From positions 1 through 44,870 of the forward strand of contig JAQUYF010000009.1 of NCBI GenBank assembly GCA_028691975.1: a stretch of 44,870 nt of DNA, written 5' to 3'. The notes under the pieces were generated by a model that worked only from the letters and a program-made list of their open reading frames with translations, searched no databases and was not told where the DNA came from. Positions 1-44,870 of the stretch are shown in pieces. This DNA comes from Bacteroidales bacterium. GTDB lineage: Bacteria; Bacteroidota; Bacteroidia; Bacteroidales; UBA932. Numbering within the stretch: position 1 is the first letter of the stretch; each line of letters starts with the position of its first letter. The translations under genes and the position numbers were made by a program.

Positions 1-106
1 GAAATTCATCGGCCCAATAACGAACCAGAGAGGTGTTTTCTCCAAGCATTCCGGCAACCTCACCCATTGTGTAATAAAGTTTTTTAGATGTTGTATCTTC
101 CGTCAT
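1..106 (-). CDS. MerR-family transcriptional regulator, N-terminal fragment (runs off window)
   Basis: Reading the minus strand from the ATG at 104-106 gives about 35 residues before the window edge. They include LYYTMGEVAGMLGENTSLVRYW, split here as LYYTMGEVAGML and TSLVRYW, which match the first helix-turn-helix of MerR-type DNA-binding domains (a Y-x-hydrophobic-GE-V-A-x-hydrophobic segment followed by an LRYW-like turn). The rest of the protein, including any effector domain, lies outside the window. It is separated by only 6 bp from the stop of the M23 peptidase upstream of it on the same strand, so the three genes probably form one operon. Specificity cannot be judged from this fragment. 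Confidence 0.75.
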   Translation of the reverse strand, partial: MTEDTTSKKLYYTMGEVAGMLGENTSLVRYWADEF

Positions 107-112
107 ATTGTA

Positions 113-1075
113 TCAATCCATTGATTGCCCGGTATTTAATGCAATTACCATCATTTCCTGATAAAGCAACGGAGAGACATCGGCAAAAAAGTAATTGATC
201 GGGTCCTCAGGATTGCCGTCTCTTATGACTTCATAGTGAAGGTGCGGGGCAAATGCAGTACCGGAAGATCCGACTCTGCCTATCACTTTGCCCTGCTTAA
301 CTATCTGTCCATTGCTTACCAAAATATCACTCAAGTGTGAATATGTAGTCACCAGGCCATTCTCATGCGTTATTTCCACTCTATTGCCCATCCCTTTTGA
401 TGAGCGTGTGACACTTGTCACCTTACCTGACGCAGCGGCAATAATCTCTGTTCCTATCGGAGCTAAAAGATCCATTCCGCTATGAAACCGTACTGTCTTG
501 TAAAAAGGATTGATCTTCTGTCCGACAGAAGCCCCTGTCTGAGCAACCGAAAAGTTGCGAATCGGAATTATCGAGGGAATCACTTCCGGATTGAAGGTCG
601 GATCGTCAAGTATTTTATTAATATTTAATATTCTCCCGTCCACATGGGTAACAATATTGTCAACTCTCTCACCCTGAACATGGGCATCCCACACAAGATC
701 TTCCTCATCTGAAGAATATATTGTCTTAAGATCCACTCTGTTAGTATCTTCTATAAGCAGAAAATAGTTAGGCGGATTGGAGTGAAAGACATCTTCATAT
801 ATCTCCTGATCTCTTATTTGAAGATTTTGAACCACATTGTCCAGCCTATTGACTTTGTCTGCCATTTCGGATGACTGTTCCATTAGATATTTATTCTCCG
901 CCTCGAGTCTTTTTTCTTTGTCAGTGCTAAAGAACAGGGCAAATACGACATAGTAAGCAACTGCCAACAATATACTAATAACCAAATACTTCAAGACGAT
1001 ACCCAATACTCTTTTGAAGGAAAATTTCTGTGCATCAAATCTTAGTTCGTCCTTATTATATACGAATTTAACCAT
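113..1075 (-). CDS. Membrane-anchored M23 family metallopeptidase (LytM/NlpD type)
   Basis: A 320-residue protein with a short cytoplasmic N-terminus, one membrane segment at about residues 24-50, a predicted coiled coil at about 52-90, a linker, and a C-terminal LytM-type domain at about 185-300. The zinc and catalytic set is complete: H198 and D202 in HSGMD, H247 in YSHL, and H278/H280 in PHLHYE. It is therefore likely an active zinc endopeptidase cutting peptidoglycan cross-links in the periplasm, perhaps in cell division, as in NlpD/MepM-type proteins; the substrate is not shown by the sequence. It lies 11 bp downstream of a paralogue of the same architecture and 6 bp upstream of a MerR-type gene. 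The first residues (MVKFVYNKDELRF) align with the start of the paralogue, which supports this start. Confidence 0.92.
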   Translation of the reverse strand: MVKFVYNKDELRFDAQKFSFKRVLGIVLKYLVISILLAVAYYVVFALFFSTDKEKRLEAENKYLMEQSSEMADKVNRLDNVVQNLQIRDQEIYEDVFHSNPPNYFLLIEDTNRVDLKTIYSSDEEDLVWDAHVQGERVDNIVTHVDGRILNINKILDDPTFNPEVIPSIIPIRNFSVAQTGASVGQKINPFYKTVRFHSGMDLLAPIGTEIIAAASGKVTSVTRSSKGMGNRVEITHENGLVTTYSHLSDILVSNGQIVKQGKVIGRVGSSGTAFAPHLHYEVIRDGNPEDPINYFFADVSPLLYQEMMVIALNTGQSMD

Positions 1076-1086
1076 TTCTCAATGTA

Positions 1087-2055
1087 CTATCCTTTGGACT
1101 TGCCGGAAATGATTAGCTTTTGGTACTCTTCCGAAGTCATATCATTGTTGAAATAATTCCACGGATTGATCGGTCGATCCTTGTAGATAACCTCATAGTG
1201 AAGATGCGTGCCCTTAGAACGTCCGGTACTGCCCATCTTGCCAATTTGCTCTCCACGTTTAACCATCTGTCCCAATTTGACGGTTGCCTCTTTCAGGTGA
1301 GCATATCTTGTCTTATATCCAAAGCCGTGATCAATAATGACATTGTTGCCGTATCCAAAGAAATTATAGCTTACGTCAACAACTATACCATCACCGGTGG
1401 CATAAATAGGCTCGGAGTTAGGACCGGAAATATCTATTCCCGTATGCATTTTGGCAAAGCCGGTAAAAGGATCTGTCCTGTATCCGAAAGAACTTGAGAG
1501 ATGATTATGAACTACGGGCATAACAGGGAAAATGGTTGGAATGCATGAAGCCATATCACCCGCACGCTTGGCCAAAATGGAAACATCATCAAATGAACGG
1601 GACTGTATGTATGCTTTCTTTGAAAGAATATCAAACCTCATCGCCGAAGCGACTAAAAAATCTGAATTTTCGTAATGTTCCAGATAATCGTACCTGTCCA
1701 CCCCTCCAAAACCCGCATTGCGAATGTCTGACGGAATCTCATCCATACCGAAGATAGGACGATATACAATATTGTCTCTCATCTGTATTTCCAACAAAAT
1801 TCTATCATTCTCATCCATCTTTTGGTTGAAAGCTTCCATATTTGAGAGTAATTCCTTGTTTTTTCGCTCCAAAATAACAGCTTTCGGGGTCTCGAGACCA
1901 AGTACTCTGGTGTAAAGCAAATAATAGCCCAAAAAGACACCAACGCTTACTGCAATAAACGCTAAAGTCCTTATTAATCTGCCCTTTACAGAAACATTTG
2001 CGACTTCGTATGAAAGAGTTTCTTTATTAAAAATGTACTTTTTTTCTCCAAACAT
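1087..2055 (-). CDS. Membrane-anchored M23 family metallopeptidase, paralogue of the next gene
   Basis: A 322-residue protein, counting from the ATG at 2053-2055. That start gives MFGEKKYIFNKETL, which parallels MVKFVYNKDELRF in the neighbouring paralogue; an ATG five codons upstream (2068-2070) is possible but less likely. One membrane segment at about residues 29-49 is followed by a coiled-coil stretch at about 60-95 and a LytM-type zinc peptidase domain at about 185-305. H204 and D208 (HTGID), H253 (YAHL) and H284/H286 (THLHYE) complete the active site. This suggests a periplasmic peptidoglycan endopeptidase tethered to the inner membrane. It is first in an operon with the second M23 gene and a MerR-type gene, and is divergent from alaS. 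A TAAATTTG -7 box lies about 30 bp upstream. Confidence 0.92.
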   Translation of the reverse strand: MFGEKKYIFNKETLSYEVANVSVKGRLIRTLAFIAVSVGVFLGYYLLYTRVLGLETPKAVILERKNKELLSNMEAFNQKMDENDRILLEIQMRDNIVYRPIFGMDEIPSDIRNAGFGGVDRYDYLEHYENSDFLVASAMRFDILSKKAYIQSRSFDDVSILAKRAGDMASCIPTIFPVMPVVHNHLSSSFGYRTDPFTGFAKMHTGIDISGPNSEPIYATGDGIVVDVSYNFFGYGNNVIIDHGFGYKTRYAHLKEATVKLGQMVKRGEQIGKMGSTGRSKGTHLHYEVIYKDRPINPWNYFNNDMTSEEYQKLIISGKSKG

Positions 2056-2083
2056 GGGGCTTCTTCGCAATTATATATCCTCG

Positions 2084-2091
2084 CAAATTTA
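2084..2091 (-). promoter_or_regulatory. Bacteroidetes -7 box (TAAATTTG) for the M23 operon
   Basis: The minus strand reads TAAATTTG, a match to the Bacteroidetes TAnnTTTG -7 element, about 30 bp upstream of the preferred start of the M23 gene. No TTTG -33 element is seen at the usual 19-21 bp spacing, so this is a partial match. Confidence 0.4.
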
Positions 2092-2111
2092 CAAAATTTG
2101 GATAAATAAAC

Positions 2112-2119
2112 TAATTTTG
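2112..2119 (+). promoter_or_regulatory. Bacteroidetes -7 box (TAATTTTG) for alaS
   Basis: TAATTTTG fits the TAnnTTTG consensus and lies about 28 bp before the preferred alaS ATG. A well-spaced -33 TTTG is not evident. It lies in the divergent intergenic region shared with the M23 operon. Confidence 0.45.
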
Positions 2120-2147
2120 TGCCAAAATTATATTGATACATAGAATT

Positions 2148-4766
2148 ATGACTTGCAAAGAGATCAGGCAAACTTTCCTGGATTATTTCGCTTCAAAAGG
2201 ACATACAATTGTCCCTTCCGCACCGATGGTTGTCAAAAACGACCCCACACTAATGTTTACAAATGCCGGTATGAACCAGTTTAAAGATTGGTTTTTGGGC
2301 AACACTCCAATTAAACACAGTCGTGTCGCGGATTCACAGAAATGCCTGAGAGTAAGTGGTAAGCACAACGATTTGGAAGAAGTCGGACATGATACTTACC
2401 ACCACACAATGTTTGAAATGCTCGGCAACTGGAGCTTCGGAGATTATTTCAAGAAAGAGGCTATCGGTTGGGCGTGGGAGCTATTGACCGAAGTTTACAA
2501 ATTGGACAGTAACCGACTGTATGCTACAGTATTTGAGGGATACGCCAAAGACGGCTTGGACTTGGATTCCGAGGCTAAAGATTATTGGCTTCAATACCTT
2601 CCCGCCGAAAGAATTATATTGGGCAACAAAAAAGATAATTTCTGGGAAATGGGCGATACCGGACCATGCGGACCGTGCAGTGAGATCCACATAGACCTCA
2701 GACCCGACTCTGAAAGAGCCAAATTACCTGGAAGAGATCTCGTTAACAAGAGCAATCCACTCGTAATCGAGATTTGGAACTTAGTCTTCATACAGTACAA
2801 CCGTAAAGCCAACGGAGAGTTGGAACCACTTCCTCTCAAGCATGTAGATACAGGTATGGGGCTTGAAAGACTGTGTATGGCTCTTCAGGGTAAATACAGC
2901 AATTATGATACGGATGTCTTCACCAACATGATCGGAGCTATCTCTAAATTGAGTGGCATTCCATATAAGACCGACAGTGAAGAGGGTATCGCAATGAGGG
3001 TCATTTCGGATCATATACGTGCAATCAGTTTCTCCATCACCGACGGGCAGCTTCCTTCAAATGTAAAGGCTGGCTATGTCATTCGCAGAATCCTGCGTCG
3101 GGCAGTAAGATATGGTTATACATTCCTCAACTTGCAGGAACCGTTCCTTTGCAAACTTGTACCTCAATTAGTTTCAGATATGGGAGATGCTTTCCCTGAA
3201 TTAAAAAAGCAGCAGCCGTTGATTGAAAAAGTGATAAAGGAAGAAGAAGAGGCATTCCTTCGCACTCTTGACAAGGGAATCCGCTTGATGGACAACATTA
3301 TGGAGAAGTCTAAAGAGACAAAAATTATCTCCGGAGAAGATGCATTTGTACTTTACGACACCTTTGGCTTTCCTATCGACCTGAGTGAGTTAATTGCAAA
3401 AGAACACGGCTATACAATCGATATGGCCGCATTTGAAATCGAACTGGGCAAACAGAAAGAGCGCGCCAGAAATGCAACCGCCATTGAAGCGGGAGACTGG
3501 AATGAGGTAAGACCTTTCACTGCCTGTATGTTTGTCGGCTATGACACTACTGAAGAGAATGTGCATATAATGAAATTCCGTACCGTTAAGGCTAAGAACA
3601 AAGAGATGTACCAGCTTGTCTTCGACAAGACACCTTTCTACGCAGAGAGCGGTGGACAAGTTGGAGACAGCGGAGTTATTGAGTCCGCTTCGGGAGAGAA
3701 GATTACTATCCTCAACACCATAAAGGAAAATAATCTTTTTATCCATATAGCAGAGCGAATCCCGACAGGAACGACAGATGAATTTCACGCATGCGTGGAC
3801 AAACAGAGAAGAGCCGATATCGCAAACAACCACTCTGCGACACATCTTCTACATTACGCTCTGAGACAGATACTTGGGACACATATTGAGCAGAAAGGCT
3901 CATTTGTTAATGCTTCGTACTTCAGATTTGACTTCTCTCATTACGAGAAGATTTCAAGCGAAGATCTGGAAAAAGTTGAAAAAATGGTCAACCGCCTGAT
4001 TCGCGAAAATGCCGTAAAGGAAGAATTTCGTAATGTGCCGATTGAAAAAGCGAGAGAGATGGGAGCAATGGCTCTGTTTGGAGAAAAATACGGTGATTCC
4101 GTGAGAGTTATCAAATTCGGCAAATCCATTGAACTTTGCGGAGGCACTCACACTCCTGCAACAGGATGTATCGGATATTTCAAGATTATCTACGAATCTG
4201 CAGTCGCAGCCGGCGTAAGAAGAATTGAAGCTACTACCGGTGCCCATGCAGAAGCAATTGTGGACAATATGAGGGATACTTTGGATGCCATCCGCAATCT
4301 GTTTGCCAACTCTCCGAATATTATCAGTAGCGTTTCCAAAATGATTGAAGACAACGAGTCTTTCCGTAAAACGATCGAAGAAGTTGCGAGAGAGAGAGCT
4401 GTAGCCTTAAAAAACAGCCTTATCGATGACAGCAAAATACTTAATGGAGTACGTGTAATCACAATGCGGGACGGTGCGTACACTGCGGATATCGTTAAAA
4501 ATATCGCATTTATGCTTTATAAAGAATTAACTAATTCGGTATTTGTTGCGGCTTTTCCAACTCTTGACGGTAAAGCATGCCTAGTCATGATGTACACTGA
4601 CGATTTGGTTAAAAACGGGGCCAATGCTGCCGCCGATATCAAGGCTGTTTCAGGTTTGATTCAGGGTGGCGGTGGCGGACAAAATTTTCTTGCGACTGCC
4701 GGTGGCAAGAATATTGATGGTCTTCCTGATGCAGCAGCCAAATTAATAGAACTTGCTACAAAGTAA
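2148..4766 (+). CDS. alaS: Alanyl-tRNA synthetase
   Basis: Charges tRNA-Ala with alanine in the cytoplasm. From the ATG at 2148 the protein has 872 residues, a normal full length, and begins [14 protein letters not shown] as in other AlaRS proteins; an ATG 15 bp upstream would add five unconserved residues. Domains in order are the class II catalytic core (about 1-245, with [13 protein letters not shown] and [12 protein letters not shown]), the tRNA-recognition helices, the editing domain with its zinc ligands H562/H566 (HSATH) and C664/H668 (CGGTH), and the C-terminal DHHA1/C-Ala domain with a glycine-rich GGGGGQNF motif. Editing residues look intact, so mischarged Ser- and Gly-tRNA-Ala should be cleared. 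Three bp separate it from the LptG-Fmt fusion, so the two are probably co-transcribed. Confidence 0.98.
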
Positions 4767-4769
4767 CGC

Positions 4770-7187
4770 ATGAAAAAGCTCGACAAACTTCTTATTTCCT
4801 CTTTTATAGGTCCATTTATTTTGACCTTCTTCATTGTCATTTTTGTTTTGGCCCTCCAGTTTTTATGGGTCTACATTGACGAACTTGTAGGAAAGGGCTT
4901 AGGTTTGGGAGTTATTTTTGAGTTTTTGGGGTGGGCATCGGCGACATTAACTCCGATGGCTCTTCCTCTTGCCACACTTCTGGCCTCAATCATGTCGCTT
5001 GGAAGTCTTGGCGAGAACAACGAGTTGCTTGCCATGAAAGCGGCCGGTATCTCACTGAAGAGAATATTCGTACCGCTGATCGGCGTCTCAGCCTTTATTG
5101 TAGTCGGAGCATTTTTCGCTTCCAACAATCTGATTCCAGTCGCATACAATAAGATTTACACTCTGAGGGAAGATATTATCAAGACCAAAGAGACTATCAA
5201 GATCCCTGTCGGCACATTTTACGACGGTATTGACGGCTATATCCTGAGGATTGAGCATCGCAATGACGAGACAGGCAAACTTTACAACCTGATTATCTAT
5301 GACCACTCAGGCAACAACGGCAACACCAATATGACGTTGGCTGATTCAGGGTTGATACATATTACGCCCGATGACAAGAATCTTATTTTTGACCTCTACC
5401 ACGGCTGCTCGTACGTAGAGTCCAACTTAATGACTTATCGCGATACATCCATTGAACTTCAGAGACTTAAATTCGACCAGCAGCAGTTAATCGTTCCTCT
5501 CGAAAACTACACATTTTCCCGCACGGACGATGACAGATTCAGCGATGAGGTAATGTCCAAAGATTTGCAGGCCCTAAGGCATGACAGGGACTCTCTGTCA
5601 ACAGTGTTCGACACCCTGAGAGGTCTTCAGTACAAAAGATTGGTTAGCGGTGCCGGACTTGAGTATCTCCATCAACTCGACACATCGAGAAATAAAGTAA
5701 TTAAGGGGAATATAAATCTTGACACTCTCTATGCAAATCTGGACACGGAGCATGAGCTTCAAGCATGCAGACAGGCTATCAACAGCGTCGCAATCGCCAC
5801 CGAACAGATTAATACTTACAAGAACGAAGATTGGAGATATATTGATCCTCTGCGCAGAATCGATATTGAGAGCTATCGCAAATTCACACTTTCCTTGGCC
5901 TGCCTGATTTTTTTCTTTATCGGAGCACCGCTTGGGGCCATTATCAGGAAGGGAGGACTTGGTACTCCGGTCATTATTTCGATTCTATTCTTTCTGATCT
6001 ACTACATAATCGATATGATTGGCAAGAAACTGGCGCGAGACGGTGCGGTTTCTCCTTTCACCGGAACTATAGTCTCATCACTCATTTTGCTCCCATTGGG
6101 AGTTTTCCTGACGTGGAAGTCCACTAAAGACTCCAATTTGTTTTCGATGGACTCATATACTCTGTTCTTTAAAAATGTCGGAAAGGGCGTGGTCAAAGGG
6201 TACAGGAGTGTTCGAAATGTCTTCAGAAGAAGAGGAGGAAGAGTGCGTATCGTATATATGGGAACGCCTGAATTTGCCGTAGGTCCACTCAGTATGCTGA
6301 TTGAAAACAAATATGAGATTGCAGCTGTAGTTACCGTACCTGACAAACCGAGCGGTAGAGGTCTGAAAGTCAATGAGTCGGATGTAAAGAAGTATGCAGT
6401 CAGTCAGAACATCCCCGTTATGCAGCCTGTCTCTCTGAAAGACCCGGAATTCCTTGCACAATTGAAGGCAATTGATGCAGACCTATTCATTGTAGTGGCA
6501 TTCAGAATGTTACCTAAAGAGGTATGGTCTATGCCACGCATGGGAACATTCAATCTTCATGCTTCTCTGCTGCCAAGATACAGGGGAGCGGCTCCTATCA
6601 ATTGGGCCATCATTAACGGAGAAAAAGTCACAGGTGTTACCACTTTTCTTATTGATGAACAGATTGATACCGGTAGGATACTGTTTCAGACACAATGCCC
6701 TATCGATAATTACGAGACCGCCGGTTCTCTTCACGACAAACTTATGGCTCTTGGCTCAGAGCTTGTTGTAAAAACTACCGAAGCCTTTGTTAATCACAAT
6801 GTTAAAAGTTATCTACAGGAAAATTTCGCAGCCGTTAAACCGGCGCCTAAGATTACCAGGGAGATTTGTCATATTGACTGGACCCAAAATGCACGAGATG
6901 TTGATGCTCTGATACGTGGTCTTAGCCCATACCCTGCTGCATATACATCCATTGTATCGGGAGAAGAAGTCTCAAATGTCAAAATATACGACTCATACGT
7001 CGTTGAAAGTATTGATAATGACCTTCCTGCCGGCACCATAACAACCGATGGAAAGACCTTCATTGAGGTCAAGTGCGGTTCGAGATCAATACGTATAGAG
7101 AATATTCAGGTAGCCGGTAAAAAGAGACTCTTCACCAAAGATTTCCTGCTTGGCTTCAGAGATCTTGAAAAATACAAATTTGTGTAA
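4770..7187 (+). CDS. lptG-fmt: LptF/LptG-family (YjgP/YjgQ) permease fused in frame to methionyl-tRNA formyltransferase
   Basis: One uninterrupted 805-codon frame. Residues 1 to about 455 are an LptF/LptG-type permease: membrane helices in about 10-120, a large periplasmic beta domain with inserted coil at about 130-365, and membrane helices at about 371-455. LptF/G proteins form the membrane part of the ABC machine that extracts LPS from the inner membrane. A basic cytosolic tail (about 456-490) leads straight into a complete Fmt from V492 (VRIVYMGTPEFAVGPL): the 10-formyl-THF-binding Rossmann domain with catalytic N595, H597 (FNLHASLLPRYRG) and D633 (IDTGRI), then the C-terminal OB-like domain. 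Fmt formylates initiator Met-tRNA. The Fmt part is 314 residues, the usual length of a free enzyme. Either a real fusion, or nested genes with Fmt starting at the internal GTG. It lies between alaS and the thiamine pyrophosphokinase gene, with 3-bp gaps on both sides. Confidence 0.93.
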   Translation: MKKLDKLLISSFIGPFILTFFIVIFVLALQFLWVYIDELVGKGLGLGVIFEFLGWASATLTPMALPLATLLASIMSLGSLGENNELLAMKAAGISLKRIFVPLIGVSAFIVVGAFFASNNLIPVAYNKIYTLREDIIKTKETIKIPVGTFYDGIDGYILRIEHRNDETGKLYNLIIYDHSGNNGNTNMTLADSGLIHITPDDKNLIFDLYHGCSYVESNLMTYRDTSIELQRLKFDQQQLIVPLENYTFSRTDDDRFSDEVMSKDLQALRHDRDSLSTVFDTLRGLQYKRLVSGAGLEYLHQLDTSRNKVIKGNINLDTLYANLDTEHELQACRQAINSVAIATEQINTYKNEDWRYIDPLRRIDIESYRKFTLSLACLIFFFIGAPLGAIIRKGGLGTPVIISILFFLIYYIIDMIGKKLARDGAVSPFTGTIVSSLILLPLGVFLTWKSTKDSNLFSMDSYTLFFKNVGKGVVKGYRSVRNVFRRRGGRVRIVYMGTPEFAVGPLSMLIENKYEIAAVVTVPDKPSGRGLKVNESDVKKYAVSQNIPVMQPVSLKDPEFLAQLKAIDADLFIVVAFRMLPKEVWSMPRMGTFNLHASLLPRYRGAAPINWAIINGEKVTGVTTFLIDEQIDTGRILFQTQCPIDNYETAGSLHDKLMALGSELVVKTTEAFVNHNVKSYLQENFAAVKPAPKITREICHIDWTQNARDVDALIRGLSPYPAAYTSIVSGEEVSNVKIYDSYVVESIDNDLPAGTITTDGKTFIEVKCGSRSIRIENIQVAGKKRLFTKDFLLGFRDLEKYKFV
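6233..6245 (+). promoter_or_regulatory. Internal AGGAGG plus GTG: candidate independent start of fmt inside the fusion
   Basis: AGGAGG (6233-6238) lies 4 bp before an in-frame GTG (6243-6245). Translation from this GTG would begin VRIVYMGTPEF, exactly where free Fmt proteins start. Shine-Dalgarno sequences are uncommon in Bacteroidota, and an Arg/Gly-rich stretch (RRRGGR) can produce AGGAGG by chance, so this is only suggestive of separate initiation. Confidence 0.4.
6243..7187 (+). CDS. fmt: Methionyl-tRNA formyltransferase as an alternative stand-alone product of the fusion frame
   Basis: If ribosomes start at the GTG at 6243 this gives a 314-residue Fmt of normal length with nothing missing: the N-terminal MGTPEF loop, N104/H106/D142 (numbered from the GTG) and the C-terminal tRNA-binding domain ending IQVAGKKRL...FRDLEKYKFV. 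It shares its frame with the upstream permease and there is no stop codon between them. The entry is listed so that both readings are recorded. Which products exist in the cell cannot be told from sequence. Confidence 0.5.
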   Translation: MRIVYMGTPEFAVGPLSMLIENKYEIAAVVTVPDKPSGRGLKVNESDVKKYAVSQNIPVMQPVSLKDPEFLAQLKAIDADLFIVVAFRMLPKEVWSMPRMGTFNLHASLLPRYRGAAPINWAIINGEKVTGVTTFLIDEQIDTGRILFQTQCPIDNYETAGSLHDKLMALGSELVVKTTEAFVNHNVKSYLQENFAAVKPAPKITREICHIDWTQNARDVDALIRGLSPYPAAYTSIVSGEEVSNVKIYDSYVVESIDNDLPAGTITTDGKTFIEVKCGSRSIRIENIQVAGKKRLFTKDFLLGFRDLEKYKFV

Positions 7188-7190
7188 CAA

Positions 7191-7820
7191 ATGAAAAGGA
7201 TCGTTATTTTAGCCAATGGAGACTTTCCATCCTCCACAGTAACGCTGGATTTGCTTCACGATGCGGACGTTATCATTTGCTGCGACGGTGCAGCCGAGCG
7301 GCTGTCCAAATATGGCATGGAGCCTAATTTTGTAGTTGGAGATATGGATTCCCTCTCCGAGAAATATAAGAAGAAGTACCAATCTCTCCTCTACAGTTCT
7401 GCAGATCAGGAAACCAATGATCTGACAAAGGCTTTTATACTTGCAAGGACACTGTCACCGGGCGAGATTCACATTTTAGGTGCAACCGGAAAGAGGGAAG
7501 ACCACACGCTTGGCAACGTCTCACTATTGCTGGATTACGCAAAATCCATCAATTGTCCTATCGATATCGTAACCGACTACGGCCGTTTTATGGCTATCTA
7601 TGATACCGCCACTCTTGATGTTCCTCTCGGCATCCAGATTTCTATCTTCGCCTTTGACGCTACGCTGAAAATAAAATCGGCAGGATTGAAATATCCTACC
7701 GATAATGTAATATTCGATTCGTTATGGAAGGCTTCCCTTAATGAAGCCTGCGAAACGAGTGTAACACTTACGCTATCACACCGTTGCGGCGTGTTGCTGT
7801 TTCTTGCGAACAGCCACTAA
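7191..7820 (+). CDS. Thiamine pyrophosphokinase
   Basis: A 209-residue cytoplasmic enzyme that transfers pyrophosphate from ATP to thiamine to give thiamine diphosphate. The family motifs are in order: ANGDFP (8-13), CCDGAAERL (30-38), VVGDMDS (48-54, acidic metal and substrate site), DQETNDLTKA (72-81) and the glycine-rich GATGKREDHTLGN (97-109). The C-terminal beta domain is present but short. It starts 3 bp after the Fmt stop and is probably the last gene of the alaS operon. Its last 45 bp overlap the 3' end of the convergent dehydrogenase gene, so both stop codons lie inside the other reading frame. Confidence 0.93.
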   Translation: MKRIVILANGDFPSSTVTLDLLHDADVIICCDGAAERLSKYGMEPNFVVGDMDSLSEKYKKKYQSLLYSSADQETNDLTKAFILARTLSPGEIHILGATGKREDHTLGNVSLLLDYAKSINCPIDIVTDYGRFMAIYDTATLDVPLGIQISIFAFDATLKIKSAGLKYPTDNVIFDSLWKASLNEACETSVTLTLSHRCGVLLFLANSH

Positions 7821-8744
7821 CATATCGTCTATCATTGCTTCCATTCCCCATTTCGGTGCCCATCCCCACTCTTTGCGAGCGCATGAGTCATCCATCATGT
7901 TTGGCCAGGAATCGGCAATTGCAGCCTTTACCGGATCTATCTTATAATCGAATGTAGCTTCAGGAATACGTTTCTTTATGGATGAGAACAACTCTTTCGG
8001 GTTAAAACTCATTGATGTAATATTGAAACTGTTGCGATGAATCAGTTTGTCCGGATCTGCCTCCATGAGCATTGTTACTGCGTGAAGAGCATCCGGCATA
8101 TAAAGCATATCCATATAAGAGTCTTCCGGCACTTCGCAAGTATAGTGATGTCCGCTCTTTATTATTTCGTAAAATACCTCAACTGCATAGTCGGTTGTAC
8201 CTCCGCCCGGCATGGCACCGTTTGAGATAATGCCCGGAAAGCGTACGCTGCGAGCATCCACACCGAAACGGGAATGATAGTAATCCCCCAAAAGCTCCCC
8301 GGCAACCTTACAGACACCATACATAGTGTTAGGTCTCATTACTGTATCCTGAGGGGTCATGTCATGAGGAGTAGTTTCTCCGAAAGCTCCTATGGAACTT
8401 GGAGTAAACACGGCACAGTGCAACTCCTTTGCGATATTCAGAGTATTGAGCAAGGCTCCCATATTTATATTCCATGCCAACTGAGGATTTTTCTCGCCTG
8501 TTGCACTCAGCAGAGCAACAAGATTAAAAAGAGAATCGATGTTGTATTTCTTGACAAGTTCGCCATAAGCATTTACGTCAGTTGCATCAAGCTTCTCGCC
8601 AATACCGTTGGCACGCAACTTATCCACCATATCGTCTCTTAAATCTGCTGCTATGACGTTATCCTTTCCGTAATACTTTTGAAGATGCGGGACCAGTTCC
8701 GTGCCTATCTGCCCACCAGCTCCGACTACCAATATTCGTTTCAT
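7776..8744 (-). CDS. NAD-dependent SDR epimerase/dehydratase, L-threonine 3-dehydrogenase type
   Basis: A 322-residue extended short-chain dehydrogenase/reductase. The NAD-binding GAGGQIG is at residues 8-14. The catalytic set is the Ser in TPSSIGAFG (about 116-117) and Y142-x3-K146 (YGVCK). The overall sequence resembles the SDR-type L-threonine 3-dehydrogenases of Bacteroidota, which oxidise threonine to 2-amino-3-ketobutyrate. The usual partner kbl (2-amino-3-ketobutyrate CoA ligase) is not next to it here, so the substrate is inferred from family resemblance only; a nucleotide-sugar epimerase is the alternative. It is monocistronic on the minus strand, with a TACTTTTG -7 box upstream and a 45-bp convergent overlap with the thiamine pyrophosphokinase gene. 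Confidence 0.85.
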   Translation of the reverse strand: MKRILVVGAGGQIGTELVPHLQKYYGKDNVIAADLRDDMVDKLRANGIGEKLDATDVNAYGELVKKYNIDSLFNLVALLSATGEKNPQLAWNINMGALLNTLNIAKELHCAVFTPSSIGAFGETTPHDMTPQDTVMRPNTMYGVCKVAGELLGDYYHSRFGVDARSVRFPGIISNGAMPGGGTTDYAVEVFYEIIKSGHHYTCEVPEDSYMDMLYMPDALHAVTMLMEADPDKLIHRNSFNITSMSFNPKELFSSIKKRIPEATFDYKIDPVKAAIADSWPNMMDDSCARKEWGWAPKWGMEAMIDDMLVAVRKKQQHAATV

Positions 8745-8772
8745 GTCTTATGAATTGTTTTAAATTGCGCCA

Positions 8773-8780
8773 CAAAAGTA
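8773..8780 (-). promoter_or_regulatory. Bacteroidetes -7 box (TACTTTTG) for the dehydrogenase gene
   Basis: The minus strand reads TACTTTTG, fitting TAnnTTTG, about 28 bp upstream of the dehydrogenase ATG. No clear -33 TTTG at the expected spacing. Confidence 0.4.
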
Positions 8781-8813
8781 ATACTTTTATAGAGAAATTC
8801 TCCTTTCAATTGC

Positions 8814-8821
8814 TATTTTTG
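8814..8821 (+). promoter_or_regulatory. Bacteroidetes -7 box (TATTTTTG) abutting queG
   Basis: TATTTTTG ends only 5 bp before the queG ATG at 8827. If this box is used, transcription would start at or next to the A of the start codon, giving a leaderless or nearly leaderless mRNA. No convincing -33 element was seen. Confidence 0.4.
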
Positions 8822-8826
8822 CAAAA

Positions 8827-9711
8827 ATGAGTTTAAATCCAAATATAGGGTTCCTCGACTTCGGAGTTGTCGCCTCCACACCGGTCGGTGCGGAGTTTGA
8901 CCATTTCAGGCAATACATCTCGGAAGGGCGCAATGCTGCAATGCATTATCTATCAGCCAATATGGATAAAAGAGAGAATCCTTCTCTACTCGTCGAAGGA
9001 GCAAAAAGTATTCTCTGCTTCCTGGCTCCATACGGCAATCGCGGCAATGCAGTAGCATCGTTTGCCCTCGGCGAAGATTATCACAAAGTGATTAAGGATA
9101 AACTGTTTGCAGTAATGCAATATCTTTCTGACGAAATGAGCCTCCGTGGAGGCGAACCGTTTGTGGGGCGCGCTTTTACTGACAGTGCTCCTGTGCTTGA
9201 GCGGTATTGGGCGGCAAAGGCAAGCCTCGGATTTATCGGAAAAAATAATTTTCTTATCTCTCCCCGTTTCGGACTGAGGACTTTGATAGGAGTGATCATC
9301 TGCAATATCCCTCCGGAAATGTTTGAGCCTCACGCGCCGCTTCCTGAAGGCTGCAGCTGCGGAGAGTGCCGTAAATGCCTCGATGCCTGTCCTGATGGAG
9401 CCTTGAGAGCCGCCTACACTCTTGACGCAAGACGATGCATCTCATACCACACGATTGAAGACAGGGAGCTTTACGATAGCCATCCTATCGATTACCATGG
9501 GCAACTGTTTGGCTGTGAGCGATGCATCAAAGTGTGTCCGTGGAACAAAGAGACCCCTTCATGGAGCGAGTTTGAGACAAATGCAGACTATTTGCTATCT
9601 TTGACACATGAAAAGTGGCTGGCAATGAATGAAGCAACTTTCCATGAAAAATTTAAAAATACATCATTGCAGCGTGCAGGCCTTGCCAAAATTAAAAACA
9701 ACATAAAATGA
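8827..9711 (+). CDS. queG: Epoxyqueuosine reductase QueG
   Basis: Reduces epoxyqueuosine to queuosine in tRNA, the last step of queuosine synthesis, using cobalamin and two [4Fe-4S] clusters. The 294-residue protein shows the QueG hallmarks: FTDSAPVLERYWA with the likely proton-donor D119, GFIGKN (135-140), and a ferredoxin-like section with C178, C181, C184, C188 (CGECRKCLDACPDGAL) and C230, C233, C237 (CERCIKVCPWN). An extra C204 lies between them. Length is at the short end of the family but no motif is missing. The stop overlaps the start of the GSCFA gene (ATGA), implying translational coupling. A second queuosine gene, tgt, lies about 10 kb downstream. Confidence 0.96.
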   Translation: MSLNPNIGFLDFGVVASTPVGAEFDHFRQYISEGRNAAMHYLSANMDKRENPSLLVEGAKSILCFLAPYGNRGNAVASFALGEDYHKVIKDKLFAVMQYLSDEMSLRGGEPFVGRAFTDSAPVLERYWAAKASLGFIGKNNFLISPRFGLRTLIGVIICNIPPEMFEPHAPLPEGCSCGECRKCLDACPDGALRAAYTLDARRCISYHTIEDRELYDSHPIDYHGQLFGCERCIKVCPWNKETPSWSEFETNADYLLSLTHEKWLAMNEATFHEKFKNTSLQRAGLAKIKNNIK

Positions 9712-10556
9712 ATCTCCAGACACCGGTTGAGATTGCTCCATTTAAGGAGAAGATTACATATCAAGACAAAATACTTTTTCTCGGCTCCTGTTTCGCCACA
9801 GAGGTAGGCACGATCATGAAGGATTATCAGTTTGACGTAGTACTCAATCCATTCGGAGTACTCTACAACCCGGCTTCCATCTGCTCCTCACTTGAGAGAT
9901 TGGAGAGCGGCAAGCCGTTCACGCAAGAGGACGTCATTTGCTCGCAAGGCAAGTTCACCTCATTCTTCCACCACAGCTCATTTTCGAAAGATACATCAGA
10001 AGAATTCCTGCTTGGAGCAAACAAGGCCCTCTCCTGCGCAAAAGAGGATTTTGCTAAAGCTTCTATTTGTGTCATAACTCTCGGTACCGCATGGGTTTTC
10101 AGACACATTGAGCGCAATCTGATAGTATCAAACTGCCACAAAATCGTGGCAAAAGAGTTCCGCAGGGAGCATTTGGACGTTGAAACAGTCGTTGAGCTGT
10201 TCAGCACCATAATAAGTCGCCACAGCGACAAAAAATGGATTTTCACCGTGAGCCCGATTCGCCATCTCAAAGATGGGGCGCACGGCAATCAGATTAGCAA
10301 AGCGACTCTCCTTTTAGCCGTTGAACAACTTGAGCAGCGCTTCTCCAACGTGCATTACTTCCCTGCCTACGAGATAATGATGGACGAACTGCGGGACTAT
10401 CGCTTCTATGAGGAAAATATGACACACCCTTCACAACAGGCAATTAATTACATCTTCGAGAAATTTAAGGAATGTGCCATAGCGCCAACCATTTACGAAA
10501 AGATGTTACAAGTCAGGAAAGAATTAAAAGCCCGATGGCACATCAAACTCATATAA
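9708..10556 (+). CDS. GSCFA domain-containing protein
   Basis: A 282-residue cytoplasmic protein with the signature GSCFA at residues 26-30 (ILFLGSCFATEVG), then NPFGVLYNP, an HHSSF segment, TLGTAWVF, SPIRHLKDG and, near the end, AYEIMMDELRDYRFY and MTHPS. The GSCFA family resembles SGNH/GDSL hydrolases (Ser in GSCFA, a late Asp/His block), so an esterase- or acylhydrolase-like activity is plausible, but I know of no established substrate. It overlaps queG by 4 bp (ATGA) and is the last gene of this two-gene operon. Confidence 0.9.
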   Translation: MNLQTPVEIAPFKEKITYQDKILFLGSCFATEVGTIMKDYQFDVVLNPFGVLYNPASICSSLERLESGKPFTQEDVICSQGKFTSFFHHSSFSKDTSEEFLLGANKALSCAKEDFAKASICVITLGTAWVFRHIERNLIVSNCHKIVAKEFRREHLDVETVVELFSTIISRHSDKKWIFTVSPIRHLKDGAHGNQISKATLLLAVEQLEQRFSNVHYFPAYEIMMDELRDYRFYEENMTHPSQQAINYIFEKFKECAIAPTIYEKMLQVRKELKARWHIKLI

Positions 10557-10587
10557 CTATTTGATTTTAAACTTCATAATGTAAAAG

Positions 10588-10638
10588 TATTATAGTGTTC
10601 GTCGTTCCGGGACAAACATACAAATTACCACTATAATA
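10588..10638. repeat. 10-bp perfect inverted repeat between convergent GSCFA and serpin genes
   Basis: TATTATAGTG (10588-10597) and CACTATAATA (10629-10638) are perfect inverted copies separated by 31 bp. They lie between two convergent genes, where a bidirectional terminator would be expected, but the loop is long and there is no flanking T-tract. It could equally be a protein-binding site or chance in AT-rich DNA. Confidence 0.4.
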
Positions 10639-10650
10639 ACCTAACCTGAT

Positions 10651-11904
10651 CTACTCGTTTTTGACGCCCATAAACAGTATTGCGCCGGTACTTGTCTCGC
10701 GTATTATGTAAATAAATGGACGGTCAAATGATATTTCTATCGTCTCCGTCGGTCCGAACGCCGAGTTGACCATTCCAATGTAAGTCGCCGCTGCCGCGGT
10801 AGTTCCCTCTTCGTCAACATTTATAACAGCTTTCTGGCGAGCTTCGCTGACACTCAAATCTCCGGTTGAAGTAATGGGACTGAAGTCCGCAAGTGCAGTA
10901 AAAGGCAGTTCCATGCCCATTTGCTTCAATACGGGGATTAGCATATCTTCCGTATCATACTCTGTCTTGAACTTTGGAAAGCTTAGACATACACTATGTC
11001 CCGTCTGCGATGCATAATATTCATTTAATCGATCTACTGTCAATCTATCTATAAAATCCGTCATCTTTGTACCTCGGGTAGGCATTATAACAAACATGTT
11101 ATAAGCGCCGTTGCCGTAAGGTATCGTGCAAAGAGCAGCTTCATCTGTAACCATCGAGGCAAATTCTGAGGTCTGATGCATAAAAGTCGTTTTGACTTTT
11201 GTGGCATCACTACAAATGAAATAATTGTCGGCATTATCGCTTTTGTTAAACTTATTAGCCCATATACCTTTGAAATATAATGCATTGACAAGTACCAAAA
11301 CGGAGTTCGGGTCCAAACTTGCCAAAAGAGAAGGAATCATATTGTCGGTCTTTGCGGCACACCATGAATTAATCTTAGGCAGCGTTGATTGAGAACAGAA
11401 GTCCACATTGTAAAGCTCTGCATCAAAAACATCTTTTATACTGCTTGTGTAAGAGTCTAAAATTGGCAAAACGTTGGATATCCACAAGGAGTTGGCACTC
11501 GATATGGTCGTTAATTTATCTGCTGAAAGCAGAGACGGCAAGATTAATTTATAATACTCATTGACATCCTGCATCGTAGAGTTGCCATATCCAAGTGCAG
11601 AAAGAATCTCACTGCGAGTCTCTCCCTGCGCACCGTTTGCAAGCATTGCAAAGCAGACAGAAGCACTTAGTGGAGAGACAAACACATTCTTATCTTCCTG
11701 CTTCTCACTCAAGGCTTTAAACAGATTGACGGCAAACGTATTACCGTTGTCCATAACAGCCTGCTGACTTTTGGTTAAAACGATATCTACACGTTGATTA
11801 TCCTCATTATCAGGAATATCCTCCTTATTACATGCAAGCGTCAAAAACGTACAAACTGCAACAGCAGCCAAGCCAAATAGCTTTGAAAAACAAATACTTT
11901 TCAT
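10651..11904 (-). CDS. Serpin family protease inhibitor, putative surface lipoprotein
   Basis: A 417-residue serpin. A lipoprotein signal peptide ends at C25 (FLTLAC), followed by NKEDIPD. An acidic K-(D/E)-(D/E) tag right after the lipid Cys resembles the lipoprotein export signal known from Bacteroidota, which suggests display on the cell surface. The serpin fold is full length, with VFVSPLSASVCFAMLANGA, the shutter segment and the C-terminal FDRPFIYIIRE. The reactive-centre loop hinge EEGTTAAAAT (365-374) has small residues as in inhibitory serpins, so it should trap proteases by loop insertion. Canonical spacing places P1-P1' at S381-A382, pointing to proteases that cut after small residues; this assignment could be off by one or two positions. 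A gene for another broad protease inhibitor lies upstream on the same strand. Confidence 0.94.
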   Translation of the reverse strand: MKSICFSKLFGLAAVAVCTFLTLACNKEDIPDNEDNQRVDIVLTKSQQAVMDNGNTFAVNLFKALSEKQEDKNVFVSPLSASVCFAMLANGAQGETRSEILSALGYGNSTMQDVNEYYKLILPSLLSADKLTTISSANSLWISNVLPILDSYTSSIKDVFDAELYNVDFCSQSTLPKINSWCAAKTDNMIPSLLASLDPNSVLVLVNALYFKGIWANKFNKSDNADNYFICSDATKVKTTFMHQTSEFASMVTDEAALCTIPYGNGAYNMFVIMPTRGTKMTDFIDRLTVDRLNEYYASQTGHSVCLSFPKFKTEYDTEDMLIPVLKQMGMELPFTALADFSPITSTGDLSVSEARQKAVINVDEEGTTAAAATYIGMVNSAFGPTETIEISFDRPFIYIIRETSTGAILFMGVKNE

Positions 11905-12104
11905 ATTTAATTACTTTAATTTTATAACATATAAGAAACTCAGAAAACACGAAATACTGCACCGAAGTTGTGGCAATATCGCAGTCTGTCCAATAAAAAA
12001 AGACAATTCATATAGTGACGGCCAATACCACAGTACTACAACATCTTTATCCGAAAAGCATTTCAAATACCGCCACCGTATGAACTGTCTATAGATTGCT
12101 TCTG

Positions 12105-12139
12105 CAAAATTACAGGTAAGAAATCGTTAATCCTACAAA
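12105..12139 (-). promoter_or_regulatory. Possible distal promoter for the serpin gene
   Basis: The minus strand reads TTTG (12136-12139), 23 bp, then TAATTTTG (12105-12112), close to the Bacteroidetes TTTG-N19-21-TAnnTTTG pattern but with a long spacer. It would give a leader of about 200 nt before the serpin ATG. The -33 element falls inside the A-tract of the first repeat copy. Confidence 0.3.
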
Positions 12140-12250
12140 AAAAAACTTGTCACGATATAGTCAAGCATGGTGTAACAGACTGATAATCAGTGGCCATTTT
12201 TAAAAAAAACTTGTCACGATATAGTCAAGCCGCAACGTATTGATAATCAG
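12137..12250. repeat. Two direct copies of a composite repeat module
   Basis: Copy 1: A9 (12137-12145), core CTTGTCACGATATAGTCAAGC (12146-12166; 21 bp, first base C shared with the A-tract junction), a 14-bp variable stretch, then TGATAATCAG (12181-12190). Copy 2: A8 (12202-12209), the identical core (12210-12230), a 10-bp variable stretch, then TGATAATCAG (12241-12250). The copies are 64 bp apart by core. TGATAATCA is itself a palindrome around a central A, and in copy 1 it extends to ACTGATAATCAGT. Read on the minus strand, each core has short complementary ends (CTTG/CAAG) and is followed by a run of 8-9 T, so it could act as a tandem weak terminator after the upstream gene. A dispersed intergenic repeat family is another possibility. 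Confidence 0.75.
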
Positions 12251-12411
12251 CCTATTGCGCGCGAGCAATTCGAGCCGCCCCTCAAAAGCAGCTTAAAGAG
12301 CTGATAAATAAGATATTACACAATATTCGAGCCCCTTTAAAGCAAGAAACGTACGTATATCATCCGGCAAGACTCCCTACCGACGTCACAAGATGTCGAT
12401 CCGAAGAGCTG

Positions 12412-15400
12412 TTATTTTGTAACAATCTTCACGGATGCTGTGTGTCCGCGATATTCACGGGCATATAGAGATTCTATCTGAACAAGCGATGAGGTAAATG
12501 TACCGGCTTGAGTGACGTAGAAACGCTCTTCGATAGTTGTATATTCTTCCGGAAGCAACTCAAAATAATAATTAGTAGCAGACTCACGCACTTCTTTGTA
12601 ATAACGTCCCCACCAAGTATATCCGGAAGCCTCATTTTCAGGATAGAAACATGCAGGACGCATAGCACACATCTGCACGAAACTGCGGTTTTCAGTATTG
12701 TAAACCTTGTATCTGACAATAATTTTATCTCCGACAGAAAGAGCATCTCCATCGGCAATGGCTTTTCCGTCCGAAGCTCTCAGGAACTCACGTTGCACTG
12801 TAATCTCATTGCCACTCGCCTCAACTTTATCAAGCGTAGTGGTGTATGTATAATAAACAGCTCCGAGTTTCAAATCCTTCGCATTGCTCGAGATTAGAGC
12901 ATAAACAGCATCTGTCGTAGCCACGGTATTTTCCCATGCCTGGTTATGCTTCTGGAGAAGCAGCCACTGCGCCAAGCCATTAACCATTTTTCTCTCTCCA
13001 ATTCGGCCAAACAGATCAATGAGCTGCGCGTGAGCATAGATCTCGCTGTTCATCAAGCCACGCAGCGGCATCACTGCATTAGGGAAGTAGCACCCCACCG
13101 TATTGTTTTGCACCGCATAGTCTTTCAATGAGCGAGTCAGCTTGTCTACCCTCTCTGTAAATGATTTGTCCCAATACTCTTTGCCTTTGCAATTGAGTAA
13201 AGTTTCACAGAGCAAAGCCTTTGAAAGAATCGGGATATTTTGCCAACCGTCAACTGTCTTGCTTAAATATGATTTAAATGCTGCAGTGGCTCCATCCGAA
13301 AGAGCCACATCAAGATATTCGCTCCTTACGGCAAAATATTGAACCATATTGAACGATAGCTCTTTCGTCGTCGCAAGTCGATTGTCAATATAATGCAATG
13401 CATTGACAATCAATTTGTCTTCATCGGCAGTAAACTCAATAGCCCCGACAGAGCGAAGTTGATCCATCTTATCCAGGAAAAACAGTGTAATCATATCGGA
13501 AGAATTCATTCCCGAAAACCACTTAAATCCCCCGTCAGTATTTTGAAGAGTACGCATTTTGGCAACAGCCTCATCTCGGAATGCTTCTCTAATAGCCGCC
13601 TCCCCTGCAGGAGATGCATCCCCCAATACCTTGCCTCGCATCTGATTAATATAAAAGGCAGAGATCCATGCGATTGCATTGTCTGAAGAAGGCTTTTTTG
13701 CCATAGGCAGGGACTCTTTAACAGCCGAAAGTGTAGAATACTCTGCATATTCGATAATTGGATTGACTGCCCCGATACGCTGCTGAAGTTGCTTCTCATA
13801 ATATTTGCGACCATGCGAGCCTCCGAGTATAAACGAAGCAGCCTCGGTCAGAGTGATAAGGGCCGGTTCAACAATAATCTCATGCCTCTCACCGTCACTG
13901 ACACCATCTGCACTGTAAGTCATCTTCACGCCAAGCTTTTCGACAGCTGAAGGCACGGCAACAGACCATGCCACCTCGCCCTGTGCCTGAGCAGGGAGTG
14001 TTAATTTAATATCATCGCACCCGTCCAAAGAGATTGATTTCCCCGATACGGCATCATAAAACTCAATATGGGCAATCCCGTGTAGTTCACGCACCCCAAG
14101 ATTGACCACCTTACTTTTCAATGTAATCATGTCTCCCTCACGCACAAATAATGGGATATTAGGCACCATCATTGCCTCTTTCTGCACAATTAGCGATCTC
14201 TCCACCTGAGCACTTTTCAACTCTTGGTTATAGCCCATTATCAAAACCCGATAAGTAGACAGATTGTCATTTGTAGTAAAAGTGACTTCAGCCTTACCAT
14301 CCTCGCCCACACGGATATGCGGATAAAAGGCCAGCAGTTCCCCAAAATTGGAGCGCGGCACCACATCGACGGAAGTCTCTTCCTCCCCACCTGCGTCATC
14401 ATTATCCTGGACGGATTTTGCGGCAACCACTTCCTCTTTCAAAAGCATGTCATCTGCAGCAGATTCCTCTACTGCCACCCCCGGGACCATACCCATCAGA
14501 GAAGTATTCACGGAGTAGGCCCTGAACCGAGGTCCTCGCCAACTATACTGATTCAAAGTGGTGGTAATATCAGGTGAGTCGGTACGTATAACAGAGGACA
14601 AAGGCTGGAAATAGAACGAATTGGCATCAAATCTATCAGTTGTCACGTCAAAGATGGAGACCATCAACTCCGAAGCTGGTGCCTTTACCGTAAACCTTTC
14701 CTGAGACCTCGGAGTGGTCTTGTCCCTGAATGTCTCCACATCAATATCAAATCTGATATCATTGGGACGTATATAGTCATAGTGATGATTAATCTCCTTT
14801 CCGTTGCGGAATCCGAACAGAGACAAGACTACCATGCTCGGGTAGCTCTTCTCGTATGGAAGTACGATTTTTACCATCTCGTCACGCAAATGAACAGGCT
14901 GACGGTAAAGTCTGTGATCGGCATCAAACAACTCCAGTTCGAGATAAAGATCTTCTTCTGAGGTTCCTATGAGAAATTCAATGCCATCAACTGTCTTAAG
15001 CGGATAATAAAAATACTCCGACTCATACGGAACTTTAGTATCGCCCGGACTTAACAGCACAAATTTGCGTTTGGTTTCAATCTTCTTTCCTCTGTATTCT
15101 ATATTTGCGACAAACTCATATTCACCGGAGAGCAACGATTTGAAGTCAAAAGATATCGGAGAGTTGGACTTATAGCTACCGGCAGCACAATCTGTCTCAC
15201 CTCGCCTGATCACGTACGAACCATCCACATCAACAGGGAAGCCGCTGCGCGAAGATGCCGCTATCGCAAAATTGTCGGTAATATCCTTGTCTACAAGCAC
15301 TCGCCCCTGGTCGTCTATCTCATCATAATCATCCAATTCCCCATCCTCAATATCTTCAGCATCCATATCAAATGATATATTCAGGTCTATTGGCGTATCC

Positions 15401-17250
15401 GACACTATTACAGAGCTTCTAACCTCATGAGTTTCACCCTGAGGATCCGTAGCTTTGACAGTGATGCGATATGTAACAGTAATGTTACTTTTTGAAAGAT
15501 CCTCTCCGTTTTTAGATTTCGGCCTTTCAGCAACAAAATTTATTTCAAATCCGCCATCATTGTCTGAAAGTATCTTGCCGCTCATTCTTTTATCTTCAAA
15601 AGTGGTTGATCCCCACGGATAAACCCTTGCATAAGCCTGAATGTCATACTCAATTACAGCATTGGCCACTGAGAAGCCGGCATAACTTGTCACTTTGCCC
15701 TGCTGCTTTACAACATCCGTAAAGCAATAAACATCTTTAACGGGGATCATATTCACGGCAAATGTCGGACGCTTATAGGTCTCCACTCTGATAAACCGGG
15801 AGTTATAGCGCTTATCCGCCAGGATGTACGTCCCGTTACGACTCCCTTCCGGTATGGTAAAGAATCCGCTTGCCGAACCCATATCATTGGTCACTAACTT
15901 CACCGTAGCAATGGCCTCATTGGAAGATTCGTGCCTTAGCTTGATTTCTACAGATTTGTTTGGAACCACTTCTCCCCTTACTCCATCTGTTTTACAACAT
16001 ATTACCTTGAAGTAAACAGTGTCCGTCGGCTTGTAGAGCTCTCTGTCTGTATAGATTCTAACATAATCATTCATTGATTCTGACTTTCTGGACGAACCGG
16101 TACCATCTTTCAAATACATTAGTGGAGAGTATCTGTCAGAGCCATTTTCAACTCTAAATTTGTAACTGTTCTTATTGGCATCGGAAGGTATTGTCAACTT
16201 CTTTATCTTATTAAATCCGTCAGACTTGTAAGAAGTAGTTGAGAGTGCTCTCCAGGGCACAAATCCATTTTTAGAACTAACATCCCTGTCCCGGAATATG
16301 GAGACCCTCGGCTTCGCAAAAGGCTCACCGGTAGTGATATCGGCAGCATAAAATTCAGTCTCTCTTCTGACGGTACGCACACCTACTGCTACGCGACTGA
16401 CATTAATTGTAGTCACATTTTTGGCCTTTCCGGCATCAAAGTAGAGCAGATACACTCCTTCCCTCTCAAGATCAACCTTAATTCCCTGCTTCTCTGTAAT
16501 GTTATATTCATTTTTGAAGTCATCAAAGGTAAGAGAGGCGTATTTTTCGCCATACTTGGCAAAATCGGGCAGATTTTCTTCCAAATCCCCTGTTTGCGAA
16601 TATGTATAATTATCTTTAAGCCGGTAGATGTCGACTTTCAGCACCGATACATTTTTGCAGGAAACGATATACTCTATTCCCTTGCGGGGCATAGTCTGTC
16701 CATTGTCGGAAAAACTGAGAGTCTGCCCATCCATACCATCCACAACTCGTTGTATCTTCTGTGCATATTCCGTAGAGGCATATTTTTGTTTCAGAGCGAG
16801 AGCTTCCTCTCTAATTCCGAGATAATCGGCACCAAGAGGATTCAACTTGGAATCAACTTGTGACTTATGATTGATCAATCTTTTGTAAAGCAGCATGATC
16901 ACCCTCGGGTTGTCGGCATACTTCTCTATATTACTATCCAAATCCGCATAGATCTCATTGCGCAATGTGCTGAGTGTCGGATTAAATTGATTGGCTTCTT
17001 TCCAGTTATATTTTGTCAGAGCAGTGTAAATCTCCTCCGAAGCATAGAGTTGTTCGAGGATATTCCCATCCTGCTTTGCCTTCTGCTCGATCTCTTTGAG
17101 ATACTGTACTGCGGTCTGAGGCAAGCCGTCTTTGTTGGCTTGTTCGACCTTGCTCCACAATTGAGAATATGGGACAGGCTGAATATCTTGTGCCTTCATA
17201 ATATTAGAAAAGAAAATAATTAGGGTTAAGAGTAAAAATGTCTTTCTCAT
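12412..17250 (-). CDS. Alpha-2-macroglobulin family protein (thioester-less, bacterial)
   Basis: A 1612-residue secreted protein. A Sec signal peptide (residues 1-20, cut near MKA/QD) has no lipobox, so it is periplasmic or released. An alpha-helical N-terminal part (about 25-175) precedes macroglobulin-like beta domains. The MG2 signature is near residue 395 (YTDRELYKPTDTVYFK). A very acidic, low-complexity segment (about 930-962, ending EEETSVDVV) lies where the protease bait region is expected. The A2M domain follows (about 965: RSNFGELLAFYPHI, then TTNDNLSTYRV), and then an alpha/alpha-barrel-like domain (about 1150-1480). No Cys-x-Glu-Gln thioester motif is present. Bacterial A2M proteins trap proteases that cut the bait. 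A housekeeping envelope role cannot be excluded. The serpin gene lies downstream on the same strand. Confidence 0.9.
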   Translation of the reverse strand: MRKTFLLLTLIIFFSNIMKAQDIQPVPYSQLWSKVEQANKDGLPQTAVQYLKEIEQKAKQDGNILEQLYASEEIYTALTKYNWKEANQFNPTLSTLRNEIYADLDSNIEKYADNPRVIMLLYKRLINHKSQVDSKLNPLGADYLGIREEALALKQKYASTEYAQKIQRVVDGMDGQTLSFSDNGQTMPRKGIEYIVSCKNVSVLKVDIYRLKDNYTYSQTGDLEENLPDFAKYGEKYASLTFDDFKNEYNITEKQGIKVDLEREGVYLLYFDAGKAKNVTTINVSRVAVGVRTVRRETEFYAADITTGEPFAKPRVSIFRDRDVSSKNGFVPWRALSTTSYKSDGFNKIKKLTIPSDANKNSYKFRVENGSDRYSPLMYLKDGTGSSRKSESMNDYVRIYTDRELYKPTDTVYFKVICCKTDGVRGEVVPNKSVEIKLRHESSNEAIATVKLVTNDMGSASGFFTIPEGSRNGTYILADKRYNSRFIRVETYKRPTFAVNMIPVKDVYCFTDVVKQQGKVTSYAGFSVANAVIEYDIQAYARVYPWGSTTFEDKRMSGKILSDNDGGFEINFVAERPKSKNGEDLSKSNITVTYRITVKATDPQGETHEVRSSVIVSDTPIDLNISFDMDAEDIEDGELDDYDEIDDQGRVLVDKDITDNFAIAASSRSGFPVDVDGSYVIRRGETDCAAGSYKSNSPISFDFKSLLSGEYEFVANIEYRGKKIETKRKFVLLSPGDTKVPYESEYFYYPLKTVDGIEFLIGTSEEDLYLELELFDADHRLYRQPVHLRDEMVKIVLPYEKSYPSMVVLSLFGFRNGKEINHHYDYIRPNDIRFDIDVETFRDKTTPRSQERFTVKAPASELMVSIFDVTTDRFDANSFYFQPLSSVIRTDSPDITTTLNQYSWRGPRFRAYSVNTSLMGMVPGVAVEESAADDMLLKEEVVAAKSVQDNDDAGGEEETSVDVVPRSNFGELLAFYPHIRVGEDGKAEVTFTTNDNLSTYRVLIMGYNQELKSAQVERSLIVQKEAMMVPNIPLFVREGDMITLKSKVVNLGVRELHGIAHIEFYDAVSGKSISLDGCDDIKLTLPAQAQGEVAWSVAVPSAVEKLGVKMTYSADGVSDGERHEIIVEPALITLTEAASFILGGSHGRKYYEKQLQQRIGAVNPIIEYAEYSTLSAVKESLPMAKKPSSDNAIAWISAFYINQMRGKVLGDASPAGEAAIREAFRDEAVAKMRTLQNTDGGFKWFSGMNSSDMITLFFLDKMDQLRSVGAIEFTADEDKLIVNALHYIDNRLATTKELSFNMVQYFAVRSEYLDVALSDGATAAFKSYLSKTVDGWQNIPILSKALLCETLLNCKGKEYWDKSFTERVDKLTRSLKDYAVQNNTVGCYFPNAVMPLRGLMNSEIYAHAQLIDLFGRIGERKMVNGLAQWLLLQKHNQAWENTVATTDAVYALISSNAKDLKLGAVYYTYTTTLDKVEASGNEITVQREFLRASDGKAIADGDALSVGDKIIVRYKVYNTENRSFVQMCAMRPACFYPENEASGYTWWGRYYKEVRESATNYYFELLPEEYTTIEERFYVTQAGTFTSSLVQIESLYAREYRGHTASVKIVTK

Positions 17251-17328
17251 GACTTTGATATTTTGGCGTAAATATAACTAAAAATATGCCACTTTTCACT
17301 ACTGCAGGCCTTTCGGCACAAATCGTAA

Positions 17329-18219
17329 TTACCGCCAAAAATCGTAAAAATTAAACCATTGTACCGGATACAGCCTTATCACTTTCTCCAATTCCGCTGC
17401 AAAAGCTCTTGCAAGCCCCTCCATTTTTTCCTTGCGTGAAAGGCCATCACTATTGATATCCACTTTCCGAATGAATATTTTATAATTTTTGGAAGAATCT
17501 TTCATCACAAATACGGCCAGAATCTTGACATCACGCTGCACTGCTAAGGCAAACGGGCCCAACGGAAACTTTGCATTTTGGCCGAAGAACGGACATTCGA
17601 CATATCGGGAAGATCCAAATATCCTGTCTCCCGACATACTGACTATCTCGCCATTCTCCAATGCGCTGTTTAGAATGAAAACGTGCGATAAATCCTCCTT
17701 TACCTGCACCATTTTTATATTGTTTTTTGTGAGGATTCTTTCTCTGTTGAGCATAACGGATTTCGTCTCGCCCGAAAAGACCAGTGCATTAAAAGTTTTT
17801 TCTTCTGCAACAAGGGAATATCCGGCCAATTCATAATTGCCGACATGGGAACTTAGCTGAAGAAAACCCTCTTTTTGAGAAACCAGATTTTTAAATAGGT
17901 CATTCCCGTCAATCTCAATTGAAAAAGTTCTGCCGGCATATACTGCAAAACGATCCAGAATTATTTGACCGAATTTGAAATGGTTCAGATATACATACCT
18001 GAAGGATTTTAGCGGGGAAAAGGCAAATCTTTCCCGAAAAAAATGATACATGGCAAGATACCCCTGATGGTGAAACACCATATAAAATGGAACAACTAAA
18101 CCCATAATGCAATATGGTATACGCATACCTACTATGCGAAAACAAAATGTCAGCGAACGCTGCATCCATGGTCGTCCGCCAGTTTTTCCACTCCAGAGTT
18201 TGTGCGTTGTATCTTCCAA
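17329..18219 (-). CDS. HtrB/LpxL-like (LABLAT) acyltransferase
   Basis: A 296-residue protein of the lipid A biosynthesis acyltransferase family. The family H-x4-E catalytic motif is visible as H125-VGNY-E130 (SSHVGNYELAGY), with a following SGDRIFGSSRYVECPFFG block resembling the second acyltransferase motif. An N-terminal hydrophobic segment (about 30-50) would hold it at the inner membrane. It may acylate lipid A. In Bacteroidota, homologues also sit in flexirubin and aryl-polyene type lipid pathways together with O-methyltransferases, and here its immediate upstream neighbour (6 bp) is an O-methyltransferase. Acyl donor and acceptor are unknown. Confidence 0.85.
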   Translation of the reverse strand: MEDTTHKLWSGKTGGRPWMQRSLTFCFRIVGMRIPYCIMGLVVPFYMVFHHQGYLAMYHFFRERFAFSPLKSFRYVYLNHFKFGQIILDRFAVYAGRTFSIEIDGNDLFKNLVSQKEGFLQLSSHVGNYELAGYSLVAEEKTFNALVFSGETKSVMLNRERILTKNNIKMVQVKEDLSHVFILNSALENGEIVSMSGDRIFGSSRYVECPFFGQNAKFPLGPFALAVQRDVKILAVFVMKDSSKNYKIFIRKVDINSDGLSRKEKMEGLARAFAAELEKVIRLYPVQWFNFYDFWR

Positions 18220-18225
18220 TATGCA

Positions 18226-19329
18226 CTACTTTAGTTTGCAAACCAATATGCTGTGTCCCTGCCCCAAATGATCATAAATGGTCTCTATCTCCAATCCTGC
18301 AGTTTCCACCAGCCGTTTCATATCGTCCGAGTGATACATTTTGCTGTTTCCATTGGCAATAGCCGTAAAATAGAGGCTGATCTGGGTGAGACAAAAAGCC
18401 GCCGGTTCATATTTTTGCCTGTCCCATAAAGTTTCCATTATGTAAAGTCGGGTGCCGTCCCACATAATTTTAGAGGCACGGCTCAATATGCTGACTATTT
18501 CTTTTTCTGAAAAACAGTCCAGAAACTGGCTCATCCATATTGCGTCATAATGCTTGTCCGACGGGAATGGAACATTATTGTCTAAAATGTTCATGCCACA
18601 ACCGTCAATCCTCTCCGCACCGCTCTTTCCTTCGGTTTGCAGTCTCATCATCTCTATCTGCTGCGGCAAATCAAGGATCGTTACATTTACTTTATCGTCA
18701 TACTCCACACAACGCATAGCCCAACGACCTGTATTGCCTCCGACATCGAGCAAAGTATGTGTCGGACGACTGAATACGATTTTTAGGGCTTCATCAAAAG
18801 AACTGTCGGAATAGAAATGATCGAAGTCAAGCCAACTTTTCTGTACTTGTTCCGGAAGAGAAGAAAGCCCTTCATATACGGTATCCCACTCCCCGAAATG
18901 TTTCAAACCGGCAGGCTTCCCTTCCAAAAGAGCTTCTTCCAAATGGAAAAAACCCTCATAATTGACATCGTGGTTGAAATCGAAGTTCACACGTGTAGCC
19001 GGATCGTTCAGCAGGAACCAACCCGTCTTGGAGATGGTAAAACGATCTGTCTCAGTGTTTATCAGTATCGAACCTATGCTCAGCGAGGCATCGGTCAAAA
19101 CTTTGACCGCATAATCCGAGAGACCTGTCTTTGTGGCAATTTCTTCACGAGTAAGCCCATCTCCATTTTTACTGTCACGGAGAAGATCCAGTATCCCAAA
19201 TTTAACCATAAGGCGGGAAACCTGAAAAACGATTGGTCCGAATGCGATAAACTCTGCCAAACGCTGGGCATCGCGGGCGGAAAGTTGTTCTTTCGTATAA
19301 GTTTTGTTCAGTGACGGAAATAAATTCAT
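18226..19329 (-). CDS. SAM-dependent O-methyltransferase (winged-helix dimerisation domain)
   Basis: A 367-residue enzyme with the two-domain layout of plant-type/polyketide O-methyltransferases. The N-terminal winged-helix dimerisation domain spans about 20-110 (LAEFIAFGPIVFQVSRLMVKFGILD split; TREEIATKTGLS), and the C-terminal Rossmann domain has SAM motif I LLDVGGNTG (193-201). LDLPQQIEM and the late SQFLDCFSEKE block fit the family. It presumably methylates a small aromatic or polyketide-like molecule; the substrate is not evident. It starts the two-gene operon with the HtrB-like acyltransferase and is divergent from tgt, with a TATCTTTG -7 box just upstream. No ketosynthase or ACP genes are adjacent. 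Confidence 0.88.
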   Translation of the reverse strand: MNLFPSLNKTYTKEQLSARDAQRLAEFIAFGPIVFQVSRLMVKFGILDLLRDSKNGDGLTREEIATKTGLSDYAVKVLTDASLSIGSILINTETDRFTISKTGWFLLNDPATRVNFDFNHDVNYEGFFHLEEALLEGKPAGLKHFGEWDTVYEGLSSLPEQVQKSWLDFDHFYSDSSFDEALKIVFSRPTHTLLDVGGNTGRWAMRCVEYDDKVNVTILDLPQQIEMMRLQTEGKSGAERIDGCGMNILDNNVPFPSDKHYDAIWMSQFLDCFSEKEIVSILSRASKIMWDGTRLYIMETLWDRQKYEPAAFCLTQISLYFTAIANGNSKMYHSDDMKRLVETAGLEIETIYDHLGQGHSILVCKLK

Positions 19330-19358
19330 AGTATTAATATTTAGGCGTCCAACATGCG

Positions 19359-19394
19359 CAAAGATAGTTTATTTCTCAATATCTAAAAAACAAA
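19359..19394 (-). promoter_or_regulatory. Putative promoter of the methyltransferase-acyltransferase operon
   Basis: The minus strand reads TTTG (19391-19394), 24 bp, then TATCTTTG (19359-19366), a perfect -7 box 29 bp before the methyltransferase ATG. The spacer is longer than the usual 19-21 bp. Confidence 0.45.
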
Positions 19395-19430
19395 GTAGCA
19401 TCGGCATTACTATTATTAAGTCATTTTGTC

Positions 19431-19438
19431 TATCTTTG
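19431..19438 (+). promoter_or_regulatory. Bacteroidetes -7 box (TATCTTTG) for tgt
   Basis: A perfect TAnnTTTG match 18 bp before the tgt ATG at 19457, which predicts a short leader. It also helps decide the start: upstream in-frame ATGs would lie before the promoter. A -33 element is not clear. Confidence 0.5.
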
Positions 19439-19456
19439 AAGGTTAAAGATTTATCA

Positions 19457-20590
19457 ATGACTTTCAAAATAACAGCGCAAGATACAAGCGGCTCGGCAGC
19501 CAGATGCGGTCAGATAAAGACCGACCACGGAACCATAGATACCCCTATATTTATGCCTGTCGGCACAATAGGATCTGTAAAAGGTATTTATCACAAAGAT
19601 TTGACGGCCGACATCAAGGCTCAAATCATACTCGGCAACACCTACCATCTCTACCTGCGCCCCGGATTGGACATATTACATCAGGCAGGCGGAATCCATA
19701 AATTCACATCATGGGACAAACCTGTACTCACAGACAGTGGCGGATATCAGGTATTTTCGCTTGCGCAAAACAGAAAGCTGACTCCGGATGGATGCACTTT
19801 CAGTTCACACATTGATGGATCGAAACACACTTTCACTCCCGAAAATAATATTGATACACAGCGACTTATCGGAGCGGATATACTGATGGCCCTGGATGAA
19901 TGTTGCCCCGGCGATGCCGATCGCAATTATGCAAAAAAGTCATTGGATCTAACCAAATCCTGGCTTGAAAGATGTGTGAAGAGATTTGATCAAACCGATC
20001 CACTCTACGGCTACAGTCAGACATTTTTTCCGATAGTGCAGGGATGTACTTACCCTGACCTGAGAGTGGAGGCGGCAGAACATGCGGCATCACTTGATCG
20101 AGAGGGCTACGCAATTGGCGGGCTTTCGGTCGGTGAGCCTACCGAAGTGATGTACGAGATGATAGAGGTAGTGCATCCTGTCCTGCCTCTCGACAAACCG
20201 AGATATCTGATGGGAGTGGGGACTCCGGCAAACATATTGGAAGGAATCGCAAGAGGAATCGATATGTTTGACTGTGTGATGCCTACTCGCAACGGGCGCA
20301 ACGGAATGCTGTTTACATGGGACGGTATGATTAACATAAGAAACAAAAAATGGGCGGATGATTTTTCTCCGATAGATTCAAATGGAACATCTTTTGTTGA
20401 TAGCACCTACACTAAAGCATATCTGAGGCATTTGTTTATTGCCGGAGAGATGCTTGCAGCGCAGATTGCAAGTGAGCACAACCTCGCATTTTATTTGAAT
20501 TTGGTAAAAACCGCACGCGAACATATCCAGAGCGGGGACTTTCTGCAATGGAAAAACGCTGCCGTAAAGAGACTTGAAACAAAGATTTAA
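19457..20590 (+). CDS. tgt: tRNA-guanine transglycosylase
   Basis: Exchanges guanine-34 in GUN-anticodon tRNAs for a queuine precursor. From ATG 19457 the protein has 377 residues, a normal length, and begins MTFKITAQDTSGSAARCG; the open frame runs further upstream but into the divergent gene. The catalytic segment TDSGGYQVFSL (D93), the base-binding GGLSVGEP, the YLMGVGTP loop and the nucleophile region FDCVMPTRNGRNG are all present. The usual C-terminal zinc cysteines (CxCxxC) are absent: the segment reads SPIDSNGTSFVDSTYTKAYL. My recollection is that Bacteroides Tgt is the same, so this is probably a lineage trait. The permease gene follows after 3 bp. Confidence 0.97.
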   Translation: MTFKITAQDTSGSAARCGQIKTDHGTIDTPIFMPVGTIGSVKGIYHKDLTADIKAQIILGNTYHLYLRPGLDILHQAGGIHKFTSWDKPVLTDSGGYQVFSLAQNRKLTPDGCTFSSHIDGSKHTFTPENNIDTQRLIGADILMALDECCPGDADRNYAKKSLDLTKSWLERCVKRFDQTDPLYGYSQTFFPIVQGCTYPDLRVEAAEHAASLDREGYAIGGLSVGEPTEVMYEMIEVVHPVLPLDKPRYLMGVGTPANILEGIARGIDMFDCVMPTRNGRNGMLFTWDGMINIRNKKWADDFSPIDSNGTSFVDSTYTKAYLRHLFIAGEMLAAQIASEHNLAFYLNLVKTAREHIQSGDFLQWKNAAVKRLETKI

Positions 20591-20593
20591 CAG

Positions 20594-21694
20594 ATGAATA
20601 AATTCAGCGTCAAAATACTGGACAAGTATATCATCAAGAAGTTTATTACAACATACTTCTTTGCCCTGTTGATTGTAATCGGCATCGTCATCGTTTTTGA
20701 CATTAGTGAAAAGATTGATAATTTCGTAAATAACAATATCCCTCTTAAAGAGATCATCGTACAATATTACTTGAACTTTATCCCATGGATACTGAACAGT
20801 TTCAGCCCTCTGTTTGTTTTCATATCGGTTATCTTCTTCACGTCAAAACTTGCAGCCAACAGTGAGATTATCGCTATGCTTTCGGGAGGTGTCAGCTTCA
20901 ACAGGATGCTTAGACCGTATATGGTTTCTGCCGCATTCATTGCTGCAATGTCCATGGTGTTGAGTTTGTGGATCATTCCTCCCGCCAACCAGCATCGACT
21001 TGACTTTGAAAACAAATATGTCAAAAAACAGGCTGTAGTCGGTGGCGATTATGCGCGAAACATTCACTACCAAATTGCTCCGGGTGAGTTTGTATATGTC
21101 GAATCGTTCAGTTCATGGGCAAATACTGCATATCGTTTTACTCTGGAGACCATCAAGGATAATAAAGTCGTATCCAAACTTTCTGCCGAATCTGCCCAGT
21201 GGGATTCCACTTTGCTTGGATGGAAACTCAAGAATTACTATATCAGAGACTTCCATGGAGAGTCTGAGATTGTCACCACAGGCAAAAGCATGGACACGGT
21301 AATCAGCCTTACCATTGAAGACTTTTACAGACGTAAAAATATCGTAGAGTCTTTGTCTATCGGCGAACTGAATGACCTTATCAAAGTACAGCGAATGCGT
21401 GGCGACAAGATGATTATACACTCTCAAATAGAGAAGAACAACCGCATCGCAATGCCTTTTTCCGCCTTTATCCTTACCATTATGGGAGTTGCTCTCGCTT
21501 CCCGCAAAAAGAGGGGCGGTATCGGGCTCAATATCGGTATCGGCATAGCCCTGAGTTTCATCTATATATTATTTATGCGCTTTAGCGAAATGTTTGTCTT
21601 TACGGGGACTCTCTCCCCTGCACTCGCACTGTGGATGCCAAATATCGTATTTTCGGTAATTGCCGCCCTCCTTTACAGAATGACACCAAAATAA
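20594..21694 (+). CDS. LptF/LptG-family (YjgP/YjgQ) permease
   Basis: A 366-residue inner-membrane protein with the LptF/G layout: three N-terminal helices (about 14-120, including LKEIIVQYYLNFIPWIL and LAANSEIIAMLSGGVSF), a periplasmic beta-jellyroll (about 130-265), and three C-terminal helices starting near IAMPFSAFILTIMGVALASRKKRGG. LptF and LptG together with LptB2 lift LPS out of the inner membrane. This protein is of standard length, unlike the fused homologue in this window, and the two could be the heterodimer partners. It sits 3 bp after tgt and 21 bp before the MFS gene. Which of the pair corresponds to LptF and which to LptG cannot be assigned by eye. Confidence 0.93.
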   Translation: MNKFSVKILDKYIIKKFITTYFFALLIVIGIVIVFDISEKIDNFVNNNIPLKEIIVQYYLNFIPWILNSFSPLFVFISVIFFTSKLAANSEIIAMLSGGVSFNRMLRPYMVSAAFIAAMSMVLSLWIIPPANQHRLDFENKYVKKQAVVGGDYARNIHYQIAPGEFVYVESFSSWANTAYRFTLETIKDNKVVSKLSAESAQWDSTLLGWKLKNYYIRDFHGESEIVTTGKSMDTVISLTIEDFYRRKNIVESLSIGELNDLIKVQRMRGDKMIIHSQIEKNNRIAMPFSAFILTIMGVALASRKKRGGIGLNIGIGIALSFIYILFMRFSEMFVFTGTLSPALALWMPNIVFSVIAALLYRMTPK

Positions 21695-21715
21695 CATTAA
21701 AAAAATACACTTAAT

Positions 21716-22999
21716 ATGTCCAAATTTAAACCTTCACTGCAGCTAAAGCTGATAATTATGAACTTCCTGGAGTTCGCCATTTGGGGTGCATACCTGACCT
21801 CTCAAGGCAAATACCTCGGCGCTATCGGTTTTAGTGAAAGAATCGGCTATTTCTTTACCGTTCAGGGAATAGTTTCCATCTTTATGCCTGCCATTATCGG
21901 GGCTATCGCCGACAGATGGGTGGCACCTCAGAAAATGCTGGGATTCTGTCATTTAATCGCTTCCGTCTTTATGATCGCGACCGGTTATTACGGCTATTCT
22001 TCCGGCGCAGACGCCAACTTTACCACTTTGTTCTCTTTATATACTGTAAGTGTAGCCTTCTATATGCCAACTCTTGCCCTGACCAACTCTGTCGCATACA
22101 ATTTGCTTGATCAGGCCCACATGGATTCAGTCAAGGCTTTCCCACCTATACGGGTATGGGGCACTATCGGATTTATAGCATCAATGTGGTTCGTAGATTT
22201 AACGGGTTTTGACAAAGGCCCGTGGCAATATGTTACTTCCGGCGTCATTGGTTTAGCCTTAGCGATATATGCCTTTACTCTTCCAAACTGTATTATCGAA
22301 AAGAATTCTGAGAAGAAATCTTTATGGGACACGATGGGTCTCAGTGCTTTTACCCTGTTTAAAAGCCGTAAAATGGCCATGTTTTTCATTTTCTCCATGC
22401 TCCTGGGCATCTTACTGCAAATTACAAATGGTTACGCCAATCCTTACATAAGCGGCTTTAAAGAGCTGCCTGAATATGCAAATGCTTTCTTTGCAAAGCA
22501 CTCAACCATCCTTATCTCCCTTTCTCAGATTTCCGAGGCTCTGTGTATCCTGCTGATTCCTTTCTTCCTGAAAAAATATGGAATTAAAGTTGTGATGCTG
22601 CTTGCCATGCTCGCCTGGGTTTTCCGCTTCGCATTGCTCGGACTCGGTAATCCTGTATCCGGAGTCTGGTTGTTCTTCTTATCAATGATTGTTTACGGTA
22701 TCGCCTTCGACTTTTTCAATATCTCAGGATCACTATTTGTCGACAATAATACTGACAGTAAGATACGTTCAAGTGCCCAGGGCCTGTTTATGTTGATGAC
22801 CAACGGACTCGGTGCCGCTATCGGAACCATCGCTGCTCAGAAAGTCGTCAATCAACTGGTCTATAGCAAAACGGATATGATCGCTCAATATGAAGGATGG
22901 AGACAGGCCTGGTTTGTCTTTGCCGGTTTCGCTCTTCTGGTGGCAATTCTCTTTGCAATTCTATTCAGATACAAACACACAGCGGAAGAGACAAAATAA
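21716..22999 (+). CDS. MFS transporter, nucleoside:H+ symporter type
   Basis: A 427-residue, 12-helix major facilitator. The N-terminal MNFLEFAIWGAYLTSQGKYL, the GAIADRWVAPQK loop between helices 2 and 3, the PPIRVWGTIGFIASMW segment and YGIAFDFFNISGSLFVD near helix 10 are characteristic of the NupG/XapB-like nucleoside:proton symporter family. It likely imports nucleosides across the inner membrane. It is the last gene of the tgt-permease-MFS operon, followed by a bidirectional terminator. A link with queuosine or queuine salvage is tempting from the tgt neighbourhood but is only inference. Confidence 0.88.
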   Translation: MSKFKPSLQLKLIIMNFLEFAIWGAYLTSQGKYLGAIGFSERIGYFFTVQGIVSIFMPAIIGAIADRWVAPQKMLGFCHLIASVFMIATGYYGYSSGADANFTTLFSLYTVSVAFYMPTLALTNSVAYNLLDQAHMDSVKAFPPIRVWGTIGFIASMWFVDLTGFDKGPWQYVTSGVIGLALAIYAFTLPNCIIEKNSEKKSLWDTMGLSAFTLFKSRKMAMFFIFSMLLGILLQITNGYANPYISGFKELPEYANAFFAKHSTILISLSQISEALCILLIPFFLKKYGIKVVMLLAMLAWVFRFALLGLGNPVSGVWLFFLSMIVYGIAFDFFNISGSLFVDNNTDSKIRSSAQGLFMLMTNGLGAAIGTIAAQKVVNQLVYSKTDMIAQYEGWRQAWFVFAGFALLVAILFAILFRYKHTAEETK

Positions 23000-23024
23000 T
23001 GATCTCTTAGAGTATTCACAAAAA

Positions 23025-23060
23025 AAGAGGATAACGTAAAAGTTACCCTCTTTTGTTTTG
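23025..23060. terminator. Bidirectional intrinsic terminator between the MFS gene and rplQ
   Basis: AAGAGGATAAC (23025-23035) pairs with GTTACCCTCTT (23042-23052), with one mismatch and a 6-nt loop. It is flanked by an A-run on the left and TTTTGTTTT on the right, so it can end transcription of the tgt operon on the plus strand and of the ribosomal operon on the minus strand. Confidence 0.85.
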
Positions 23061-23076
23061 TACTGTAGTACCAATA

Positions 23077-23730
23077 CTATTTACCTGTCTTTCTGGGAGC
23101 AGATACTTTCTTAGCCGGAGCAGCTTTGGTAGAAACCTTTCCTGTTGTCTTAGGAGCTGCTTTCTTTACAGGTGCAGCAGCCTTTTTAGCAGGAGCTTTC
23201 TTCACAGCAGCCTTAGGAGCCTCTTTTTCAGCAGCCTCAACAGGTGCAGCTTCAACAGCGGCAGCAGCGTCAGCAGCAACTTCAGTTGCAGCGGCCTTTT
23301 TAGCACCACCACGACGAGTCGAAGGCTTTTTAGCTGTCTCCTTAGTGTCGGTTGCGGTAGTTATTGCGGATTCGTTAAAATCAACTAATTCCATAATAGC
23401 CATATCAGCAGCATCGCCCAAACGGAAACCGTTCTTGATAATACGAGTATATCCACCCGGACGATCGGCAATCTTCGGAGCAACTACGCGGAACAATTCG
23501 GTAACAGCCTCTTTTTGCTTAAGATAGCTAAATACCATACGGCGTGAATGAGTTGTATCTTCTTTAGACTTGGTAATAAGTGGTTCAACATACATCCTTA
23601 AAGCCTTCGCCTTGGCAAGTGTTGTCTCAATTCTTTTGTGCAGAATTAAAGATGATGCCATATTGGCCAACATTGCTTTACGATGTCCGCTTTTTCTTCC
23701 CAAATGGTTTATTGACTTATTGTGCCTCAT
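23077..23730 (-). CDS. rplQ: Ribosomal protein bL17 with a long Ala/Lys/Pro-rich C-terminal tail
   Basis: Large-subunit protein. Residues 1 to about 118 are the normal L17 fold ([39 protein letters not shown]). About 100 more residues follow, made almost only of A, K, P, E, T and V (for example [18 protein letters not shown]), resembling the tails of histone H1-like proteins. The tail should be disordered and basic. Extended L17 proteins occur in Bacteroidota; the function of the tail is not known to me. It is the last gene of the ribosomal operon. Its start overlaps the end of rpoA by 14 bp. Confidence 0.97.
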
Positions 23731-24730
23731 GATTTATTTCTTTTTTTTCAATATTATACTTAGTAATGTCCATGCCGAAGCTTAATTTCAATCTGTCAAC
23801 AAGCATATCTATCTCGTTCAATGATTTCTTACCAAAGTTTCTGAACTTCATAAGTTCATTTCTCTGATGACAAACCAAATCGGCAAATGTCTCAATGTTT
23901 GCTGCCTTCAAGCAATTTAATGCTCTAACCGAAAGCTCCATATCAGACAATTTTGTGAGAAGTAGATGACGCATGCGCAATGATTCTTCATCAAGCTCCT
24001 TGCTCTCAACTTCAACCGGAGTCTCAAGAGATATCTTTTCATCAGAGAACAACATAAAGTGATAAATCAATATCTTGGCAGCCTCTTTCAATGCTTCCTT
24101 CGGATGAATTGAGCCGTCAGTTGTAATCTCAATGGTCAGCTTCTCATAGTCTGTCTTCTGCTCAACACGCCAGTCTTCAACAGCTATTTTCACATTCTTG
24201 ATAGGAGTGAAAATAGAGTCAATTGCTATCGTGCCAATAGGAGCATCTTCCACTTTATTGTCATCAGAAGGAACATAACCCCTTCCTTTACCTATTCTAA
24301 GCTCCACCTTCAACTGAACTGTAGGTTCCATTGAGCAGATATGAAGATCAGGATTTAAAACACTAAAGTTTGACAAGCTTTTTGAAATATCTCCAGCAGT
24401 AAATTCTTGCTTACCACTAACAGTAACGGTTACTACTTCACCGTCTTCTTCCTCGATCATTTTCTTGAAGCGAACCTGTTTCAAGTTAAGAACGATATCG
24501 ACCACACTTTCAATCACACCAGGGATAGTGTCAAATTCATGACTCACACCCTCGATTTTAATTGAAGTAATGGCAAATCCTTCTAACGAAGCCAATAAAA
24601 TACGACGCAATGCGTTACCTATTGTGATACCGTACCCGGGTTCCAACGGACGGAACTCGAAACGACCAAAGGTATCAGTTGCATCGAGCATTATTACCTT
24701 ATCCGGTTTTTGAAATGCTAATATTGCCAT
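23717..24730 (-). CDS. rpoA: DNA-directed RNA polymerase alpha subunit
   Basis: A 337-residue alpha subunit. The N-terminal assembly domain (about 1-230) contains [20 protein letters not shown] split and [21 protein letters not shown] short linker leads to the C-terminal domain (about 255-320: [21 protein letters not shown] and [10 protein letters not shown]), which contacts UP elements and activators. Length is standard. It lies between rpsD and rplQ as in most bacteria and overlaps the rplQ start by 14 bp. Confidence 0.99.
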
Positions 24731-24770
24731 GTTCTTTATTTTTTATTAGTGTTATGCTAAACGCAAGTTT

Positions 24771-25376
24771 TTACTTAGAGTACAATTCGACGATGAGCTG
24801 TTCGTTAATTGCTTCAGGGATTTCAGTTCTGTCAGGTAGACTCAAATATTTACCGGCGCATTTGCCGCCATCCCATTCTAACCACGGGTACTTATTTGAT
24901 GAACGGGAAAGACTGTCCTGAACTACTTCAAGACTCTTTGAACGTTCACGTACACCAACCACCTCTCCGGGTTTAACGATTGCAGAAGGTATGTTGCAAA
25001 CTTCACCGTTGAGAGTGATATGACAGTGTGTTACCAACTGTCTTGCAGCTGCTCTTGAAGGAGCAATTCCCAAACGGTAAACCAGGTTGTCAAGACGGGA
25101 CTCAAGAAGCAACAGAAGATTCTCACCGGTACGGCCTTTCATCTTGTTTGCTCTTCCGTAAAGATTACGGAACTGTCTCTCCAAAACACCGTAAGTATAT
25201 TTTACTTTCTGCTTCTCAGCCAACTGTGTACCATACTCAGAGGTTTTTTTGCGTTTTTTAGCCAATCCGTGTTGTCCCGGAGGATAATTCTTTTTCTCAA
25301 AATACTTATCCGGACCAAAGATCGGTTCTCCAAATTTGCGGGCTATCTTTGTTTTAGGCCCTGTATATCTTGCCAT
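24771..25376 (-). CDS. rpsD: Ribosomal protein uS4
   Basis: A 201-residue 16S rRNA-binding primary assembly protein. [21 protein letters not shown] at the start and the S4 RNA-binding domain (about 92-155: [20 protein letters not shown] split, [17 protein letters not shown]) are clear. The N-terminal zinc cysteines found in some S4 proteins are absent, so this is the zinc-free form. In many bacteria S4 represses the alpha operon; no such site was recognised here. Confidence 0.98.
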
Positions 25377-25408
25377 ATTCTAAAATACTTTAAAATTACA
25401 TATAAAGG

Positions 25409-25798
25409 TTATACTCTACGGCGTCCTTTAGGACGGCAACCATTGTGTGGTAACGGTGTTACATCGATAATCTCCGTAACTTCTATACCGGCTCCGTGAA
25501 TAGTACGGATTGCAGATTCACGACCTGCACCCGGACCTTTAACATAAGCCTTAATCTTGCGTAACCCTAAGTCATAAGCCACCTTGGCGCAATCAGCGGC
25601 AGCAACCTGAGCAGCATACGGAGTGTTCTTTTTGGAACCCCTGAAGCCCATTTTACCTGCTGATGACCAGCTGATAACTTGACCTGTACTGTTTGTCAAT
25701 GTTACAATAACATTGTTGAAAGTTGAAGAAATATGGGCCTGACCATAAGCGTCAACCTTAACAACCCTTTTCTTACTTGTTGTAGTTTTCTTTGCCAT
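25409..25798 (-). CDS. rpsK: Ribosomal protein uS11
   Basis: A 129-residue small-subunit platform protein. It has the S11 core [19 protein letters not shown] split, [20 protein letters not shown] and a basic C-terminus [13 protein letters not shown] short basic N-terminus replaces nothing of the core. It sits between rpsM (11-bp gap) and rpsD (32-bp gap), the usual order. Confidence 0.98.
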
Positions 25799-25809
25799 AA
25801 TCTTAGTCC

Positions 25810-26187
25810 TTATTTAGTTGCTTTCTTCTTGTTAGCTACAGTCTTCTTTCTACCCTTACGAGTACGTGCATTATTTTTGGTGCTTTGACCACGAACAGGA
25901 AGACCGATACGATGACGGATACCTCTATAGCATCCGATATCCATCAAACGTTTAATGTTCATTTGAATTGATGAACGAAGTTCACCTTCAATTTTGTATT
26001 CATTAGCAATTTTTCCACGAATTGCTGAGATTTGGTCATCATTCCAATCTTTAACTTTGGTGTCAAAGTCAATGTTCAAATCCGACAGGATTTTCTGAGC
26101 AGAACTGCGACCAATTCCGAAGATATAGGTTAAACCTATCTCTCCACGCTTGTTGTTTGGTAAATCAACTCCGGCTATACGTGCCAT
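25810..26187 (-). CDS. rpsM: Ribosomal protein uS13
   Basis: A 125-residue small-subunit head protein that touches the P-site tRNA and the L5 bridge. It begins [21 protein letters not shown], with the helix-two-turn-helix [13 protein letters not shown] and the conserved [20 protein letters not shown], and ends in a Lys-rich tail. Length and motifs are standard. It follows rpmJ in the operon. Confidence 0.98.
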
Positions 26188-26226
26188 AATCTATTTTTTA
26201 CTTTATTGTTATTACAAATTAAAAAA

Positions 26227-26343
26227 TTATCCCTGGCGCATTTTAAACTTCGGATTCTTTTTGCAAATTACATACAAGCGACCTTTGCGCTTTACGATTT
26301 TACAATCCTCGCTACGCTTCTTAATGGATGTTTTTACTTTCAT
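26227..26343 (-). CDS. rpmJ: Ribosomal protein bL36
   Basis: A 38-residue gene read directly from the minus strand: ATG at 26341-26343, TAA at 26227-26229. The product begins [20 protein letters not shown] and ends KFKMRQG, the classic L36 pattern. Of the four zinc ligands of zinc-type L36 (C11, C14, C27, H33), only C14 and C27 remain; positions 11 and 33 are Ser and Phe, so zinc binding is probably lost. It lies between infA and rpsM. Confidence 0.96.
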
Positions 26344-26356
26344 TTGTGTAAGTTTT

Positions 26357-26575
26357 TTATTTATATCTGAAAGAAATTCTTCCTTTTGTTAAATCATACG
26401 GAGACATCTCAACTCTAACTTTGTCTCCCGGCAGGATTTTGATATAGTGCATACGCATCTTGCCGGATATGTGGGCAATAATAATATGGCCACTGTCCAA
26501 TTCAACTCTAAACATTGCATTGGAGAGAGCTTCAACGACTGTTCCTTCTTTTTCTATGGATGATTGTTTTGGCAT
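26357..26575 (-). CDS. infA: Translation initiation factor IF-1
   Basis: A 72-residue S1/OB-fold protein that occupies the ribosomal A site during initiation. [41 protein letters not shown] split and [21 protein letters not shown] match IF-1 throughout. Its place between map and rpmJ is the common Bacteroidota order. Confidence 0.98.
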
Positions 26576-26602
26576 ATAAAAATAAGTCCGTAATAATTTT
26601 GT

Positions 26603-27373
26603 TTATAATTTATTGTTTTCGATAAAATCAAAAGTTGATAAAACTTCAGGAGTGCCGTGCTTAACCGCAACCGTCAACTCAAAGTGAGCCGAATATTTAT
26701 GATCTTGGGTAATCACGCCCCATCCGTTATCATCAAGATAGACATCCTTTGTCCCGGCATTAATCATAGGTTCAATACAGATCACCATACCTTCCATCAG
26801 CTTAACCCCTCTTCCCTGTCTTCCGTAATTTGGAACTTCCGGACTTTCATGGAGAGTTTTACCTATCCCGTGTCCTACCATTTCCCTTACTACGGAAAAG
26901 CCGAGAGGCTCAACATAAGACTGTATGGCAAATCCGATATCACCTATTCTGCCGCCGGCAACAGCTTTTTCAATTCCTCTGTAAAGAGACGTTTTGGTCG
27001 CATCAAGCAACTTCCGAGTCTCTTCACTCACCTTCCCTACCGGAAATGTGTAGGCCGAATCACCGTTGTATCCTCTATACTTTGTACCGCAATCTACGGA
27101 AACTATATCTCCTTCTTTCAACTTGTAATCTGACGGAAACCCGTGGACAATTACATCATTGACAGAAAGACACAAGGTATAAGGAAATCCACCGTAACCT
27201 AAAAAACCCGGCTCTGCTCCCAAGCTGTGAATATACTTCTCGGCTATAAAATCCAACTCTTTGGTTGTAATACCCGGGGCAATATATTTTCCAACTTCAG
27301 CAAGTGTCTTAGAGACCATTATTGCATTCTCTCTAAGTCCATCCAGATCCTCTTCGGTTTTAAGCTTTATCAT
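26603..27373 (-). CDS. map: Methionine aminopeptidase type I
   Basis: A 256-residue cytoplasmic metalloenzyme that removes the initiator Met from nascent proteins. The substrate His is H78 (VHGFP), and the metal ligands D94 (VDCG), D105 (NGDSAYTF), H168 (GHGIG), E201 (IEPM) and E232 (FELTV) are all present. There is no N-terminal SH3-type extension, so it is type Ia. It lies between secY and infA in the ribosomal operon. Confidence 0.97.
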   Translation of the reverse strand: MIKLKTEEDLDGLRENAIMVSKTLAEVGKYIAPGITTKELDFIAEKYIHSLGAEPGFLGYGGFPYTLCLSVNDVIVHGFPSDYKLKEGDIVSVDCGTKYRGYNGDSAYTFPVGKVSEETRKLLDATKTSLYRGIEKAVAGGRIGDIGFAIQSYVEPLGFSVVREMVGHGIGKTLHESPEVPNYGRQGRGVKLMEGMVICIEPMINAGTKDVYLDDNGWGVITQDHKYSAHFELTVAVKHGTPEVLSTFDFIENNKL

Positions 27374-27395
27374 TGTGAAAGAACTTTATCAAAAA

Positions 27396-28721
27396 TTACA
27401 TACCTGAACGGCCCTTGAGACGTCCTGTCTTCATCAAACCGTCGTAGTGACGCATAAGCAAATGACTCTCAATCTGCTGAAGAGTATCCAAAATAACACC
27501 TACCAGGATCAGTAACGATGTACCGCCGTAGAATTGTGCAAATTGGTTGTTAACTCCCAACAGTCTTGCGAATGCCGGCACAACTGCCACCAAAGCCAAG
27601 AAAATTGACCCCGGAAGCGTAATGCGTGACATAATGGCATCGATATAATCAGCGGTTTTCTTGCCAGGCTTGTAACCAGGAATAAAACCACCGTTTTTCT
27701 TCATCTCCTCTGCCATATTGGTCGGATTTACAGTAATTGCGGTGTAGAAATACGTAAATATGATAACCAACAGTCCGAAGACAAAATTATACCAAAAACC
27801 TGTCGTATCGCTCATGACAGCCGCAAAACCTTTTGTTGCGTTGAAATTGGAGAATATTAGCGGGAACAGCATCATAGCCTGAGCGAAGATAATTGGCATA
27901 ACGCCAGCCGCGTTTATCTTCAAAGGGATATATTGACGAACACCACCATATTGTTTATTTCCAACAATACGTTTTGCATATTGAACCGGAATCTTTCGTA
28001 CAGCCTGAACCAATGCTATGGTTGCAACAAAGATGAAGAAAAGAATTACAAACTCGACGATGAGCATAAGCGGACCGCCTGTCGTTTGATTAAACTTCTC
28101 AGACAACTCAATTTGCAACGCCATCGGAAGACGTGCTATGATTCCTATCATAATGATTAGAGAAATACCATTACCTATGCCGCGGTCTGTAATTCTTTCA
28201 CCTAACCACATAACAAACATGGTACCTCCAATAAGTACTAAAGTCGCAAAAGCCCCATACCAGGCAGTGTTCATTGTAGAAACAAATGCCTCGGGAGGTA
28301 ACTGATACTTAAGGTTTGCTATATAAGCAGGGCCCTGAAGTGCGAGAATAACTATTGTGAGATAACGTGTATACTGATCCATTTTTCTGCGCCCGCTCTC
28401 ACCTTCGCGCTGTAAACGCTGGAAGAATGGGAACATAACACCCAAAAGTTGAATAACGATGGATGCGGAGATATAAGGCATAACGCCCAACGCAAAGATT
28501 GAAGCATTACCAAAAGCACCGCCTGAAAACATATTCAGAAGGCCTACAAGGCCTTGAGATGACTGTGCCTGTAAATTGGCAAGCTGTGACGCGTCTATAC
28601 CCGGAATTACTATAAAACTGCCCAAACGGTACACGGCAAGCAATATCAGGGTGTAGAAGAGTCTTTTGCGAAGATCTTCAATCTTAAAAATATTTGCTAT
28701 TGTTTGAAAAAAGCTCTTCAT
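27396..28721 (-). CDS. secY: Preprotein translocase subunit SecY
   Basis: A 441-residue, 10-helix channel subunit of the Sec translocon. Characteristic stretches are LGSFIVIPGID, GGAFGNASIFALGVMPYISAS split, the FQRLQREGESGRRKMDQYTRY loop and the cytoplasmic C5 region before the last helices (GFIPGYKPGKKT, ITLPGSIFLA). The plug and pore-ring segments look normal. Gap to rplO is 5 bp, as expected for the spc operon. Confidence 0.98.
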   Translation of the reverse strand: MKSFFQTIANIFKIEDLRKRLFYTLILLAVYRLGSFIVIPGIDASQLANLQAQSSQGLVGLLNMFSGGAFGNASIFALGVMPYISASIVIQLLGVMFPFFQRLQREGESGRRKMDQYTRYLTIVILALQGPAYIANLKYQLPPEAFVSTMNTAWYGAFATLVLIGGTMFVMWLGERITDRGIGNGISLIIMIGIIARLPMALQIELSEKFNQTTGGPLMLIVEFVILFFIFVATIALVQAVRKIPVQYAKRIVGNKQYGGVRQYIPLKINAAGVMPIIFAQAMMLFPLIFSNFNATKGFAAVMSDTTGFWYNFVFGLLVIIFTYFYTAITVNPTNMAEEMKKNGGFIPGYKPGKKTADYIDAIMSRITLPGSIFLALVAVVPAFARLLGVNNQFAQFYGGTSLLILVGVILDTLQQIESHLLMRHYDGLMKTGRLKGRSGM

Positions 28722-28726
28722 GAGGT

Positions 28727-29179
28727 TTAACGTTTAGTGTTTGTTGTTCCTCCAAGACCGGCGATTTTTTCAATAGCAGTTGCAGAGAAAGCATCTGCAG
28801 TTACATTCAACTTTGCAGTCAATTCACCGTTACCGAGAATCTTGACCAAGTCATTTTTTGAAGCAAAACCTGCTTCAATCAATACGTCAACATTGATATC
28901 GGTAACATTGAATCTTTCACTTATTGTCTGCAAGGCCGACAAGTTCACAGCCTTATACTCTACTCTGTTAGGATTTTTAAAACCGAATTTAGGAAGACGT
29001 CTTTGAATAGGCATCTGGCCTCCTTCAAATCCCTTCTTACGAGAATAACCGGCACGTGCCTGTGCACCGTTGCTACCGCGAGTAGCTGTTTTACCGTGTC
29101 CCGAACCGGGGCCGCGTCCTACTCGTTTTGTTCTGCCTTTTGAACCCTCTGCTGGGGTAAGATTATGTAGTTTCATCAT
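28727..29179 (-). CDS. rplO: Ribosomal protein uL15
   Basis: A 150-residue large-subunit protein. The Gly/Arg-rich N-terminus (GRGPGSGHGKTATRGSNGAQ) and QMPIQRRLPKFGFKN are diagnostic. Two adjacent ATG codons start the frame; the second (29174-29176, MKLHNLTPAEGS) matches the usual family start equally well. It lies between rpmD and secY. Confidence 0.98.
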   Translation of the reverse strand: MMKLHNLTPAEGSKGRTKRVGRGPGSGHGKTATRGSNGAQARAGYSRKKGFEGGQMPIQRRLPKFGFKNPNRVEYKAVNLSALQTISERFNVTDINVDVLIEAGFASKNDLVKILGNGELTAKLNVTADAFSATAIEKIAGLGGTTNTKR

Positions 29180-29189
29180 TATTCCTCCT

Positions 29190-29372
29190 TTACTTTACTT
29201 CTTCAACTACAACGAGGTGAAGAACTTTTTCTATCATACCTTTGGTGACGGGAGTCAATTCAACTTCAACAGTCTCATGCATTCTGTGGATCCCCAAAGA
29301 GGTCAAATTGGCAATTTGTCTCTTAGTAGCGCCACTCTTGCTTTTAATTTGAGTTACTTTTACTTTTTCCAT
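29190..29372 (-). CDS. rpmD: Ribosomal protein uL30
   Basis: A 60-residue large-subunit protein with the L30 pattern VKVTQIKSKSGATKRQIANL and TSLGIHRMHETVEV, ending IEKVLHLVVVEEVK. Standard bacterial length. It sits between rpsE (12-bp gap) and rplO (10-bp gap). Confidence 0.97.
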   Translation of the reverse strand: MEKVKVTQIKSKSGATKRQIANLTSLGIHRMHETVEVELTPVTKGMIEKVLHLVVVEEVK

Positions 29373-29384
29373 TGTACTTTCTCC

Positions 29385-29903
29385 TTATCCTTTAAATACT
29401 CTTTCCATTGGAACACCACGAAGGCCTGCAACAGTGTATGCATCACGCATCTCTGTCAAAGCAGCAACAGTGGCCTTAACCAAGTTGTGAGGATTTGATG
29501 ACCCTTTAGATTTTGCAAGGACGTCGCTGATACCGACTGACTCAAATACAGCACGCATAGCACCTCCGGCCTTTACTCCTGTTCCGGGAGCTGCAGGTTT
29601 CATGAATACTCTTGCGCCACCGAACTTGGCTTCCTGTTCATGAGGAATAGTCTTTTTGTTCAACGGAACCTTAACAAGATTTTTCTTTGCATCCTCAATA
29701 CCTTTTGATATTGCGGTAGTTACTTCGTTTGCTTTTCCAAGGCCATAACCGACTACGCCCTTTTCATCACCTACGACAACGATTGCGGCAAAACTGAAGT
29801 GACGTCCGCCTTTGGTTACTTTTGTAACCCTCTGGACTGCTACCAATCTATCCTTAAGCTCGAGATCGGTTGTTTTTACTTTTTTTACATTGCTATCTGC
29901 CAT
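29385..29903 (-). CDS. rpsE: Ribosomal protein uS5
   Basis: A 172-residue protein at the mRNA entrance of the small subunit. It has the dsRNA-binding-like N-terminal domain ([36 protein letters not shown]) and the C-terminal domain ([20 protein letters not shown] split, [15 protein letters not shown]). Standard length and position between rplR and rpmD. Confidence 0.98.
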
Positions 29904-29910
29904 AATGATA

Positions 29911-30273
29911 TTAGAATTTTAAACCGCCCTCGCGAGCAGCGTCAGCCAAACTTTTAACTCTACCATGATAAAGGTATCCTCCACGATCAAATGAGATAGT
30001 CGAAATACCTTTTTCAATTGCACGTTCTGCAATTGCCTTTCCAACGATTTTAGCAGCCTCAACGCCGTTTTTGCCCTTGCACTGTTCTGCCAAACTCTTA
30101 TCGTTTGAGGCAGCAGAAGCGAGGGTAAAACCCTTAACATCGTCAATAATCTGCACGTAAATCTGCTTATTACTTCTATACACTACCATTCTCGGTCTTT
30201 CTGCAGTACCGTTAACGATTTTACGTATGCGATAGTGAATTCTTTGTCTTCTTTCAATTTTAGTCAATGCCAT
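29911..30273 (-). CDS. rplR: Ribosomal protein uL18
   Basis: A 120-residue 5S rRNA-binding protein. The basic N-terminus ([15 protein letters not shown]), [20 protein letters not shown] and the C-terminal [20 protein letters not shown] are family hallmarks. It lies 7 bp upstream of rpsE in the operon. Confidence 0.98.
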
Positions 30274-30288
30274 AACTTACTCTCCTAA

Positions 30289-30849
30289 TTATTTAGCGCT
30301 GGCCGACTTACCGGCTTTACGACGAAGCTGTTCACCAACAAACTTAATACCTTTACCCTTATAAGGCTCAGGTTTACGAAGTGAGCGAACTTTGGCTGCT
30401 ACCATCCCGAGCAACTGTTTGTCGTGGCTTTTCATTACTAATACCGGATTTGCTCCTTTTTTTACAGGTTCAGCTTCAGCTTTAACCTCTTTTGGAAGCA
30501 TAAATTGAATATCATGTGAGTAACCCAAACTAAAAGTCATAATTTGACCGTTAACTTCAACACGATAACCAACTCCGACTAACTCTTGTTTTACAGTATA
30601 TCCCTCAGAAACGCCTACTACCATATTATGAATCAAAGCACGATATAGACCATGCATTGAACGATGGCGAGGCTGATCTGTCGGACGTTTTACTGTAAGA
30701 ACACCCCCATCAACGGATACTTCTATGTCCGGATCAACTTTCTGCGACAATTCTCCGAGTGGGCCTTTAACCTTTACCACATTCCCTTTCTCAATAGAAA
30801 CTGATACTCCGGCTGGCAGGTGTACAGGTAATTTTCCGATTCTTGACAT
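30289..30849 (-). CDS. rplF: Ribosomal protein uL6
   Basis: A 186-residue large-subunit protein near the GTPase centre. It has two related domains, the second with the signature PEPYKGKGIKFVGEQLRRKAG. MSRIGKLPVHLPAGVSVSIE is the usual start. Position between rpsH and rplR is standard. Confidence 0.98.
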   Translation of the reverse strand: MSRIGKLPVHLPAGVSVSIEKGNVVKVKGPLGELSQKVDPDIEVSVDGGVLTVKRPTDQPRHRSMHGLYRALIHNMVVGVSEGYTVKQELVGVGYRVEVNGQIMTFSLGYSHDIQFMLPKEVKAEAEPVKKGANPVLVMKSHDKQLLGMVAAKVRSLRKPEPYKGKGIKFVGEQLRRKAGKSASAK

Positions 30850-30875
30850 TATTTAATTATTTAAATTGTTACTAA

Positions 30876-31271
30876 TTAATATACGTAGCAAACTACTTCA
30901 CCACCGACATTCAAAGTCTTGGCTTCCTTATCGGTAATGATACCTTTGGAAGTTGAAATAATAGCGATTCCCAAGCCATTCAATACTCTTGGCATACTTG
31001 CCACGTCAGTGTACTGTCTCAAACCCGGAGAGCTGATACGAATAATTTTCTTAATAGCCGGCTTTTTAGTATCAGGATGATACTTAAGCGCAATCTTAAT
31101 TGTGTTGAAAGGCTTGCCTTCAACAACTTTGTAAGCGAGAATATAACCCTTCTCATGAAGAATACGGGTCATTTCCACTTTCATTTTCGAAGCGGGAATC
31201 TCTACGGTCTTGTGACCTGCAAGATACGCGTTACGAATTCTTGTTAAAAAATCTGCAATTGGATCAGTCAT
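30876..31271 (-). CDS. rpsH: Ribosomal protein uS8
   Basis: A 131-residue 16S rRNA-binding assembly protein. It begins MTDPIADFLTRIRNAYLAGH and carries the C-terminal signature LGIAIISTSKGIITDKEAK before VGGEVVCYVY. In E. coli S8 represses the spc operon; a matching leader site was not identified here. The gap to rpsN is 76 bp, the largest inside the spc block. Confidence 0.98.
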   Translation of the reverse strand: MTDPIADFLTRIRNAYLAGHKTVEIPASKMKVEMTRILHEKGYILAYKVVEGKPFNTIKIALKYHPDTKKPAIKKIIRISSPGLRQYTDVASMPRVLNGLGIAIISTSKGIITDKEAKTLNVGGEVVCYVY

Positions 31272-31347
31272 TTTTAATTGTTTTTCAGATTCGACATCAT
31301 CTAAGACGCCCGATATCCAATGTTAATATAATAGTGTTAATTAATTA

Positions 31348-31617
31348 CTACCAACTTGCTTTCTTCACTCCCGGGATAAGGCCTTTACTTGCCATCTCAC
31401 GGAATTGAATACGGCTGATGCCAAAAGCACGCATATACCCCTTTGGACGTCCGGTAAGTGAACAACGATTGTGTTGCCTGCAAGGACTTGAATTCTTAGG
31501 AAGTTTGTCCAATGCAGCCCAATCTCCGGCCTCTTTAAGAGCTTTACGTTTCTCAGCATATCTGGCACATAATTTAGCGCGTTTTACCTCGCGTGCCTTC
31601 ATTGATTCTTTTGCCAT
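31348..31617 (-). CDS. rpsN: Ribosomal protein uS14 (zinc-free type)
   Basis: An 89-residue protein of the small-subunit head. The conserved C-terminal half ([20 protein letters not shown] and [18 protein letters not shown]) is clear. The CxxC-x-CxxC zinc site of the short S14 form is absent, so this is the longer zinc-independent type. It is followed closely by rpsH in the usual order. Confidence 0.97.
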
Positions 31618-31619
31618 AC

Positions 31620-32234
31620 CTAATTGTGCTTAATGTTTTTAAAAGGTAATCCGAATTCGCGAAGCAAAGCATAAGCTTCTTCGTCTTTCGTTGCAGTAGT
31701 AACAAATGTGATCTCCATTCCGAAAATCTTAGTTATCTTATCGATATCTATTTCAGGAAATATGATTTGTTCTTTAATACCAAGGGTATAGTTGCCTCTT
31801 CCGTCGAAATTTTCAGCAATACCTTTAAAGTCTCTGATACGTGGAAGGGAAACGGCAATTAATCTCTCAAGGAACTCATACATCTTTGTAGAACGAAGTG
31901 TTACCTTCACTCCGATAGGCATACCTTTACGTAGCTTGAAGTTTGAAATATCCTTTCTTGAAGATGTTTGAATAGCTTTCTGTCCGGTAATTGTACTCAG
32001 TTCCTGCTGTGCAACTTCTACAAGCTTTTTATCCTGAGTTGCGGAACCGACACCCTGATTGATGGTTATTTTAACCAGTTTAGGGACTTGCATGATTGAA
32101 GAGTAAGAAAATTCCTTCATCAATTTACCAACAATCTCTTCTTTATATTTTTTCTGTAAAGAAGGGGTATAACCCACCTGAGCCATAGTCGGGCCTGCAG
32201 GTGCTGTTGCTGTTGCTTTCTTTTCCTTTGCCAT
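31620..32234 (-). CDS. rplE: Ribosomal protein uL5
   Basis: A 204-residue 5S rRNA-binding protein. The L5 core runs from [20 protein letters not shown] with [35 protein letters not shown] and [10 protein letters not shown]. The first 16 or so residues ([16 protein letters not shown]) form an Ala/Lys-rich extension not needed by the fold; a second ATG at codon 17 could be used. The upstream ATG overlaps the rplX stop by 1 bp (TAATG), which favours the longer form through translational coupling. Confidence 0.97.
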
Positions 32235-32554
32235 TATTTAATCTCCTCTCCTGATTTTTTAGCGTAACGCACTAACTTGCCTTTATCGTTAACACGACGG
32301 CCAATCTTTGTAGCGCCTCCCTTTGAAGGATCGACAACTTGAAGATTTGAAATATGAACGCTCGCTTCTTGTTTGATAATACCACCCTGCGGGTTGTTTG
32401 AATTTGGTTTGGTATGTTTGCTAACCATGTTGACTCCCTCAACAATAGCACGACTTTTTTCTGTATCTACAGAGAGAACTTTGCCGGTCTTACCCTTATC
32501 GTTCCCTGCATTTACATATACCGTATCGCCTTTTTTAATGTGTAATTTTGTCAT
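32234..32554 (-). CDS. rplX: Ribosomal protein uL24
   Basis: A 106-residue assembly-initiator protein of the large subunit. It carries the KOW motif near the start ([20 protein letters not shown]) and the conserved [20 protein letters not shown]. Standard length. The stop overlaps the start of rplE by 1 bp. Confidence 0.98.
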
Positions 32555-32566
32555 AATTGCTACCTC

Positions 32567-32932
32567 CTATAATACCTCAGGGGCTAATGAGACGATTTTC
32601 ATATAATTATCGCGCAACTCTCTTGCTACCGGACCAAAAATACGGGTACCTACGACCTCACCCTGTTTGCTCAGCAATACGCAAGCATTGTCGTCAAAAC
32701 GAATATAGGAACCATCAGCACGACGAATCTCTTTTTTGGTACGAACTACTACTGCATTTGAAACTGCACCTTTCTTAGTGTTACCACCAGGGATAGCACT
32801 CTTAACGGCAACAACGATCTTGTCACCTACTCCGGCGTAACGACGGCGTGTGCCGCCCAGAACACGAATACAAAGAACTTCCTTTGCTCCGCTGTTATCT
32901 GCCACCATTAAACGTGATTCTTGTTGTATCAT
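32567..32932 (-). CDS. rplN: Ribosomal protein uL14
   Basis: A 121-residue protein at the subunit interface. [40 protein letters not shown] and [14 protein letters not shown] are diagnostic, with [13 protein letters not shown] near the end. It lies between rpsQ (2-bp gap) and rplX (12-bp gap). Confidence 0.98.
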
Positions 32933-32934
32933 GG

Positions 32935-33189
32935 TTATTTAACTTTTTCTACGATTTCTACTAATCTCCAACGTTTGGTCTTGCTCAAAGGACGAGTCTC
33001 CATGATGTGAACCGTATCACCTTCACTGCACTCATTCTTCTCATCTTCAGCTACAAACTTTGTGGTTTTATTTACGAACTTTCCGTAAATTGGGTGTTTT
33101 TCCTTTGTTTTAACTGCAACGACGATAGACTTGTCCATTTTGTTGCTTACCACAATCCCGATTCTTTCTTTACGAAGATTTCTTTCCAT
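32935..33189 (-). CDS. rpsQ: Ribosomal protein uS17
   Basis: An 84-residue 16S rRNA-binding OB-fold protein. [39 protein letters not shown] and [17 protein letters not shown] match the family. Standard order rpmC-rpsQ-rplN. Confidence 0.98.
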
Positions 33190-33201
33190 TGTACGACTAA
33201 T

Positions 33202-33396
33202 TTAGTTCTGTTTTTCCATTTGAGCCAATACTGTAATCATTCTTGCAATATTAGTTTTAGCTTTCTTAATCTTGGAAGTATCTTCCATTGCAGAGATCAC
33301 GTGATTCATTCTCATGTGGTTAAGATCCTGCTTTTCAACTTCAATGCGCTCACGCAAATCATTTACGGACATTTCGCGTATTTCTTTTGTCTTCAT
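33202..33396 (-). CDS. rpmC: Ribosomal protein uL29
   Basis: A 64-residue helical protein at the tunnel exit. MKTKEIREMSVNDLRERIEV and the late IARMITVLAQMEKQN fit L29. Standard length, between rplP (13-bp gap) and rpsQ (12-bp gap). Confidence 0.96.
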   Translation of the reverse strand: MKTKEIREMSVNDLRERIEVEKQDLNHMRMNHVISAMEDTSKIKKAKTNIARMITVLAQMEKQN

Positions 33397-33409
33397 TTCC
33401 TTCTTTTAA

Positions 33410-33832
33410 TTAAGATTCAACATAATCTCTTCTTACTACAAACTTTGTAGTAATAGGTAATTTCTGTGCACCAAGGCGAAGAGCTTCTTTAGCAACTTCC
33501 AATGGAACACCTTCAGCTTCAATTAACATACGTCCCGGAGTGATAGGAGCAACGAATCCTTCCGGATTACCCTTACCTTTACCCATACGAACTTCGGCAG
33601 GTTTTTTGGTAAATGGCTTGTCCGGAAAAACACGAATCCAAATCTTACCCTCACGTTTCATGTAACGAACTACAGCTTGACGAGCAGCCTCAATTTGTTG
33701 GCCTGTAAGCCAGCAACTCTCCATGGTTTTGATACCAAAAGATCCAAAAGCCAATTGACTGCCTCGTTGAGCAGTCCCTTTCATGCGGCCTTTCTGTTGC
33801 CTTCTAAATTTGGTTTTTTTCGGTTGTAACAT
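33410..33832 (-). CDS. rplP: Ribosomal protein uL16, first gene of the truncated ribosomal cluster
   Basis: A 140-residue protein that helps shape the peptidyl-transferase and 5S region. [39 protein letters not shown] and [20 protein letters not shown] are diagnostic. It is complete. What is odd is what lies upstream: rpsC, rplV, rpsS, rplB and the rest of the S10 block, which normally precede rplP, are absent, and a dipeptidase gene with its terminator is found instead. A promoter and a stem-loop leader directly precede rplP. Confidence 0.98.
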
Positions 33833-33869
33833 TTTTTTATAGCTTAAAATATTTCTAAACTCTTAATTA

Positions 33870-33904
33870 CCAATATTTTAGGTATAATTCTCCCTAAAAC
33901 TTGG
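33870..33904 (-). promoter_or_regulatory. Stem-loop at the 5' end of the rplP operon leader
   Basis: On the minus strand, CCAA-G-TTTTAGG pairs with CCTAAAA-TA-TTGG around a 10-nt loop: a 7-bp inner helix (33876-33882 with 33893-33899) and a 4-bp outer helix (33870-33873 with 33901-33904). With the promoter just upstream, the transcript would begin within a few nucleotides of this hairpin. An alternative TCCC/GGGA pairing (33891-33894 with 33903-33906) competes with it. It may protect the 5' end or regulate ribosomal protein synthesis; neither is shown. Confidence 0.5.
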
Positions 33905-33908
33905 GATG

Positions 33909-33938
33909 CAAATATACGACATTTATTTTAATACCAAA
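33909..33938 (-). promoter_or_regulatory. Promoter of the rplP-rplQ ribosomal operon
   Basis: The minus strand reads TTTG (33935-33938), 18 bp, then TATATTTG (33909-33916). This is close to the Bacteroidetes consensus TTTG-N19-21-TAnnTTTG. It predicts a leader of roughly 70 nt before rplP. Confidence 0.65.
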
Positions 33939-33976
33939 CTTTTTTTGATAAATTTTTGCATATATTTCGACCAAAA

Positions 33977-34002
33977 AAAATGACGGTTAAAACCGCCATT
34001 TT
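33977..34002 (-). terminator. Intrinsic terminator downstream of the dipeptidase gene
   Basis: AAAATGACGGTT (33977-33988) and AACCGCCATTTT (33991-34002) form a stem with one mismatch and a tiny loop. Read on the minus strand it is followed by a run of eight T, so it should end the symporter-dipeptidase transcript before the ribosomal promoter. A second small hairpin (GACTTTT/AAAAGTC, 34021-34038) lies just before it. Confidence 0.8.
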
Positions 34003-34064
34003 CAATTCTTTACAATAATTGACTTTTTTTTAAAAGTCTCCTTTTCGACAAATGGAATCGATAC

Positions 34065-35168
34065 TTAATTTGCACTTGCCCCCTGGATCTCATGCGCAAC
34101 TTTTTCCACCTCTTTCATAACTCTTATCACATTCTCTCCCCAGAACAATTTAATCTCCTCATCAGTCCAGCCGCGTCTCAAAAGTTCAATCGTTATATTT
34201 TTCATTTTCGTCACATCTTCAAGCTGATTCATTCCTCCTCCACCGTCAAAGTCGGTTCCAATACCGACGTGCTCTACACCAACAAGATGCTTCACATAAT
34301 CAACGTGATCACAGAATGTTGAGACGTTGACTTGTGCGTGAGGCAGCCATGAAAGCGCCCATCTTCCGGTCGTCACCTGTATCACACCGCCTTTGGCAGC
34401 AATGGCCTTTATCTCGTCATCTTTGAGATTGCGGGGATGATCTTTAAGATTCCAGACACATGAATGTGTTGCTATAATAGGTGCAGCGCTCGCCTCTATG
34501 CAGTCAAACAATGTTTCCGTAGATGTGTGCGAAATATCGACTATTATACCGAGTCTGTTCATCTCTTTCACCACCTGCAGGCCATAAGGTGAGAGCCCGT
34601 GCCACCTGACGACTGAATCGCGCGAGGCATCACATATGTCATTGTTGTAGTTGTGCGACAGTGTGATCGCCCTTACGCCCATTTTATAGAACATCTCCAC
34701 ATTAGAGATCTCCTTTCCAAGAGCATAGCCATTTTCAATGGCAAACAGGACCGCAGACTTGCCTTTATTCTTTATCTTCCAGAAATCATCCGCACACCAT
34801 GCAATCTCCGCCTCTTCAGCATGCCTGCTAACATATTCTTTAAACAAATTAATCTCATTCACAGCGTATTGCGTCGCCTTTTTAGAAGAAACCTCATCAC
34901 ATGGCCCCTGTCCCAAATATATTGCGAAAAAAGCGGCATCAAGTCCACCCTCTTTCATCTTCGGAAAGGTTATCTGCCCTTTATAATTGCCATTCTCATC
35001 ATACTTGGGATGGCTTAAATGAATGGCCGTATCAGTGTGAGTATCAATAGTAAACATCGATTTATGCAGCGCATTTGCATGAGCCGCAAGTTCTGCATCC
35101 GATTGCGCTGTAAACGAAAGTGCCGCAAAACACATTGCAGATGCCATTATAAATTTCAACTTATTCAT
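34065..35168 (-). CDS. Peptidase family M19 membrane-type dipeptidase, periplasmic
   Basis: From ATG 35166-35168 the protein has 367 residues: a signal peptide (MNKLKFIMASAMCFAALSFT, cut near TAQS) and a full M19 (renal dipeptidase-like) TIM-barrel. Zinc-site motifs are visible: IDTHTDTA, the bridging Glu in FAIENGYAL, the later ATHSCVWNLKDHPRN and GTDFDGGGG. It should cleave dipeptides in the periplasm. The start codon overlaps the stop of the symporter gene (ATGA), so the two are translationally coupled; the frame stays open further upstream inside the symporter gene, but those residues are not conserved and lack a signal. The pairing suggests use of Glu-containing dipeptides. Confidence 0.94.
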   Translation of the reverse strand: MNKLKFIMASAMCFAALSFTAQSDAELAAHANALHKSMFTIDTHTDTAIHLSHPKYDENGNYKGQITFPKMKEGGLDAAFFAIYLGQGPCDEVSSKKATQYAVNEINLFKEYVSRHAEEAEIAWCADDFWKIKNKGKSAVLFAIENGYALGKEISNVEMFYKMGVRAITLSHNYNNDICDASRDSVVRWHGLSPYGLQVVKEMNRLGIIVDISHTSTETLFDCIEASAAPIIATHSCVWNLKDHPRNLKDDEIKAIAAKGGVIQVTTGRWALSWLPHAQVNVSTFCDHVDYVKHLVGVEHVGIGTDFDGGGGMNQLEDVTKMKNITIELLRRGWTDEEIKLFWGENVIRVMKEVEKVAHEIQGASAN

Positions 35169-36565
35169 TTGGTAGTATGTTTTAGCTCTTTTTGGGGAAT
35201 CCACCACTTCATCTTCCACGCCAGCAGCAGTATAAGCAACGATAAGACAAGACATGCCAACATCATCCACAACCCCTGTCCGTTAGAAAACATTATCGGT
35301 ACGAAAGTTATCAGCAGGATCTCTACCGGAGCACATGGAAGATAGGCTAAAGCATAATCATCCATTGCCTTGCTCTGCATCTTAGGATCCACAATTCTCA
35401 GGAGGGCTATACCCATAGCCATAGTACCTGTCCACCAACCCCACGCAAATATAGACTTCTCAAACCAATCTTTCTTGAGCAAATGTCTTCCAAAATAGAA
35501 TACGGTAAATACAACGACCACTACACCTACTACTAATAACACCAGCAGCGGCACAGCATATTTAACTACAACATTCAGCTTGATTGATGCCACCCCAAAG
35601 GCCACAAGCATATCCGTACTGCTACTGCTGATATTGCTCGTAGTCTTAGCGTCTATGTAGTCGGAGACTTTCGTCCTGTCAAAGATTTTTTTCATAATCA
35701 GTCCGACAACAAATGCGCAGCTGAATACGGGAAGCTCCAGTTTTGGATACCACATCTTCACCCCTTTACTGACAAGATATCCGCCGAATGCGGCTAAGAC
35801 GACAAGTGCCAGGTGAAATGTAAGAGAGTCTATAGAAATAGGTGAAGTCGTAGTCTCCCCGGAAGCCTCTCTCTTTTCCTTCGGAAGCAGTCCACTTCGC
35901 AATTCATTAGGCAGATTATTAAAATCGGTGATATAGGAAGTCTGATGATGATTGGCTGCAAATTTTATAAAGCAAAGCCCTCCCACAATAGCCAAAATCA
36001 CCCCGATAGTGGCAGTGGTCATTCCAAGACTGGTAGCCTCTTCCCAACCCATTCCGGCAAAAGCCGAACCGATCGCCGCAGCCGTTCCGTGCCCGCCATA
36101 AAATCCCGTAGGCAGCATCACGCCAAAGGCATCGTTCAGATTTGGCCAAATGGCCTTCATGACAACAAGTCCGAAAAGTCCTACCAATGCCCATTGAAAC
36201 AACATTCCAAACTGAGAATACGCCCACATAGGACCGACTCGTCCGGCGACCTCCTTGACGGTAAATTTAGGCGAGGACAAAGGGAGAGCTCCAAATACTA
36301 CTGCTATCAGGATCGCCGGATAGATTGAAATATTTGAAGAAAGCGGCAACCAGCCCAAACCATTCGGGCCAAAAGCCAACCCCAGGATTCCGGCAATAAG
36401 ACTTGGCGGAATAAATAGCTTTTGAACAAATTTTACCTTTACTCTTATCAATTTCCCGATGAGCAAAAGAAAAAATATAATGCCCAAGTCGGTAAAAAGC
36501 ACCCAGGGCGTGAAAATTGCAGTATCGAACATAGTCTTTGTATATTGGGTGCCAAAGTTAAACAT
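35165..36565 (-). CDS. Sodium/glutamate symporter (GltS family)
   Basis: A 466-residue inner-membrane protein with about 11 hydrophobic segments. The re-entrant-loop signature appears as LPTGFYGGHGTAAAIGSAF, and the second half has the weaker repeat IFAWGWWTGTMAMGIALLRI. IPPSLIAGILGLAFG near the start also fits. It should import glutamate, or a related dicarboxylic amino acid, with Na+. An N-terminal Met at codon 12 is an alternative start. It is first in a two-gene operon with the M19 dipeptidase, overlapping it by 4 bp. Confidence 0.9.
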   Translation of the reverse strand: MFNFGTQYTKTMFDTAIFTPWVLFTDLGIIFFLLLIGKLIRVKVKFVQKLFIPPSLIAGILGLAFGPNGLGWLPLSSNISIYPAILIAVVFGALPLSSPKFTVKEVAGRVGPMWAYSQFGMLFQWALVGLFGLVVMKAIWPNLNDAFGVMLPTGFYGGHGTAAAIGSAFAGMGWEEATSLGMTTATIGVILAIVGGLCFIKFAANHHQTSYITDFNNLPNELRSGLLPKEKREASGETTTSPISIDSLTFHLALVVLAAFGGYLVSKGVKMWYPKLELPVFSCAFVVGLIMKKIFDRTKVSDYIDAKTTSNISSSSTDMLVAFGVASIKLNVVVKYAVPLLVLLVVGVVVVVFTVFYFGRHLLKKDWFEKSIFAWGWWTGTMAMGIALLRIVDPKMQSKAMDDYALAYLPCAPVEILLITFVPIMFSNGQGLWMMLACLVLSLLILLLAWKMKWWIPQKELKHTTK

Positions 36566-36581
36566 AATAGTTGGTTTTTAT

Positions 36582-36589
36582 TACCTTTG
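36582..36589 (+). promoter_or_regulatory. Bacteroidetes -7 box (TACCTTTG) for the DUF4294 gene
   Basis: TACCTTTG fits TAnnTTTG and lies 28 bp before the DUF4294 ATG. No clear -33 element. Confidence 0.4.
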
Positions 36590-36617
36590 CCGCTCCAAAA
36601 ATACTTGAATTTGGAAA

Positions 36618-37286
36618 ATGAAATATAGTAAAACAGTCATCATTCTCGCCGTTGCTCTTTCACTGACGATCACATCATGGGGACAAAATCCACAGAATTA
36701 TCAGAAAGGCAAAGTAATGGGATATATCGTCAACGGAAAAGACACTATCTATTTAGATGAGTTGCCTCCCGCCATGATACATCCCCGTCAGACGATGAGT
36801 GAGACAGAGTGGGTCAAATATTACAAAAGGGTACATAATTTCAGCAAAGCCTATCCATACGCACTATTCATAAGTGAGACTATCAATAATACAGACCGCC
36901 TGTTCGCTGAGGAGAAAATGTCAAAAAAGAAGCAAAGCAAATACCTCAACAACCTGAAAGACGATCTGCTCGACAGTTTCGATCCCATATTCCGCAATCT
37001 AACATTAAAGCAGGGTCTTATGATGATCAGACTGATAGACCGTGAAGTAGGCATGACGCCATATTATATTCTTAAAAAATACCTCGGCGGCGCAACAGCC
37101 GCGTTTTGGCAGGGTGTGGCAAAAATGCTTAAGGGTGACCTTAAAAAGCCGTACGACAGATTCGGAGAAGATAAGGACCTCGAAGAGTTGGTAGGATATT
37201 GGGAAAGAGGCGAATTTAATGACCTTTACCTCTCTATTTTTGGGAAAATGCCGCCTGCAACCCCTATTCCCGAGAAATATAAATAG
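36618..37286 (+). CDS. DUF4294 domain-containing exported protein
   Basis: A 222-residue protein with a signal peptide (MKYSKTVIILAVALSLTITS, cut near WGQ). The mature part has the DUF4294 pattern: YIVNGKDTIYLDELPPA, RVHNFSKAYPYAL, a Lys-rich helix (KMSKKKQSKYLNNLKDDL) and LIDREVGMTPYYILKKYLGG. It is expected in the periplasm or outer envelope; no function is established that I know of. Its last 61 bp overlap the 3' end of the convergent lpxH gene. Confidence 0.88.
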   Translation: MKYSKTVIILAVALSLTITSWGQNPQNYQKGKVMGYIVNGKDTIYLDELPPAMIHPRQTMSETEWVKYYKRVHNFSKAYPYALFISETINNTDRLFAEEKMSKKKQSKYLNNLKDDLLDSFDPIFRNLTLKQGLMMIRLIDREVGMTPYYILKKYLGGATAAFWQGVAKMLKGDLKKPYDRFGEDKDLEELVGYWERGEFNDLYLSIFGKMPPATPIPEKYK

Positions 37287-37990
37287 TATCCGCCTTTTAT
37301 CCACCCACCTAAAATGTACATCTTCCCTCCACTCGGAATGTCGATTTCGGCCGGGGAGTGCAGATGTCCGAATATGAAAAAATCTATCTCCTTACCCTTT
37401 CCGAACTCATTGGCAAACTTATAGAGATTGTCTTCCTTTCCGCGAAAATAATATTTTCCTTCGTAACGTTTGCGTCTGCTTAATGACCAGCCGCGGGCAA
37501 AATTGAACACACACCTCGGATGGAGCATTTTAAGCAAAAAGATGCACACTTTACTGCGAAACAGCATAGAAGTGAGTTTGTAGCCCAAATCATGGCTACC
37601 CAAGCCGTCACCGTGTCCGAGACAAAACCTCTTTCCTTCAATATCAGTGATAAAATAAGGCTCCTGCACTACCTTAAGCCCTATCTCTGTCTCCAAATAG
37701 TCGGTAGTCCAATAATCATGATTCCCCTTAAAAAAATAGACCTCCACACCCCTGTCACACAGTACCGCCAATTCACCCAGAACACGCACGAAACCACGGG
37801 GTACTACATCTTTGTATTCGACCCAAAAATCAAAAATATCTCCAAGCAGATATAGTGCCTTTGTATTTTGCGGCAAGGATTGGAGAAAAGAGACAAACAG
37901 TTTCTCGCGATCTTTATTATCCTTGTAATCGAGTCCTAAATGGGTATCTGATACAAAGTAGTAAAGCGGTGCCCCGGTTGAAACATCCAT
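37226..37990 (-). CDS. lpxH: UDP-2,3-diacylglucosamine diphosphatase
   Basis: From ATG 37988-37990 the enzyme has 254 residues. It hydrolyses UDP-2,3-diacylglucosamine to lipid X, the fourth step of lipid A synthesis. Calcineurin-like metal motifs are complete: D15 and H17 (SDTHLG), GDIFDFW, GNHDY, a HGDGLG block and the final GHLH. The start was chosen because it gives a standard N-terminus (MDVSTGAPLYYFVSDTHLG) and lies 1 bp from the uppP stop; an in-frame ATG 33 bp upstream would fall inside uppP. The C-terminal 20 residues are encoded opposite the end of the DUF4294 gene. In related genomes truB and queA often follow uppP; here lpxH takes that place. Confidence 0.93.
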   Translation of the reverse strand: MDVSTGAPLYYFVSDTHLGLDYKDNKDREKLFVSFLQSLPQNTKALYLLGDIFDFWVEYKDVVPRGFVRVLGELAVLCDRGVEVYFFKGNHDYWTTDYLETEIGLKVVQEPYFITDIEGKRFCLGHGDGLGSHDLGYKLTSMLFRSKVCIFLLKMLHPRCVFNFARGWSLSRRKRYEGKYYFRGKEDNLYKFANEFGKGKEIDFFIFGHLHSPAEIDIPSGGKMYILGGWIKGGYYLYFSGIGVAGGIFPKIER

Positions 37991-37991
37991 A

Positions 37992-38795
37992 TTATCCAAG
38001 TATATGCCAAATGAGGCATGCAACCCCTACTATCGCACAATAGAGGGCAAACCATCTGAGTTTTGCCTTTTTCACAAGCGCAATCATCACCTTGCAGGCA
38101 AATAGTCCGGCCACAAAAGCGGATAGAAACCCGAGGATCATTGCGCCTGCACCTATACCGGAAACTTCAAGAGAGAAGTCACCGCCGACAAGACTCAAAA
38201 AAGTCTCTCCCAATACAGGCACGAGTACCATTAGAAATGAGAATTGAGCCACCTCGTCCTTTCTGACTCCACATATAAGACCGGTCGCAATGGTCGAACC
38301 TGAACGGGACAGCCCCGGAATTACGGCAACTGCCTGCGCCAAGCCCATCCACGCTGCAGACTTGTAACTCAGAGGCTTTGCCTCCGTAGTGCTTTTAGAT
38401 TGCTTATACTCGCTGAAAAACAGCAAAAAGGCCGTAACGATCAACGCCAAACCGACAACCGGAAGGCCGGAAGTAAAAAGGCTTTCAATCCTGTCCTTGA
38501 AAAAAACACCTACAATAAATACCGGTACCATAGACACCAGTATCATACAGATATATTTCGTCTCTTCATTGTATTTAAACTTGAAAAGGCCTGACAGTAA
38601 CTTCCAGATCTGACGCCAAAATACAACTATCGTACTCAGTACGGTCGCTGCATGGACGATAACTTCAAATGCAATATTTTCAGACTCGATACCGAACAAC
38701 TCCTTTGCTATTACCAGATGTCCGCTGCTGCTAACCGGTAAAAACTCGGTAAGACCCTGAATCAAACCGAGCAAAATTGCCTCAATTGCACTCAT
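37992..38795 (-). CDS. uppP: Undecaprenyl-diphosphate phosphatase (UppP/BacA)
   Basis: A 267-residue multi-pass inner-membrane enzyme that recycles undecaprenyl pyrophosphate to the lipid carrier used for peptidoglycan and surface glycans. Both family motifs are intact: LTEFLPVSSSGHL (15-27) and IPGLSRSGSTIATGL with its catalytic Ser/Arg. Length is typical. The start overlaps the stop of the DUF3098 gene by 1 bp (TAATG). Overproduction of such enzymes confers bacitracin tolerance in other bacteria. Confidence 0.97.
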   Translation of the reverse strand: MSAIEAILLGLIQGLTEFLPVSSSGHLVIAKELFGIESENIAFEVIVHAATVLSTIVVFWRQIWKLLSGLFKFKYNEETKYICMILVSMVPVFIVGVFFKDRIESLFTSGLPVVGLALIVTAFLLFFSEYKQSKSTTEAKPLSYKSAAWMGLAQAVAVIPGLSRSGSTIATGLICGVRKDEVAQFSFLMVLVPVLGETFLSLVGGDFSLEVSGIGAGAMILGFLSAFVAGLFACKVMIALVKKAKLRWFALYCAIVGVACLIWHILG

Positions 38796-39043
38796 TATTT
38801 CTTCGTATTATCGGTACTTTGATTCTCCTTAGGCTTCCGCATAATAGCGACAATCACTATCACAATGCCCAAAATCACCAATACGGGTGAAAGCACCAAT
38901 CTCCTGAAGTCAAACATGGCGTAACTGAAAACATTAGGGTCATTGCTGCCCCCGCCAATCATCAGGATATATCCCGAAACCATAACAATCAAGCCCACAA
39001 GTACGAGTCTGACATTTTTTGAAGAAAGTGAAAAATTACTCAT
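38795..39043 (-). CDS. DUF3098 small membrane protein
   Basis: An 82-residue protein with two hydrophobic segments (about 12-31 and 49-69) and a charged C-terminus. FSLSSKNVRLVLVGLIVMVSG split, GGGSNDPNVFSYAMFDFRR and LSPVLVILGIVIV match DUF3098. It is found between ftsX and uppP in many Bacteroidota, which suggests a link with envelope assembly. Function unknown. Confidence 0.88.
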   Translation of the reverse strand: MSNFSLSSKNVRLVLVGLIVMVSGYILMIGGGSNDPNVFSYAMFDFRRLVLSPVLVILGIVIVIVAIMRKPKENQSTDNTKK

Positions 39044-39059
39044 TATTTTATAAAATTAA

Positions 39060-39938
39060 TTAGCAGTATAAATCGTCATTTGAAATATTAACAAGCCTGT
39101 TGACTACAAAGAATGAAGAGATCATACAAATCACCATGCCCAGCACAATCACACCGACAAGCACAGCCCACACAAGTTTCATATCAAATAAAGATGTAAA
39201 TAGCTCACTGTCACGGCTAACTGCATATATGATACCCATGATCAGTACTCCTGCTATGACGCCGGACACCAACCCTTGCCACATTGACTGACGTACAAAA
39301 GGTCTGCGTATAAAACTTTTCTTGGCACCCACAAGTTGCATCGTGTGGATAGTAAATCGCCTTGAATATACACTAAGCCTTATTGTGTTGCTTATCAACA
39401 CAAACGAAATGAACATCAATACTATTATAATAACCGCCAGTGCCACCCCTATTTTCGTCAGATTGGCATTGAGCGCCTCAACCAGTGACTCTTGATATAC
39501 AACCTCTTTTATCTTCTCATCCTTCATTAATTGTTTCTTCAACACATCGAGAGAGTCTTTCGTGACGGAATTACCGTTGAGTTGTAAGTCTATGGAGATA
39601 GGTACAGGATTACTTTCAAACACATTTAAAAAATCCTCACCCAAAAGCGTCTGCATCTCTTTGGCTCCCTCCTCCTTTGAAATGTATGTCGCAGACTTTA
39701 CATACGAGGCAGAATCCAGCCGCTTTACCATCGCAAGCGCTTCATCTTCCGTCACAGTAGCCTTCAAAATAAGTGAAACCGTCATATTTTCTTTGAAAAA
39801 GTCGGAAATTTGCTTTGCATTGACCGCAAAAATAGCCACGACACCGACAAGCACCAAAACAAGACTGATACTCACCACTGATGAAAAATATGACCTCACC
39901 AGTCTGCGTCCGATTATATTTTTTTCTTTTTGAGACAT
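39060..39938 (-). CDS. ftsX: Cell division protein FtsX
   Basis: A 292-residue inner-membrane protein. The start at ATG 39936-39938 gives MSQKEKNIIGRRLVRSYFSS, the normal FtsX N-terminus; the frame stays open upstream for 62 more codons, but those cross the -7 box and the divergent gene. There are four membrane helices: one near 20-45, then after the extracellular loop (about 50-165) three in the C-terminal FtsX permease domain (ISFVLISNTIRLSVYSRRFT split; MQLVGAKKSFIRRPF). With FtsE it controls peptidoglycan hydrolases at the septum. ftsE is not adjacent. Confidence 0.94.
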   Translation of the reverse strand: MSQKEKNIIGRRLVRSYFSSVVSISLVLVLVGVVAIFAVNAKQISDFFKENMTVSLILKATVTEDEALAMVKRLDSASYVKSATYISKEEGAKEMQTLLGEDFLNVFESNPVPISIDLQLNGNSVTKDSLDVLKKQLMKDEKIKEVVYQESLVEALNANLTKIGVALAVIIIVLMFISFVLISNTIRLSVYSRRFTIHTMQLVGAKKSFIRRPFVRQSMWQGLVSGVIAGVLIMGIIYAVSRDSELFTSLFDMKLVWAVLVGVIVLGMVICMISSFFVVNRLVNISNDDLYC

Positions 39939-39958
39939 ATCGTTCACAAAACAACCGT

Positions 39959-39966
39959 CAAAGATA
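39959..39966 (-). promoter_or_regulatory. Bacteroidetes -7 box (TATCTTTG) for ftsX
   Basis: The minus strand reads TATCTTTG, a perfect -7 match about 20 bp before the preferred ftsX ATG. This supports that start rather than the upstream ones. A -33 element is not clear. Confidence 0.45.
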
Positions 39967-39980
39967 TTAAAAAAAAATAT

Positions 39981-39988
39981 TACCTTTG
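39981..39988 (+). promoter_or_regulatory. Bacteroidetes -7 box (TACCTTTG) for the glycogen-synthase-like gene
   Basis: TACCTTTG fits TAnnTTTG and lies 31 bp before the ATG at 40020, back to back with the ftsX promoter. No clear -33. Confidence 0.4.
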
Positions 39989-40019
39989 TACTGAATTTGC
40001 CTTTAAAATTACTTAATAA

Positions 40020-40856
40020 ATGGAAGAAACTAAGAAAGTACTGTTCGTAAACTCGGAGATTTGTCCCTACATGGCTGAAACAGACCTCTCTATTGTCGGA
40101 AGGCACCTTCCGCAAGGTGTTCAAGAGTCAGGTAAGGAAATTCGTGCTTTTATGCCCCGCTATGGGAACATCAATGAAAGAAGGAATCAATTGCATGAGG
40201 TTATCCGTCTTTCAGGGATGAATATCGTCATTAACAACATTGACAGACCGCTTATCATTAAAGTATCTTCTATTTCGTCCGCGAGGATTCAAGTTTATTT
40301 TATAGATAATGAGGATTATTTCCATCGAAAGGCTGTCTATCGTGATGATGAAGGCAATTTCTTTACAGACAACGATGAGCGTGGGATTTTCTTTGCCAGA
40401 GGCGTGTTGGAGACAGTCAAAAAGCTTCGTTGGAAGCCGGATATTGTGCATTGTCAGGGATGGATCTCACACTTTTTGCCAATGTACCTTAAAAAAGTTT
40501 ATCATGATGACCCCATCTTTTCCGACAGTAAAGTTATCCTTTCGCTATACGATGAAGATTCAGATATGATATTCGACCCGCAAGTTAGAAATAAACTGCT
40601 CTTCGGCAACCTGAAAAATGAAGACACTTCCATATTTGAACCGGCAACTGGCATAAATCTTGCTAAGTTAGCTATCACGTATGCAGACGGCATAATCATG
40701 GGCAGCAAATCGATTAATTCGGAATTGGCGAATTACATAAAAAATGATGCAAAGCTCCCTGTTTTGCCTTACATAAAGATTGACAAAGAGAAAGCCACCT
40801 ACATACAAGAGTATAATAATTTTTATGATAAAATTTTAGCTTCACATGATTTATAA
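40020..40856 (+). CDS. Short glycogen/starch-synthase-like protein (GT5 N-terminal domain only)
   Basis: A 278-residue protein that resembles only the N-terminal half of glycogen synthase: VLFVNSEICPYMAE, FMPRYGNINERRNQLHEVIR split, DNDERGIFFARGVLETVKKL and DIVHCQGWISHFLPMYLK. Two things argue against synthase activity. The C-terminal nucleotide-sugar-binding domain (about 200 residues) is missing, and the N-terminal ADP-glucose motif K-x-G-G-L is replaced by AETDLS (19-24). The same short form is common in Bacteroidota beside a DUF4270 gene, so this is an established family of unknown role, not a recent truncation. Its end overlaps the DUF4270 gene by 11 bp. Confidence 0.87.
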   Translation: MEETKKVLFVNSEICPYMAETDLSIVGRHLPQGVQESGKEIRAFMPRYGNINERRNQLHEVIRLSGMNIVINNIDRPLIIKVSSISSARIQVYFIDNEDYFHRKAVYRDDEGNFFTDNDERGIFFARGVLETVKKLRWKPDIVHCQGWISHFLPMYLKKVYHDDPIFSDSKVILSLYDEDSDMIFDPQVRNKLLFGNLKNEDTSIFEPATGINLAKLAITYADGIIMGSKSINSELANYIKNDAKLPVLPYIKIDKEKATYIQEYNNFYDKILASHDL

Positions 40857-42201
40857 CCGTAAGAGTGGGATTGTTGTACTGTTGTTCGTATCCCTAATCT
40901 CTTTTTCTTCCTGCATTACAACCGATAAGACTCTCGCTTCGATTTATATTCCGACTAATCAGGATATTACCATTAAATCCGCAGAAATCGACATTCCTGT
41001 TGAACTTAAAATATCTGACAGTATGCAAACCGCCACATCAGCCGTATTGATGATGGGTGCAATTGCATCGAAAGAGTTCGGTACTGTGACAATAGGATCT
41101 GCCGCTACCGTCACCCCTTCCGCCGATTCGATCGAATGGGGAGGAGACCCCGTCTTCATAGATATGTCTATGCAGGTTGCTGTCTACTCAAAGCAAACAA
41201 TGTCTTCAGAGCAAGACTATATCACACAAAACGTGTATGCCTATCCCCTTACAATTGAATTGGACTCTACCGATGTCTATAATAATTCTATAAGAGAAAG
41301 TGATTACGATCACAAGCCCATCTCTTTGCGCAATACCCTGTATATGGGAGGAGACTCCCTTAATATGCACTTTACCAAAGAGTTCGGTGAACGTTTTTTT
41401 GCCGCCACGAGAGAAGAGCTTGACAGTAACGAATTGTTTATGAAGCGCTTCTATGGCATTTATTTCAAAACAGACGTGCCTGAAACCGGCCTGATCGGGG
41501 GCAGAATTATTAATCTCGATCTATCTACTGCCAGTATAATACTATCTTTCACATCTACCAATTATGCGGGTGTAAGAAGAGATACTTCCGTTTCTTTCAC
41601 TATCGGTGATTACTACTATGTGAATACTGTCGCAGTGAATTCGCAAAAGCTTGAAACCGATGATGCAAAAGATGCCATATATATTGAAGGTCTGTCGGGA
41701 ATAAAACCTGTAATAAATGCTAAGAAACTCAAGTCTGCCATTGAGCATTGGAGCAATTCTGCCGGAGTTGATCTGAACAATATTCTGATTGCGAAGGCTA
41801 CTATGGAGTTCCCATACGAATACTCCGGATATTATAAAGACTTGGACAACTATCCTAAAAATTTGTTCCCATGTCTTAGAACTGTCGATACAACGTATAC
41901 ATATTATTCCCCTATTTCGGAGATCTACGACAGCAACTTTAACAACGGGGCCATCAATCGTTCTCAATCGTATTACCGTCCGGATATGGGCATTTATCTT
42001 CAATCCTTAATCAACAAAGAGACCTCTGAGGTGAGCTCCAGAGATGATTTGTGGATGATACCCACCTTGACCTACACCAGCAGTACTACAAACGAGACAT
42101 ACTACTTTGCCGACTACAGTACATACTACATAGCTGTACTTAACGGCACTAAAGCAGCACGTCATCCAAAATTGAAGATTACGTACACTGAACTTAAATA
42201 A
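40846..42201 (+). CDS. DUF4270 family lipoprotein
   Basis: A 451-residue lipoprotein: signal peptide with lipobox ending at C23 (SFSSC). The mature protein is beta-rich with DUF4270 features: SIYIPTNQDITIKSAEIDIP split, NTLYMGGDSLNMHF, FYGIYFKTD and, at the end, YADYSTYYIAVLNG-like and HPKLKITYTELK. It should be anchored in the outer membrane or on the surface. No strongly acidic tag follows the Cys (CITTDKT), so surface export is uncertain. No biochemical function is known to me. It is coupled to the upstream glycogen-synthase-like gene by an 11-bp overlap and faces fabF with a 9-bp gap. Confidence 0.9.
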   Translation: MIYNRKSGIVVLLFVSLISFSSCITTDKTLASIYIPTNQDITIKSAEIDIPVELKISDSMQTATSAVLMMGAIASKEFGTVTIGSAATVTPSADSIEWGGDPVFIDMSMQVAVYSKQTMSSEQDYITQNVYAYPLTIELDSTDVYNNSIRESDYDHKPISLRNTLYMGGDSLNMHFTKEFGERFFAATREELDSNELFMKRFYGIYFKTDVPETGLIGGRIINLDLSTASIILSFTSTNYAGVRRDTSVSFTIGDYYYVNTVAVNSQKLETDDAKDAIYIEGLSGIKPVINAKKLKSAIEHWSNSAGVDLNNILIAKATMEFPYEYSGYYKDLDNYPKNLFPCLRTVDTTYTYYSPISEIYDSNFNNGAINRSQSYYRPDMGIYLQSLINKETSEVSSRDDLWMIPTLTYTSSTTNETYYFADYSTYYIAVLNGTKAARHPKLKITYTELK

Positions 42202-42210
42202 GTTTTTCTA

Positions 42211-43461
42211 CTATTTTACTTTTTTGAAAATCAGGCAAGAATTCTGCCCGCCGAAACCGAAATTGTTGCTCATGGCAATATTTACATCACGGCTTTGAGC
42301 CTCATTGAGGGTAAGATTGAGTTTGGCGTCAATGTCTTCGTCTGCGACCTTATGATTGATTGTAGGCGGCACAATACCTGAATCTATAGCATGAATACAG
42401 GCAATGCTCTCAACTACACCTGCAGCACCCAACAAGTGACCTGTCATTGACTTTGTCGAACTTATATTCAAATTGTAAGCTGACTCTTTGAATACTTCCT
42501 GAACGGCCTTTAATTCGATAACATCCCCAATAGGTGTTGACGTTCCATGGACATTGATATAGTCAACATCCTTAGGAGCAATATTGGCATCCTCAAGCGC
42601 AGCAATCATAGCCTCCTGAGCACCGAGTCCTTCAGGATGAGGAGCCGTTATATGGTACGCATCAGCTGTCATGCCACAACCTATTATTTCAGCGTAAATC
42701 TTAGCTCCGCGATTAACGGCATGTTCATACTCCTCCAAAATCAGAGTACCTGCACCTTCTCCCATTACAAACCCGTCACGAGTTTTATCAAAAGGCCGTG
42801 AAGCTGTCTTATATTCTTCGTTATTTGTGGATAGAGCGTGAGATGAGTTAAATCCGCCGACAGCAGGCACAATGATCGGGGCTTCCGACCCTCCTGCAAC
42901 CATAATATCGGCCTTTCCAAGTTCAATTATGCCGCAGGCGACACAAATCGCATGCGAAGAGGTGGCACAAGCTGACGATGTGGCGAAGTTCGGACCACGA
43001 AATCCATATTTCATGGATATTTCGCCGGCAGCCATATTAATAATGATTTTGGGGATAAGAAATGGACTAAATCTCGGCGGTTGGCCTTCGACATAGTCCA
43101 TTATTTCCGAATTTACCGATTCAAGTCCCCCGATACCGGAGCCAATAATAACCCCAATTCTACGCATATCGCACTTTTCCAAATCGATATTCGCATTTTC
43201 AACAGCCTCAGCCGTAGATATCAATGCGAACTGCGTAAATCTATCAATCTTTCGCTCCTCTTTTCGGTCGAAGCCAAAATTGACAGGCATATAACCAGGT
43301 ACTTCACACGCAAATTTTGTTTTAAAAAGAGAGGTGTCAAACCTGTCAATAAGAGTCGCACCACTTATCCCTTTATCAAGATTCAAGGAAAACTCCTTAA
43401 CGTTATTGCCTAAAGGATTTATGGTCCCTATGCCGGTTATGACAACTCTTTTTAAAAACAT
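42211..43461 (-). CDS. fabF: 3-oxoacyl-ACP synthase II
   Basis: A 416-residue condensing enzyme that elongates acyl-ACP with malonyl-ACP. The Cys-His-His triad is complete: C165 (SSACATSSHA), H305 (NVHGTSTPIGD) and H342 (SMTGHLLGAAG). Its late NNFGFGGQNSCLIFKK is the typical end. Length is standard. It follows acpP by 27 bp on the same strand, the common FAS II arrangement. Confidence 0.98.
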   Translation of the reverse strand: MFLKRVVITGIGTINPLGNNVKEFSLNLDKGISGATLIDRFDTSLFKTKFACEVPGYMPVNFGFDRKEERKIDRFTQFALISTAEAVENANIDLEKCDMRRIGVIIGSGIGGLESVNSEIMDYVEGQPPRFSPFLIPKIIINMAAGEISMKYGFRGPNFATSSACATSSHAICVACGIIELGKADIMVAGGSEAPIIVPAVGGFNSSHALSTNNEEYKTASRPFDKTRDGFVMGEGAGTLILEEYEHAVNRGAKIYAEIIGCGMTADAYHITAPHPEGLGAQEAMIAALEDANIAPKDVDYINVHGTSTPIGDVIELKAVQEVFKESAYNLNISSTKSMTGHLLGAAGVVESIACIHAIDSGIVPPTINHKVADEDIDAKLNLTLNEAQSRDVNIAMSNNFGFGGQNSCLIFKKVK

Positions 43462-43488
43462 GGTTTAGTTTTAGTAGCTATAAACCTG

Positions 43489-43728
43489 CTACTTATTAGC
43501 GTTTTGCTCAATGTAAGCGATGGCGTCGGCTACAGTTTTGATACTTTCAGCCACCTCATCAGGGATAGTGATACCAAATGCCTTTTCAAATTCCATAATA
43601 AGCTCAACAGTATCCAAAGAGTCTGCGCCCAAGTCGTTAGTAAAACTTGCTGAAGGCTGAACTTCATTCTCTTCAACTCCGAGTTTGTCAACTATAATGG
43701 CTTTTACTTTTGAAGTAATATCTTCCAT
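43489..43728 (-). CDS. acpP: Acyl carrier protein
   Basis: A 79-residue acidic carrier of fatty-acid intermediates. The phosphopantetheine attachment serine is S37 in [19 protein letters not shown]. The helical bundle sequence ([20 protein letters not shown]) and length are standard. It is first in the acpP-fabF operon, with a well-formed promoter upstream, and is divergent from purN. Confidence 0.98.
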
Positions 43729-43783
43729 GATAAAATAAGTTAGTTAATAATGTTGTTCAATATCTTGTTTGCACAAGAGTCCG

Positions 43784-43815
43784 CAAAGTAAGTAATTTTT
43801 TTTGACCCGACCAAA
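43784..43815 (-). promoter_or_regulatory. Promoter of acpP-fabF
   Basis: The minus strand reads TTTG (43812-43815), 20 bp, then TTACTTTG (43784-43791). Spacing is exactly in the Bacteroidetes range and the -7 box differs from TAnnTTTG by one base. It interleaves with the divergent purN promoter. Confidence 0.55.
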
Positions 43816-43829
43816 TTTTCATATCTTTG
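43801..43829 (+). promoter_or_regulatory. Promoter of purN
   Basis: TTTG (43801-43804), 17 bp, then TATCTTTG (43822-43829), a perfect -7 box 19 bp before the purN ATG. The spacer is slightly short. It overlaps the -33 region of the acpP promoter, so the two may compete. Confidence 0.55.
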
Positions 43830-43848
43830 TCCATATATCCAACATAAA

Positions 43849-44412
43849 ATGAATCGTATAGCAATATTTGCCTCCGGCTCCGGAACCAATGCAGAGAATA
43901 TCATTAATTACTTTAGTAAAGATCTGAATATCAGCGTTGTATTGTTATTGTGCAACAATCCTGATGCCGGTGTCATAGTGCGTGCAAAAAGGCTTGGAGT
44001 ACCATTCAGGCTATTCTCAAAGGGTGAATTTGACGAAATTCACGCTCTCCTCCGGGAGCTCAAAGTTGACTACCTGATTCTTGCCGGCTTTTTACTAAAA
44101 GTCCCTGACAACTTGGTTGCATCCTACTCAGGCCGTATCATCAATATTCACCCGGCACTGCTCCCAAAATATGGAGGGAAAGGCATGTACGGAATGAATG
44201 TCCACAATGCTGTAATAGCCGCAAAGGAGAAAGAATCCGGGATTACGATACATATCGTAGACAACATGTACGATCACGGCACAACTCTGTTTCAGGCGAA
44301 ATGTCCGATTGAAGCGCACGATACCCCGGAAGACCTTGCGGCAAAGATACACATCCTCGAACAAGCCAATTTTCCTCGTGTCATCAAAGAATATATCAGC
44401 AGTCGATTATGA
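43849..44412 (+). CDS. purN: Phosphoribosylglycinamide formyltransferase
   Basis: A 187-residue cytoplasmic enzyme that formylates GAR with 10-formyl-THF in purine synthesis. It starts MNRIAIFASGSGTNAENII, and the catalytic N99, H101 (INIHPALLPKYGG) and D142 (YDHGTT) are present. Length is normal for a stand-alone PurN. The gene is complete, but its last 17 bp overlap the stop end of the convergent RHS fragment. Confidence 0.97.
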   Translation: MNRIAIFASGSGTNAENIINYFSKDLNISVVLLLCNNPDAGVIVRAKRLGVPFRLFSKGEFDEIHALLRELKVDYLILAGFLLKVPDNLVASYSGRIINIHPALLPKYGGKGMYGMNVHNAVIAAKEKESGITIHIVDNMYDHGTTLFQAKCPIEAHDTPEDLAAKIHILEQANFPRVIKEYISSRL

Positions 44413-44870
44413 TCCCGCTCTCGTTGGTCAGCCGGCCTTCAGGTGTCAGTATGTAATCTATTGTTCCATCTGCATGATAGACCATATCGCCACTGTAGTA
44501 GTTCTGCACAGTGCCGTTGAGCTTTGTTGCCAACTTATTACCGCCTGCATCATAGATGTACGTCAGCACATCACTGCCTTTGGTGATGGTATATGGCATC
44601 TCGATTGGGTTGTAAGTTATCGTCATGCCCCTGATTCCGTCCATAGTCACATTGCCTGCCGCATCGTATGCATAGCTCTTCGTACTTCCCGATACCGATA
44701 TGCTGCTCAGTCGTTTGGTGCTTGCGTTGTAGCTGTAACTTAGGCTCTCCGCTCTATCTCCTCCTCTTACCAGCGTCAATATATTGCCTATTGCATCGTA
44801 TGTTATGCCGCTCTCACTGTTGCTGCCGCTGTGTGTACCTGATGTCAGTCGATTATAGATATCGTAGCTG
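44396..44870 (-). pseudogene. RHS/YD-repeat protein, 3' part, probably truncated at purN and open at the window edge
   Basis: The frame is open from the window edge (44870) to a TGA at 44396-44398 and encodes about 157 residues. They carry YD-repeat units: YDIYNRLTSG, ITYDAIGNILTLVRG, YAYDAAGNVTMDGIRG and YIYDAGGNKLA, then YYSGDMVYHADGTIDYILTP and EGRLTNESG. In intact Bacteroidota RHS proteins this last segment is normally followed by a KDHLGNxR core motif and a variable, often toxic, tip. Here both are missing: after NESG come only five residues (IIIDC), read from the antisense of the purN end. So the 3' end was most likely lost by recombination. No ATG is needed inside the window; the gene starts outside it. 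Confidence 0.75.

Follow-up and report, generated by a model that had tools for sequence, protein, structure and literature searches.

An LptF-like permease fused in frame to methionyl-tRNA formyltransferase in the Bacteroidales family UBA932

In the DNA analysed here, a 44,870-nucleotide stretch of a Bacteroidales genome (the window), an LptF-like permease and methionyl-tRNA formyltransferase (Fmt) share one open reading frame, and the fusion is confirmed as real and in frame. We consider it likely that this one gene encodes one obligatory 805-residue LptF–Fmt protein of the inner membrane, which is probably bifunctional and carries the only Fmt visible to our searches. The relevant features of the window are as follows.

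4770–7187, plus strand: fused ORF of an LptF-like permease and Fmt; 805 amino acids, ATG start, uninterrupted.
4770–6158, plus strand: permease half, residues 1–463, from Pfam, NCBIfam and hydropathy.
6159–6248, plus strand: basic linker, residues 464–493, from charge and from dN/dS in fused relatives.
6233–6245, plus strand: AGGAGG (6233–6238) and a GTG codon (6243–6245, Val492), a proposed nested start that we judge to be a by-product of Arg, Gly and Val codons.
6249–7184, plus strand: Fmt half, residues 494–805, with the presumed catalytic residues N595, H597 and D633 and the presumed tRNA-loop residue R530.
2133–4766, plus strand: alaS, 3 nt 5′ of the fusion.
7191–7820, plus strand: thiamine pyrophosphokinase gene, beginning 3 nt past the stop codon of the fusion.
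20594–21694, plus strand: separate LptG-like permease gene, 366 amino acids, presumably partnering the fused subunit.

The original prediction described an LptF/G-type permease that reads without a stop codon into a complete Fmt, and the uninterrupted ORF, with the expected Pfam and TIGR00460 domains, agrees with that description. LptF_LptG (PF03739) covers residues 7–450 with 229.9 bits against a cut-off of 27.9, and the match extends over positions 2–353 of the 353 in the profile. Formyl_trans_N follows at residues 493–669 (130.4 bits) and Formyl_trans_C at residues 694–796 (74.0 bits), both in Pfam. The Fmt half clears the equivalog cut-off of the NCBIfam fmt model TIGR00460 (246 versus 201.5 bits). 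The permease half scores 143 bits with the NCBIfam LptF model TIGR04407, below its equivalog cut-off of 230, and 100.5 bits with the LptG model (cut-off 240); judged by these scores, it is LptF-like rather than LptF proper, and is closer to LptF than to LptG. Its hydropathy peaks lie at residues 16–34, 63–81, 99–117, 374–392, 400–418 and 430–448, and a loop of ∼250 residues separates the third peak from the fourth, as in LptF/LptG. From the topology of LptF/LptG, we assume that this three-loop-three helix layout leaves both termini in the cytosol.

In the proposed arrangement, the N-terminal half would serve as the LptF-type subunit of the LptB2FG lipopolysaccharide exporter. Past the sixth membrane helix, the chain would enter the cytosol, continue as the basic linker and end as an Fmt hanging in the cytosol, which would formylate Met-tRNAi from its membrane anchor; the permease and Fmt activities would not need to communicate. 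We infer a stable, working full-length chain with both halves active and a location in the membrane. A membrane-tethered Fmt is the natural reading, since the fusion is genuine and in frame, its Fmt is intact and the arrangement is conserved across several genera. The partners of an LptB2FG exporter are also encoded, as the genome of the window carries genes for an LptG-like permease and an LptB ATPase elsewhere. The LptG-like gene at 20594–21694 scores 181.6 bits with the LptG model (cut-off 240) versus 124.6 bits with the LptF model, both below the cut-off, and 23 of 25 genomes contain an LptB match above the cut-off, that of the window (G000) included and G007 and G015 excepted.

To place the fusion among its relatives, we compared the window with genomes of the genus, family, order and phylum. 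The fusion belongs to gut bacteria that are known mostly through metagenomes. The genus of the window matches Ca. Cacconaster of the family UBA932, Bacteroidales; a passage in PMC8957277 introduces Cacconaster as a new name for the GTDB genus Bact-11 of this family. The same stop-free frame is found in 22 of the 24 other genomes from the genus at 59–65% identity, and the two exceptions are G009 (65% complete), without a match, and G012 (51% complete), with a weak permease match only. The closest relative found (G129, the same as L033) is 69% identical. In the family, a stop-free frame from the permease through to Fmt occurs in at least 110 of the 249 sampled genomes, the window included, as counted from the matches listed, and some of these loci are truncated by the end of a contig beyond the junction. 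By genus code, the fused state is seen in 30 of 31 genomes of g1, 25 of 26 of g31, 30 of 30 of g38, 18 of 19 of g22 and 3 of 3 of g32, and among the small genera in the single genomes of g19 (1/1) and g21 (1/1) and in one genome each of g18 (1/3) and g39 (1/3); the last two hold both fused and split states. The misses in g1, g31 and g22 (G259, G244 and G229) gave no match at E ≤ 1e-60. For G259, which is of the same genus as the window and 93% complete, the search detected neither half at E ≤ 1e-30, probably because of an assembly gap. All 80 named loci are fused and keep the order alaS, permease, Fmt, in a set that was chosen by similarity to the fused query; the records come from many projects, are identifiable from title or source name as metagenome-assembled genomes, and include Ca. 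Cacconaster caballi (L049) and Ca. Cryptobacteroides sp. (L120).

These comparisons bear on the simplest alternative, that a sequencing or assembly error joined two genes. Split pairs do exist in other genera of the family, which would be compatible with such an error, but the conserved stop-free junction in the genus and the wider family rules it out, and the uniformly fused named loci, although selected for similarity, also speak against it. We therefore give this alternative practically no chance; conservation refutes it for the main groups, and the single-genome cases G041 and G097 are weaker. The original prediction had looked to related genomes for the same two-domain architecture, and would have yielded to close relatives with separate genes together with a sequencing error at the junction. 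The two-domain ORF recurs across several genera, all same-genus genomes in the sample with a usable match are fused, and the split pairs belong to other genera.

Outside the family, no fused ORF was listed at E ≤ 1e-110 among 393 genomes of the order, of which six belong to UBA932 and 324 lack any match at this threshold. Likewise, no fusion was found at E ≤ 1e-110 across the phylum in 395 genomes, where the sole match is the window's own genome. At this threshold the adjacent gene pair of G038, which is 40% identical, scored 4.8e-165, so a fusion resembling that pair would be listed, and a very divergent fusion could be missed. A search of the open-access PMC subset found no paper on an LptF–Fmt fusion.

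The original prediction also raised the alternative that Fmt is translated mainly from a nested start at GTG 6243, the permease frame having merely lost its stop codon. The GTG and the AGGAGG 4 nt upstream of it are present in the window, and start codons can be found near Fmt in other fused loci. Among 128 distinct fused junctions, an ATG, GTG or TTG precedes the first Fmt strand within three codons in 10, within six codons in 29 and within ten codons in 58. The last value (45.3%) nevertheless equals the chance level, as 43.1% of the ten-codon windows elsewhere in the same ORFs contain such a codon, and ATG alone behaves in the same way (30/128 or 23.4% versus 25.0% elsewhere). Start codons before Fmt in the fused loci are thus at chance frequency, and the conserved internal start codon of a nested gene is not seen. 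All 36 split loci examined have a start within 16 codons of Fmt. The residue at the position of the window GTG is most commonly Thr (56 of the 128 loci) or Ile (37), with Val in 15 and others in 20; the Val codons are GTG in 10 loci, GTA in three and GTC in two, and the closest relative, G129, keeps Val with the codon GTA. PMC9976891 states that Bacteroidia ribosomes fail to recognize Shine–Dalgarno sequences and singles out rpsU, with its very strong Shine–Dalgarno pairing, as a special case; part of PMC6847099 describes the mRNAs of the phylum as being without these sequences. The AGGAGG is therefore most plausibly a stretch of Arg and Gly codons. The motif and the GTG of the original prediction thus stand, and the nested start is not supported: it was rejected as the main route on the chance-level starts and the spread of residues at the GTG position, and the junction evolves as coding sequence. 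We regard Fmt production mainly from an internal start as very unlikely.

An ATG lies within six codons of Fmt in 13 of the 128 fused loci and eight codons upstream in 16, mostly in loci with a Cryptobacteroides-type linker as judged by eye. The 30 ATGs within ten codons show A at −6 in 70% and at −3 in 43% with 32% GC upstream, and the Fmt starts of the split loci show 58%, 53% and 33%, respectively. An extra short Fmt form in these loci is possible, since their ATGs sit in an A-rich context like that of the split Fmt starts.

The linker itself shows the signature of a protein segment. Across 33 non-overlapping nearest pairs among the fused loci, the dN/dS value is 0.22 for the permease and 0.15 for Fmt, and reaches 0.26 both for the linker (0.17–0.36) and for the final ten codons before Fmt (0.13–0.41). 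The junction therefore evolves as protein and is constrained. The stretch from residue 450 to Fmt is basic in all 128 fused loci, with a net charge of +3 to +11, and the linker length, although ranging from 31 to 46 residues, is clustered at 32 (66 of 128) and 43 (41 of 128) with all clades pooled. The main rival to the full-length chain is that a protease cuts the single chain within this linker, which would release a separate LptF and a soluble Fmt and reduce the fusion to an expression device. A basic segment of this length between two separate domains would suit such a cut, but its clustered length and constrained sequence point the other way; neither feature excludes cleavage, and we consider it unlikely.

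In the full-length protein, the Fmt half is complete and under constraint. The original prediction listed N595, H597 and D633 as intact active-site residues; they are present, the numbering is correct and the alignment columns are invariant. These residues, which we take from general knowledge to be the catalytic Asn-His-Asp, and G529-R530-G531, presumably the Gly-Arg-Gly N-terminal tRNA-binding loop, are identical in all 128 fused and all 36 split loci. In the SLLP-type loop of the fused loci, L601 and P602 occur in all 128, and L600 is kept in 120 and replaced by Ile in eight. In the window genome, which is 87% complete, no other Fmt match was found at E ≤ 0.001 except one PurN-like match at 43849–44412 (142.2 bits, just below the PurN cut-off of 150.1); this sole candidate for a second Fmt was rejected. 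Extra formyltransferase-region matches in the same-genus fused genomes are partial and weak (E 8.6e-9 or weaker). The fused family genomes give one match at E ≤ 1e-60, except for G255, G208, G213 and G249 with two. In G255, the second match is the remainder of Fmt where a new contig begins; in the other three, it likely reflects a broken contig, the first match being incomplete.

A search for peptide deformylase matched 23 of 25 genomes, the window genome included, and missed G004 (78% complete) and G008 (60% complete). The presence of this enzyme in the window genome fits a working formylation cycle, in which Met-tRNAi is predicted to be formylated. The formylation and export systems are both present, since deformylase and LptB were found, and the fused protein is the one visible source of Fmt. 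Against this background, the idea that the Fmt half is a decayed passenger, with formylation left to another enzyme or to none, has a negligible chance of being correct, given the low dN/dS of the Fmt half, the invariant active site, the lack of any other Fmt in the searches and the deformylase; nothing turned up in its favour.

To analyse the origin of the fusion, we compared the fused loci with 36 split loci, 35 from the family and one (G038) from another family, which were picked to cover genera and are uninformative on frequency. Of these, 34 are pairs that abut or overlap, with the closest likely start of Fmt placed anywhere from 31 nt upstream to 24 nt downstream of the last base of the LptF stop codon; G038, outside the family, has a gap of 24 nt between the two genes. 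In G046 and G047 (L151 and L152), ∼1.2 kb lies between the permease and Fmt genes. These two are early-branching genomes of the family, and their gap may be nearer the older arrangement. In G048, G068, G059, G077 and G064 (genera g25, g35 and g40), which are not among the 36, the two genes matched on different contigs, so that these genomes show no closely spaced pair. In L156 (G083) of g18, the LptF gene matched in two frames with a separate Fmt downstream, reflecting a genuine break in LptF or else a frameshift introduced by assembly.

In a 69-row tree built from LptF and Fmt, no fewer than four changes are required to account for the fused state, and well-supported branches force three of them. 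Constraining the fused rows other than G097 (32 of 33) to one clade lowers the log-likelihood by 68, with an AU p value of 0.0012; a single origin of the fusion is thus rejected on this tree with G097 left out and G041 kept in. The fusions of G097 and G041 rest on one metagenome-assembled genome each, and the outgroup G038 is a long branch. The LptF and Fmt genes seem to have fused repeatedly, since at least four changes are needed and the one-clade constraint is rejected; on formal grounds, a single gain with several later fissions could also account for the pattern. Each fusion would arise by loss of the LptF stop codon between abutting or overlapping genes, and the Fmt start would be lost afterwards, apparently in that order.

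We compared the fused protein with known systems. Like Fmt (1FMT/2FMT, TIGR00460), the C-terminal half is a full-length two-domain enzyme that keeps the catalytic Asn-His-Asp and the tRNA-loop Arg. However, the six matched Fmt chains in the PDB are free proteins of 308–322 residues or nearly so (314–322), whereas this Fmt makes up the C-terminal portion of a membrane protein with six helices and, unlike free Fmt, usually lacks its own start. Like LptF/LptG of LptB2FG (8FRL, 5X5Y chain G), the permease half covers the whole LptF_LptG profile, with three helices, a large loop and three helices; in contrast to the LptG chains in the PDB (355–358 residues), it is ∼100 residues longer and has an enzyme attached at its C-terminus. 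Two PDB matches, ArnA and linear gramicidin synthase subunit A, also join a formyltransferase-fold domain to a different domain. In both of these, the fusion partner acts in the same pathway, and we know of no pathway shared by an LptF-type permease and Fmt.

The usual picture of Fmt is of a soluble housekeeping enzyme. Across a broad lineage from the gut, the only Fmt visible to searches is attached to a subunit of an envelope transporter, and this attachment seems to have arisen more than once. Translation initiation may tolerate a membrane-anchored Fmt at the stoichiometry of the exporter; otherwise, envelope export and initiation would be linked in some unsuspected way. The recurrent fusion could be adaptive, with Fmt moved to the lipopolysaccharide exporter of the inner membrane several times in evolution so that envelope assembly is tied to how much Fmt there is, where it sits or how active it is; we consider this bold idea doubtful. 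Its sole support here is the repeated origin, and easy stop-codon loss between overlapping co-directional genes explains the repetition as well. Were it true, formylated initiation might, for example, be favoured near the membrane, or export might be adjusted to translation capacity.

Several neighbouring genes of the window were assigned by eye. Two tandem M23-type peptidase genes at 113–2070 on the minus strand are divergent from alaS, and 45 of the 80 named loci have at least one such gene next to alaS in divergent orientation. Downstream of the fusion, the thiamine pyrophosphokinase gene (plus strand) and a nucleotide-sugar epimerase-like gene (minus strand) overlap convergently by 45 bp at 7776–7820. 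A 417-residue protein encoded at 10651–11904 on the minus strand resembles a secreted serpin (a protease inhibitor), and near it a 1612-residue α-2-macroglobulin-like protein is encoded at 12412–17250, also on the minus strand. Finally, an open-ended frame with YD/RHS-like repeats occupies 44396–44869 on the minus strand at the contig end.
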